Shown here piece by piece: positions 1 through 43,930 of a DNA stretch of 43,930 bases. The stretch covers positions 1-43,930 of the forward strand of contig NZ_JAUXOD010000100.1 of NCBI RefSeq assembly GCF_030682515.1, given 5' to 3'. The notes under the pieces were generated by a model. That model ran no database searches. It saw only the letters and a program-made list of their open reading frames with translations, and was not told the origin of the DNA. Numbering within the stretch: the stretch's first letter is position 1; each line of letters opens with the position of its first letter. The stretch comes from Hoeflea sp. GTDB taxonomy: Bacteria; Pseudomonadota; Alphaproteobacteria; Rhizobiales; Rhizobiaceae. A program made the translations under genes and the position numbers.

Positions 1-244
1 GAAAACTGCCGCCGGACGCGCCGTGCCCGGAATAATCGAAGCGCAGGCAGGCCTGGCCCTTGAGCCCCGCCTGCCGGCACAGCGCCTCGGCCTTGGACCC
101 GCTCATGTCCGAGCGGTAGCCGCCGAGCCAGACCACGCCCGGCAGGCCGGCGCCGGCGTCGCCCGCCTTGCGGGTGAGCACCGCGATCGAACGCCGGTCC
201 GCACCTTCGCCTATGTCCAGCCTGCCGGTATCCGGGTCCGTCAT
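1..244 (-). CDS. alpha/beta hydrolase, N-terminal part (cut by window edge)
   Basis: The reverse strand reads an open frame from an ATG at 244 to the window edge, giving 81 codons of the N-terminus. The segment GVVWLGGYRSDMSG followed by LRFDYSGHGASGG is the beta-strand/oxyanion-loop start of a small alpha/beta hydrolase of the ABHD10/esterase kind. The nucleophile elbow (GxSxG) would lie beyond the edge and is not visible. A purine-rich GGAAGAGG lies about 9 bases upstream of the ATG. A hydrolase divergent from infC is usual in Rhizobiaceae. The substrate cannot be told from this fragment. Confidence 0.75.
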   Translation of the reverse strand, partial: MTDPDTGRLDIGEGADRRSIAVLTRKAGDAGAGLPGVVWLGGYRSDMSGSKAEALCRQAGLKGQACLRFDYSGHGASGGSF

Positions 245-342
245 GAGATGCTGCCTCTTCCGTATCTGTGCCTGTGGGGCCTTTTACAGGATTCGCACCG
301 GCCTGAACGCCAGTATGGTGATTTTTTCCCAAAGCCATGCTA

Positions 343-371
343 TTGACACCGGCCAGCCGATAACGACATTG
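343..371 (+). promoter_or_regulatory. weak candidate promoter for infC
   Basis: A perfect -35 hexamer TTGACA at 343-348 lies about 90 bases before the infC start. The hexamer 17 bases later (ACATTG, 366-371) is a poor -10, so this call rests almost only on the -35. Confidence 0.25.
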
Positions 372-439
372 CGCGCCTAGATCAACGCTCGCGTGCCGCA
401 ACCGGCCAGCATGGACGAGTTAATCAGGAGACCAAAGCC

Positions 440-976
440 ATTCGCAGACCATTTAGAGCGCCGCCAACCGCCAACGAAGGCCCCCGCGCAAACCAGAATA
501 TCAGGACCCCGACGGTCCAGCTCATTGACTCCGAAGGCCACAATCACGGCGTCGTGCCGACCGACCAGGCCCTGGCCATGGCGGAAGAGGCCGGTCTCGA
601 TCTGGTCGAGATCAACTCGGCGGGCGACGTGCCGGTGTGCAAGATCGTCGATCTGGGCAAGCTGAAATACGCCTCGCAGAAGAAAGCCTCCGAAGCGCGC
701 AAGAAGCAGAAGACCGTCGAGGTCAAGGAAATCAAGATGCGCCCCAACATCGACACCCATGATTATGAGGTGAAGATGCGCGCCATGAACCGGTTCTTCG
801 ACGAAGGCGACAAGGTCAAGGTCACGCTGAGGTTCCGCGGCCGCGAGATGGCGCATATGGAGCTGGGCATGAAACTGCTCCAGAAGGTCAAGGACGACAC
901 CGTCGTGGTGGCCAAGGTCGAAGCCGAACCGAAGCTCGAGGGCCGTCAGATGATGATGGTGCTTGCTCCGAAGTAA
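440..976 (+). CDS. infC: translation initiation factor IF-3, AUU start codon
   Basis: IF-3 binds the 30S subunit, proofreads initiator tRNA and start codon, and prevents premature 50S joining. The frame gives 178 residues, the usual length, with the linker and C-terminal domain visible in KLKYASQKK and [20 protein letters not shown] and the end at MMMVLAPK. I place the start at ATT 440-442: translation from there gives [14 protein letters not shown], which matches rhizobial IF-3 N-termini, and CAGGAG (425-430) stands 9 bases upstream. No ATG lies in frame before the conserved N-domain. A GTG at 554 would delete half of that domain. The AUU start is the family's known autoregulatory device, because IF-3 rejects its own non-canonical start. 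A terminator follows, so rpmI-rplT seems to be a separate unit. Confidence 0.95.
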
Positions 977-997
977 CGGCCGCGAACGCCTGATATG

Positions 998-1029
998 AAC
1001 CGGTCCGGCGCCTGCCTGGGCCGGTTTTT
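998..1029 (+). terminator. intrinsic terminator after infC
   Basis: AACCGGTCC (998-1006) pairs with GGGCCGGTT (1018-1026) over nine base pairs with one G-U. The loop is 11 bases and the stem runs straight into a T tract ending at 1029. Confidence 0.75.
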
Positions 1030-1061
1030 GTCTTTCTGGCGACGATTCGGCCGAACGCCCG

Positions 1062-1090
1062 TTGCGCTTTGATCCTGCTGCGGCTATAAG
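1062..1090 (+). promoter_or_regulatory. promoter for rpmI-rplT
   Basis: TTGCGC (1062-1067), a 17-base spacer and TATAAG (1085-1090) form a good sigma-70 type promoter just after the infC terminator. It implies a leader of about 140 bases before rpmI. Confidence 0.55.
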
Positions 1091-1100
1091 GCGCGCGTTC

Positions 1101-1133
1101 AAACCGGCCGGCAGGGCATGCCGAGGCGGTTTT
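1101..1133 (+). promoter_or_regulatory. leader hairpin ahead of rpmI-rplT
   Basis: AAACCG (1101-1106) pairs with CGGTTT (1127-1132). Inside it CGGCA (1109-1113) pairs with TGCCG (1119-1123) around a five-base loop. The structure starts about ten bases after the predicted -10 and is followed by TTTTC. It could be an attenuator or an L20-binding leader. Regulation is inferred from position only. Confidence 0.4.
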
Positions 1134-1237
1134 CAACGCTTGATGCAAATGGGGTCTTCGCCCATTGCGTTCACCCAACAAGAAGATGGCTGCGCGGCGC
1201 CGGCATGGCGTCCGAAGGCCTGACAAGGAGTAGCGAA

Positions 1238-1438
1238 ATGCCCAAGATGAAGACGAAGTCGTCTGCCAAGAAGCGGTTCAAGATCACCGCCACCGGCAAG
1301 GTTCTCGCCGCAGCCGCCGGCAAGCGCCACGGCATGATCAAACGGTCCAACAAGTTCATTCGCGACGCCCGCGGCACCATGGTCCTTTCGGATCCTGACG
1401 CCAAGATCGTCAAGAAGTTCCTGCCCAACGGCCTCTGA
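1238..1438 (+). CDS. rpmI: 50S ribosomal protein L35
   Basis: The protein has 66 residues, starts [15 protein letters not shown] and ends KFLPNGL, which is a full L35, a basic protein of the large ribosomal subunit. The start at 1238 is fixed by AAGGAG at 1225-1230. A longer frame from 1118 only adds leader sequence. rplT follows after 37 bases in the same transcript, the standard rpmI-rplT pair. In well-studied bacteria L20 represses this operon through leader RNA. Whether the hairpin at 1101-1133 serves that here is unknown. Confidence 0.97.
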
Positions 1439-1475
1439 GACGAGCCCGGACCCGAGATTTTAAGGAGATCATGAC

Positions 1476-1877
1476 ATGGCACGCGTAAAACGGGGCGTTA
1501 CCGCCCACGCAAAACACAAGAAGGTCCTGAAGAAAGCCAAGGGCTTTTACGGACGCCGCAAGAATACCATCCGCGCCGCGAAGGCTGCCGTCGACAAGTC
1601 GATGCAGTACGCCTACCGCGACCGCAAGGTGCGCAAGCGGAATTTCCGCGCTCTCTGGATCCAGCGCATCAACGCCGCTGTCCGCGAGCACGGCCTGACC
1701 TACGGACGCTTCATCGACGGCCTGACCAAGTCGGGCATCGAGGTCGACCGCAAGGTTCTCTCCGACATGGCGATCCATGATGCGGACGCCTTCGGCGTGC
1801 TCATCGCCGCCTCCAAGAAGGCGCTGGATTACCTCAAGGACTCCACGCCGAACGAGTTTGAAAGCGCTGTCGCCTAA
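1476..1877 (+). CDS. rplT: 50S ribosomal protein L20
   Basis: The protein has 133 residues, starts [19 protein letters not shown], and has the conserved YGRRKN and [11 protein letters not shown] segments of L20, which is needed for early 50S assembly and is the usual autoregulator of the infC-rpmI-rplT genes. AAGGAG (1462-1467) sits 8 bases before the ATG. The basic N-terminal extension and the globular C-domain are both complete. A strong terminator at 1914-1946 closes the unit before pheS. Confidence 0.98.
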
Positions 1878-1913
1878 GCCAGCGTTTTCCCGAACTAGAG
1901 ATTGAATTCCGGG

Positions 1914-1946
1914 ATCCCGCGCTGGCACGGCTGGCGCGGGATTTTT
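1914..1946 (+). terminator. intrinsic terminator after rplT
   Basis: ATCCCGCGC (1914-1922) pairs perfectly with GCGCGGGAT (1934-1942) around an 11-base loop and is followed by a T run to 1946. Confidence 0.85.
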
Positions 1947-2050
1947 CGTTTCGAGGCAGGACCTTCCTGTTTCTCAAGAGCGCCAATTCCTTTAAGCACG
2001 GGCGACCCGCCCCGACAGACACGGCCCGCAAATACAGGTAGTCCAAGACC

Positions 2051-3136
2051 ATGAGCCAGTACCAGACGCTTGAAACCTCCATCATGGCCGAGATCGCCGC
2101 AAGCGCGGACGAGGCGTCCATCGAGGCCGTGCGGGTCTCGGTGCTGGGCAAGAAGGGCTCGGTGTCCGACCTGCTCAAGAGCCTGGGCAAGATGACGGCC
2201 GAGGAACGCCAGGACGCGGGCCCCGCCATCAACGGTCTCAAGACCCGCGTGACGGATGCCATCGCCGCCCGCAAGGCCGAGCTCTACATGGCCGCCATCA
2301 CCGAGCGCCTGGCGCGCGAAAGCGTCGATGTCAGCCTGCCGGTGCGCTCTTCACCCGTCGAGCGCGGCCGCATCCATCCGATCAGCCAGATCGTCGACGA
2401 GATCACCGCGATCTTCGCCGACATGGGCTTCTCCATCGCCGAAGGGCCGGACATCGAGACCGACTACTACAATTTCACCGCGCTCAACTTTCCCGACGGC
2501 CACCCGGCGCGCGAGATGCACGACACCTTCTTCCTGCAGCCCGACGAGAATGGCGAGCGCAAGGTGCTCAGGACCCACACCTCGCCGGTGCAGATTCGCA
2601 CCATGGAAGGCCAGAAGCCGCCGATCCGCATCGTCATTCCGGGCAAGACCTACCGGCAGGATTCCGACGCCACCCACTCGCCGATGTTCCATCAGGTCGA
2701 GGGCCTGGTGATCGACAAGACCGCCACGGTCGGCCATCTGCGCTGGGTACTGGAAGAGTTCTGCAAGGCCTTCTTCGAGGTCGACAACGTCGTCATGCGC
2801 TTCCGCCCGTCCTTCTTCCCGTTCACCGAGCCGTCCTTCGAGGTCGACATCCAGTGCGACCGCACCTCGGGCCCGATCGTCAAGTTCGGCGAGGGCACCG
2901 ACTGGATGGAGATCCTGGGCTGCGGCATGGTGCACCCCAACGTGCTGCGCGCCGGCGGGCTCGATCCCGATGAGTACCAGGGCTTTGCCTGGGGCATGGG
3001 GCTGGACCGCATCGCCATGCTGAAATACGGCATGCCTGATCTTAGGGACTTCTTCAACGCCGACGTCCGCTGGCTCAGCCATTACGGCTTCCGCCCATTG
3101 GACATGCCGACTTTGTTCGGGGGGCTCAGCACGTAA
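2051..3136 (+). CDS. pheS: phenylalanine-tRNA ligase alpha subunit
   Basis: This is the catalytic subunit of the cytoplasmic alpha2-beta2 enzyme that charges tRNA-Phe. The length of 361 residues is normal. An N-terminal coiled-coil tRNA-binding arm (about 1-95) precedes a class II core with THTSPVQIR (175-183), motif 2 [12 protein letters not shown] (251-262) and motif 3 GMGLDRIAM (315-323). The ribosome-binding site is weak. The partner pheT is not adjacent: five small genes occupy the 1.7 kb between them, the first starting 4 bases after the pheS stop, so they are probably co-transcribed. The C-terminus after motif 3 is complete, so nothing in pheS was disrupted. Confidence 0.98.
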
Positions 3137-3140
3137 AGCG

Positions 3141-3383
3141 ATGCCGCCCGTCCTTCGCAAATATGGCTTCCGGTTTCATTTCTATGGATTTGACATGGGT
3201 GAGCCCCGTCATATCCATGTCACCGGGCACGGAGGCACGGCGAAGATCTGGCTTGAGCCGATCGATCTGGTCGAGGCCAAGGGGTTTAACGCAGCCGACC
3301 TGAGGCGTATCATGGACGTCGTCAGGGAGCATCACCGGCAGTTTGTGGAGGCATGGGATGAATTCGCCAAGTCTGTATCCTGA
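3141..3383 (+). CDS. DUF4160 small protein
   Basis: The protein has 80 residues. PRHIHVTG (23-29 region), the KIWLEP segment and the GFNAADLRRI segment towards the C-terminus are typical of DUF4160. The family is usually encoded next to DUF2442 and has been suggested to be toxin-antitoxin-like, but no activity is established that I know of. Here DUF2442 follows with a 26-base overlap. The gene begins 4 bases after pheS stops, so it rides on the pheS transcript. It has no membrane segment or signal peptide. Confidence 0.8.
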   Translation: MPPVLRKYGFRFHFYGFDMGEPRHIHVTGHGGTAKIWLEPIDLVEAKGFNAADLRRIMDVVREHHRQFVEAWDEFAKSVS

Positions 3384-3633
3384 AAATGAACGGCCAGTCG
3401 AAGCCTGGTGCGACCTTCACAATGTGCATGTGCGGCTGGCCGATGGTCGGGAGGTCATCACGCCGTTGTGGTGGTACCCAAGCCTTTATGCGGCGACGCC
3501 AGCCCAGCGAAACAACATCGAGCTGATGTTGGCCGGCGTGCATTGGCCAGATGTCGATGAGGATCTTTCGATCCGCGGCATGCTGGCGGGCTGGAAATAC
3601 CCGAAGGCCAAGGCGCCGGAAAAGGCTGCGTGA
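3358..3633 (+). CDS. DUF2442 protein, copy A
   Basis: The protein has 91 residues from ATG 3358, which has GGAGG at 3347-3351. A TTG at 3343 would add five residues without a site. The core LADGREVITPLWWYP (27-41) and IELM segment are DUF2442 hallmarks: a small beta-rich domain often paired with DUF4160. It overlaps the end of the DUF4160 gene by 26 bases, which suggests coupled translation. By hand alignment it is about 51% identical to the second DUF2442 protein at 4099-4374, has the same length, and ends in the same AKAPEKAA tail. Molecular function is unknown. In the DUF4160 pairing it could be the partner or antidote. Confidence 0.8.
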   Translation: MNSPSLYPENERPVEAWCDLHNVHVRLADGREVITPLWWYPSLYAATPAQRNNIELMLAGVHWPDVDEDLSIRGMLAGWKYPKAKAPEKAA

Positions 3634-3661
3634 TGCCGATCCTGCATGAAGGGGTGAACAC

Positions 3662-4102
3662 GTGAGCGGCCATCACGGCTCCTGCCGCTGCGGTCTGATC
3701 TCGGCGGAGGCGAGTGCTGCGCCGGTCTGGCAGTCCTATTGCCATTGCCGCGACTGCCGCAAGCAGACCGGCGCGCCGGTGATGGCCTTTGTCGGCTTTG
3801 CTGCCGATGCCCTCGCCTGGTTCGGCGAGCCCAATAGCTGGCGCGGGGCGGGCGGCGTGACGCGCATGTTCTGCGGTCATTGCGGCAGCCAGATCGGCTA
3901 CACCGACGACCGCCTGCCGGGCGAGATCTATCTGGCGCTGGGCTTCATGGACGAGCCGGAATCCTATCCGCCGGAGGCCCATGCCTTTGTGGAACGGCAA
4001 TTGCCGTTCCTGCACATGACCGACGAGTTACCGCGTTTCGACGGGTTTTCCGTGGAACGTCCAACCATGACGACGAAACGACTGGATGGAGGCGTGGAAT
4101 GA
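3662..4102 (+). CDS. GFA (CENP-V) family zinc protein, copy A
   Basis: The protein has 146 residues from a GTG start. Cysteines C8, C10, C27, C29, C32, C71 and C74, in the CxC, CHCRDC and CGHC arrangement, are the zinc ligands of the GFA/CENP-V fold. The fold is named after the glutathione-dependent formaldehyde-activating enzyme Gfa, but most members have no proven activity and this one lacks formaldehyde-pathway neighbours. It is followed by a DUF2442 gene with an ATGA overlap at 4099-4102. Copy B at 4412-4840 has the same cysteine layout. Protein-level function should be left as unknown. Confidence 0.85.
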   Translation: MSGHHGSCRCGLISAEASAAPVWQSYCHCRDCRKQTGAPVMAFVGFAADALAWFGEPNSWRGAGGVTRMFCGHCGSQIGYTDDRLPGEIYLALGFMDEPESYPPEAHAFVERQLPFLHMTDELPRFDGFSVERPTMTTKRLDGGVE

Positions 4103-4374
4103 GTTCTTTGGAATTTGAAACCGCAGAGATGCGTCCGGTCAAAGCGTGGTGCACGCAAGAGGAAGTGCATGTGACGCTTGCCGATGGACGCACGATTTCA
4201 ACCCCGCTCTGGTGGTATCCGTTCTTGCGTGGCCTTGATATGGATGCGTTGAACGAGATCGAACTCATGTATGAGGGCATCTGGTGGTCTCGGCCTGACG
4301 AAGGCATTTCGGTCAAGAGCATGTTTCTGGGTCACAAGGCCCCGGGCGCGAAGGCGCCGGAAAAGGCGGCGTAG
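4099..4374 (+). CDS. DUF2442 protein, copy B
   Basis: The protein has 91 residues from an ATG that overlaps the GFA stop as ATGA, so it is translationally coupled. It shares RPVxAWC, VHVxLADGR, TPLWWYP and IELM with copy A, about 46 of 91 positions by hand count, and the identical C-terminal AKAPEKAA. The frame stays open far upstream of 4099, but that part is the shadow of the GFA gene. No DUF4160 gene precedes this copy, so it is an unpaired DUF2442. Function is unknown. Confidence 0.8.
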   Translation: MSSLEFETAEMRPVKAWCTQEEVHVTLADGRTISTPLWWYPFLRGLDMDALNEIELMYEGIWWSRPDEGISVKSMFLGHKAPGAKAPEKAA

Positions 4375-4411
4375 GAGATGCTGACATGTCAACTCATTGG
4401 ATGAGCCCGCA

Positions 4412-4840
4412 ATGACGGCGCAAATCTCCCATAGTGGCCATTGCCGTTGCGGTTCCGTGATCATGCACGCCCACGCCGAACCCAATTTCTCGGTCTATTG
4501 TCATTGCGATGATTGCCGCAGGTCGTCCGGCGCGCCGGTCACGGCATCGGTCGCTTTCCCGAAGGACGCGATTGTCTGGGAGGCCACCGAAACATTGGCG
4601 CGCTATCGCAATGGCACGGCCAGCCGCCTGTTCTGCCGGCAATGCGGATCGCCGGTCGCGCAGGAACATGACAGCGCAAGCGACCGGACCTTTTTCAACA
4701 CCGGCTTCATGGACGATCCTTCAGCCTTTCCGCCCACCGCCCACACATTTGCGACACAGCAGCTTGATTGGTTGCAGCTTGCCGATGACCTGCCACGCCA
4801 TGACAAGACCATCCTGATACACACACAGACCGGACAGTGA
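4412..4840 (+). CDS. GFA (CENP-V) family zinc protein, copy B
   Basis: The protein has 142 residues from ATG 4412. A TTG at 4397 is an alternative that adds MDEPA. Zinc-ligand cysteines C11, C13, C30, C32, C35, C75 and C78 repeat the layout of copy A, and [15 protein letters not shown] parallels YCHCRDCRKQTGAPV. The sequences have diverged elsewhere, so this is an old duplication. The stop codon is one base before the pheT ATG, which puts the gene in the pheT transcript. Activity is unknown; GFA-fold membership is solid. Confidence 0.85.
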
Positions 4841-4841
4841 C

Positions 4842-7253
4842 ATGAAATTCACCCTCTCCTGGCTCAAGGATCACCTTGAGACCGATGCCACTCTCGACCA
4901 GATCTGCGAGCGCCTGACCGCCATCGGGCTCGAGGTCGAGGATGTCGACGACAAGGCGGCCTACCGGCCCTTCACCATCGCCCGCGTCGTCTCCGCCGAA
5001 CAGCACCCCAATGCCGACAAGCTGCGGGTGCTCATGGTCGATGCCGGCGACGGCAAGCCGGTGCAGATCGTCTGCGGCGCCCCCAATGCGCGCGCGGGTC
5101 TCGTCGGCGCGCTGGCGCGGCCGGGCACCTATGTGCCGGGCATCGACCTGACGCTCGCTGTCGGCAACATCCGCGGCGTCGAAAGCCACGGCATGATGTG
5201 CTCGGAAAAAGAGCTCGACATGTCCGACGATCATGACGGCATCATCGACCTGCCCGACGACGCGCCGGTGGGGACCTCGTTCGCGGCCTATGCCGGGCTC
5301 GACGATCCGGTGATCGAGATCAACCTGACGCCCAACCGTCCCGACTGTACCTCGATCCATGGCATTGCCCGCGATCTGGCCGCCTCGGGCCTGGGCAAGC
5401 TCAAGCAGCACAAGACGCCGGACTTCGCCGTCGAGGGCGAGACGCCGGTCGATGTGAAGATCATCCTCGACGACGAGAGCCTCTGCCCGGGTTTCGCCTG
5501 GTGTCTGGTGCGCGGCGTCAGGAACGGCCCGAGCCCGAAATGGATGCAGAAGCGGCTTCTGGCCATCGGCCTCCGGCCGATCTCGGCGCTTGTGGACGTC
5601 ACCAATTTCATGACCTTCGACCAGGGCCGGCCGATGCATGTCTTCGACGCCGACAAGGTCAGGGGCAATCTGGTCGTCCGCCGCGCCCGCGAGGGCGAGG
5701 AGATCCTTGCGCTCGACACCCGCACCTACAGGCTCAACCCGGCCAATGTGGTGATCGCCGATGACAATGGCCCCGAATCCATCGGCGGCATCATGGGCGG
5801 CGAGCATTCGGGCTGCGACGAAAACACCGTCAATGTGCTGATCGAATCGGCCCTTTGGGACCCGATCAACATCGCCAAGACCGGCCGCAGCCACGGCATC
5901 ATCACCGATGCCCGCTACCGCTTCGAGCGCGGCGTCGATCCGGAGTACATGATCCCGGGACTGGAGCGCACCACCGAACTGGTGCTCGAGATGTGCGGCG
6001 GCACGGCGGCGGAGGCCCGGGTCACGGGCTACAAGGACCATCAGAAGAAGATCGTCGATTTCCCCTTCGCCGAAGTCCGGCGCCTGACCGGGTTGACCGT
6101 GTCCAATGAGGAATCGGTGGACATCCTCACCGGCCTCGGCTTCGAGGTCTCGGGGTCCGGCGACCGCGTCAAGGTCAGCGTGCCGTCCTGGCGTCCGGAT
6201 GTCGACGGCAAGGCCGATCTGGTCGAGGAGGTCATGCGCATCCACGGTGTCGATTTCATCACGCCCGAACCGCTGGCGCCGATGGCGGCGGTCAATGGCA
6301 GGATCCTCACCACCCAGCAGATCCGCACGCGGCTTGCCAAGCGGGCGCTCGCGTCGCGCGGCATGCTCGAGGCGGTCACCTGGTCGTTCATCTCGGAATC
6401 CCAGGCAAAGCTGTTCGGCGGCGGCAAGGCCGAATTGAAGCTCGCCAATCCGATCGCCGCCGACATGTCCGACATGCGTCCCTCGCTGCTGCCGGGCCTG
6501 ATCGCCGCCGCCGGGCGCAATGCCGCACGCGGCCATGGCGACGTGGCGTTGTTCGAGGTCTCGGGCACCTATGAGAACGACACGCCCGAAGGCCAGCGTC
6601 GCGTGGCGGGCGGCATCCGCCGCGGCACGGCGGGCCTCGGCGGCGCGGGCCGTCACTGGGACGGCGCGGCCAAGCCCGTCGGCGTGTTCGACGCCAAGGC
6701 CGATGCGCTGGCCGTGCTCGAAGCCTGCGGCCTGCCGATGGCCAATCTGCAGATCGAGCAGGGCGGCCCCGACTGGTATCACCCGGGCCGCTCCGGCCTG
6801 ATCAAGCTCGGCCCGAAGACCGTGCTCGGCCATTTCGGCGAGTTCCATCCCTCCACGCTCGACGCGCTCGACGTCACCGGCCCGCTGGCGGGCTTCGAAG
6901 TGTTCATCGACGCCATTCCCGAAGCCAAGCGCAAGGCCGCCCGCACCAAGCCGGTGTTGAGCCTCTCGGCGTTCCAGGCGCTGCGCCGCGACTTCGCCTT
7001 CGTCGTCGACAAGGCCGTGCCCGCCGCCACGCTGGTGCGCGCAGCTCAGGGCGCCGACAAGCAGCTTGTCACCGGCGTCAATGTCTTCGACCTGTTCGAG
7101 GGCGCTTCGCTCGGTGAGGGCAAGAAGTCGGTCGCCATCGAGATCACCATCCAGCCCCGCGAGCGCACCTTGACCGACGAGGATCTCGACCGGCTTGCGA
7201 AATCGGTGATCGCCAATGTCGAGAAATCGACGGGCGGCGTTCTCAGGGGGTAA
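4842..7253 (+). CDS. pheT: phenylalanine-tRNA ligase beta subunit
   Basis: The beta subunit has 803 residues, the usual bacterial length. It starts [14 protein letters not shown]. An EMAP-like OB-fold tRNA-binding domain follows (about 39-150, with HPNADKLRV and CGAPNAR), then B3/B4 with the editing site for mischarged Tyr, the B5 domain, a catalytic-like module, and a C-terminal FDX-ACB anticodon-binding domain (about 708-803). It works only with PheS, yet is separated from it by five accessory genes whose last stop is one base upstream, so its ribosome loading may depend on them. A clear terminator follows at 7290-7321. Confidence 0.98.
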
Positions 7254-7289
7254 GCCGGAGCAATTTCGCGCCCCACATTGACTCTCTTG

Positions 7290-7321
7290 AGCCGGCACGG
7301 GAGAAATCCCCGCCGGCTTTT
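7290..7321 (+). terminator. intrinsic terminator after pheT
   Basis: AGCCGGC (7290-7296) pairs with GCCGGCT (7312-7318), with an inner GGG/CCC pair and the loop AGAAAT, followed by TTTT. Confidence 0.8.
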
Positions 7322-7361
7322 GACATTTGGGCCGAACCGGGCAGGCGTGAAAGAGTATTGC

Positions 7362-8747
7362 ATGAACCTCATTCTCAATTCCGACAGCTACAAATATTCC
7401 CATTTCGCGCAGTATCCGCCCGAAACCGCGGCGATCTCGGCCTATATCGAGGCGCGGCCCGGTGGCGCCCATGATCACGTGCTGTTCTTCGGGCTGCAGA
7501 TGTTCCTCAAGGACTATCTGTCGCGAAAAATCACCATGGCCGATGTCGACGAGGCCGAGGAGATGATCCTGGCCCACGGCCTGCCGTTCCACCGCGTGGG
7601 GTTCGAGACCATCGTCACGCGCCATGACGGCCACCTGCCGCTCTTGATCGAGGCGCTGCCCGAGGGCATGATCGTGCCCACCGGCACGCCGGTGGTTCAG
7701 GTCCGCAACACCGATCCGGATTTCTTCTGGCTGCCGACATTCATGGAGACCGCGCTTTTGCGCGCCGTCTGGTATCCGTCGACCGTGGCCACCGTCTCCC
7801 ACGGCGCCCGCGCGATCATCGCCGCCTCGCTCGAGCGCACCTGCGATTCCCCCGCCGAGGTGCTGCCGTTCCGCCTGCATGATTTCGGCGCCCGCGGCAC
7901 CACCTCGCTCGAACAGGCGGGCATCGGCGGCGTCGCCCATCTCGTCAATTTCCTGGGCACCGACACGGTGAGCGCGCTGGTCACCGCGCGAAAGTTCTAC
8001 CACGAGCCGATGGCGGGCTTCTCCATCCCCGCCGCCGAGCACTCGACCATGACCAGCTGGGGCGAGGACCGCGAGACCGAGGCCTACCGCAACATGCTCA
8101 GGCAGTTCGCCGGTCCCGGCAAGCTCGTCGCCGTGGTGTCGGATTCCTACGATCTCTACCGCGCGGTGAAAAACATCTGGGGCGAGGAGCTGAAGGCCGA
8201 GGTCGAGGCCTCCGGCGGCACGCTGGTGGTGCGGCCCGATTCGGGCGACGCCACGCGGGTCCCGGTCGACACGGTGGCGATGCTGGGCGAGATCTTCGGC
8301 TTTTCCTTGAACGGAAAGGGCTACAAGGTGCTCAACCCGGCGGTCCGCGTCATCCAGGGCGACGGCGTGACGCCTGAGACCATCCGCATCATCCTGGGCC
8401 GGCTCGAGGAGCGCGGCTGGTCGGCCGAGAACATCGCCTTCGGCATGGGCGCGGGGCTCTTGCAGAAGGTCAACCGCGACACGCTGCGCTTCGCCATGAA
8501 GGCCAATGCCCGCCAGGACGCCGACGGCGTCTGGCACGGCATCAACAAGAACCCCAAGACCGATCCGGGCAAGGCCTCCAAGCGCTACCGCCAGGCGGTG
8601 GTGCACGACAAGGGCAGGCCGCTTGCGGTGGCGCTCACGGACCTGGGCAGCCGCGAAAACCTGCTGCAGCCGGTCTGGCGCGACGGAGAACTGCTGGTTG
8701 ACTGGACCTTGGCCCAGATCCGCGAGCGGGCCGCGTCTGGGACATAG
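7362..8747 (+). CDS. nadV: nicotinamide phosphoribosyltransferase (NAMPT/NadV type)
   Basis: This cytoplasmic enzyme joins nicotinamide to PRPP to form NMN for NAD salvage. The chosen ATG 7362 gives 461 residues, close to the family norm, starting MNLILNSDSYKYSHF. A longer frame from 7278 would run through the pheT terminator. NAMPT-type motifs are HDFGARG (173-179), GTDT (199-202) with the aspartate that in NAMPT selects nicotinamide over nicotinate, the catalytic-His segment PAAEHSTM (223-230) and VVRPDSGD. Nicotinate enzymes (PncB) lack this set, so nicotinamide is the likelier substrate. It stands alone after a terminator. No NadM or ADP-ribose pyrophosphatase gene is adjacent. A palindromic repeat starts at its stop codon. 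Confidence 0.88.
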   Translation: MNLILNSDSYKYSHFAQYPPETAAISAYIEARPGGAHDHVLFFGLQMFLKDYLSRKITMADVDEAEEMILAHGLPFHRVGFETIVTRHDGHLPLLIEALPEGMIVPTGTPVVQVRNTDPDFFWLPTFMETALLRAVWYPSTVATVSHGARAIIAASLERTCDSPAEVLPFRLHDFGARGTTSLEQAGIGGVAHLVNFLGTDTVSALVTARKFYHEPMAGFSIPAAEHSTMTSWGEDRETEAYRNMLRQFAGPGKLVAVVSDSYDLYRAVKNIWGEELKAEVEASGGTLVVRPDSGDATRVPVDTVAMLGEIFGFSLNGKGYKVLNPAVRVIQGDGVTPETIRIILGRLEERGWSAENIAFGMGAGLLQKVNRDTLRFAMKANARQDADGVWHGINKNPKTDPGKASKRYRQAVVHDKGRPLAVALTDLGSRENLLQPVWRDGELLVDWTLAQIRERAASGT

Positions 8748-8812
8748 AGCGATTCCGGCAAAAGTGCGAAGCGGTCTTGCGTCCGGAATTGCGTGAAAAC
8801 AAAAGGATAGGG
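8745..8812. repeat. rhizobial intergenic palindromic repeat
   Basis: The element begins at the nadV stop codon with AGCGATTCCGGCAAAAGTG and ends near AACAAAAGGATAGGGC. ATTCCGG (8752-8758) and CCGGAAT (8783-8789) form an imperfect hairpin. I recognise it as a variant of a short, very common intergenic repeat of Rhizobiales genomes. Only one copy lies in this window, so the repeat status rests on memory and not on copies seen here. Confidence 0.55.
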
Positions 8813-8888
8813 CATAGACGGCGACTCCGTTTTCGCCGGAAATGCTTGCCTTCAGGATATGTCCTCGTCACCGCGACGGGACGGCCAC

Positions 8889-9275
8889 TTAAAGGTCCGG
8901 CCCGGGGCCAAACACGAAACGGGAATAGCCCAAATAGGCAAATGATGTAGCGGAGCCCGATCCGAATATCAGCGCCACATAGGGCGACATCCCTGGCAAG
9001 AGCAGCAGCAAGCCCGAATAGACCGAATAGTTGATCAGCGTGGACGCGAGGCCGACGCCGCCATAACGGACGCCTTCCACCGCCACCTTGCGGTGCGAAG
9101 CACCGAATGTGAATCTGCGATTGATCATGTAGGTGCACAACAACGCCGACCCTATAGCCGGAGCACGGGCGCTGAACGGATCAAGCAGCCTGAAGTCAAG
9201 CAGCAGCCAAAGCACGCCTATATCCACCGCAAAGCCCACAGCACCCGCGAAGAGAAAGAAGGTGAGTTTTTTCAT
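8889..9275 (-). CDS. GtrA family membrane protein
   Basis: The protein has 128 residues with four hydrophobic segments (about 5-25, 38-55, 73-95, 99-118), the GtrA layout, including INRRFTF after the second helix and YSRFVF at the end. GtrA-family proteins are thought to translocate undecaprenyl-phosphate-linked sugars or otherwise help glycosylate surface polymers. It lies on the strand opposite the oxidoreductase, in the same block as a family 2 glycosyltransferase and a GT-C protein, which fits such a job. A 41-codon open frame ends in an ATGA overlap with its start. Substrate is unknown. Confidence 0.85.
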   Translation of the reverse strand: MKKLTFFLFAGAVGFAVDIGVLWLLLDFRLLDPFSARAPAIGSALLCTYMINRRFTFGASHRKVAVEGVRYGGVGLASTLINYSVYSGLLLLLPGMSPYVALIFGSGSATSFAYLGYSRFVFGPGPDL

Positions 9276-9397
9276 GAAGCGGATTTTCGGGTCTCGGGTT
9301 CAGCGGCCGGAGTTTTGGCCAGATCGGGCGTCGCGAAGTCGTCGCTTACATTCTTGTTGGGGTCAACCCGCGCAAGTTCGGGTTGGCTGCAAATCAT
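9272..9397 (-). CDS. possible small ORF coupled to the GtrA gene
   Basis: On the reverse strand an ATG at 9397 opens 41 codons (start MICSQPELARVDPNK, end ETRKSAS) closing in TGA at 9272, which overlaps the GtrA ATG by four bases as ATGA. A stop lies two codons upstream, so it is not the tail of a longer frame. The residues are polar and proline/alanine-rich with no recognised domain. Third-position GC is only about 60%, below the window's proven genes. It may be a leader peptide for GtrA or chance. Confidence 0.25.
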   Translation of the reverse strand: MICSQPELARVDPNKNVSDDFATPDLAKTPAAEPETRKSAS

Positions 9398-9439
9398 GTC
9401 TCAAATCGCCCCGGCGAGGGGTGAACGCAGCCCAGGGTG

Positions 9440-9469
9440 TTGACATGCAATGCATCAAGCGGGCTTGAA
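9440..9469 (+). promoter_or_regulatory. candidate promoter for the Gfo/Idh gene
   Basis: A perfect -35 TTGACA (9440-9445) with CTTGAA 18 bases downstream (9464-9469). The start codon follows after about 60 bases. The -10 is moderate. Confidence 0.35.
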
Positions 9470-9531
9470 TGCCCCCTGACCGGCGCGCCGGTGGATCGAT
9501 GCCGCACAACAGGATGATGGGAGAGACCAAA

Positions 9532-10518
9532 ATGTTTCGATGGGGAATTTTGTCGACCGCCAAGATCGGCCGCGATCACGTGATCCCGCAGTTCCAGGAT
9601 TCTGAAAATGGCGTGGTGAACGCCATCGCCAGCCGTGACCATGACCGAGCCCGTGCTGTGGCTGATCGCTTTGGCGTGCCGCTTACCTTCGGCTCCTATG
9701 AAGCTTTGCTGGCCTCGCCCGATATCGACGGCGTCTACATCCCCTTGCCAACCTCGCAACATATCGAATGGGCGATCAAGGCGGCTCAGGCAGGCAAGCA
9801 TGTGCTGGTCGAAAAGCCCATCGCGCTGCACGCTGGCCAGATTGCGCCGCTGATTGAAGCGCGCGATGCGGCCAAGGTGCTGGTCAGTGAAGCGTTCATG
9901 GTCACATACCATCCGCAGTGGCACAAGGTCCGGTCGCTGATTGCCGAAGGTGCCATCGGCCGTCTGCGTCATGTCCAGGGCGCGTTTTCCTATTTCAACA
10001 CCGATCCGTCCAACATGCGCAACAACCCCGCCCTTGGCGGCGGCGGACTGCCCGATATCGGCGTCTATCCGACGGTTGCAACCCGGTTTTCGACGGGCAG
10101 GGAGCCGCTGCGCGTGCAGGCGACGGTCGAACTTGATCCCGATTTTGGAACCGACCGCTATGCCAGCGTCAAGGCTGATTTCGGCGAATTCGAGATGAGC
10201 TTCTATTGTTCCACCCAGATGGCGGCGCGCCAGATTATGGTCTTCCACGGTGAGGATGGCTTCATCGAGGTGACCGCACCGTTCAATTCAGGCGACTACG
10301 GTCACCCGACTGTCATGCTCGAGAGCCGCGGCCATGACCGAGCCAGCACCTTCCGCTTCGGTGGAGTGCGCCAGTACCGTCTCCAGGCGGAAGCCTTTGT
10401 CCGCAAGGTGAACGGCGGCGACGACGAGGTGTTTACCCTCGAACAGTCGGTGCTCAACCAGAAATTCATCGACGCGGTCCATCGCGCCGCCGAGCAGGAT
10501 GGCTGGGAGGCGGTCTGA
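9532..10518 (+). CDS. Gfo/Idh/MocA family NAD(P)-dependent oxidoreductase
   Basis: The protein has 328 residues from ATG 9532, placed by GGGAGAG a few bases upstream and by the Rossmann start [12 protein letters not shown] (2-13). The nucleotide-binding domain ends near EKPIAL (94-99), whose lysine is the catalytic Lys of the family. The C-terminal substrate domain carries [12 protein letters not shown], a segment seen in dehydrogenases of the dimeric dihydrodiol/xylose type. The substrate is most likely a sugar or cyclic polyol, but sequence alone does not fix it. It diverges from gtrA and could supply or use a sugar for the glycan block, though its own promoter may make it independent. No export signal is seen. 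Confidence 0.85.
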
Positions 10519-10716
10519 TCCCGCCCACCTGCCGCCCCTGGAGGCCCGCGCCCGGTTTGCAACCGGCAAAGGCCTGATGTATGAAATCCACCCGCACGTT
10601 GGCCGGTAGCCGAATCAGTATTGCCTTCTAACTATCTGATGCAAATGAAGAATTAACTGCATTGCATTGCCGAGCGGCGGTGATGGGATTGTGACAACAG
10701 CGGGACGATCAGACAC

Positions 10717-11424
10717 ATGAACCGGGAACAGACCAACTGGATCAGGTTTGCCATTGAGGAGCTGTTGCCGCCCATCCTGCGGGATTCCGTCCTGTTTACC
10801 GGGTTTGCCCGCATGGCATGGGGGAAGCATATCGACAAGCTGGCGGACTTCCGCGTCCGCGCGCCTTTCCTGACGCCCGAGGAGTATGAGGCGCTTTATA
10901 CAGAGCATCCGAGGGTGCATGATGAAACCGACAATTCCCAGGCATGTATCGCGGAAATTGCCGCCGATCTGACTGGAGAGAGCATTTGCGATGTCGGCTG
11001 TGGCACCGGGTTTCTGCTCAGGACTTTGGCGCAGCGCCGCAATGAAACGCCCCGCCGTTACGTCGGCGTCGATTTTGTCATCCCCGAGCATTTCAGCGAT
11101 GAGGGCCTGGAATTCGTCAGGGCCCAGATCGAAAGCCTGCCCTTTGCCGATGGCGAATTCGACACTGTCATCTGCACCCACGTGATCGAACACATTCTGG
11201 ATTACCGGCAGGCGCTGGCCGAGCTCAGGCGCATTGCCCGCAAGCGACTGATCATCGTCGTGCCGCGCGAGCGTGAGGCGATCTACACCTTCAACCCGCA
11301 TTTCAACTTCTTTCCCTACAAGCACAGTTTCCTGCGCGCCATCCAGCCGCTCGAGCACAACTTCAAGTGCATCGATATTGGCCGCGACATCTACTTCTCG
11401 GAAGACAGGATGGTGCCGTTATGA
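10717..11424 (+). CDS. class I SAM-dependent methyltransferase
   Basis: The protein has 235 residues. Motif I CDVGCGTGF (91-99), the segment YVGVDF (motif II) and the post-motif ESLPFADGEFDTVICTHVIEH are typical of the UbiE/Methyltransf_11 fold. An extra N-terminal region of about 80 residues is not recognised. Its stop overlaps the next ATG (TTATGATG), coupling it to a flippase-like membrane protein, so a lipid-linked sugar or glycolipid is a plausible acceptor. That is inference from context. The spacer before it (10519-10716) is AT-richer than its surroundings and shows no gene. Confidence 0.8.
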   Translation: MNREQTNWIRFAIEELLPPILRDSVLFTGFARMAWGKHIDKLADFRVRAPFLTPEEYEALYTEHPRVHDETDNSQACIAEIAADLTGESICDVGCGTGFLLRTLAQRRNETPRRYVGVDFVIPEHFSDEGLEFVRAQIESLPFADGEFDTVICTHVIEHILDYRQALAELRRIARKRLIIVVPREREAIYTFNPHFNFFPYKHSFLRAIQPLEHNFKCIDIGRDIYFSEDRMVPL

Positions 11425-11777
11425 TGAAGACATCGACACTGGTGGGCGTCATCGCGGTGCCGCTGGTCATTTCAATCGGCCAGATCCTGTTCAAGCGGTC
11501 GAGCGAGACGTTGAACAGCCCTGGCGGCCCGGTGTGGGGGTTGATCGCCAGTCCGCATTTCTGGATCGCGCTGGTCATGTACGGGCTTGCGACTGTGGCT
11601 TGGGTGTTTGTCATCCGCGACATGCCGATCGGGCGCGCCTACATGTTCATGGCGCTGTCGTATCTCTACATTCCGCTGCTGTCGCTTGTCTTCCTGTCGG
11701 AATCCATCACCGTCCCCCAGATCATCGGCGCATTGATCATCTGCGTCGGCATCGCCGTCAGCGGCATGAAGGCCTGA
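11421..11777 (+). CDS. four-helix EamA/SMR-type transporter, ArnE/ArnF-like
   Basis: The protein has 118 residues with four predicted membrane helices (about 5-20, 38-60, 67-88, 95-115), the size of EmrE and of the ArnE/ArnF subunits that flip undecaprenyl-phosphate aminoarabinose. The start overlaps the methyltransferase stop by four bases. I saw no conserved membrane glutamate like E14 of EmrE near the N-terminus, which speaks against a drug antiporter and for the lipid-flippase branch. Together with the convergent GT2 gene it resembles the flippase plus glycosyltransferase pairs of surface glycan modification. Transported substrate unknown. Confidence 0.7.
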   Translation: MMKTSTLVGVIAVPLVISIGQILFKRSSETLNSPGGPVWGLIASPHFWIALVMYGLATVAWVFVIRDMPIGRAYMFMALSYLYIPLLSLVFLSESITVPQIIGALIICVGIAVSGMKA

Positions 11778-11800
11778 CTCGGCGGATGCGCGGTCAGGCC
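11771..11800. terminator. inverted repeat spanning two convergent stop codons
   Basis: GGCCTGAC (11771-11778) and GTCAGGCC (11793-11800) are perfect arms around 14 bases, each arm containing the stop codon of one convergent gene. No T run follows on either side, so bidirectional termination is only possible, not shown. Confidence 0.35.
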
Positions 11801-12828
11801 GCCTTGTGCGGTTTGCTGACTGGCTTGCCGGCCTTGGAGGCTCCAGCGGGAGAGGCCATGTCCGGCAAGGCTGCCGGACCCGGGCGCTTGCCCCGCGCCG
11901 GTGCGATCGACATGTAATGGAAGCGCTTCTGCTCGGCCCGGCCGCGCGCCACCGAATCGAGGATGACGCCGCCGGTAAAGATCATCAGGGACATCATCAT
12001 CAACGCCATGGCCAGCATCCAGGTGGGCATCCGGGTGACCAGGCCGGTGTGGAAATATTCATTCAGGACAGGGACCATGAAGAGCATGGAGACGGAAAGC
12101 GTGAAAACGCTCAGATAGCCGAAAAACGTGAAGGGCCGGGTTTCCTTCATCAGCATGGCGAACATCCACAGGATCTTGGCGCCATCCTTGAAGGTGGACA
12201 GCTTGGAGTGCGAGCCCTCCGGGCGCCGGCCGTAATCGAGCGCAAGTTCCGCCACCGGCAGCTTGAGCTGCGAGGCATGCACGCTCATTTCGGTCTCGAT
12301 CTCGAACCCGCCGGAGACGGCGGGAAAGCTCTTGGCGAAGCGCCGCGAGAAGGCGCGGTAGCCTGAGAAGATATCGGAGAAATCATTGCCGAAGATTGTC
12401 TTGTAGAGCGAGTTGAAGATCGAGTTGCCGAAGGCATGGCCGCGCCGGCCGGCATCGTCGGTGACGCCCCGGCGGGTGCCGACGACCATGTCGCAGCGTT
12501 CGCTGACCAGCGTGCGGATCAGTTCGGGACCGTCGGCGGGCGCATAGGTGCCGTCGCCATCGGCCATCAGGAAGACGTCGGCCTCGATGTCGGAGAACAT
12601 CCGGCGCACCACATGGCCTTTGCCCTGGCGCGGCTCGCGCACCACGATGGCGCCGGCCAGCGCCGCTCTGAGCGCCGTCTGGTCCTTCGAATTGTTGTCG
12701 TAGACATAGATCCTGGCGCAGGGGATCGCCGCGCGGAAGCCTGCAACAACATCGCCGATGGTCGCCGCCTCGTTGTAGCAAGGCAGAAGCACCGCGATCT
12801 CGAGGTCTTCGAACATACCGTCTTTCAT
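11794..12828 (-). CDS. family 2 glycosyltransferase, polyprenyl-phosphate type
   Basis: The protein has 344 residues. It starts with a GT-A domain with PCYNEAATI (16-24) and the nucleotide-sugar DxD as DGD (90-92), continues through GNSIFNSLYKTIFG and FSGYRAFSRRF as in dolichol-phosphate-mannose-synthase-like enzymes, then has two C-terminal membrane helices (about 226-250 and 262-292) and an Ala/Pro/Lys-rich tail. Such enzymes load a sugar on undecaprenyl phosphate at the inner membrane face. A flippase-like protein converges on it and a GT-C enzyme that could use the lipid-linked sugar diverges from it. The sugar is unknown. An internal ATG at 12816 is an alternative start. Confidence 0.88.
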   Translation of the reverse strand: MKDGMFEDLEIAVLLPCYNEAATIGDVVAGFRAAIPCARIYVYDNNSKDQTALRAALAGAIVVREPRQGKGHVVRRMFSDIEADVFLMADGDGTYAPADGPELIRTLVSERCDMVVGTRRGVTDDAGRRGHAFGNSIFNSLYKTIFGNDFSDIFSGYRAFSRRFAKSFPAVSGGFEIETEMSVHASQLKLPVAELALDYGRRPEGSHSKLSTFKDGAKILWMFAMLMKETRPFTFFGYLSVFTLSVSMLFMVPVLNEYFHTGLVTRMPTWMLAMALMMMSLMIFTGGVILDSVARGRAEQKRFHYMSIAPARGKRPGPAALPDMASPAGASKAGKPVSKPHKAA

Positions 12829-12918
12829 GGGGATCCCCGTTGGCTGTGGGCGGCCTGTGCCCTTGGCTTTACTATTTCTTGAGAAGGTTAAGGCTAGGTT
12901 GAACCAAAGAGATAAAGT

Positions 12919-14787
12919 GTGTTGGAGTTCCCCGTGCCCAAGAGCAACCCGGCCGCCGGCGATGCCCGCCTCGCCCCCGCGGTGTCGTCAAGCCGCCCGC
13001 TGCGGGCAAGCCCGCTCGGCCCGCTTCATCGCCCGGTCCTGCTGGCGTTTGCCGCCTTCGCCGTCCTGACCGTGGCGATGCATTTCGGCTCCTACGTCGA
13101 TTATGTCGGCGCCGACAATGACGATGTCATGCGCCTGGTCCAGGTGCGCGATCTTATCGCCGGGCAGGGCTGGTTCGACTTGACCCAGTACCGGCTGGGC
13201 CTGGAGGGCGGCACGCTGATGCACTGGTCGCGGCTGATCGACCTCCCCATCGCCAGTCTCATCCTCCTGTTCTCGCTGGTCATGGGCCCGGCGCTCGCCG
13301 AAGCCTCGGCGCTGTTTGTCTGGCCGTTGATCACCGCGCTGCCGGTGTTTTATGCGCTGAGCCTGGGCGGCGGCGTGATCGGCGGTCCGTCCGGTCGGTT
13401 GATCGGGCTCACGCTCGGGTTCCTGTTCGTGCTCGCCATCAACCGCTTCCTGCCGGGCGCCATCGACCACCACAATGTGCAGCTCGCCCTGATCGCCACC
13501 ATCGCGGCCTGTCTCATCCTGCCGGGCCGCCCGCCCATGGCCCATGCGCTGGCCGGCGGGGCCAGCGCCCTTGCCATCGCCATCGGCGTTGAAACCACGC
13601 CGCACATCGTCATTGTCGCCGCCATCGTGGCGGTGCAGTGGCTCTGGCTGGGCCAGTCCATGCGGGCCGCGGCGTCCGCCTTTGCGCTCGCCATGGCCGC
13701 GACCCTGACCGCCGCCTTCTTCCTGACCGTGCCCCCCGCGCAGTATGGGGTGGTGGCCTGCGACGCCCTGTCGACCGGGTTCTATTCCTTGGGCGTCGCC
13801 GGCGCCGGCCTGTTCTTCCTTTCTGTCTCGACCCTGTCGGGACGCGGTTTTGGGCTGCGCCTGGCGGGCCTCGGCCTTGTCGGAGCGGCCATCGGCGGCC
13901 TCGCCGTGCTGGCCGCGCCGCAATGCCTGGGCAACCCGCTCGCGTCCCTCGATCCGCTGCTTGTCACAATGTGGCTCAACAATGTGACTGAAGCCCAGTC
14001 GGTCTCCCTGCAGCTGCGCGCCGAGCCCTGGACGGCGGGCGGGTTCTATGTCGTGCCGGTGCTGGCGATGATCCTGTGCGCGCGCCGGATCCGGCAGGGC
14101 AGCCATGTCCATGCCCATGGCGTGCTCTTGGCGCTGATCGCGGTCTCCTGGGCCATCGCCCTCATCCAGGTCCGCGGCGCGGTGTTCTCCAACATGCTCT
14201 CGGCGATCCCGCTTGCGGCGCTGGTTGCCGGACTGCGCGAGCGCGCCAACGCCGATCCGAAGAATCTGCGCAAGGGGCTTGCCTTCGCCGGCGCGGCCAT
14301 TGCCGCGGTGCCCTTTGTCTGGGCCCTGTCCGGCGCGCTGCTGTCGATCGGCGTCAACAAGGTGATGGGGGAAGAGGCGGGAAGTCTGCCCGCGCAGCAG
14401 GAAAAGATCTGCACCGATGCGGCAGCCATGCAGGCGCTGGCCCGCGAACCGGAGGGCGTTGTCGCCGGCCCGTCCAATCTCGGCGCCCATATCCTGCGTT
14501 TCACCGCGCACCGCGTGCTGTCGGCGCCTTATCACCGCAACCAGGGCGGCATGCTGACCGAGCTGCATGCCGGAATGGCGCGGCCCGCGGACGCGGTCAG
14601 GTTCCTGCGCGGCGCCGGCGTCACGGTGCTCGCCTTCTGCAACAGCGACGCGCAGGTGGCCAATGTCGCGCTCGCCGCGCCCGACGGGCTTTACGCCGAC
14701 CTGCGCAAGGGGACCGTGCCCGCTTGGCTGGAGCCGGTCGCCGGAACCGAAACCGCGGCCTTGCAGCTGTTCCGGGTGAAACCCTAG
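12919..14787 (+). CDS. STT3/AglB-like GT-C membrane protein
   Basis: The protein has 622 residues. A Pro/Ser-rich N-terminus (1-37) is followed by about a dozen hydrophobic helices and a soluble C-terminal part (about 485-622). The first periplasmic loop has DNDD (66-69) and GTLMHWSRLIDLP, and the second has DHH (183-185). These resemble the acidic EL1 motif and the DHHxxE-like motif of STT3/AglB oligosaccharyltransferases. The place where those enzymes have WWDYG reads AGPSNLG here, so acceptor recognition would differ. It is divergent from the GT2 gene by 90 bases. GTG 12919 is taken as start. GTG 12934 has a better GGAG spacing and would remove five residues. I infer a lipid-linked sugar transferase of unknown acceptor. 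Confidence 0.65.
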   Translation: MLEFPVPKSNPAAGDARLAPAVSSSRPLRASPLGPLHRPVLLAFAAFAVLTVAMHFGSYVDYVGADNDDVMRLVQVRDLIAGQGWFDLTQYRLGLEGGTLMHWSRLIDLPIASLILLFSLVMGPALAEASALFVWPLITALPVFYALSLGGGVIGGPSGRLIGLTLGFLFVLAINRFLPGAIDHHNVQLALIATIAACLILPGRPPMAHALAGGASALAIAIGVETTPHIVIVAAIVAVQWLWLGQSMRAAASAFALAMAATLTAAFFLTVPPAQYGVVACDALSTGFYSLGVAGAGLFFLSVSTLSGRGFGLRLAGLGLVGAAIGGLAVLAAPQCLGNPLASLDPLLVTMWLNNVTEAQSVSLQLRAEPWTAGGFYVVPVLAMILCARRIRQGSHVHAHGVLLALIAVSWAIALIQVRGAVFSNMLSAIPLAALVAGLRERANADPKNLRKGLAFAGAAIAAVPFVWALSGALLSIGVNKVMGEEAGSLPAQQEKICTDAAAMQALAREPEGVVAGPSNLGAHILRFTAHRVLSAPYHRNQGGMLTELHAGMARPADAVRFLRGAGVTVLAFCNSDAQVANVALAAPDGLYADLRKGTVPAWLEPVAGTETAALQLFRVKP

Positions 14788-14926
14788 CTTATCCGGGCGA
14801 ATCCCATCGCCGCCGGCACGGGCGGCGTCTCAACCAGCCTGTTTCTTTGCCGCTGTCGGCGCTGTAGACTGCTCGGAGGTGATTTGCCCGCCGCAGCGGA
14901 TCGGCAGGCCCCGGAGATCAAGCCAG

Positions 14927-15994
14927 ATGAGCAACCCCCGTCCCCTTCGCGCCATTCTCAACCGGCTCGCTGTCGCCGCCGTGGTGGCGCTGACGGCCGG
15001 CGCCGTCCCGCTCTCCGCCGCCGAAACGGGTCAGCCCGCCAAGGAGATCTTCGGGGCGGCGAAACTGCCGGCGGCACTTCCCGCCCGCGCCATCGGCTTC
15101 TATTCCAAGGGCTGCCTCGCCGGTGGCGTGGCGATCGCCAAGGACGGGCCCAACTGGCAGGCGATGCGGCTGTCGCGCAACCGGCGCTGGGGACATCCCG
15201 ATCTCGTGGCGCTTGTCGAGCGCCTGTCGCGCGATGCGGCGGCCAAGGACGGCTGGCCCGGACTTCTGGTCGGCGACCTGGCGCAGCCGCGCGGCGGTCC
15301 GATGCTGTCGGGCCATGCCTCACACCAGATTGGTCTCGACGCCGACATCTGGCTGACCCCGATGCCGGACCGCGCCCTGACCGCGAGCGAACGCGAGGAG
15401 ATCTCGGCCACCTCGATGCTGAAGAAGGACACGCTCTATGTGGATGACCGGATCTGGACCCCGGCGCATGCGAAGGTGCTGATGCGCGCGGCGAGTTATC
15501 CCGAGGTCGATCGGATCTTCATCCATCCCGGCATCAAGAAGAAGCTCTGCGACAGCTGGACCGGCGACCGCGCGGCGATGGGCAAGCTCCGCCCCTATTA
15601 CGGCCATCACTACCACTTCCACATCCGCATCAAGTGCCCGGCCGGCATGAGCGGATGCAAGAACCAGCCGCCGCCGCCGCGGGAGGATGGCTGCGACGCC
15701 TCGCTTGCCTGGTGGTTCACCGATGAGCCCTGGGCGCCCGCCAAGCCCGACAAGACCGACGACAAGCCCAAGCCTGCAAAGCGCGAGATCCGGTTGTCCG
15801 ATCTTCCGGCTGCCTGCGCCCAGGTGGTGGGCGCCCCCGCGCCGGCATCGGAGGCGGAGGTGACCTTTGGCGCAAGCCCGGTCGCAAGGCCCGTCGCGGC
15901 GGGGTTCCAGGCCACGGGCGGGGCGGCCCCGGTGCTTGACCCTGCGGCACTCCCCGCGCGCATTCCGATCCCGGTGCCCCGGCCTCTCGATTGA
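14927..15994 (+). CDS. mepA: penicillin-insensitive murein endopeptidase MepA
   Basis: This periplasmic zinc metallopeptidase cuts the D-Ala-meso-DAP cross-links of peptidoglycan. ATG 14927 gives 355 residues and a clear signal peptide (RPLRAILNRL basic part, hydrophobic 14-30, cleavage near SAAETG). The frame could extend to 14879 but the extra residues spoil the signal. Zinc-ligand segments are SGHASHQIGLDADIW (128-142) and YGHHYHFHIRIKCP. The C-terminal 80 residues are Pro/Ala-rich and extend beyond the E. coli protein. It stands alone between the GT-C gene and mgsA. Confidence 0.93.
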   Translation: MSNPRPLRAILNRLAVAAVVALTAGAVPLSAAETGQPAKEIFGAAKLPAALPARAIGFYSKGCLAGGVAIAKDGPNWQAMRLSRNRRWGHPDLVALVERLSRDAAAKDGWPGLLVGDLAQPRGGPMLSGHASHQIGLDADIWLTPMPDRALTASEREEISATSMLKKDTLYVDDRIWTPAHAKVLMRAASYPEVDRIFIHPGIKKKLCDSWTGDRAAMGKLRPYYGHHYHFHIRIKCPAGMSGCKNQPPPPREDGCDASLAWWFTDEPWAPAKPDKTDDKPKPAKREIRLSDLPAACAQVVGAPAPASEAEVTFGASPVARPVAAGFQATGGAAPVLDPAALPARIPIPVPRPLD

Positions 15995-16130
15995 GCCCGG
16001 GAGGGTGTCACTCAAATTTCATCGGGAGCGGTCTTTCGCTTGACCGGGCGAATGGCTAGACTTGTTTCTCAAATCGATTGAAAAAGCGAATCCGGCGCTC
16101 ATGCCGGAGCTTGGCAGACCACGGGCCGTC

Positions 16131-16508
16131 ATGACCGATCACAAGACCATTGCGTTGATTGCCCATGACCAGAAGAAGGATGACCTGGCGGAGTTCGCCA
16201 GATCCCATCAACAGGCGCTGTCGCGGTTTCCGATCGTTGCCACCGGGACCACCGGCGCACGGATCGCCGAGGCCTGCCCGGGGCTGGAGGTCAGGCGGCT
16301 GAAAAGCGGGCCACTGGGCGGGGATCAGCAGATCGGCGCGCTGATCGCCACCGGCGACGTCGGCCTGGTGATCTTTTTCGTCGATCCGCTGACGGCGATG
16401 CCGCATGATGTCGATGTCAAGGCGCTGATGCGGCTCGCCATCGTCTACGATATTCCGATGGCGCTCAATCGCGCCACCGCTGAAACCCTGCTCAAGGCGC
16501 TTGGCTAG
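16131..16508 (+). CDS. mgsA: methylglyoxal synthase
   Basis: It converts dihydroxyacetone phosphate to methylglyoxal and phosphate, a bypass that frees phosphate when triose phosphates pile up. ATG 16131 gives 125 residues, starting [16 protein letters not shown]. Active-site segments are ATGTTG (37-42), [12 protein letters not shown] (59-70) with the catalytic aspartate D65, and [15 protein letters not shown] with H92 for phosphate binding. The longer open frame from 16062 adds an unconserved stretch. glk follows after 75 bases in the same direction, which ties sugar entry to the bypass. Confidence 0.95.
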
Positions 16509-16583
16509 ACCGCCGAGATTGTCTTGAGCTGGCGCGGCCCGCCGGGCCGTGCCGCAACCAGATCAGGCCTGACGGGGACCAAC

Positions 16584-17609
16584 ATGCCCATTTCGAACGA
16601 TTCCGACCACGCCATTGCCTTTCCGATCCTGATCGGCGACATCGGCGGCACGAATGCGCGCTTCGCCATCCTGATGGATGCCAATGCCGAGCCCCGCGAG
16701 TTCCCGATCCTGGCGACGGCCGATTATCCGACCATCGACGAGGCGATCCAGACCGGCGTGCTCGACAAGACCTCGCTGCAGCCGCGCTCGGCCATCCTGG
16801 CGGTGGCCGGTCCGATCAAGGGCGACGAGATCGACCTGACCAATTGCGACTGGGTGATCGAGCCCAAGGTGATGATCCGCGACCTGGGCTTCGAGAACAT
16901 CGTGGTGATCAATGATTTCGAGGCCCAGGCGCTGGCCGCCGCCTCGCTCGGGCCGGAATATCTCGACAAGGTGGGCGGCGGCGAGATCCTCGCCTCGTCC
17001 TCGCGCGTCGTGCTCGGGCCGGGCACCGGCCTGGGCGTCGCCGGCCTGGTCCATGCGCGCCACACCTGGTATCCGGTGCCGGGCGAGGGCGGCCATGTCG
17101 ACATGGGCCCGCGCACGCCGCGCGATTACGAGCTCTTCCCGCTCTATGAACCGATCGAAGGCCGGATTTCCGCCGAACAGCTGCTGTGCGGCCGGGGTCT
17201 GATGAACATCTACCGGGCTGTCTCGAGGGCCAACGGCGTCGAGCCGGTTGCCGCCAACCCGGCCGAGGTCACCTCGGCCTGGACCGACGGCTCGGACCCA
17301 GCGGCGGTGGAGGCGATCGAGCTGTTCGTGACCTATCTCGGCCGGGTGGCCGGTGACCTGGCGATGATCTTCATGGCGCGCGGCGGGGTGTTTCTCGCCG
17401 GCGGCATTGTCCAGAGGATCATTCCGGCGCTCAACCACCCCCGGTTTCGCCAGGCCTTCGAGGACAAGGCGCCGCATTCGGGCATTCTGAAGATGATTCC
17501 GACCTTCGTCATCACCCACCCGCTGGCGGCGTTGTCGGGTCTTGCGGCCTATGCGCGCACGCCGGTTCGATTTGGCGTGTCCACCGAAGGACGGCGCTGG
17601 AAAGCATAG
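16584..17609 (+). CDS. glk: glucokinase
   Basis: It phosphorylates glucose with ATP at the entry of the Entner-Doudoroff and glycolytic routes. ATG 16584 gives 341 residues, the length of Proteobacterial glucokinase. The ATP-binding start is [12 protein letters not shown] (18-29), and [28 protein letters not shown] and the [11 protein letters not shown] sugar-binding segment are all present. GGGGACC just before the start serves as ribosome-binding site. It sits in the mgsA-glk-ABC-dapB-gpmA row usual in rhizobia. Confidence 0.95.
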
Positions 17610-17714
17610 GCAAACCGGCTTGAACCCGCTATAGAGCCGCACATATCGGGGCAGGCCATCCTGCTCAATCCAGGCATGGCGGTCTTTGCAGAGCGCTCGA
17701 CAAGGTGACGGAAT

Positions 17715-19547
17715 TTGGCGCGCGGCAGAAACATCAAGCAGGATGTCGAATCGCTGACAACGGTGATCCGCCGGATCATCCGTGAGAACGGCCGTGACTA
17801 CGTCAAGACCTACCTGTTCGCCGCTTTCTGCCTGATCCTCGTGGCGGCCACCACCGCCTTCATGGCCTGGATCATGGAGGCCGTGATCAACGAGGCCTTC
17901 GCCAAGAAGAACTCGGATGTGATCTGGCTGATCTGCGGATCGATCCTGCTGGCCTTCATCATCCGCGGCGCGGCGTCCTACGGGCAGGCCGTGGCGCTCG
18001 CGCAGGTCGGCAACAATCTGGTTGCCCGCTACCAGCAGCGCCTGGTCGATCATCTGATGTCCCTGGGGGTCAGCTATTTCAGCGACACGCGCTCCGCGCA
18101 GATCGCAGCCCAGATCAGCCAGAACGTCGCCGGCATCCGCGATGTCATGAACCTGACGATCACCTCCTTTGCCCGCGATCTCTTGACGCTGATTGCGCTA
18201 GTGGCCGTCATGGTGACCAAGGACCCGGTCCTCAGCCTCATTGTCTTCGTCGGCGCCCCGCCGGTCCTGCTGGCCCTGCGCTATATCTCCAAGCGGCTCC
18301 GGAGCGCGACGCGCGAATCGATCGATCTGAACAGCCGCGTGCTCTCCGCCATGCAGGAGACCGTGCAGGGCATCACCATCGTCAAGGCCTTCACCATGGA
18401 GGCGCAGATCAGCGCCCGCATATCGGGCCTGATCAAGGCCGCCGAGGAGCGCTCCAACCGCATCGCCCGGTTGACCGAACGCACCTCGCCGCTGACCGAG
18501 ACCGTGGCCGGGCTGGCGATATCCGGCGTCATAGCCTATGCGGCGTTCCGCTCGATCTATGGCGATGTGCTGCCCGGCGCGTTCTTCTCCTTCATCACCG
18601 CGCTGCTGCTCGCCTATGATCCGGCGCGGCGGCTGGCGCGGCTGCAGATCAACCTCGAACGCGCTGTCGTCAACGCCCGGATGATCTACGAGATCCTGGA
18701 CGAGCAGGCGACCCAGGGCGACCAGCCCGGCGCCACCGACCATGACTTCGCCCGCGCCGGGATCGAATTCCGCCATGTCGGATTTGCCTATGGCCAGGGC
18801 GCTCCGGTGCTCGGCGATGTGAGCTTCACGGCCGAGGCCGGAAAGACGACGGCGATCGTCGGCCCGTCGGGGGCGGGCAAGTCGACGCTGATCTCGCTGG
18901 TGCCGCGGTTCTACGACCCCTCGTCGGGACAGGTTCTGATCGACGGCGTCGACATCGCCACGGTGACCAAGAAGTCGCTGCGTCGGCAGATAGCCTATGT
19001 CTCGCAACAGCCGTGGCTGTTCGAGGGTTCGATCCGCGACAACCTGCGCTACGCGCGCCCCGAGGCCACCGATGCCGAGATCGAGGACGCGGCGCGGCTC
19101 GCCAATGCCCACGAGTTCATTCTCGCCCAGCCCATGGGCTACGACACCCAACTCGGCGAAAACGGCGTCAATCTGTCCGGCGGCCAGCGCCAGCGCATTT
19201 CGATCGCCCGCGCGCTTGTCCGCGACGCGCCGATCCTGCTTCTCGACGAAGCCACCTCGGCGCTCGACAACGAGTCCGAGGCCGCCGTGCAGAAGGCGCT
19301 GGAAAGCGCCATGCGCAACCGCACGGTTCTGGTCATCGCCCACCGGCTGTCGACCATCGCCCGGGCCGACCGCATTGTCGTCATGCAGGGCGGACAGGTG
19401 GTGGAAACCGGCAGCCACGCCGATCTGAGCGCGTCCAAGGGCGGGCTCTATGCCCGCCTGCAGGCCTTCAGCGAGCTCAACGGCGATGCGGCTGAACCGG
19501 TCGCGGACACGGATGCGGACCTCAAGAGTGAAGGAGGCAAGCCATGA
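17715..19547 (+). CDS. ABC exporter, fused permease and ATPase (MsbA-like)
   Basis: The protein has 610 residues from a TTG start with AAGGTG 7 bases upstream. An ABC1 transmembrane domain (about 30-320, six helices) is followed by the ATPase: Walker [10 protein letters not shown] (383-391), signature LSGGQRQR, Walker [12 protein letters not shown] and switch AHRLST. One chain carries both halves, so it works as a homodimer. MsbA-type members flip lipid A or other lipids, others export peptides or drugs, and no residue here decides. It overlaps dapB by ATGA, so the two are translated together, though the roles seem unrelated. The C-terminal 25 residues are acidic and variable. Confidence 0.92.
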
Positions 19548-20374
19548 GTGCACCTACAGGAAGCATGGGGCTGATCGTCGTCGGCGCAGCCGGCCGCATG
19601 GGTCGGACGCTGATCCGCACGATCGCCGACATGGAGGGCGTGCATCTGGCCGGTGCCATCGAACGGCCGGGCTCCGAGGCGCTGGGCCGCGACGCGGGAG
19701 AACTTGCGGGCCTCGGTCCGAACGGGGTGCTGATCGGCGATGACGCCCTGCCGGCCTTCGCGGCGGCCGAAGGCGTTCTGGATTTCACCGCGCCCGCCGC
19801 GACTCTGGAATTTGCCGATCTCGCGGCGCAAGCGCGCATCGTCCATGTCATCGGCACCACCGGCATGGATGCGAGCCACGAGGCAAGGCTGCATGCCGCC
19901 TCGCGCCACGCCCGCATCGTCAAGTCGGGCAACATGAGCCTCGGCGTCAATCTGCTTTCGGTGCTGGTGCGCCAGGCCGCGCGCGCGCTCGACGCCGGCG
20001 ACTGGGACATCGAGGTGCTGGAGATGCATCACCGCCACAAGGTCGACGCGCCCTCGGGCACGGCGCTGCTCTTGGGCCAGGCGGCCGCCGACGGCCGCGA
20101 GATCGGCCTGGGGCAGCATTCGGTCCGGGTCCGCGACGGCCACACCGGTCCGCGCGAAGAGGGCACGATTGGCTTTGCCACGCTGCGCGGCGGCTCGGTG
20201 GTGGGCGAGCACTCGGTCATTCTCGCCGGCGAGGGCGAAACCATCGAACTCACCCACAAGGCCACCGACCGCTCGATCTTTGCCCGCGGCGCCGTCCGCG
20301 CCGCCCTCTGGGCGCGGCACCAGAAGCCGGGCTATTATTCCATGCTCGACGTGCTCGGCCTCTCCGGCCAGTAA
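19544..20374 (+). CDS. dapB: 4-hydroxy-tetrahydrodipicolinate reductase
   Basis: It reduces hydroxy-tetrahydrodipicolinate with NAD(P)H in the diaminopimelate/lysine pathway, so it feeds peptidoglycan and protein. The length of 276 residues is normal. The nucleotide loop [10 protein letters not shown] (10-19 region) and the active-site segment [14 protein letters not shown] with catalytic His and Lys are intact. The start overlaps the ABC gene stop. gpmA follows after 60 bases. A direct repeat ACCGCCTGAA occurs twice in that gap. Confidence 0.97.
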
Positions 20375-20434
20375 GTCACACCGCCTGAAACCAAACCGCC
20401 TGAACAAAGGCCCGCGTTAACAAAGGAAACCATC

Positions 20435-21070
20435 ATGTCCGGAACGCTCGTCCTCGTCCGCCACGGCCAAAGCGAATGGAACTTGAAGAACCTGTTCACC
20501 GGCTGGAAGGACCCCGACCTGACCGACCTCGGCATCGAGGAGGCCAAGACCGGCGCCCAGGCACTGAAGGACACGGGCCTGAAGTTCGACGTCGCCTTCA
20601 CCTCGGTCCTGGTCCGCGCCCAGCACACGCTCGACCTGATCATGGAAGGCATCGGCCAGACCGATCTCGAGGTCATTCGCGACCAGGCGCTCAACGAGCG
20701 CGACTACGGCGATTTGGCCGGCCTCAACAAGGACGACGCGCGCGCCAAGTGGGGCGAAGAGCAGGTCCACATCTGGCGCCGCTCCTATGACGTGCCGCCG
20801 CCCGGCGGCGAAAGCCTGAAAGACACCGGCGCCCGCGTCTGGCCCTATTACATGATCGAGATCCTGCCGCGCGTGCTGCGCGGCGAGACCGTTCTGGTCG
20901 CGGCCCATGGAAATTCCCTGCGCTCGCTGCTGATGATCCTCGACCGGCTCGACCGCGAGCAGATCCTCTCGGTCAATCTCGCCACCGGCGTGCCGATGGT
21001 CTACCGCCTCAACGCCGATTCCACCGTCGCCTCGAAACAGGTGCTGGGGGACATGTCCAAGGCGCACTGA
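20435..21070 (+). CDS. gpmA: 2,3-bisphosphoglycerate-dependent phosphoglycerate mutase
   Basis: It interconverts 3- and 2-phosphoglycerate. The protein has 211 residues, shorter than the E. coli enzyme but normal for alphaproteobacteria. RHGQSEWN (9-16) carries the phosphorylated histidine, [14 protein letters not shown] the substrate loop and AAHGNSLR the second catalytic histidine. AAAGGAA lies upstream of the ATG. The next gene converges on it and ends 11 bases downstream, with no visible terminator between them. Confidence 0.97.
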
Positions 21071-21081
21071 TTCGGGAGCCG

Positions 21082-21966
21082 TCAGGCGCCCTTCTGCAAA
21101 CATCCCGTCTCCCAGCCCAGCATCGCCCGCTTGCGGGTGATGCCCCAGTGGTAGCCGGTGAGCGCGCCGGATTTGCCGAGCGCCCGGTGGCACGGCACCA
21201 CGAAGGAAATCGGGTTGCGCCCGACCGCCGCGCCCACGGCGCGCGAGGCCGAGGGCTTGCCGATGGCGCGGGCCACGTCCTGGTAGGTCGAGGCGGCGCC
21301 GAGCGGGATCCTCAGGAGCGCCTCCCACACCCGCACCTGGAAATCGGTGCCGATCATGACGATCCGGAGCGGCTGGTCGGCGCGCCAGTGGCCGGGCGAG
21401 AAGATCCGGTCCACGTAGGGTCCGGTGGCTTCCTGATCCGGCGCAAACCGCGCGCCCGGCCAGCGCCTGGTCATGTCCTCGAGCGCCGCCTGTTCCTCGC
21501 CCGGATCGGCGAAGGCAAGCCCGCACAGCCCCCGCTCCGTCGCCATAATCACCGCCGTTCCGAACGGCGAGGGGTGGAAGCCGTAGCGGATCGAAAGCCC
21601 CGCGCCGCCGGTCTTGAAATCCCCCGGGCTCATCGCCTCGTGGGTGACGAACAGATCATGCAGCCGCCCAGGGCCGGAAAGGCCCAGCTCGAAGCTCGCA
21701 TCGAGCAGCGGCAGGCCCTCGTGGCCGATGAGCCGGCGGGCGTGGTCGAGCGTCACCGCCTGCAGGAACGCCTTCGGCGTGAGCCCGGCCCAGCGGCTGA
21801 AAGTCTTCTGCAGCCTGCCCGGCGCCACGCCGAGATACGACGCGATGTCCTCGAGCGAGGGCTGCGCCTGGTAATCGAGCGAGATCCGCTCGATGGTCCT
21901 GCGGACGAGGTCGTAGTCATCGCCCTTCGGCGTGATGTCGCGGTCAAGCTGGGCTGTCACGGTCAT
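21082..21966 (-). CDS. Ada-like AraC-HTH plus O6-methylguanine-DNA methyltransferase
   Basis: The protein has 294 residues from ATG 21966, set by AAGGAG seven bases upstream. An AraC-type helix-turn-helix domain (about 18-112, with SLEDIASYLGVAPGRLQKTF) is followed by a linker and the suicide alkyltransferase domain with GxVxTYxxVA-type ASTYQDVARAIG and the acceptor Cys in PCHR (C259). The N-terminal Ada zinc domain that repairs phosphotriesters and triggers activation is absent, so this is a repair enzyme with a DNA-binding arm whose own induction signal is unclear. It faces gpmA and lies 76 bases downstream of the DUF2244 gene. Confidence 0.92.
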   Translation of the reverse strand: MTVTAQLDRDITPKGDDYDLVRRTIERISLDYQAQPSLEDIASYLGVAPGRLQKTFSRWAGLTPKAFLQAVTLDHARRLIGHEGLPLLDASFELGLSGPGRLHDLFVTHEAMSPGDFKTGGAGLSIRYGFHPSPFGTAVIMATERGLCGLAFADPGEEQAALEDMTRRWPGARFAPDQEATGPYVDRIFSPGHWRADQPLRIVMIGTDFQVRVWEALLRIPLGAASTYQDVARAIGKPSASRAVGAAVGRNPISFVVPCHRALGKSGALTGYHWGITRKRAMLGWETGCLQKGA

Positions 21967-22042
21967 GATCAAACTCCTTGAGCCCAATCAACCATGCGCG
22001 GATCCTTCACGCCACCCGAAACACGCCGTCTCCCGAGGTCGC

Positions 22043-22513
22043 TCAGCGCTGCTTGACGGTCGCCAGAGCGCGCTGGAAGGCGGAGGCGAAGCTTTCCTTG
22101 TCGTCGGGGTTGAGGAACGATCCGACATCGGTCTGTCGTCCCTGTCCGCTGATCTGCATTCCCGTTATGCCGATCTCGTCGTGGCGGTCGATGGTGAACC
22201 GGGTCCAGAACGGGTTGAACCGATGGTCGACGGCCCGCCCCGACGGGGATACTTTCTTCACCTCCAGGTCCGTGCGCGACATGCGGATGAATTCCCGCAT
22301 CCGCCCCGAGCGGTAGCTCAGCCAGAAGGCGCCGAACAGAAGCAGAAGGTCGATGCCGAAAAAGGCGAAGATCGGCCAGGCGCCGATCTTCACGAAGATG
22401 ACCATGTGGATGAGCGTGATGACGGTCACGAGCGTCATCAGGATCACGAAGCCGGTGCGGCCGAGCGAGCGGTGCGGGCTCAGCACCGCCTCAAACAAGG
22501 GTTCGTCATTCAT
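22043..22513 (-). CDS. DUF2244 membrane protein
   Basis: The protein has 156 residues from ATG 22513, which has GGAGG just upstream. A longer frame to 22645 would run into nth on the other strand. Two helices lie near 22-42 and 46-66 (FVILMTLVTVITLIHMVIFV, then FAFFGIDLLLLFGAFWLSY). The C-terminal half after the helices is soluble, with FNPFWTRF and a conserved-looking SFLNPDDKESFASAF end, as in DUF2244. The role is unknown. It lies back to back with nth, an arrangement common in rhizobia. Confidence 0.85.
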   Translation of the reverse strand: MNDEPLFEAVLSPHRSLGRTGFVILMTLVTVITLIHMVIFVKIGAWPIFAFFGIDLLLLFGAFWLSYRSGRMREFIRMSRTDLEVKKVSPSGRAVDHRFNPFWTRFTIDRHDEIGITGMQISGQGRQTDVGSFLNPDDKESFASAFQRALATVKQR

Positions 22514-22570
22514 CGGGCCTCCAGTCTCAGTCGATTGCCATCGTCCCTGCCTGTTGATTATAGGGATGGA

Positions 22571-23371
22571 ATGGAAAAGCCCAAGAGCCCAAAACCTGCC
22601 AAGATGACGCGCGCTTCCGCCGCCACGGCGAAAAAGCCCGCCCATGGGGGGGCAGTGTCAGTACGCAAGCCTCCGGCGCGGCGCGCCAAGATCCCCTACA
22701 GCCCCGACGAGATCCGCGAGATCTTCCGCCGCCTCTCCATCCAGCGGCCCGAGCCCAAGGGCGAGCTCGAGCATGTCAACCCGTTCACCCTGGTGGTGGC
22801 CGTGGCGCTCTCGGCTCAGGCGACCGACGCGGGCGTCAACAGGGCCACCCGCGCCCTGTTCGCGCTCGCCGACACGCCCGAAAAGATGCTCGCGCTCGGC
22901 GAGGAGCGGGTGCGCGACCTGATCAAGACCATCGGGCTTTATCGCAACAAGGCGAAAAACGTCATCGCGCTCTCGCAAAAATTGGTCGACGAATTCGGCG
23001 GCGAGGTGCCGCTCAGCCGCGAGGAGCTGGTCACGCTGCCGGGCGTCGGTCGCAAGACCGCCAATGTGGTGATGTCGATGGCCTTCGGCATCCCCACGCT
23101 CGCCGTCGACACCCATGTCTTCCGCATCGGCAACCGGCTGAGGATCGCGCCCGGCAAGACCCCCGACGAGGTCGAGGCGGCGTTCCTCAGGATCATCCCC
23201 GACGACTATCTGTTCCACGCCCACCACTGGCTGATCCTGCACGGCCGCTACTGCTGCAAGGCCCGCAAGCCCGACTGCGAGCGCTGCGTCATCGCCGATC
23301 TCTGCAAGTCCCCCGAAAAGACCTGCGACGTGCCGGCGGCCCTGGTGGAGCTGCCGGCGCAGGTGGTGTGA
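22571..23371 (+). CDS. nth: endonuclease III with basic N-terminal extension
   Basis: This base-excision glycosylase/AP lyase removes oxidised pyrimidines. The helix-hairpin-helix LPGVGRKTANVV (156-167) holds the catalytic Lys K162, VDTHVFR the catalytic Asp D180, and the 4Fe-4S loop is C229-X6-C236-X2-C239-X5-C245. The protein has 266 residues; E. coli Nth has 211. The excess is mostly a Lys/Ala/Pro-rich tail of about 40 residues that could aid DNA binding. An internal ATG at 22604 could shorten it by 11. It diverges from the DUF2244 gene, and the TetR gene converges with a 5-base gap. Confidence 0.96.
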   Translation: MEKPKSPKPAKMTRASAATAKKPAHGGAVSVRKPPARRAKIPYSPDEIREIFRRLSIQRPEPKGELEHVNPFTLVVAVALSAQATDAGVNRATRALFALADTPEKMLALGEERVRDLIKTIGLYRNKAKNVIALSQKLVDEFGGEVPLSREELVTLPGVGRKTANVVMSMAFGIPTLAVDTHVFRIGNRLRIAPGKTPDEVEAAFLRIIPDDYLFHAHHWLILHGRYCCKARKPDCERCVIADLCKSPEKTCDVPAALVELPAQVV

Positions 23372-23376
23372 GGGCT

Positions 23377-23949
23377 TCAGCCGCTGAGCCCGTCGATCAG
23401 GGCTGCGATGGCTTCCTCGCAGCTGCGACGCTCGGCGCCCGCCTCGATCGCCAACGCGGCGCGGTCGAAGGCTGCCGACAGGAGCACGGCGAGCATGGCT
23501 GCCTTGTCGCTGTTGCGCGTGCCCTTGAGCAGCGTCGCAAGTCCGACCTTGAGGCTGGCTTCCGCGGTCTCTGAGTCAATCGCGCGCATCAGATCCGTCC
23601 CCAGCACGGCGGGACCATCAAGCAGCAGAAGCCGTGTCCGCCCGGGCCTGGCCATGGCGTCGAAATAGGCGCGCGTGCCCGCAAGGATGGCCTCGCGCGG
23701 GCTTGAACCTGAAGTCGACGAAGCTTCAATCTCGCCAGCAACATCTTCTGCCTCGCGCTCGATGACGGCGCGGAACAGCGCGCGCTTGTCCTCGAAATGA
23801 TGATAGAGCGCGCCACGCGTGACGCCGGCCGTTGCAACGATCTCCGGTGTTGCGGTGTCGGCATAACCCTTTTCGATGAAGAGAGTGCGCGCGGCGTCCA
23901 TCAGTGCCTGGCGCATGCTCTCGGAGCGGTCCTTGTTCGATCGGCGCAT
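23377..23949 (-). CDS. TetR family transcriptional repressor
   Basis: The protein has 190 residues. The N-terminal helix-turn-helix (about 12-58) reads TATPEIVATAGVTRGALYHHF, the usual TetR DNA-binding signature. The C-terminal ligand domain (60-190) is Ala-rich and not assignable to a ligand. It is divergent from a VOC-domain gene with 82 bases between the starts, and that AT-rich gap holds two palindromes fitting TetR operators, so it probably represses both itself and the VOC gene. The inducer is unknown. Confidence 0.93.
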   Translation of the reverse strand: MRRSNKDRSESMRQALMDAARTLFIEKGYADTATPEIVATAGVTRGALYHHFEDKRALFRAVIEREAEDVAGEIEASSTSGSSPREAILAGTRAYFDAMARPGRTRLLLLDGPAVLGTDLMRAIDSETAEASLKVGLATLLKGTRNSDKAAMLAVLLSAAFDRAALAIEAGAERRSCEEAIAALIDGLSG

Positions 23950-23958
23950 TTTACCTCT

Positions 23959-23983
23959 TTACATACATACAGTATGTTTGTAA
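23959..23983. promoter_or_regulatory. TetR operator 1 (25-base palindrome)
   Basis: Arms of 12 bases with one mismatch flank a central A at 23971. The core is CATACAGTATG. It lies 10 bases from the TetR start codon, where it would block that gene's promoter or ribosome access. Confidence 0.65.
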
Positions 23984-23991
23984 CTAAACAG

Positions 23992-24008
23992 ATACAGACA
24001 GACTGTAT
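23992..24008. promoter_or_regulatory. TetR operator 2 (17-base palindrome)
   Basis: ATACAG (23992-23997) and CTGTAT (24003-24008) are perfect arms around ACAGA. It shares the ATACAG half-site with operator 1 and lies closer to the VOC gene. Confidence 0.55.
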
Positions 24009-24031
24009 GTTAAAGAGAGGAGCCTGAGAAG

Positions 24032-24457
24032 ATGAAAACCACCAGCTACTACCCGGTCATCATGACCCGCGACGTCGCAGCTACGGCCGCCTTCTACGAA
24101 ACCCATTTCCGCTTCCAGCCGCTGTTCACCGCCGACTGGTACGTGCACCTGCAGTCGAGGGACGACACGCGCATCAATCTTGCGGTGCTCGACGGCCAGC
24201 ATGACACGATCCCGGCCGAGGCGCGCGGCACCGTCTCCGGATTGCTCCTGAATTTCGAGGTCGAGGATGTCGACCAGGTCTATGACACCCTGCGCGCCGC
24301 CGGCCTGCCGATGCTCAAGGACATCTGCGACGAGGAGTTCGGCCAGCGCCATTTCATCACCGCCGATCCGAACGGCGTGCTGATCGACATCATCAAGCCG
24401 ATCCCGCCAAGCGCGGATTACGCAGCCCTTTACGACGCCTCGGTCCTGCCAAGCTGA
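24032..24457 (+). CDS. VOC (glyoxalase/bleomycin-resistance fold) protein
   Basis: The protein has 141 residues with two beta-alpha-beta-beta-beta halves: [18 protein letters not shown] at the start and [20 protein letters not shown] in the second half, then [16 protein letters not shown]. The family covers metal-dependent lyases, dioxygenases and drug-binding proteins. The usual His/Glu metal ligands cannot be assigned with certainty here. AGAGAGGAG lies upstream. It is controlled, by position, by the divergent TetR gene, so it probably handles or senses a toxic small molecule. Substrate unknown. Confidence 0.88.
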
Positions 24458-24470
24458 GCGGAGACGCACC

Positions 24471-25184
24471 TCACAGAGCCGCGCCGGCGTTTCGCAAGGC
24501 AATCATCTTGTTCAGATGCACCATCATGCCAGCCGCGAACATCGGCGTGAGCAGGTTCAGGAGCGGCACCGACAGGAAGGCGGCGATGATCAGGCCGGCG
24601 AGGAAGATCGTCGTCGAATTGCGGGCCCGGAGCCGCTTTGCGTCCGCCGGGCTCATGAAGCGCATGGCGGCGAATTCGAAATATTCTCGGCCCAGCAGGT
24701 AGCCGTTGACGAGAAAGAACGCCGCCAGGTTGATTCCGGGCACCAGCAGGAGAAGCAGCGCCAGCAGATTGCCCAAGCCCACCACCATGAGGAAGCCGAG
24801 CGACTGGCGGATCGACTGGCCGAGCGGCATCGGCCGGCCCGGCGTCTCGGCGGGATAGTCGCGGGTCTCGATCACGTCCGCGATGTCGTCGAGAAACAGG
24901 CCCGCCATCGCCGCCGTCACCGGGGCGATGAACAGGGCCAGCACCAGCGCCAGACCGACGCCGGCGATGATCGCGGCGATCGTGCCCGCCCAGCCGGCCC
25001 AGGCGGGAAGTCCTGGAAGCAGGTTTTCGAGCCAGGGCATGGCGGCCAGCGAGAACAGCTCGCCCAGGCCGAACCACAGGCCCGCAAGCAGCAGGATGGT
25101 CAGGCCGAGCGATTTCACGAGCACCGACCGCGAGGCGGGTGCGAACAGGTTGGATGCACCCAGCCGGGCGGCTTCAATGATCAT
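24471..25184 (-). CDS. EI24/CysZ-like integral membrane protein
   Basis: The protein has 237 residues from ATG 25184, preceded by GAGGA. The upstream in-frame extension looks unconserved. Several hydrophobic segments (about 28-50, 68-95, 130-155, 195-225) and the segments GRPMPLGQSIRQSLGF, FFLVNGYLLGREYFEFAAMR and KRLRARN are characteristic of the EI24 domain. In E. coli CysZ this domain supports sulfate uptake, but no sulfur genes are near. In rhizobia the gene often stands alone. It diverges from the GNAT-peptidase gene across 264 bases with no recognisable signal. Confidence 0.82.
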   Translation of the reverse strand: MIIEAARLGASNLFAPASRSVLVKSLGLTILLLAGLWFGLGELFSLAAMPWLENLLPGLPAWAGWAGTIAAIIAGVGLALVLALFIAPVTAAMAGLFLDDIADVIETRDYPAETPGRPMPLGQSIRQSLGFLMVVGLGNLLALLLLLVPGINLAAFFLVNGYLLGREYFEFAAMRFMSPADAKRLRARNSTTIFLAGLIIAAFLSVPLLNLLTPMFAAGMMVHLNKMIALRNAGAAL

Positions 25185-25448
25185 CGCTCGAATTCCTCGT
25201 CTGGCACCGACGGCTCCCGGAGGGCCGGGCGACACCCGCCAGCACTCTTGTGGAAGCCGCTCCGGCGGCTCGAACCCATGTGGGGATTGCGCCCCCCTGC
25301 GTCAACGGTTTGCCCGACCGGGCCGCCAAAACCGCTTTTGCGCCCTCTCACGGCGACCCGTGACAGGGCGACACAAATCAGACATGATTCGAGCGCCTGA
25401 CAGGCGGGCCGCCCACGGCCCCGACCATCAGTTTTCACCGGATTTCCC

Positions 25449-26561
25449 ATGTCCGCACCGCGGATTCGCCCTGCCGTCCTGTCCGACATCGATGCGCTCG
25501 AGGCGATCGAGACCGCCGTGTTTGAGACCGACCGGATATCCCGCCGCTCGTTCCGCACGCTGATCGACCGGCCGACCGCCGAGACCCTCGTCATCGAGGC
25601 GGAAGGCCGGATCCAGGGCTACGCCATGATCCTGTTTCGCGCCGGCGCGGCATTGGCCCGCCTCTATTCGCTCGCCGTCGTGCCCGGCCAGGTGGGCAAG
25701 GGCTACGGCCGGGCGCTGCTTGCCGCCGCCGAGAAGGCCGCGATGGATCACGACCGGATCCTGCTCAGGCTCGAAGTGCGCGAGGACAACACGGGCGCGA
25801 TCGCGCTCTACAAGAGTGCGTCCTACCGCCATATCGGCCGCGTGGCCGACTACTACGCCGACGGCATGGCCGCACTCCGGTTCGAAAAACTGCTGCGCGG
25901 GCCGGACACGCCGAAGGGCAGCACCCCGTTCTATGAGCAATCCACGGATTTCACCTGCGGCGCCGCCTGCCTGCTGATGGCGCTGGCCCGGTTCCGCTCC
26001 ACCGACTTCCTCGATCCGGTCTGGGAAATCCGGCTGTGGCGCGAGGCCACCACCGTGTTCCTGCTGTCAGGCCCCGGCGGCTGCGAGCCGTTTGGCCTGG
26101 CCATGGTCGCCCGCGAGCACGGGCTCGATCCGGAGGTCTGGTGCTCGACCCAGGACATGCTGTTTCTGGAAACCGTGCGCGATCCGGAAAAGCGGCGGGT
26201 GATGGAACTGGCGCAGACCGATTTCCGCGCCCGCGTGGCCTCGGCCGGAACCCCGGTCCATTCGGAAGCCTTCACGCTCGACTGGCTGCGCGCCCGGCTG
26301 GCCGAGGGTCATGTCGCCCTCATCCTGGTCAGCGGCTACCTGATGATGGGCAAGAAGGTCCCCCACTGGGTTCTTGCCCACGGCGATGACGGTCGCCATA
26401 TCTTCGTCCATGACCCCTGGGTCGAGGACGAGGTCGGCGAAACCGTCGCCGACGCCGCCAATATCCCGGTCCCCTATGCCGTGTTCGACCGGATCGCCCG
26501 TTTCGGCCGGTCGGGCCTGCGCGCCGCCGTTCTTGTCAAGGGAAAAGCCCCCCATGTCTGA
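25449..26561 (+). CDS. GNAT acetyltransferase fused to C39-like cysteine peptidase
   Basis: The protein has 370 residues in two domains. Residues 4-148 are a RimI-like GNAT with the acetyl-CoA loop QVGKGYGRAL (81-90) and NTGAIALYKSASY. Residues 158-366 are a peptidase C39-like domain with Q164, C170 in FTCGAAC, H306 in VPHWVLAH and D322 in FVHDPW, matching the Gln-Cys-His-Asp order of papain-fold C39 peptidases, so it looks catalytically complete. No membrane helix or ABC exporter is attached, unlike bacteriocin C39 proteins. Its last eight bases overlap the ATP-grasp gene, so both are made together. I infer N-terminal acetylation and cleavage of a peptide or protein. The target is not visible. 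Confidence 0.88.
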   Translation: MSAPRIRPAVLSDIDALEAIETAVFETDRISRRSFRTLIDRPTAETLVIEAEGRIQGYAMILFRAGAALARLYSLAVVPGQVGKGYGRALLAAAEKAAMDHDRILLRLEVREDNTGAIALYKSASYRHIGRVADYYADGMAALRFEKLLRGPDTPKGSTPFYEQSTDFTCGAACLLMALARFRSTDFLDPVWEIRLWREATTVFLLSGPGGCEPFGLAMVAREHGLDPEVWCSTQDMLFLETVRDPEKRRVMELAQTDFRARVASAGTPVHSEAFTLDWLRARLAEGHVALILVSGYLMMGKKVPHWVLAHGDDGRHIFVHDPWVEDEVGETVADAANIPVPYAVFDRIARFGRSGLRAAVLVKGKAPHV

Positions 26562-28011
26562 TTGGATCATCCTGTCCACCGCGCTCACCGGCTTCGATCA
26601 CGCCGCCACCAAGCACAAGGTGCTGTCGACCCGCGACTACCTCGCCCGGCCGGAGCTGTTTCGCGGCGCGCGGCCCAACATCATCAACCTGTCGCGCTCC
26701 TACACCTACCAGAGCCGCGGCTACTACGCCTCGCTGCTCGCGGCCGCGCGCGGCCAGCGGGTGATTCCCTCGGTCGAGACCCTCATTGATCTCTCGGCCC
26801 GCAAGCTGCACGAGAACGCCATTCCCGAGTTGGAGGATTCCTTCAACAAATCGCTCCGCGAACACAGCGCCGCGCCCGTGCCGACAAGGCTGCGCGTGTT
26901 CTTCGGCACCAGCACGGATGCGCGCTTCGAGCGCTTCTGCCGGCTGCTGTTTGACTGGTTCCGCGCGCCCATCCTCGAGCTCAGCATCAAGCCGGGCGCA
27001 TGGTTCTCGATCTCCAAGATCGCGCTTCTGCCGGTGAGCAAGCTCGATGGCGCCGATCGCGAGGCCTTCTTCCAGGCCATGGCGCGCTACACCGCGCGTC
27101 AGTGGAAGGACGCCAAATCCCGGGCGCCGGCGCGCTATTCCTTCGCCACCCTGGTCGATCCGCAGGAGGCCCTGCCGCCCTCGACCATCGACAGCCTCAA
27201 GCACTGGTCGCGGATCGCCGCGCGCATGGGCGTCTCGGTCGAGCCGATCACCCGCAAGGACCTGCCGCGGCTCGCCAATTTCGACGCCCTGTTCATCCGC
27301 GAAACCACCTCGATCTCCAACCACACCTACCGCTTCGCCCGGCGCGCCCAGCAGGAGGGCATGCCGGTGATCGACGACCCGGTGTCGATGATCCGCTGCA
27401 CCAACAAGGTCTATCTCGACGAGCTGATGGCATCCAACGGCATCCCGGTGCCCAAGACCGTGATGCTGATCGGTCCGGAGGATTTTCAGCGCGCCGCCGA
27501 TCTCCTGGGGTTCCCGATGGTGCTGAAAGTTCCTGATTCCTCGTTCTCGCGCGGCGTGTCCAAGGTTGCCAGCATGGACGAGTTGAAGGCGCTGGCCGGC
27601 GCCTGGCTGCATGATTCCGAAGTGCTGATCGCGCAGAAATTCATGCCGACCAAGTTCGACTGGCGCATCGGCGTGCTGGGTGGCAAGCCGCTGTTCGCGG
27701 TGCAGTACCTGATGGCCAAGAAGCACTGGCAGATCGTCAAGCACGACACCGGCGGCAAGCCGCTGGAAGGCGGGTTCAAGTCCTTTTCGCTGGCGCAGGT
27801 GCCGCCCCTGGTGCTCGACACCGGCCTTCGCGCCGCCTGCTCGGTGGGCGACGGGCTCTACGGCGTCGACCTCAAGGAGACCGATGACGGGGTCTTCGTC
27901 ATCGAGGTCAACGACAATCCCAATCTCGAGCACGGCGTCGAGGACGCGGCGGAAAAGGACGAGGTCTGGATCAGGCTCACCAACTGGTTCATCGAACGGA
28001 TCGCCACGTGA
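26554..28011 (+). CDS. RimK-like ATP-grasp ligase with RLAN-type N-terminal domain
   Basis: The protein has 485 residues from ATG 26554. The N-terminal 160 residues, with FDHAATKHKVLSTRDYL and INLSRSYTYQSRGYYASLLA, fit the RLAN domain that precedes some RimK-like enzymes. Residues 285-475 are the ATP-grasp, with PKTVMLI, VLKVPDSSFSRGV as the ATP loop and metal ligands in VDLKET (D439) and IEVNDNPN (E451, N453). Such enzymes form amide bonds, adding amino acids, often glutamate, to a carboxyl end. RimK itself modifies ribosomal protein S6, but this domain layout and the coupled GNAT-peptidase argue for a different target. About 1.5 times the length of RimK. Confidence 0.88.
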   Translation: MSDWIILSTALTGFDHAATKHKVLSTRDYLARPELFRGARPNIINLSRSYTYQSRGYYASLLAAARGQRVIPSVETLIDLSARKLHENAIPELEDSFNKSLREHSAAPVPTRLRVFFGTSTDARFERFCRLLFDWFRAPILELSIKPGAWFSISKIALLPVSKLDGADREAFFQAMARYTARQWKDAKSRAPARYSFATLVDPQEALPPSTIDSLKHWSRIAARMGVSVEPITRKDLPRLANFDALFIRETTSISNHTYRFARRAQQEGMPVIDDPVSMIRCTNKVYLDELMASNGIPVPKTVMLIGPEDFQRAADLLGFPMVLKVPDSSFSRGVSKVASMDELKALAGAWLHDSEVLIAQKFMPTKFDWRIGVLGGKPLFAVQYLMAKKHWQIVKHDTGGKPLEGGFKSFSLAQVPPLVLDTGLRAACSVGDGLYGVDLKETDDGVFVIEVNDNPNLEHGVEDAAEKDEVWIRLTNWFIERIAT

Positions 28012-28061
28012 CCGGCCACGCCCGTCCCCTGGACCCGCGGGGAGCCCCGGGGCAAAAGACA

Positions 28062-28087
28062 TGACCTCAGGCTGTCGTTTCGCCGCA
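28062..28087 (+). promoter_or_regulatory. two-box element upstream of glnD, shared with trpS
   Basis: TGACCTCAG (28062-28070) and TCGCCGCA (28080-28087) recur upstream of trpS at 32624-32647, with spacing 9 here and 7 there. The function is unknown. They may be parts of similar promoters or a shared factor's site. Confidence 0.3.
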
Positions 28088-28100
28088 AAACAGGCTATAG
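28072..28100 (+). promoter_or_regulatory. weak candidate promoter for glnD
   Basis: CTGTCG (28072-28077), 17 bases, then a good -10 CTATAG (28095-28100), giving a leader of about 67 bases. The -35 is poor. Confidence 0.3.
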
Positions 28101-28173
28101 CCGCAGCCCCGGCCAGCCGGCGGGCGTGTCCGCCCGACGCGCCCGGGGATCGACTGCGACCAGGACCCGATTC

Positions 28174-31014
28174 ATGCTGAAGCCTGCCGAAGACCGCCTC
28201 AATCTCACTCAGATCGTCGATGCGGCCGAATTGCGCGCCACGCTCGACGCGATTGCGGCGAGGCATGGCGGCGCCAGCACCGAGGCCCGGCAGCAGGTGC
28301 TGGCCGAGGTCAAGCGGGTCAATGCGCTGGGGCGCGAGACCGCCCGCGCCATGCTGTTCGAGGACGGCGGCGGCACCGCCTGCGCCATGCGGATCTCGCA
28401 TCTGCAGGATGTCCTGACGTCGGCCATGTATGACTATGCCAGCCACCACGTCTACCGGCTCGAAAACCCCTCGATGTCCGAGCGCCTGACCGTGACCGCC
28501 GTGGGCGGCTATGGCCGCGGCACGCTGGCGCCGGGCTCCGACATCGATCTCTTGTTCGTGCTGCCCTACAAGAACACGCCCTGGACCGAGCAGATCGTCG
28601 AGTGGATTCTCTACATCCTGTGGGACATGGGGCTGAAGGTGGGCCATGCCACCCGCAATGTCGATGAATGCATCCGCCTGTCGCGTTCCGACATGACCAT
28701 CCGCACGGCCATTCTCGAGGCCCGTTTCCTCTGCGGCGAGCTGGCGCGGTTCAAGAATCTCGGCCAGCGCTTCGAAGCCGAGGTGGTCGCGGGCACCGGT
28801 CCGGAATTCATCTCCTCCAAGCTTGCCGAGCGCGACGAGCGACACCGCAAGGCCGGCGACACGCGCTACCTGGTCGAGCCCAATGTCAAGGAAGGCAAGG
28901 GCGGCCTGCGCGATCTCAACACGCTGTTCTGGATCGCCAAATATTTCTACCACATCCGCGACACCGAGGAGTTGGTGGCCCTTGGCGTCCTGTCGCGGCG
29001 CGAGTTCAACCTGTTCGTCAAGGCCGAGGATTTCCTCTGGGCGGTGCGCTGCCATATGCATTTCCTCACCGGCAAGTCGGAGGAACGGCTGTCCTTCGAC
29101 ATCCAGCGCGACATCGCGGCGGGCCTCGGCTACCAGGACCATCCCGGCCTGTCGGCGGTCGAGCGCTTCATGAAGCACTACTTTCTCGTGGCCAAGGACG
29201 TGGGCGACCTGACCCGCATCTTCTGCGCCGGTCTCGAGGACCAGCAGGCCAAGGAGGCGCCGGGCCTGACCGGCGTCATCTCGCGGTTTGCCAATCGGCC
29301 GCGCAAGATTCCGGGGACCCTGGACTTTCTCGAGGACAAGGGCCGCATCAACCTGGCCGATGCGGAGGTCTTCAAGCGCGATCCGGTCAACATCATCAGG
29401 ATGTTCCATCTGGCCGACATTCGCGGGCTCGAGTTCCATCCCGACGCGCTCAAGCGAGTCACGCGCTCGTTAAGGCTGATCAATGCCGACCTGCGCGACA
29501 ATGAGGAAGCCAACCGGCTGTTCCTGTCGATCCTGACCTCCAAGCGGCAGCCCGCCATCATCCTGAGGCGCATGAACGAAGCGGGCGTGCTCGGCCGCTT
29601 CATTCCCGATTTCGGCAAGATCGTCGCCATGATGCAGTTCAACATGTATCATCACTACACCGTCGACGAGCATCTCATCCGCACCGTCTCGGTGCTGTCG
29701 GGCATCGACAAGGGCGAGGAGGGCCGCGAGCACCCGCTCGCCTCCAAGATCATGCCCTCGATCGAGGAGCGCGAGGCGCTCTATGTCGCGGTCTTCCTGC
29801 ACGACATCGCCAAGGGAAGGCCGGAGGATCATTCGATCGCCGGCGCAAGGGCTGCGCGCAAGCTCTGCCCGCGGCTCGGCCTGTCGCCCAAGCAGACCGA
29901 ACTCGTGGCCTGGCTGGTCGAGGATCACCTGACCATGTCGATGGTGGCGCAGACGCGCGATCTCAACGACCGCAAGACCATTACCGATTTCGCCGAAAAG
30001 GTGCGCACGCTCGAGCGGCTGAAGATGCTGCTGGTGCTGTCGGTCTGCGATATCCGCGCCGTGGGCCCCGGCGTCTGGAACGGCTGGAAGGGCCAGCTGC
30101 TGCGCACGCTCTACTACGAGACCGAGCTGATGCTGTCGGGCGGGTTCTCCGAGGTCTCGCGCAAGGAGCGCACCGCCCACGCCCGCGCGGCGCTGGCCGA
30201 GGCTCTTTCCGACTGGAAGGAAAAGGACCGCAAGGCCTATGTGAAGCTGCACTACGAGCCCTATCTGCTGGCGGTGCCGCTCGAGGAGCAGGTGCGCCAC
30301 GCCGAGTTCATCCGCGAGGTCGACAAGTCCGGCAAGCAGCTCGCCACCATGGTGCGCACCCACGCCTTTCATGCCATCACCGAAATCACGCTCCTGTCGC
30401 CGGACCACCCGCGCCTGTTGTCGATCGTCACCGGCGCCTGCGCCGCCGCCGGCGCCAACATCGCCGATGCGCAGGTCTTCACCACCTCCGATGGCCGCGC
30501 GCTCGACACGATCCTGATCAACCGCGAGTTGCCCGATGACGAGGATGAACTGAGGCGCGGCGCCTCGATCGGCCGGATGATCGAGGACGTGCTGGCCGGC
30601 AAGGCCTATATCCCCGAAGTCATCGCCCGCAAGGCCCGCACCAAGCGCAAGCCGCGGCCGTTCATCGTCACCCCCCAGGTCAGCATTTCCAACACGCTGT
30701 CCAACAAGTTTACCGTCATCGAGATCGAATGCCTCGACCGCACTGGGCTGTTGTCGGAAGTGGCCTCGGTGCTGTCGGACCTGTCGCTCGACATCGCCTC
30801 GGCGCACATCACCACCTTCGGCGAGAAGGTGGTGGACACCTTCTATGTCCGCGATCTGGTAGGCCAGAAGATCACCAACGAGAACCGCAAGATCAACATC
30901 GTGGCGCGCTTGAAGGCGGTTCTCGCCCGGGAAGCGGACGAGGTGCGCGACAACATGCCTCCCGGCATGATCGCGCCGCAAGGCTCCACCCGGCGCGGCC
31001 GGGCCACGGCATGA
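28174..31014 (+). CDS. glnD: bifunctional PII uridylyltransferase/uridylyl-removing enzyme
   Basis: GlnD senses glutamine and adds or removes UMP on PII (GlnB/GlnK), setting nitrogen control. ATG 28174, with AGGA eight bases upstream, gives 946 residues, in the rhizobial range. A GTG at 28126 would add 16. The nucleotidyltransferase site is GGYGRG (111-116) with D123 and D125, the HD hydrolase motif is LHDIAKG near residue 545, and two ACT domains at about 740-810 and 845-915 bind glutamine. All active residues are present. murJ follows after 16 bases, the usual glnD-murJ pair of alphaproteobacteria. Confidence 0.96.
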
Positions 31015-31030
31015 AGGCGGACACACGCGC

Positions 31031-32596
31031 ATGAGCCTGATTACGAAATTCGCAAGCGTCGGCGGCGCCACCATGGCGAGCCGCGTGCTGGGCTTCGTGC
31101 GCGAGGCGATGATCGCCGCGTTTCTGGGCGCGGGCCCCGTCGCCGACGCGTTCTACGCCGCCTTCCGATTCCCCAACCTGTTCCGCAGGCTGTTTGCGGA
31201 AGGCGCGTTCAATGCGGCCTTCGTGCCGCTGTTTGCCCGGGAGATCGAAGGCGGCGGCCAGGCGGCGGCGCGGAAATTCGCCGAACAGGTGCTCTCGGTG
31301 CTGCTCTTGTCACTGTTCGTGCTCTCCGCGCTGGCGATGATCTTCATGCCCTTTCTGGTCGGCACCGTCATCGCCCCGAAATTTGCCGCCGACCCCGAGA
31401 AATTCGATCTCACCGTGCTGCTCGCCCGCATCATGTTCCCCTATCTCGCCGCCATGAGCCTGGTGGCGATGCTGGCGGGCATCCTCAACTCGCTGCGGCG
31501 GTATTTCCTGGCTGCCCTTGCCCCGGTGCTGCTCAACGTGGTGATGATCGCCGGCCTGACGGCCGCGGGATATCTGAGCCTCTCGGGCCCCGAAATCGGC
31601 AAGGTGCTGGGCTGGACGGTCACCCTGTCGGGCCTGCTTCAGCTGGCGCTGCTGGTCTGGGCGGTCAAGCGCGAGGGCTTCACGCTTGATCTGGTGCGGC
31701 CCCGGCTGACGCCCGCCGTCAAGCGGCTTCTGTGGCTGGCGCTGCCTGCCGCGATCACCGGCGGCATCACCCAGATCAACCTGCTGGTTGGCCAGATCAT
31801 CGCCTCGGCTGAATCAGGCGCCATCGCCATCATCAATTACGCCGACCGCCTCAACCAGCTGCCATTGGGCGTCATCGGCATCGCCATCGGCGTGGTGCTG
31901 CTGCCCGAGCTCTCCCGCGCGCTGCAGGCTGGCGACATGAAGGAGGCGCAGTATCTGCAGAACCGCAGTCTCGAATTCGGCCTGGCGATCACCGTGCCGG
32001 CCGCCGTCGGGCTGGCGCTGCTACCCGCCCCGATCATCGCCCTGGTGTTCGAGCGCGGCGCCTTCACCCGGGACACCACGCTGCTTACATCCACGGTGCT
32101 CGCCGCCTTCGCCATCGGCCTGCCGGCCTTCGTGCTGTCGAAGATATTCACCCCGGTGTTCTACGCCCGCCAGGACATGCGCACGCCGCTCTGGGCCTCG
32201 GCCCTTTCCGTCGTCATCAATGTCACGGGCAGCCTGATCCTGTTCCCCCGCCTCGGGGTGATGGGTCTCGCCATCGCCACCAGCCTCGCCGGATGGGTCT
32301 CTGCGCTCTATCTCGGCCAGCGGCTGTGGGTGCGGGATCTGTTCCGTCCCACCCCGGCGACGCTGAGGCGCATCGGCCTGATCCTGATCGCGGCGGCGCT
32401 GATGGGCGCGCTGCTCTGGTGGATCGAGGCCCGCTTCCAGGACTGGCTGCTCGACGCTTCGCTGCTCGTCCGGCTGGCCTCGGTGATGGTTGCCATCGCC
32501 GCCGCGGCGCTGCTCTATTTCGGCTTCGCGTTTGCCACCGGCGCGCTCGACCGGGCCGAATTCGCCCGGCTGTTCCGGCGCCGGAGGAAGCCCTGA
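31031..32596 (+). CDS. murJ: lipid II flippase MurJ
   Basis: It moves lipid II across the inner membrane for peptidoglycan synthesis. The protein has 521 residues with about 14 membrane helices, beginning MSLITKFASVGGATMASRVLGF with RVLGFVREAMIA and the AFRFPNLFRRLFAEGAFN segment highly typical of MurJ/MviN. The conserved arginines of the central cavity (R18-like RVLG, R24-like VREA) are present. It ends in a basic FRRRRKP tail. Co-transcribed with glnD. trpS has its own promoter downstream. Confidence 0.96.
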   Translation: MSLITKFASVGGATMASRVLGFVREAMIAAFLGAGPVADAFYAAFRFPNLFRRLFAEGAFNAAFVPLFAREIEGGGQAAARKFAEQVLSVLLLSLFVLSALAMIFMPFLVGTVIAPKFAADPEKFDLTVLLARIMFPYLAAMSLVAMLAGILNSLRRYFLAALAPVLLNVVMIAGLTAAGYLSLSGPEIGKVLGWTVTLSGLLQLALLVWAVKREGFTLDLVRPRLTPAVKRLLWLALPAAITGGITQINLLVGQIIASAESGAIAIINYADRLNQLPLGVIGIAIGVVLLPELSRALQAGDMKEAQYLQNRSLEFGLAITVPAAVGLALLPAPIIALVFERGAFTRDTTLLTSTVLAAFAIGLPAFVLSKIFTPVFYARQDMRTPLWASALSVVINVTGSLILFPRLGVMGLAIATSLAGWVSALYLGQRLWVRDLFRPTPATLRRIGLILIAAALMGALLWWIEARFQDWLLDASLLVRLASVMVAIAAAALLYFGFAFATGALDRAEFARLFRRRRKP

Positions 32597-32622
32597 GATC
32601 GGCAAGGCCGGTCTGATTGGAC

Positions 32623-32651
32623 TTGACCTCAGCGGTGTGTCGCCGCATAAC
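32623..32651 (+). promoter_or_regulatory. promoter for trpS
   Basis: TTGACC (32623-32628), a 17-base spacer and CATAAC (32646-32651), about 58 bases before the trpS start. The stretch 32624-32647 also carries the two boxes shared with the glnD upstream region. Confidence 0.5.
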
Positions 32652-32708
32652 CCCGCCCGATTTCAATGAGGCATCCGGGCCCTCCACAAGCCCGTCGGGG
32701 AGCATCTT

Positions 32709-33773
32709 ATGTCCGCCACTTTCAAGCCGCTGGTCTTCTCGGGCGTTCAGCCCACCGGCAATCTTCACCTGGGCAACTATCTCGGCGCCATCCGCAAGTT
32801 CGTGGCGCTGCAGGAACAGCACGACTGCATCTTCTGCGTGGTCGACATGCACTCGATCACCGCCCAGCTCGTGCATGAGGATCTCAAGGCCCAGACCCGG
32901 TCCATTGCCGCGGCCTTCATCGCCTCGGGCATCGACCCGGTCAAGCACATCGTCTTCAACCAGTCCGCGGTCCCAGGACACGCCGAGCTTGCCTGGATCT
33001 TCAATTGCGTCGCGCGCATCGGCTGGATGAACCGCATGACCCAGTTCAAGGACAAGGCCGGCAAGGATCGCGAGAACGCCTCGCTCGGCCTGCTCGCCTA
33101 TCCGAGCCTGATGGCCGCCGACATCCTGCTCTACCGCGCCACCCATGTTCCGGTCGGCGACGACCAGAAGCAGCATCTTGAGCTTGCCCGCGACATCGCC
33201 CAGAAGTTCAACAGCGATTTCTCCGAGCGCATCGCCGCTGCGGGCCTGGGCATCGAGATGATGGTCGGCGAGGAAAAGGTCACCGGCTACTTCCCGCTCA
33301 CCGAGCCCCTGATCGAAGGCCCGGCGCCGCGCGTCATGAGCCTGCGCGACGGCGCCAAGAAGATGTCCAAATCCGATCCTTCGGACCTGTCGCGCATCAA
33401 CATGACCGATGACGCCGACACCATCGCCAAGAAGATCCGCAAGGCCAAGACCGATCCCGCGCCGCTGCCGGCGACGCTCGACGAGCTCGAGGGCCGCCCC
33501 GAAGCCCAGAACCTGCTGGGCATCTATGCGGCGCTCAGCGACCGCACCCGCAAGGATGTGCTTGAGGAATTCGCGGGCCAGCAATTCTCCGTGTTCAAGC
33601 CGGCGCTGGTCGATCTGGCTGTCGAGGTGCTGTCGCCGATCACCCGGGAAATGCAGCGGCTGATGGATGATCCGAGCCACATCGACGCTGTCCTCAAGGA
33701 TGGCAGCGCCCGCGCCAATGCCATTGCCGCAAGGACCATGGCCGACGTGCGCGAGATCATCGGCTTTCTCTAA
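32709..33773 (+). CDS. trpS: tryptophan-tRNA ligase
   Basis: This class I synthetase charges tRNA-Trp in the cytoplasm. The protein has 354 residues with the HIGH-type motif [12 protein letters not shown] (14-25 region) and KMSKS in [11 protein letters not shown], plus SEQ-like [24 protein letters not shown] (32697-32702) precedes the ATG. After the stop, ACCCCG (33773-33778) and CGGGGT (33805-33810) could pair, but no T run follows. uspA begins 87 bases later. Confidence 0.98.
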
Positions 33774-33860
33774 CCCCGCCGGAGCCCTGGCGGCACGGCG
33801 CCGCCGGGGTCTGAAAATCGGTCTTGCGGGCAGGCCCGCTGTGATGGCATTGTCCCGCTC

Positions 33861-34352
33861 ATGGTATCCAAGAGACGTTCCCGCGAAGCCGGTCACCGGC
33901 GCAAGTTCCTCGCTGTCATCGACGACACGCCGGAATGCGAACGCGCCATGCGCTACGCCGGCATGCGCGCCTACAATTCCGGCGGCGGGCTGGTGCTGGT
34001 CTATGTCATCGAGCCCGGCGATTTCCAGCACTGGCTGGGCGTCGAGGAGATCATGCGCGCCGAGGCCATGGAAGAGGCCGAGGCGACGCTGGCCAAGGCC
34101 AGCGAGAAGATGCGCCAGATCATCGGCATCGATCCGGAAGTGGTCATCCGCCAGGGCAAGACCACCGAGGAAATCCACGCGGTGATCGAGGAAGACCAAG
34201 ACATCGCCATCCTGGTGCTGGCAGCAGGCTCGGCCAAGGATGGTCCGGGACCGCTCGTCACCTCCATCGCCGGCCGCGGCGCGGCCTTCCCGATTCCGGT
34301 CACCGTCATCCCCGACGCGCTCTCCGATGATGAAATCGATGCGCTGAGTTAG
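33861..34352 (+). CDS. universal stress protein family
   Basis: The protein has 163 residues with the UspA fold: FLAVIDDTPECERAMRYA with the nucleotide-near aspartates, then LVLVYVIEPGDF, and VLAAGSAKDGPGPLVTSIAG in place of the G-2X-G-9X-G-S/T ATP motif of ATP-binding Usp proteins, followed by PIPVTVIP. The first 15 residues are basic. The family supports stress survival. The specific role is not known. It precedes an Nfu gene, as commonly in rhizobia, with hairpins between them. Confidence 0.88.
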   Translation: MVSKRRSREAGHRRKFLAVIDDTPECERAMRYAGMRAYNSGGGLVLVYVIEPGDFQHWLGVEEIMRAEAMEEAEATLAKASEKMRQIIGIDPEVVIRQGKTTEEIHAVIEEDQDIAILVLAAGSAKDGPGPLVTSIAGRGAAFPIPVTVIPDALSDDEIDALS

Positions 34353-34378
34353 GGCAGGGACCGATGCTCCGGCCGTAT

Positions 34379-34418
34379 CGGCCCTTGATCGAAGGGCCGA
34401 CAAGGCCTATCTTGTTTT
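34379..34418 (+). terminator. tandem hairpins after uspA
   Basis: CGGCCCTT (34379-34386) and AAGGGCCG (34392-34399) form a perfect eight-pair stem with loop GATCG. Directly after it ACAAG (34400-34404) pairs with CTTGT (34411-34415) and ends in TTTT. The pair could terminate uspA transcription. Confidence 0.45.
34385..34413 (+). promoter_or_regulatory. candidate promoter for nfu inside the uspA hairpins
   Basis: TTGATC (34385-34390), 17 bases and TATCTT (34408-34413) fit a sigma-70 promoter about 54 bases before the nfu start. It shares its bases with the hairpins above, so one or both readings may hold. Confidence 0.35.
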
Positions 34419-34466
34419 GAAGAGTTCTAAACTGGCCGGTCACTGCACCAGGCAGGGAGATTGAAA

Positions 34467-35030
34467 ATGTTCATCCAGACCGAATCCACCCCCAATCCCG
34501 CGACGCTCAAGTTCCTTCCGGGCAAGGTCGTCATGGACCGGGGCACGGCCGACTACCGCAGCGCCGAGGAAGCCGGCAAGGCATCGCCGCTGGCCGCCAA
34601 GCTGTTCGGCATTCCGGGCGTCACCGGCGTGTTCTACGGCTATGATTTCATCACCATCTCCAAGGATGGACCGGACTGGCAGCATCTCAAGCCTGCCGTG
34701 CTCGGCACCATCATGGAGCATTTCATGTCCGGTGCGCCGATCCTGTCGGGCCAGAACGGCGGCGAGCCGGTCTCCGATGAAGAATTCTTCGAGGCGGGCG
34801 ACGAGACCATCGTCGCCACCATCAAGGAACTGCTCGAGAGCCGCGTCCGTCCCGCCGTCGCCCAGGATGGCGGCGACATCACCTTCCGCGGCTTCCGCGA
34901 CGGCAAGGTGTTCCTGCACATGAAGGGAGCCTGCGCCGGCTGCCCCTCCTCCACGGCCACGCTCAAGCACGGCATCCAGAACCTGCTCCGCCATTTCGTG
35001 CCGGAAGTCCGTGAAGTCGAAGCCGTCTGA
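34467..35030 (+). CDS. Nfu-type iron-sulfur cluster carrier
   Basis: The protein has 187 residues from ATG 34467, with GGGAGA six bases upstream. The N-terminal Nfu_N domain begins MFIQTESTPNPATLKFLPG (1-19), and the C-terminal NifU domain (about 118-185) carries the cluster-binding CAGC (C156, C159). Such proteins take a 4Fe-4S cluster from the assembly machinery and pass it to client enzymes such as MiaB (encoded 2.7 kb downstream). No isc or suf genes are in view. The name nifU is used in annotation, but this is the Nfu form without the N-terminal IscU-like domain. Confidence 0.92.
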   Translation: MFIQTESTPNPATLKFLPGKVVMDRGTADYRSAEEAGKASPLAAKLFGIPGVTGVFYGYDFITISKDGPDWQHLKPAVLGTIMEHFMSGAPILSGQNGGEPVSDEEFFEAGDETIVATIKELLESRVRPAVAQDGGDITFRGFRDGKVFLHMKGACAGCPSSTATLKHGIQNLLRHFVPEVREVEAV

Positions 35031-35043
35031 TCCCGGCCGCCCT

Positions 35044-35072
35044 TTGCCGCGCCGAGTGACCCTGGTTATAAA
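35044..35072 (+). promoter_or_regulatory. promoter for tsaB-rimI
   Basis: TTGCCG (35044-35049), 17 bases and TATAAA (35067-35072) make a good promoter. The leader of about 45 bases contains the hairpin at 35083-35102. Confidence 0.5.
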
Positions 35073-35082
35073 CGCCGCTGAT

Positions 35083-35106
35083 GCCGCGCGAGCCCGCGCG
35101 GCCTTT
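35083..35106 (+). promoter_or_regulatory. GC-rich hairpin in the tsaB leader
   Basis: GCCGCGCG (35083-35090) pairs perfectly with CGCGCGGC (35095-35102) over a four-base loop, followed by CTTT. It may stop read-through from nfu or act as an attenuator of tsaB. The T run is too short to be sure. Confidence 0.4.
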
Positions 35107-35123
35107 GACATGGGATCTGCCCG

Positions 35124-35807
35124 GTGCTGACGCTCGCGCTTGATTGTTCCACCCGGTATTGCTGCGCGGCCGTCCTTGATACCGGCACCGACCACATCCT
35201 TGCCGCGGCCAGCCCCGATATCGGGCGCGGCCATGCCGAGCAACTGCCGGCCATTGTCGCGGGAGTCCTTGCCCAGGCCGGCTTGGATCTCAAGGATATC
35301 GGGCGCATTGGCGTGACCATCGGCCCGGGCTCCTTCGCCGGCATCCGTGTCGGCGTGGCCTTCGCCCGCGGACTGGCCCTGGCGCTCGGCGCGCCCTGCA
35401 TTGGCGTCGGTTCACTGGAAGCCATCGCGATCCCCGCGGCGCGCCAGGCCGGCCAGCCGGTGATGGCGGTGCTCGACGCCAGGCGCGATCATGTCTGGGC
35501 TATCCTGGTTGACGTCGATGGCAGGCCGCTTGTGCCCGCCGCTGAATTCACGCCCGCTGCCGCAGCCCGCCTGGCTGCAGACAGGGGCTGCGGCCTCATC
35601 GGCAGCGGCGCGGCGCTACTGGCCGAGATCGATGGCTCGCTTGCCGCGCGCATCATCGCCGGGTCCGCGGTGCCCGCGATCGAGGATGTGGCGCGCCTCG
35701 CCGCCCGTCTCGATCCCGCCGCCAATCCCCCCGAGCCGCGCTATCTGCGCGAGGCGGACGCCAAGCCGCAGGCGGGCTTCGCCGTGGCGCACGAGGGTGC
35801 GGTCTGA
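35124..35807 (+). CDS. tsaB: tRNA t6A biosynthesis protein TsaB
   Basis: The protein has 227 residues from a GTG start. It is an ASKHA-fold partner of TsaD in threonylcarbamoyl-adenosine formation at tRNA position 37. It begins MLTLALDCSTRYCC, with GHAEQLPAIV and the GPGSFAGIRVGVAFARGLAL segment that is the family hallmark. It lacks catalysis of its own and stabilises the TsaD complex. Its stop shares one base with the rimI ATG (TGATG), the widespread tsaB-rimI pairing. Confidence 0.95.
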   Translation: MLTLALDCSTRYCCAAVLDTGTDHILAAASPDIGRGHAEQLPAIVAGVLAQAGLDLKDIGRIGVTIGPGSFAGIRVGVAFARGLALALGAPCIGVGSLEAIAIPAARQAGQPVMAVLDARRDHVWAILVDVDGRPLVPAAEFTPAAAARLAADRGCGLIGSGAALLAEIDGSLAARIIAGSAVPAIEDVARLAARLDPAANPPEPRYLREADAKPQAGFAVAHEGAV

Positions 35808-36298
35808 TGGTGTTTGACCTGTTCGGGCGCAAGCCCGATTGCCTCATTCTCGAGATCGCCATGGAGGACGCGCGCACCGCCTCGCGCCTTCATGGCGAAG
35901 CCTTTTCGCGCGCCTGGGGCGACGGCGAGTTCGAAAGCCTGATTTCCCAGCAATCCGTCTTCGGATTCCTGGCCTGCCCGGAAGGCCGCGCCCGCGACGC
36001 TGCCGCGGGGTTCGTGCTCTGCCGCGAGGCCGCCGGCGAGGCCGAGATCCTGTCGATCGGCATCTCGCCCAGACACCGCCGCAGCGGGCTCGGCTGGCGG
36101 CTGATGCGCAGCGCCATGCAGGAAGCCAGGCGGCGCGGCGCCGAGGAAATGTTCCTGGAAGTCGATGAAACCAATCTTGCGGCCGTTGAGATGTACCGCA
36201 AGCTGGATTTCGTCCAGGTCGGAGAACGGCGCGCCTATTATGCCCGCCCGGGCGAACAAGCCACGACAGCGCTTGTCATGCGCCGCGATCTTCGTTAG
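35807..36298 (+). CDS. rimI: ribosomal-protein-alanine N-acetyltransferase
   Basis: The protein has 163 residues of the GNAT fold with acetyl-CoA loop RRSGLGWRLM (91-100) and ETNLAAVEMYRKLDFVQVGERRAYY as the C-terminal signature. RimI acetylates the N-terminus of ribosomal protein S18 and perhaps others. It is coupled to tsaB and is followed after 67 bases by a Fur-family gene. It is distinct from the GNAT domain fused to a peptidase at 25449. Confidence 0.93.
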   Translation: MVFDLFGRKPDCLILEIAMEDARTASRLHGEAFSRAWGDGEFESLISQQSVFGFLACPEGRARDAAAGFVLCREAAGEAEILSIGISPRHRRSGLGWRLMRSAMQEARRRGAEEMFLEVDETNLAAVEMYRKLDFVQVGERRAYYARPGEQATTALVMRRDLR

Positions 36299-36365
36299 TC
36301 CCGATGGGATCGCTGGCGGCATGGCCGCCGGCTTAACCTCTCCACATACCCCGGCGGGGCAGGCG

Positions 36366-36791
36366 ATGGACGAACTCAAATCCCTCGAAGACCGGTGCGC
36401 CGCGCGCGGCATGCGCATGACCGAACAGCGACGCATCATCGCGCGCGTGCTGGACGGGGCGCAGGATCATCCTGACGTCGAGGAACTGCACCGGCGCGCC
36501 GTGCTGGTGGACCCGCGCATCTCCATGTCCACAGTCTACCGCACGGTCAAGCTGTTCGAGGATATCGGCATCATCGAGCGGCATGATTTCCGCGACGGCC
36601 GGTCGCGCTACGAGACCGTGCCGGAGGAACACCACGACCATCTCATCGATCTGCGCACAGGCACGGTGATCGAGTTCCATTCGCCCGAGATCGAGGCGCT
36701 GCAGGAGCGCATCGCGCGCGAGCATGGCTTCCGGCTGGTCGATCACCGGCTCGAGCTCTATGGGATACCGCTCAAGTCCGACAAGCAGTAG
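36366..36791 (+). CDS. mur: Fur-family regulator, Mur-like (manganese)
   Basis: The protein has 141 residues: a winged helix with MSTVYRTVKLFEDIGII (54-70) and the metal/dimer domain with EEHHDHLIDL (88-96 region). The CxxC pair of classical Fur (structural zinc) is replaced by IDLRTG (94-99), as in rhizobial Mur, which responds to manganese instead of iron. ATG 36366 is the start that matches the family. The open frame further upstream is the end of rimI read out of phase. Its place after rimI and before the acyltransferase is the usual one. I infer repression of manganese uptake genes, which are not in this window. Confidence 0.85.
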   Translation: MDELKSLEDRCAARGMRMTEQRRIIARVLDGAQDHPDVEELHRRAVLVDPRISMSTVYRTVKLFEDIGIIERHDFRDGRSRYETVPEEHHDHLIDLRTGTVIEFHSPEIEALQERIAREHGFRLVDHRLELYGIPLKSDKQ

Positions 36792-36836
36792 GCAGCCCAT
36801 GGGTCCCCTGCGCCACCCTGTCCCACCGGCCCGGCG

Positions 36837-37634
36837 ATGATGGCGGTCCTGCGCATCCTGCTCGTCCTGTCGGCCTTCCTCGCGCTGACGCTGGCGCTGC
36901 TGCCTGTTCAGGTGGTGGCGCTCGGCCTCGGCCATTCGATCATGCGGCGCCTGCCGCGCTGGTGGCACAGAATCATGTGCCGGGTTGTCGGGCTCAGGGT
37001 CCGCACCCATGGCCGCCTGTCGTCCGAACGCCCGCTGCTTCTGGTCTCCAACCATGTCTCCTGGAAGGACATCCTGGTCCTGGGCTCGGTCGCCGAACTG
37101 GTGTTCATCGCCAAGTCCGAGGTCCGGACCTGGCCGGTGCTGGGCTGGCTGGCGCGGCTGCAGCGCTCGGTCTTTGTCGAGCGCCAGGAGCGGCGCAAGA
37201 CCGGCGCGCAGATCTCCGAAGTGTCGCAGCGGCTGATCGCGGGCGAAGTGGTCGTGCTGTTTGCCGAGGGCACCACCTCGGACGGCAACCGGGTGATGCC
37301 GTTCAACGCCTCGCTGTTCGGCGCCGCCAGCGCCGCGCTGCGGCTCGCGCCCGAAGGCAAGGTCCATATCCAGCCGGTCTCCATCGCCTATGTCGGCATT
37401 CACGGCATGCCGATGGGCCGCTACCACCGGCCGGTCGCGGGCTGGCCGGGAGATGTGGCGCTGGGGCCGCATCTTCTGCGCGTCATCCGGCACGGCGCGA
37501 TCGACGTCGACGTGGTGTTTGCAGAGGCCATCCCCTTTGATGCGGGCACCGACCGCAAGAAGACCGCCCGCCTGGTCGAGGCCCGGGTCCGCGACGGCCT
37601 GGTCCGCGCGCTGCGTGGCGAACTCAATGGCTGA
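36837..37634 (+). CDS. olsA: PlsC-type acyltransferase, probable OlsA
   Basis: The protein has 265 residues with an N-terminal hydrophobic segment (5-30) and the acyltransferase motifs NHVSWKD (H73 and D78, HX4D) and LFAEGTTSDG (141-150), followed by PVSIAYV. Two functions fit: lysophosphatidate acylation (PlsC) or the second acylation of ornithine lipid (OlsA). The gene lies between the fur-like gene and miaB, where Sinorhizobium has olsA, so OlsA is more likely. No olsB is here. Sequence alone does not decide the acceptor. Confidence 0.75.
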   Translation: MMAVLRILLVLSAFLALTLALLPVQVVALGLGHSIMRRLPRWWHRIMCRVVGLRVRTHGRLSSERPLLLVSNHVSWKDILVLGSVAELVFIAKSEVRTWPVLGWLARLQRSVFVERQERRKTGAQISEVSQRLIAGEVVVLFAEGTTSDGNRVMPFNASLFGAASAALRLAPEGKVHIQPVSIAYVGIHGMPMGRYHRPVAGWPGDVALGPHLLRVIRHGAIDVDVVFAEAIPFDAGTDRKKTARLVEARVRDGLVRALRGELNG

Positions 37635-37676
37635 TCGGCCATTTTCAAGCCGCGATTTAGTCGCTAAAAGCCCCCG

Positions 37677-39098
<1,422 letters not shown>

Positions 39099-39128
39099 CA
39101 GCCCGTCGCATTTTTGGAGCCAGATCGT

Positions 39129-40178
39129 TTGACAGTTGAGCACCTGTCCCTGACAGAAGCTGAGACGCCCGCCACAGGCGCGTCCGACGCGACCCACCTC
39201 GCGCTCACCTTTGAAAACAACCGTCTCGCCAGCGAACTTTTTGGTCGGTTTGACCAGAACCTGGCGTTGCTCGAACAGAAACTGAAAATCGACGCCCGGG
39301 CCCGAGGCAACACGGTCACGCTGCGGGGCGAGGAAATCGCCACCAACCAGGCGCGCCGGGCGCTGGACTTTCTCTATGACCGCCTGCTCAAGGGCGCCAG
39401 CGTCGACACCTCCGATGTCGAGGGCGCCATTCGCATGGCGCTGGCGGCGGACGACCAGCTGGTGCTGCCGACGCTCGAGCGCAAGGGCAAGATGACGCTG
39501 GCGCAGATCTCGACGCGCAAGAAGACCGTCATCGCCCGCACGCCGACCCAGGATGTCTACATGCGCGCCATGGAGCGCTCCGAGCTGGTGTTCGGCGTCG
39601 GTCCCGCGGGCACAGGCAAGACCTATCTCGCCGTCGCCCACGCGGCGCACCTGCTCGAGCGCGGCTCGGTCGAGCGCATCATCCTGTCGCGTCCGGCGGT
39701 GGAGGCGGGCGAACGCCTCGGCTTCCTGCCGGGCGACATGAAGGAGAAGGTCGATCCCTATCTCCGCCCGCTCTATGACGCGCTCTACGACATGATGCCG
39801 GGCGACAGGGTCGAACGCGCCATCACTGCCGGCGTTATCGAGATCGCGCCCTTGGCCTTCATGCGCGGCCGCACGCTCGCCAATGCCGCCGTCATTCTCG
39901 ACGAGGCGCAGAACACCACGCAGATGCAGATGAAGATGTTCCTCACCCGCCTGGGCGAGAACTCCCGCATGATCATCACCGGCGATCCGAGCCAGGTCGA
40001 CCTGCCGCGCGGCGTGACTTCAGGCCTGGCCGAGGCCCTGTCCATCGTGGACGGCGTCGAAGGCGTCGTCACCTGCCGGTTTCGCGGCAGCGATGTGGTG
40101 CGCCATCCGCTGGTGCAGCGCATTGTCGAGGCCTATGACCGGCGGATTCATCCGCACCAGTCCGACGGCGGCGCGTGA
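39129..40178 (+). CDS. phoH: PhoH family ATPase
   Basis: The protein has 349 residues from TTG 39129, with GGAG nine bases before it. A TTG at 39114 is an alternative adding five residues. An N-terminal KH-like region (about 25-100) precedes the P-loop ATPase with Walker A GPAGTGKT (158-165) and Walker B VILDEAQN, then TGDPSQVDLP. The biochemical role of PhoH is unsettled, but its coupling to ybeY points to RNA or ribosome metabolism. Its stop overlaps the ybeY GTG as GTGA. Confidence 0.93.
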   Translation: MTVEHLSLTEAETPATGASDATHLALTFENNRLASELFGRFDQNLALLEQKLKIDARARGNTVTLRGEEIATNQARRALDFLYDRLLKGASVDTSDVEGAIRMALAADDQLVLPTLERKGKMTLAQISTRKKTVIARTPTQDVYMRAMERSELVFGVGPAGTGKTYLAVAHAAHLLERGSVERIILSRPAVEAGERLGFLPGDMKEKVDPYLRPLYDALYDMMPGDRVERAITAGVIEIAPLAFMRGRTLANAAVILDEAQNTTQMQMKMFLTRLGENSRMIITGDPSQVDLPRGVTSGLAEALSIVDGVEGVVTCRFRGSDVVRHPLVQRIVEAYDRRIHPHQSDGGA

Positions 40179-40690
40179 CCCATAGCCCGGCCATCAGCCT
40201 TGCGGTTGCTCTCGAGGCCGGGGACTGGGGCGATGTCGAGGTCATCGAGGCCCTGGCGCTTGAAGCGCTTGAGGCGGCCGTTCATGACCTTGCCACGATC
40301 GAGGCCCAGCCTTTCCCCGAGGAACCGCCGGAAGTCTCGCTGGTGCTGGCCGACGACGCGATGATGGCCGACATCAACAGGCAGTGGCGCAATCAGCCAA
40401 AGCCGACCAACGTCCTGTCGTTCCCGGCGTTTCCGCTGGTTCCGGGCGGCAATCCGGGCCCGATGCTGGGCGACATCATTCTGGCGCGCGAGACCATTGA
40501 GCGCGAAGCCGATGATCTGGGCAAGTCCGCCCAAGAGCATCTCGCCCATCTGATCATACACGGATTGCTTCATCTTTTCGGCTATGATCATATTGAAAAC
40601 AACGATGCCGAGAAAATGGAAACGATCGAGACTCGCATTTTGACCTCGCTTGGCTTATCTGATCCTTACGGCGACACAGAGCCGGTTTGA
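40175..40690 (+). CDS. ybeY: rRNA maturation endoribonuclease YbeY
   Basis: The protein has 171 residues from a GTG overlapping phoH. The zinc site is HLIIHGLLHLFGYDH, with H129, H133 and H139. YbeY processes the 16S rRNA 3' end and supports ribosome quality control. In rhizobia it also affects small-RNA control. The tlyC gene starts 13 bases later, so phoH-ybeY-tlyC form one unit. Confidence 0.96.
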   Translation: MTHSPAISLAVALEAGDWGDVEVIEALALEALEAAVHDLATIEAQPFPEEPPEVSLVLADDAMMADINRQWRNQPKPTNVLSFPAFPLVPGGNPGPMLGDIILARETIEREADDLGKSAQEHLAHLIIHGLLHLFGYDHIENNDAEKMETIETRILTSLGLSDPYGDTEPV

Positions 40691-40703
40691 CACCGAAGAG
40701 ACG

Positions 40704-41846
40704 ATGACCGAAAGCAATGCCCCGGCAATCACCGGAGACGCCCCCAGCGCTTCGAGCGCGACAACTACTGAAGAACCCCACAGTTATCTTCCCGTGCCCG
40801 TGCGCGGGCAGGGAGCCGTCACGGTTCCCGACGAACGCAATGGCATGGGACTTTGGCAGCGCCTGGTGCGCGCCCTGTTCCCTCCCTCCGACCGCGAATC
40901 CATCCGTGAGGACCTGACCGACGCGCTGCAGTCGGGCGGAGAACTGCACGAGGCGTTCTCGCCGGGCGAACGCGCCATGCTGCACAACATCCTGCGCCTG
41001 CGCGAAGTCCGCGTCGAGGACGTCATGGTGCCGCGCGCCGATGTCGAGGCCGTCGACCAGACCACCACGCTCGGACGGCTGCTCGAGATTTTCGAGGAAT
41101 CGGGTCGCTCGCGCATGCCGGTCTACGCGGAGAATCTCGACGATCCGCGCGGCATGATCCACATCCGCGATCTGTTGGCGTGGATCACCAAGCAGGCGCG
41201 GGCCAAACGCAAGTCCACGGCCAAGAGCCCTGCCGGGATCGTCAAGCGCAACGCGCTCAATGCGCTGGAACTCTCGCGCGTCGATCTGGGCAAGACGCTC
41301 CAGGAATCGGGCATCACCCGCAAGGTGCTGTTCGTGCCCGCCTCGATGCTGGCGTCGGACCTGATGCAGCGCATGCAGGCCAACCGCATCCAGATGGCGT
41401 TGGTGATCGACGAGTATGGCGGCACCGACGGTCTGGTTTCGCTTGAGGACATTGTCGAAATGGTGGTCGGCGACATTGCCGATGAGCATGACGACGAAGA
41501 GGAAACGCTGATCAGCAAGGCGGGCGAGGATGTCTGGATCGTCGATGCCAAGGCGGAGCTCCATGATCTTGCCGCAGAGATCGGCCCGGATTTTGACATT
41601 CGTGAGCAGAGCGAGGAAGTCGATACCATCGGCGGCCTGATCTTCTCCGAACTCGGCCGCGTGCCGGCGCGCGGCGAAGTGGTCCAGGCCCTGGCCGGCT
41701 TCGAATTCCATGTCACAGATGCCGATCCGCGCCGGGTCAAGCGCGTTCGCATCGTGCGCAAGCGGCAGCCCACGCGCCGCCGCCCCGTGCGCGGCGAAAC
41801 GCCCGCCATCAAGCAGCAGGCTCCGGACGACGCCAGCGCCGCCTGA
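40704..41846 (+). CDS. tlyC: CBS-domain CorC/TlyC family protein
   Basis: The protein has 380 residues from ATG 40704, with GAAGAG just upstream. A TTG at 40650 lies inside ybeY. A disordered N-terminus (1-60) is followed by EDVMVPRADVEAV, the start of a CBS pair (about 105-275, with VIDEYGGTDGLVSLEDIVEMVVGDI), and the C-terminal CorC_HlyC transporter-associated domain (about 285-355). There is no DUF21 membrane domain, so it is the soluble CorC type, linked to magnesium/cobalt efflux, sometimes annotated hemolysin C. A basic tail ends the protein. Confidence 0.92.
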   Translation: MTESNAPAITGDAPSASSATTTEEPHSYLPVPVRGQGAVTVPDERNGMGLWQRLVRALFPPSDRESIREDLTDALQSGGELHEAFSPGERAMLHNILRLREVRVEDVMVPRADVEAVDQTTTLGRLLEIFEESGRSRMPVYAENLDDPRGMIHIRDLLAWITKQARAKRKSTAKSPAGIVKRNALNALELSRVDLGKTLQESGITRKVLFVPASMLASDLMQRMQANRIQMALVIDEYGGTDGLVSLEDIVEMVVGDIADEHDDEEETLISKAGEDVWIVDAKAELHDLAAEIGPDFDIREQSEEVDTIGGLIFSELGRVPARGEVVQALAGFEFHVTDADPRRVKRVRIVRKRQPTRRRPVRGETPAIKQQAPDDASAA

Positions 41847-41908
41847 GCCGCCAGAGAGGGACGCGTCCTGGGAATTCCGGACGCGCCGGACCAAAAAAGT
41901 CCCCGCCC

Positions 41909-41933
41909 GGACCGGACATCGACCCGGTTTTTT
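41909..41933 (+). terminator. intrinsic terminator after tlyC
   Basis: ACCGG (41911-41915) pairs with CCGGT (41924-41928), extended by G-U pairs, and is followed by a six-T run to 41933. The stem is short. Confidence 0.5.
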
Positions 41934-42016
41934 GAAAAGATGCGGCAACTGATTCGCCAGCGTCCAGCGCGCCATCCCCGGTGCGCGCCGCGGCGGCTGT
42001 GGGGAGTCGTTGGATT

Positions 42017-43612
42017 TTGGAACGGATCGCTGAATCCATCATGCTGAGCTGGGGCGCCAGGCGCATCCTGCTGGCGGTGCTTGCCGGCGCTCTGGCCGTT
42101 CTGGCGCTGCCGCCCTTCAATTTCTTTGCCGTGCTGTTCGTCTCCTTCCCGGTCCTGGTCTGGCTGCTCGATGGCGCCAGCGGCCCGGCCGAGGCGGGGA
42201 TGCTCGGCCGGTTGCGGCCGGCCTTCGCCACCGGATGGTGGTTCGGCCTGGGCTACTTCGTCGCCGGCATCTGGTGGCTCGGCAACGCGCTGCTTGTGGA
42301 AGCCGACGGCTTCGCCTGGGCGCTGCCGCTGGCCGTCCTCGGCCTGCCCGCCGTGCTGGCGCTGTTCTATGGCGCCGCCGCGGCGCTTGCGCGGGTGCTG
42401 TGGTCCGACGGATTGGGCCGCATCGCCGCCCTGGCGGCGGCCTTCGGGCTCAGCGAATGGGCGCGCAGCTTCGTTCTCACCGGGTTTCCCTGGAACGCCA
42501 TCGGCTATGCGGCCATGCCTGCGCCGCTGATGATGCAGTCGGTGGAGATTGTCGGCATTTTCGGCCTGTCGGCGCTCACGGTGTTCGTGTTCTCGGCGCC
42601 CGCGCTGGTGGGCACACGACGCGGCGCCGTCGCAGGCATCCTCGCCGCATTACTGCTGTTCTCGGCGCATGTCGGCTACGGCTGGTTCGCCCTGTCCCGC
42701 CTGGACGCGTCCCGGCCGGTGCCAGCGCAAGCCGTGATCCGCATCGTCCAGCCGGCCATCGACCAGAAGGCCAAGTGGGATGTCGCCGAGCGCGAGCGAA
42801 TCTTCGCCCGCCTGCTCGACCTCAGCGCCCTGCCGCCGATCGAGGGCCAGCCGCGCCCGAGCCACATTGTCTGGCCCGAGACGGCGCTTCCCTTCCTGCT
42901 CACAGACAATCCAGGCGCGCTGTCGCGCATCGCCGACATGCTGCAGATCGGTCAGACCCTGATCAGCGGCGCGGTACGGGTGGAGGACGGAACTGGCGGC
43001 GCGCCCGAGCGTTACTACAACTCGATTTACGTGTTTGATGACGAGGGTCAGATCATGGGGTCGGCCGACAAGGCGCACCTGGTTCCGTTTGGCGAATACC
43101 TGCCGTTCGAGGCATGGATGCGCAGGCTGGGCCTGACGCCGGTGGCCGAGACGCTGGGCGGCTTCTCCGCCGGCGACCGGCGCGGATTGCTGGCCTTGTC
43201 GGGCGGGCTCAACGCCGTGCCGCTGATCTGCTACGAGGCGATCTTTCCGGATCTTTCGGAGATTGCCGACGGCCGCGGCGATCTGCTGCTCAACGTGACC
43301 AACGACGCCTGGTACGGACGGACGCCGGGTCCCTACCAGCATCTGCGGCAATCCCAGATCCGCGCGGTCGAAACCCGCCTGCCGCTGGTCAGGGCGGCCA
43401 ACAGCGGAATCTCGGTTGTGGTCGATGCCGGCGGAAGGATCGTGGGCAGCCTCGCCTTAGGCGAATCAGGTGTGTTCGATATCGAACTTCCGCCGAAGGC
43501 GGAGCAGGCCTGGAACATCACGAATCGGCGATTTAACTTTGGATTGATTATCGTCATAATGGTGTTTACGGCGTTTTTTGCGCGTAATGGTAAAAGGCGA
43601 CCCCTAGATTGA
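42017..43612 (+). CDS. lnt: apolipoprotein N-acyltransferase
   Basis: This inner-membrane enzyme adds the third acyl chain to lipoproteins. The protein has 531 residues from TTG 42017, which starts MERIAESIMLSWGARR like rhizobial Lnt. GTG 41981 and ATG 42041 are alternatives. Six to eight helices precede a nitrilase-like periplasmic domain with the triad E288 (WPETALPF), K352 (DKAHLVPFGE) and C405 (LICYEAIFPD), then a final helix near 510-525. In Sinorhizobium the orthologue is ActA, needed for acid tolerance. Its TGA lies within the -35 of the next gene. Confidence 0.95.
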   Translation: MERIAESIMLSWGARRILLAVLAGALAVLALPPFNFFAVLFVSFPVLVWLLDGASGPAEAGMLGRLRPAFATGWWFGLGYFVAGIWWLGNALLVEADGFAWALPLAVLGLPAVLALFYGAAAALARVLWSDGLGRIAALAAAFGLSEWARSFVLTGFPWNAIGYAAMPAPLMMQSVEIVGIFGLSALTVFVFSAPALVGTRRGAVAGILAALLLFSAHVGYGWFALSRLDASRPVPAQAVIRIVQPAIDQKAKWDVAERERIFARLLDLSALPPIEGQPRPSHIVWPETALPFLLTDNPGALSRIADMLQIGQTLISGAVRVEDGTGGAPERYYNSIYVFDDEGQIMGSADKAHLVPFGEYLPFEAWMRRLGLTPVAETLGGFSAGDRRGLLALSGGLNAVPLICYEAIFPDLSEIADGRGDLLLNVTNDAWYGRTPGPYQHLRQSQIRAVETRLPLVRAANSGISVVVDAGGRIVGSLALGESGVFDIELPPKAEQAWNITNRRFNFGLIIVIMVFTAFFARNGKRRPLD

Positions 43613-43637
43613 CGCAAAACCCCTAAAATAGCATAGT
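43609..43637 (+). promoter_or_regulatory. promoter for the XRE regulator
   Basis: TTGACG (43609-43614), 17 bases and CATAGT (43632-43637). The -35 includes the lnt stop codon. It implies a leader of about 120 bases that holds no gene. Confidence 0.5.
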
Positions 43638-43765
43638 CGTTTTCGTCAACCCCGTTCCCGTTTTCGAGCCGGTCCGTGCAGGCCAGCAACTTTCGGAGTA
43701 GGATCGTTGCAATCAAAGCGGGATAAACCAACCAGAGAGTCTCAGGCTCTTGTCAGGACGAGAAT

Positions 43766-43930
43766 ATGATCGAGAACAAGAAGAAACCCAATCCGATTGA
43801 CATTCATGTCGGCAGTCGCGTCCGCTTGCGGCGCACCATGCTCGGGATGAGCCAGGAGAAACTAGGCGAGGCGTTGGGCATCACGTTTCAGCAAATCCAG
43901 AAATATGAGAAAGGCACCAATCGCGTTGGC
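43766..43930 (+). CDS. XRE-family regulator, PhrR/PraR type (cut by window edge)
   Basis: The first 55 codons run from ATG 43766 to the edge. Residues 16-55 are a helix-turn-helix of the Cro/CI kind: [20 protein letters not shown] then [15 protein letters not shown]. The N-terminus [19 protein letters not shown] matches the rhizobial family that includes PhrR, an acid-inducible regulator beside actA/lnt, and PraR. Position right after lnt agrees. AGGACG is a weak site before the start. Targets and the ligand, if any, cannot be seen. Confidence 0.88.

Follow-up and report, generated by a model that had tools for sequence, protein, structure and literature searches.

The window analysed here is the whole of a 43,930-nucleotide stretch of DNA from Hoeflea sp., in which two genes on the same strand, here termed gene A and gene B, overlap by eight bases (Table 1), as the initial annotation had stated. 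Such an overlap is consistent with translational coupling, as far as can be judged from sequence. The start of gene B was placed at an ATG since the proteins of its relatives align from there; the mechanical ORF list begins upstream, at a TTG at position 26374. Three peptide-chemistry domains had been proposed for the two products, and Pfam bears these out: gene A matches GNAT (PF00583, 54.4 bits against a cut-off of 20.7) and DUF3335, the ‘Peptidase_C39 like family’ (PF11814, 250.1 bits against 25), and gene B matches RLAN (PF14401, 140.6 bits against 25), behind which lies a match to the RimK ATP-grasp domain (PF08443, 36.7 bits against 21). A profile search of the Hoeflea genome placed its sole RLAN match in gene B, whose predicted ligase shares 97% identity with its counterpart in a Hoeflea MAG, and 91% and 94% with those in two Hoeflea strains. 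The surroundings look ordinary, with a sulfate-transporter-family membrane protein encoded upstream on the opposite strand, and GlnD and then MurJ encoded downstream of gene B.

Table 1. Genes, domains and overlap of the two-gene unit, in positions of the window.
Feature	Position	Strand	Basis
Gene A, GNAT–DUF3335 (papain-like) fusion, 370 aa	25449..26561	+	ATG ORF, Pfam, AlphaFold model pLDDT 89.3
GNAT domain of gene A, residues ~1-155, RimI/Ard1-like	25449..25913	+	
DUF3335 papain-like peptidase domain of gene A, residues 160-364, with Q164, C170, H306, D322	25926..26540	+	PF11814, 250.1 bits
Overlap of gene A and gene B, eight bases	26554..26561	+	Sequence
Gene B, RLAN/RimK-like ATP-grasp ligase, 485 aa	26554..28011	+	Pfam; AlphaFold model pLDDT 87.4, pTM 0.60
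RLAN domain of gene B, residues 27-174	26632..27075	+	PF14401
Pre-ATP-grasp and ATP-grasp region of gene B, residues 195-485, with K325, Q361, D439, E451, N453, N455	27136..28008	+	

The nearest solved folds to the GNAT part of the gene A model are RimI/Ard1, which are N-terminal acetylases, and those to the ATP-grasp part of the gene B model are LysX/ArgX/RimK, which are C-terminal amino-acid ligases. Both proteins score below the cut-offs of these families, i.e. gene A for RimI (TIGR01575, 67.5 against 86.4 bits) and gene B for RimK (TIGR00768, 83.1 against 143.4 bits) and LysX (TIGR02144, 84.4 against 275.6 bits). A separate RimI-like gene sits beside tsaB in the window (35807-36298) and likewise falls under the TIGR01575 cut-off, with 80.4 bits. 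Against the profile of N-acetylglutaminylglutamine amide (NAGGN) synthetase, TIGR03103, gene A reaches 18 bits, through its GNAT part only, where the cut-off is 569, and this profile is absent from the best 25 of 50 families for gene B. Gene A is also under the cut-off for the true, leader-removing C39 peptidases (PF03412, 12.6 against 22 bits) and has a weak match to Guanylate_cyc_2 of 17.6 bits, below the cut-off. Single-sequence matches of the GNAT include phosphinothricin (the top match) and tabtoxin-resistance acetyltransferases.

The fusion of GNAT with DUF3335 is already in print, in a survey of papain-like proteins (PMC10318531) which cites Iyer et al. 2009 for it, so the initial description of an undescribed system was too strong. 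In the part covered here, the same survey makes DUF3335 a close relative of Guanylate_cyc_2, places its discussion of BtrH_N and phytochelatin synthase in one section with that of DUF3335, and describes true C39 peptidases as cutting double-glycine leaders off exported peptides. No function for the pairing of GNAT–DUF3335 with an RLAN ligase was found in the literature searched, outside the scope of which lay Iyer et al. 2009, and the earlier statement that no substrate is known is upheld within that literature; the parts of PMC4431377, PMC2922099 and PMC7824862 covered here do not describe the pair, and the single paper found to contain both RLAN and ATP-grasp has no bearing on it.

Relatives of the unit were collected in two ways. 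The named survey keeps the best 80 of at least 585 confirmed ligase matches, and because of this it is weighted to close relatives. The census, which is less biased, draws genomes evenly from the class (142) and from the phylum Proteobacteria (299) and comprises 74 separate RLAN sites, one of them that of the window, with flanking DNA examined at the other 73. The two overlap in at least two pairs whose ligases are identical or almost so (L077/L248 and L094/L040).

Active-site residues are conserved in the GNAT, peptidase and ligase domains. Those picked out in the initial annotation (Q164, C170, H306 and D322 of gene A; D439, E451 and N453 of gene B) are present where it had placed them and are conserved far beyond chance, and the DUF3335 domain has a papain-like Gln/Cys/His/Asp active site. 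Each of the four gene A residues is kept in 59/59 named homologues with a peptidase part. For gene B, K325 and Q361 are kept in all 80 named ligases, and D439, E451, N453 and N455 each in 79, the single miss at D439, E451 and N453 being an alignment gap in L115, whose match comes in several pieces. The loss of catalytic residues in homologues, which had been offered as grounds for refutation, was therefore not seen. In the GNAT, E109 and Y136 are kept in 79/79 homologues from the named loci; we take E109 and the tyrosine pair to be the counterparts of the catalytic Glu and of the tyrosines that bind the peptide in RimI and Naa-type enzymes.

Considering which parts of the unit belong together, the acetyltransferase and the ligase form an almost invariable pair, which is the constant unit, and the peptidase is an accessory to it. 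In the named survey the ligase is accompanied by GNAT–DUF3335 in 59 loci and by GNAT alone in 20, so that GNAT is present in 79 of the 80, with neither in view at the last (L123). In 77/80 of these loci the partner is found upstream in the same orientation, and in 65 of the 77 it is no more than 20 bases from the ligase match, in either direction; in L112 and L124 it is divergent, with a DUF2817 gene in between. In 71 of the 73 census loci, the gene that adjoins the ligase encodes a same-clade GNAT; of the two exceptions, L238 is cut by a contig end, and the genome of L202 has GNAT–DUF3335 elsewhere (L203). Its position in the census is upstream on the same strand in 48/73, divergent in 20/73 and downstream in 3/73, the GNAT–DUF3335 loci contributing 33, 13 and 3 to these and the GNAT-only loci 14 upstream and 7 divergent, and L211 has a GNAT-only gene upstream of the ligase and a GNAT–DUF3335 gene on the opposite side. 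As the pair occurs in three gene orientations, the link between GNAT and ligase has outlived rearrangement. All GNAT matches in ligase loci (72/72) fall in genes at most 311 bases from the ligase, while no GNAT is near the ligase in L202 or, outside the census, in L123, L130 and L131.

The peptidase behaves differently. In the census 22/73 partner GNATs lack a peptidase part, and 17 of the 71 different genomes that carry RLAN are without any DUF3335 at the search threshold, with a GNAT at the ligase in 17/17; 15 of these are listed as at least 94% complete, and G127 and G307 as 74 and 76%. For these reasons the unit is a GNAT–ligase pair with an optional peptidase, and a fixed trio, also at odds with the 20/80 GNAT-only loci of the named survey, was rejected. 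Frequent separation of the genes, the other ground for refutation named at the outset, thus applies to the peptidase and not to the GNAT. Genome counts of the phylum sample give RLAN in 56, DUF3335 in 47 and both in 46 of 299 genomes, or 32, 26 and 25 of 154 genera, a co-occurrence with a tiny hypergeometric p by a statistic that ignores shared ancestry, and those of the class sample give 18, 12 and 10 of 142 genomes. Two genomes have DUF3335 without RLAN, and there no such GNAT lies beside DUF3335 (L048, L049); GNAT–DUF3335 can also be unlinked from the ligase in genomes holding both (L203, L204). On a ligase tree of 155 rows (79 named, 72 census, the window and L130-L132, with L034 and L115 dropped), built by a quick method, the presence of the peptidase changes at least 25 times against all other rows, 18 changes being forced by starred, i.e. 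strongly supported, branches, a support that is less trustworthy where long rows occur and a count in which gain and loss look alike. Close ligase pairs, such as L059 and L060, differ in whether the peptidase is present. That the peptidase is optional, and that the GNAT is so nearly always paired with the ligase, may be new findings, and may equally have been mentioned by Iyer et al. 2009.

Carriage by phages or plasmids was considered and rejected: 80% of the ligase is covered in 0/6 phage records with a ligase match and in 11/51 such plasmid records, seven of the 11 being Azospirillum records of at least 1.7 Mb. One Pseudomonas aeruginosa plasmid has the ligase without a GNAT near it. In Legionella adelaidensis the genes after the ligase encode GCS2 and N-formylglutamate amidohydrolase, and as the ligase opens the record its upstream side is out of view. 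A role as a defence system was likewise rejected, PADLOC giving no match.

Other recurrent neighbours are few. Across 160 loci, DUF2817 is found in the examined stretch of 17 and DUF155 in 13 (18 loci overall), as detected by profiles that drew on 7 and 6 of these loci, respectively. Seven DUF2817 proteins share invariant HxxE, DLNRN, DxHxG and LEFGT motifs, a pattern which we take to be that of M14 zinc carboxypeptidases; a sequence search of one such protein against solved structures returned no relative (best E 0.26). DUF155 is the RMND1 family, which has a link to translation. An arrangement on one strand with short gaps occurs in, for example, L204, L206, L231, L243, L112 and L124; 13 of the 18 loci share the family code f153, in several of which DUF2817 is convergent. 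RLAN is present in 25/40 genomes with a full-length DUF2817 match (24 of 64 listed genomes having been dropped for partial matches) and in 19/31 genomes with DUF155, both counts being swayed by f153. A genome-wide search found neither family in the Hoeflea genome of the window.

The initial annotation had seen no precursor peptide nearby, and this holds for small ORFs of at least 20 aa in the two flanking gaps, for which no tblastn match with E < 0.01 was obtained outside Hoeflea in 80 related loci, once matches inside gene A or antisense to gene B were set aside. The conserved-neighbour search which it had suggested for a small third gene yielded none among the largest 45 neighbour clusters over 99 loci, and among these clusters genes for transporters, precursors or amino-acid biosynthesis are not widely recurrent. 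One further cluster, of 8 loci, contains the SDR oxidoreductase annotated for L130; the members of this cluster sit at scattered distances, and it was therefore regarded as a common family met by chance. The asparagine synthase that follows the ligase in L197 was also judged to be there by chance, since it is absent from L195 and L199, which share its genus code.

An acetyltransferase that would act on alpha-amino ends, nearly always paired with a ligase that would extend carboxyl ends and seldom with other genes, best fits the synthesis of an acetyl-capped peptide. Judging by fold and residues, the RLAN/ATP-grasp ligase would spend ATP on coupling an amino acid to the carboxyl end of another amino acid or of a short peptide, the RimI/Ard1-like GNAT would acetylate the free alpha-amino end, and the GNAT-fused papain-like domain, where present, would cut the product and so trim or recycle it. 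That the unit is such an acetyl-capped-peptide system, with a papain-like part that edits or recycles the product, is the reading we prefer, at a probability of about 0.45. The NAGGN synthetase and M42 peptidase of the same genome provide a precedent of the same logic, DUF2817 adds a second exopeptidase-like partner in 17 of the 160 loci, and in genome G146 a GNAT–DUF3335/DUF2817/DUF155 run lies behind the NAGGN genes. Several points tell against this reading. For both enzymes, the closest relatives with a solved structure work on protein ends, so that a protein target suits equally or better; NAGGN synthetase and RLAN co-occur no more than chance predicts; the largest 45 neighbour clusters offer no widely recurrent transporter, precursor or amino-acid biosynthesis gene; the loci with DUF2817 or DUF155 are mostly f153, and the window's genome lacks both; and L202, L123, L130 and L131 have no GNAT nearby. 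More tentatively still, the unit may stand for a second class of acetyl-capped peptide synthesis, widespread in Proteobacteria, with a core of RimI-like acetylase and RLAN ligase and with turnover enzymes (the papain-like DUF3335 fused to the acetylase, and the M14-like DUF2817) that individual lineages take up or lose. Its product would be a new cytosolic peptide that serves as solute, store or signal, comparable to NAGGN, for which the same cell also has enzymes, and yet separate from it.

The initial annotation had left the choice between a small modified peptide and the editing of protein C-termini; the former is kept here as the best explanation and the latter becomes its chief rival. The unit would then be a second, RLAN-type Rim system, in which the ligase extends a host protein at its C-terminus, the GNAT caps a protein N-terminus with an acetyl group and the peptidase takes the additions off again. 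The solved folds point this way, as does the recurrence of DUF155, with its link to translation, in 13/160 loci. A ligase with an editing protease is proven for RimK–RimB, where the protease removes the residues that the ligase has added and RimBK hybrids exist, and this system edits a protein tail and also makes free polyglutamate, according to the part of PMC11957791 covered here; RloABC of P. aeruginosa, whose operon encodes a protease along with an ATP-grasp protein, is active in osmotic stress (PMC12239564, also in part). Yet no target gene recurs beside the unit among the largest 45 neighbour clusters, both proteins score under the RimI and RimK cut-offs, acetylation of S18 already has its own candidate in the window, given that another RimI-like gene adjoins tsaB, and this reading does not explain why N- and C-terminal activities should travel together on one protein. 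Because those characterised enzymes that lie closest work on proteins, and RimK–RimB does both, the acetyl-capped peptide is held no more firmly than stated above, and protein-end editing, although somewhat unlikely, is the most serious competitor to it.

The remaining explanations start from single domains. The papain-like domain could be a transferase, as in BtrH and phytochelatin synthase, which passes the ligase product to a small acceptor while the GNAT adds a protecting cap; the relationship of DUF3335 to Guanylate_cyc_2, its place beside BtrH_N and phytochelatin synthase in the survey (PMC10318531, in the part covered here) and the weak Guanylate_cyc_2 match of gene A all lean towards this, but a partner GNAT that lacks the papain-like domain in 22/73 loci would be odd for a final coupling step, and we regard this as improbable. 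Smaller still is the chance of a RiPP-like pathway, with a ribosomal precursor encoded elsewhere whose two ends are modified and which the peptidase cuts. It would parallel the removal of double-glycine leaders from exported peptides by true C39 peptidases, as described in that same part of PMC10318531, and it is opposed by the absence of conserved small ORFs from both flanking gaps and of an exporter from the widely recurrent neighbour clusters, by the score of gene A under the true C39 cut-off and by the optional peptidase. Detoxification or resistance, in which the GNAT would acetylate and the ligase conjugate an amino-acid-like toxin, is suggested by the phosphinothricin and tabtoxin-resistance acetyltransferases among the GNAT matches and is just as improbable as a RiPP-like role.

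Defining a two-enzyme core with an optional peptidase shows which genes belong together and makes the GNAT-only lineages natural comparisons. RLAN ligases occur in 56 of the 299 Proteobacteria genomes sampled, yet no assigned role was found for them in the literature searched. A new acetylated peptide, if made, would be one more class of bacterial metabolite, and a protein, if edited, would indicate a second Rim-like control.

Of the known systems, the NAGGN osmolyte system, which consists of an amidotransferase (TIGR03104), a GNAT–ATP-grasp protein (TIGR03103) and an M42 peptidase (TIGR03106), resembles the unit in combining GNAT, ATP-grasp and peptidase. The Hoeflea genome encodes its synthetase and peptidase on contig C68, where the synthetase, a GNAT–ATP-grasp fusion (894.8 bits against 569), adjoins the M42 peptidase (562.6 against 397.75 bits). 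The GNAT is fused to the ligase in the NAGGN system and to the peptidase in the window; the NAGGN ligase resembles cyanophycin synthetase and is without RLAN, as the one RLAN match of the genome sits in the window; its peptidase is a metallopeptidase whereas that of the window is papain-like; and no amidotransferase adjoins the window's unit. RLAN is found in 8/28 NAGGN genomes compared to 56/299 overall, which is not significant (hypergeometric p 0.13). In G146, one of the 8 genomes with both systems, same-strand genes for GNAT–DUF3335, DUF2817 and DUF155 follow the NAGGN genes about 1.7 kb past the M42 gene, and the RLAN ligase is some 2.1 Mb from the NAGGN genes, beside another GNAT.

In RimA–RimB–RimK of Pseudomonas and in RloABC, as in the unit, a protease goes together with an ATP-grasp protein. 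Both of these proteases, RimB and RloA, are of the retropepsin-like kind, and the parts of PMC11957791 and PMC12239564 covered here mention no GNAT, whereas the window's unit has one, together with a papain-like peptidase which sets it outside the RimABK type as defined by a retropepsin-like RimB. Its ligase, under the RimK cut-off and bearing RLAN, is unlike RimK, and it is also below the LysX cut-off, LysX/ArgX being enzymes that work with the carrier LysW; its GNAT is below the RimI cut-off, and the separate gene beside tsaB is RimI-like. The PF11814 and PF14401 families, in contrast to all of these, have the same domains and the same fusion as the unit described here.

The ligase, the RLAN/RimK-like ATP-grasp protein encoded next to the fused GNAT in the window, occurs twice per genome in G192 (loci L208 and L209) and likewise in G196 and G277 (L213–L216), and in all three genomes one copy is divergent from a GNAT–DUF3335 gene and the other from a lone GNAT. 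Additional copies of DUF3335, the papain-like domain of the fusion, are found in two genomes that share the window genome's family, on contig C15 of G327 and contig C39 of G403, with the ligase on a different contig.

Other ligase loci differ in their tails or neighbours (see table). A Pfam search with the C-terminal tails of the L032 and L043 ligases returned no match, and the asparagine-synthase-like gene of L197 is absent from two loci sharing its genus code. No GNAT is in view at the ligase of Legionella adelaidensis; the record that carries it is labelled as a plasmid and contains fur and dapF; it is possibly a piece of the chromosome.

Features and their coordinates (L, DNA locus compared; G000, window genome)
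Feature	Location	Remark
Ligase with long additional C-terminal tail	L032:10056-11774	
Ligase with long additional C-terminal tail	L043:5632-7308	
Asparagine-synthase-like gene	L197:7262-9337	immediately 3' of GNAT–ligase pair
RLAN ligase accompanied by genes for GCS2 and N-formylglutamate amidohydrolase	L131:41-3232	Legionella adelaidensis
TsaB, then RimI-like gene	window 35124-36298	
NAGGN synthetase and NAGGN M42 peptidase	L261:499-3332	G000 contig C68, same genome as window
NAGGN synthetase and neighbours	L267:3796-14809	single strand throughout

The RimI-like gene downstream of TsaB, which scores 80.4 bits, slightly below the RimI cut-off, is a RimI candidate distinct from the fused GNAT, some 9 kb away.

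Among the loci with genes of the NAGGN osmolyte system, L267 has, besides the synthetase, unknown genes of 167 and 147 aa, an M42 gene and another unknown gene of 249 aa, followed on the strand of the NAGGN synthetase by GNAT–DUF3335, DUF2817 and DUF155.
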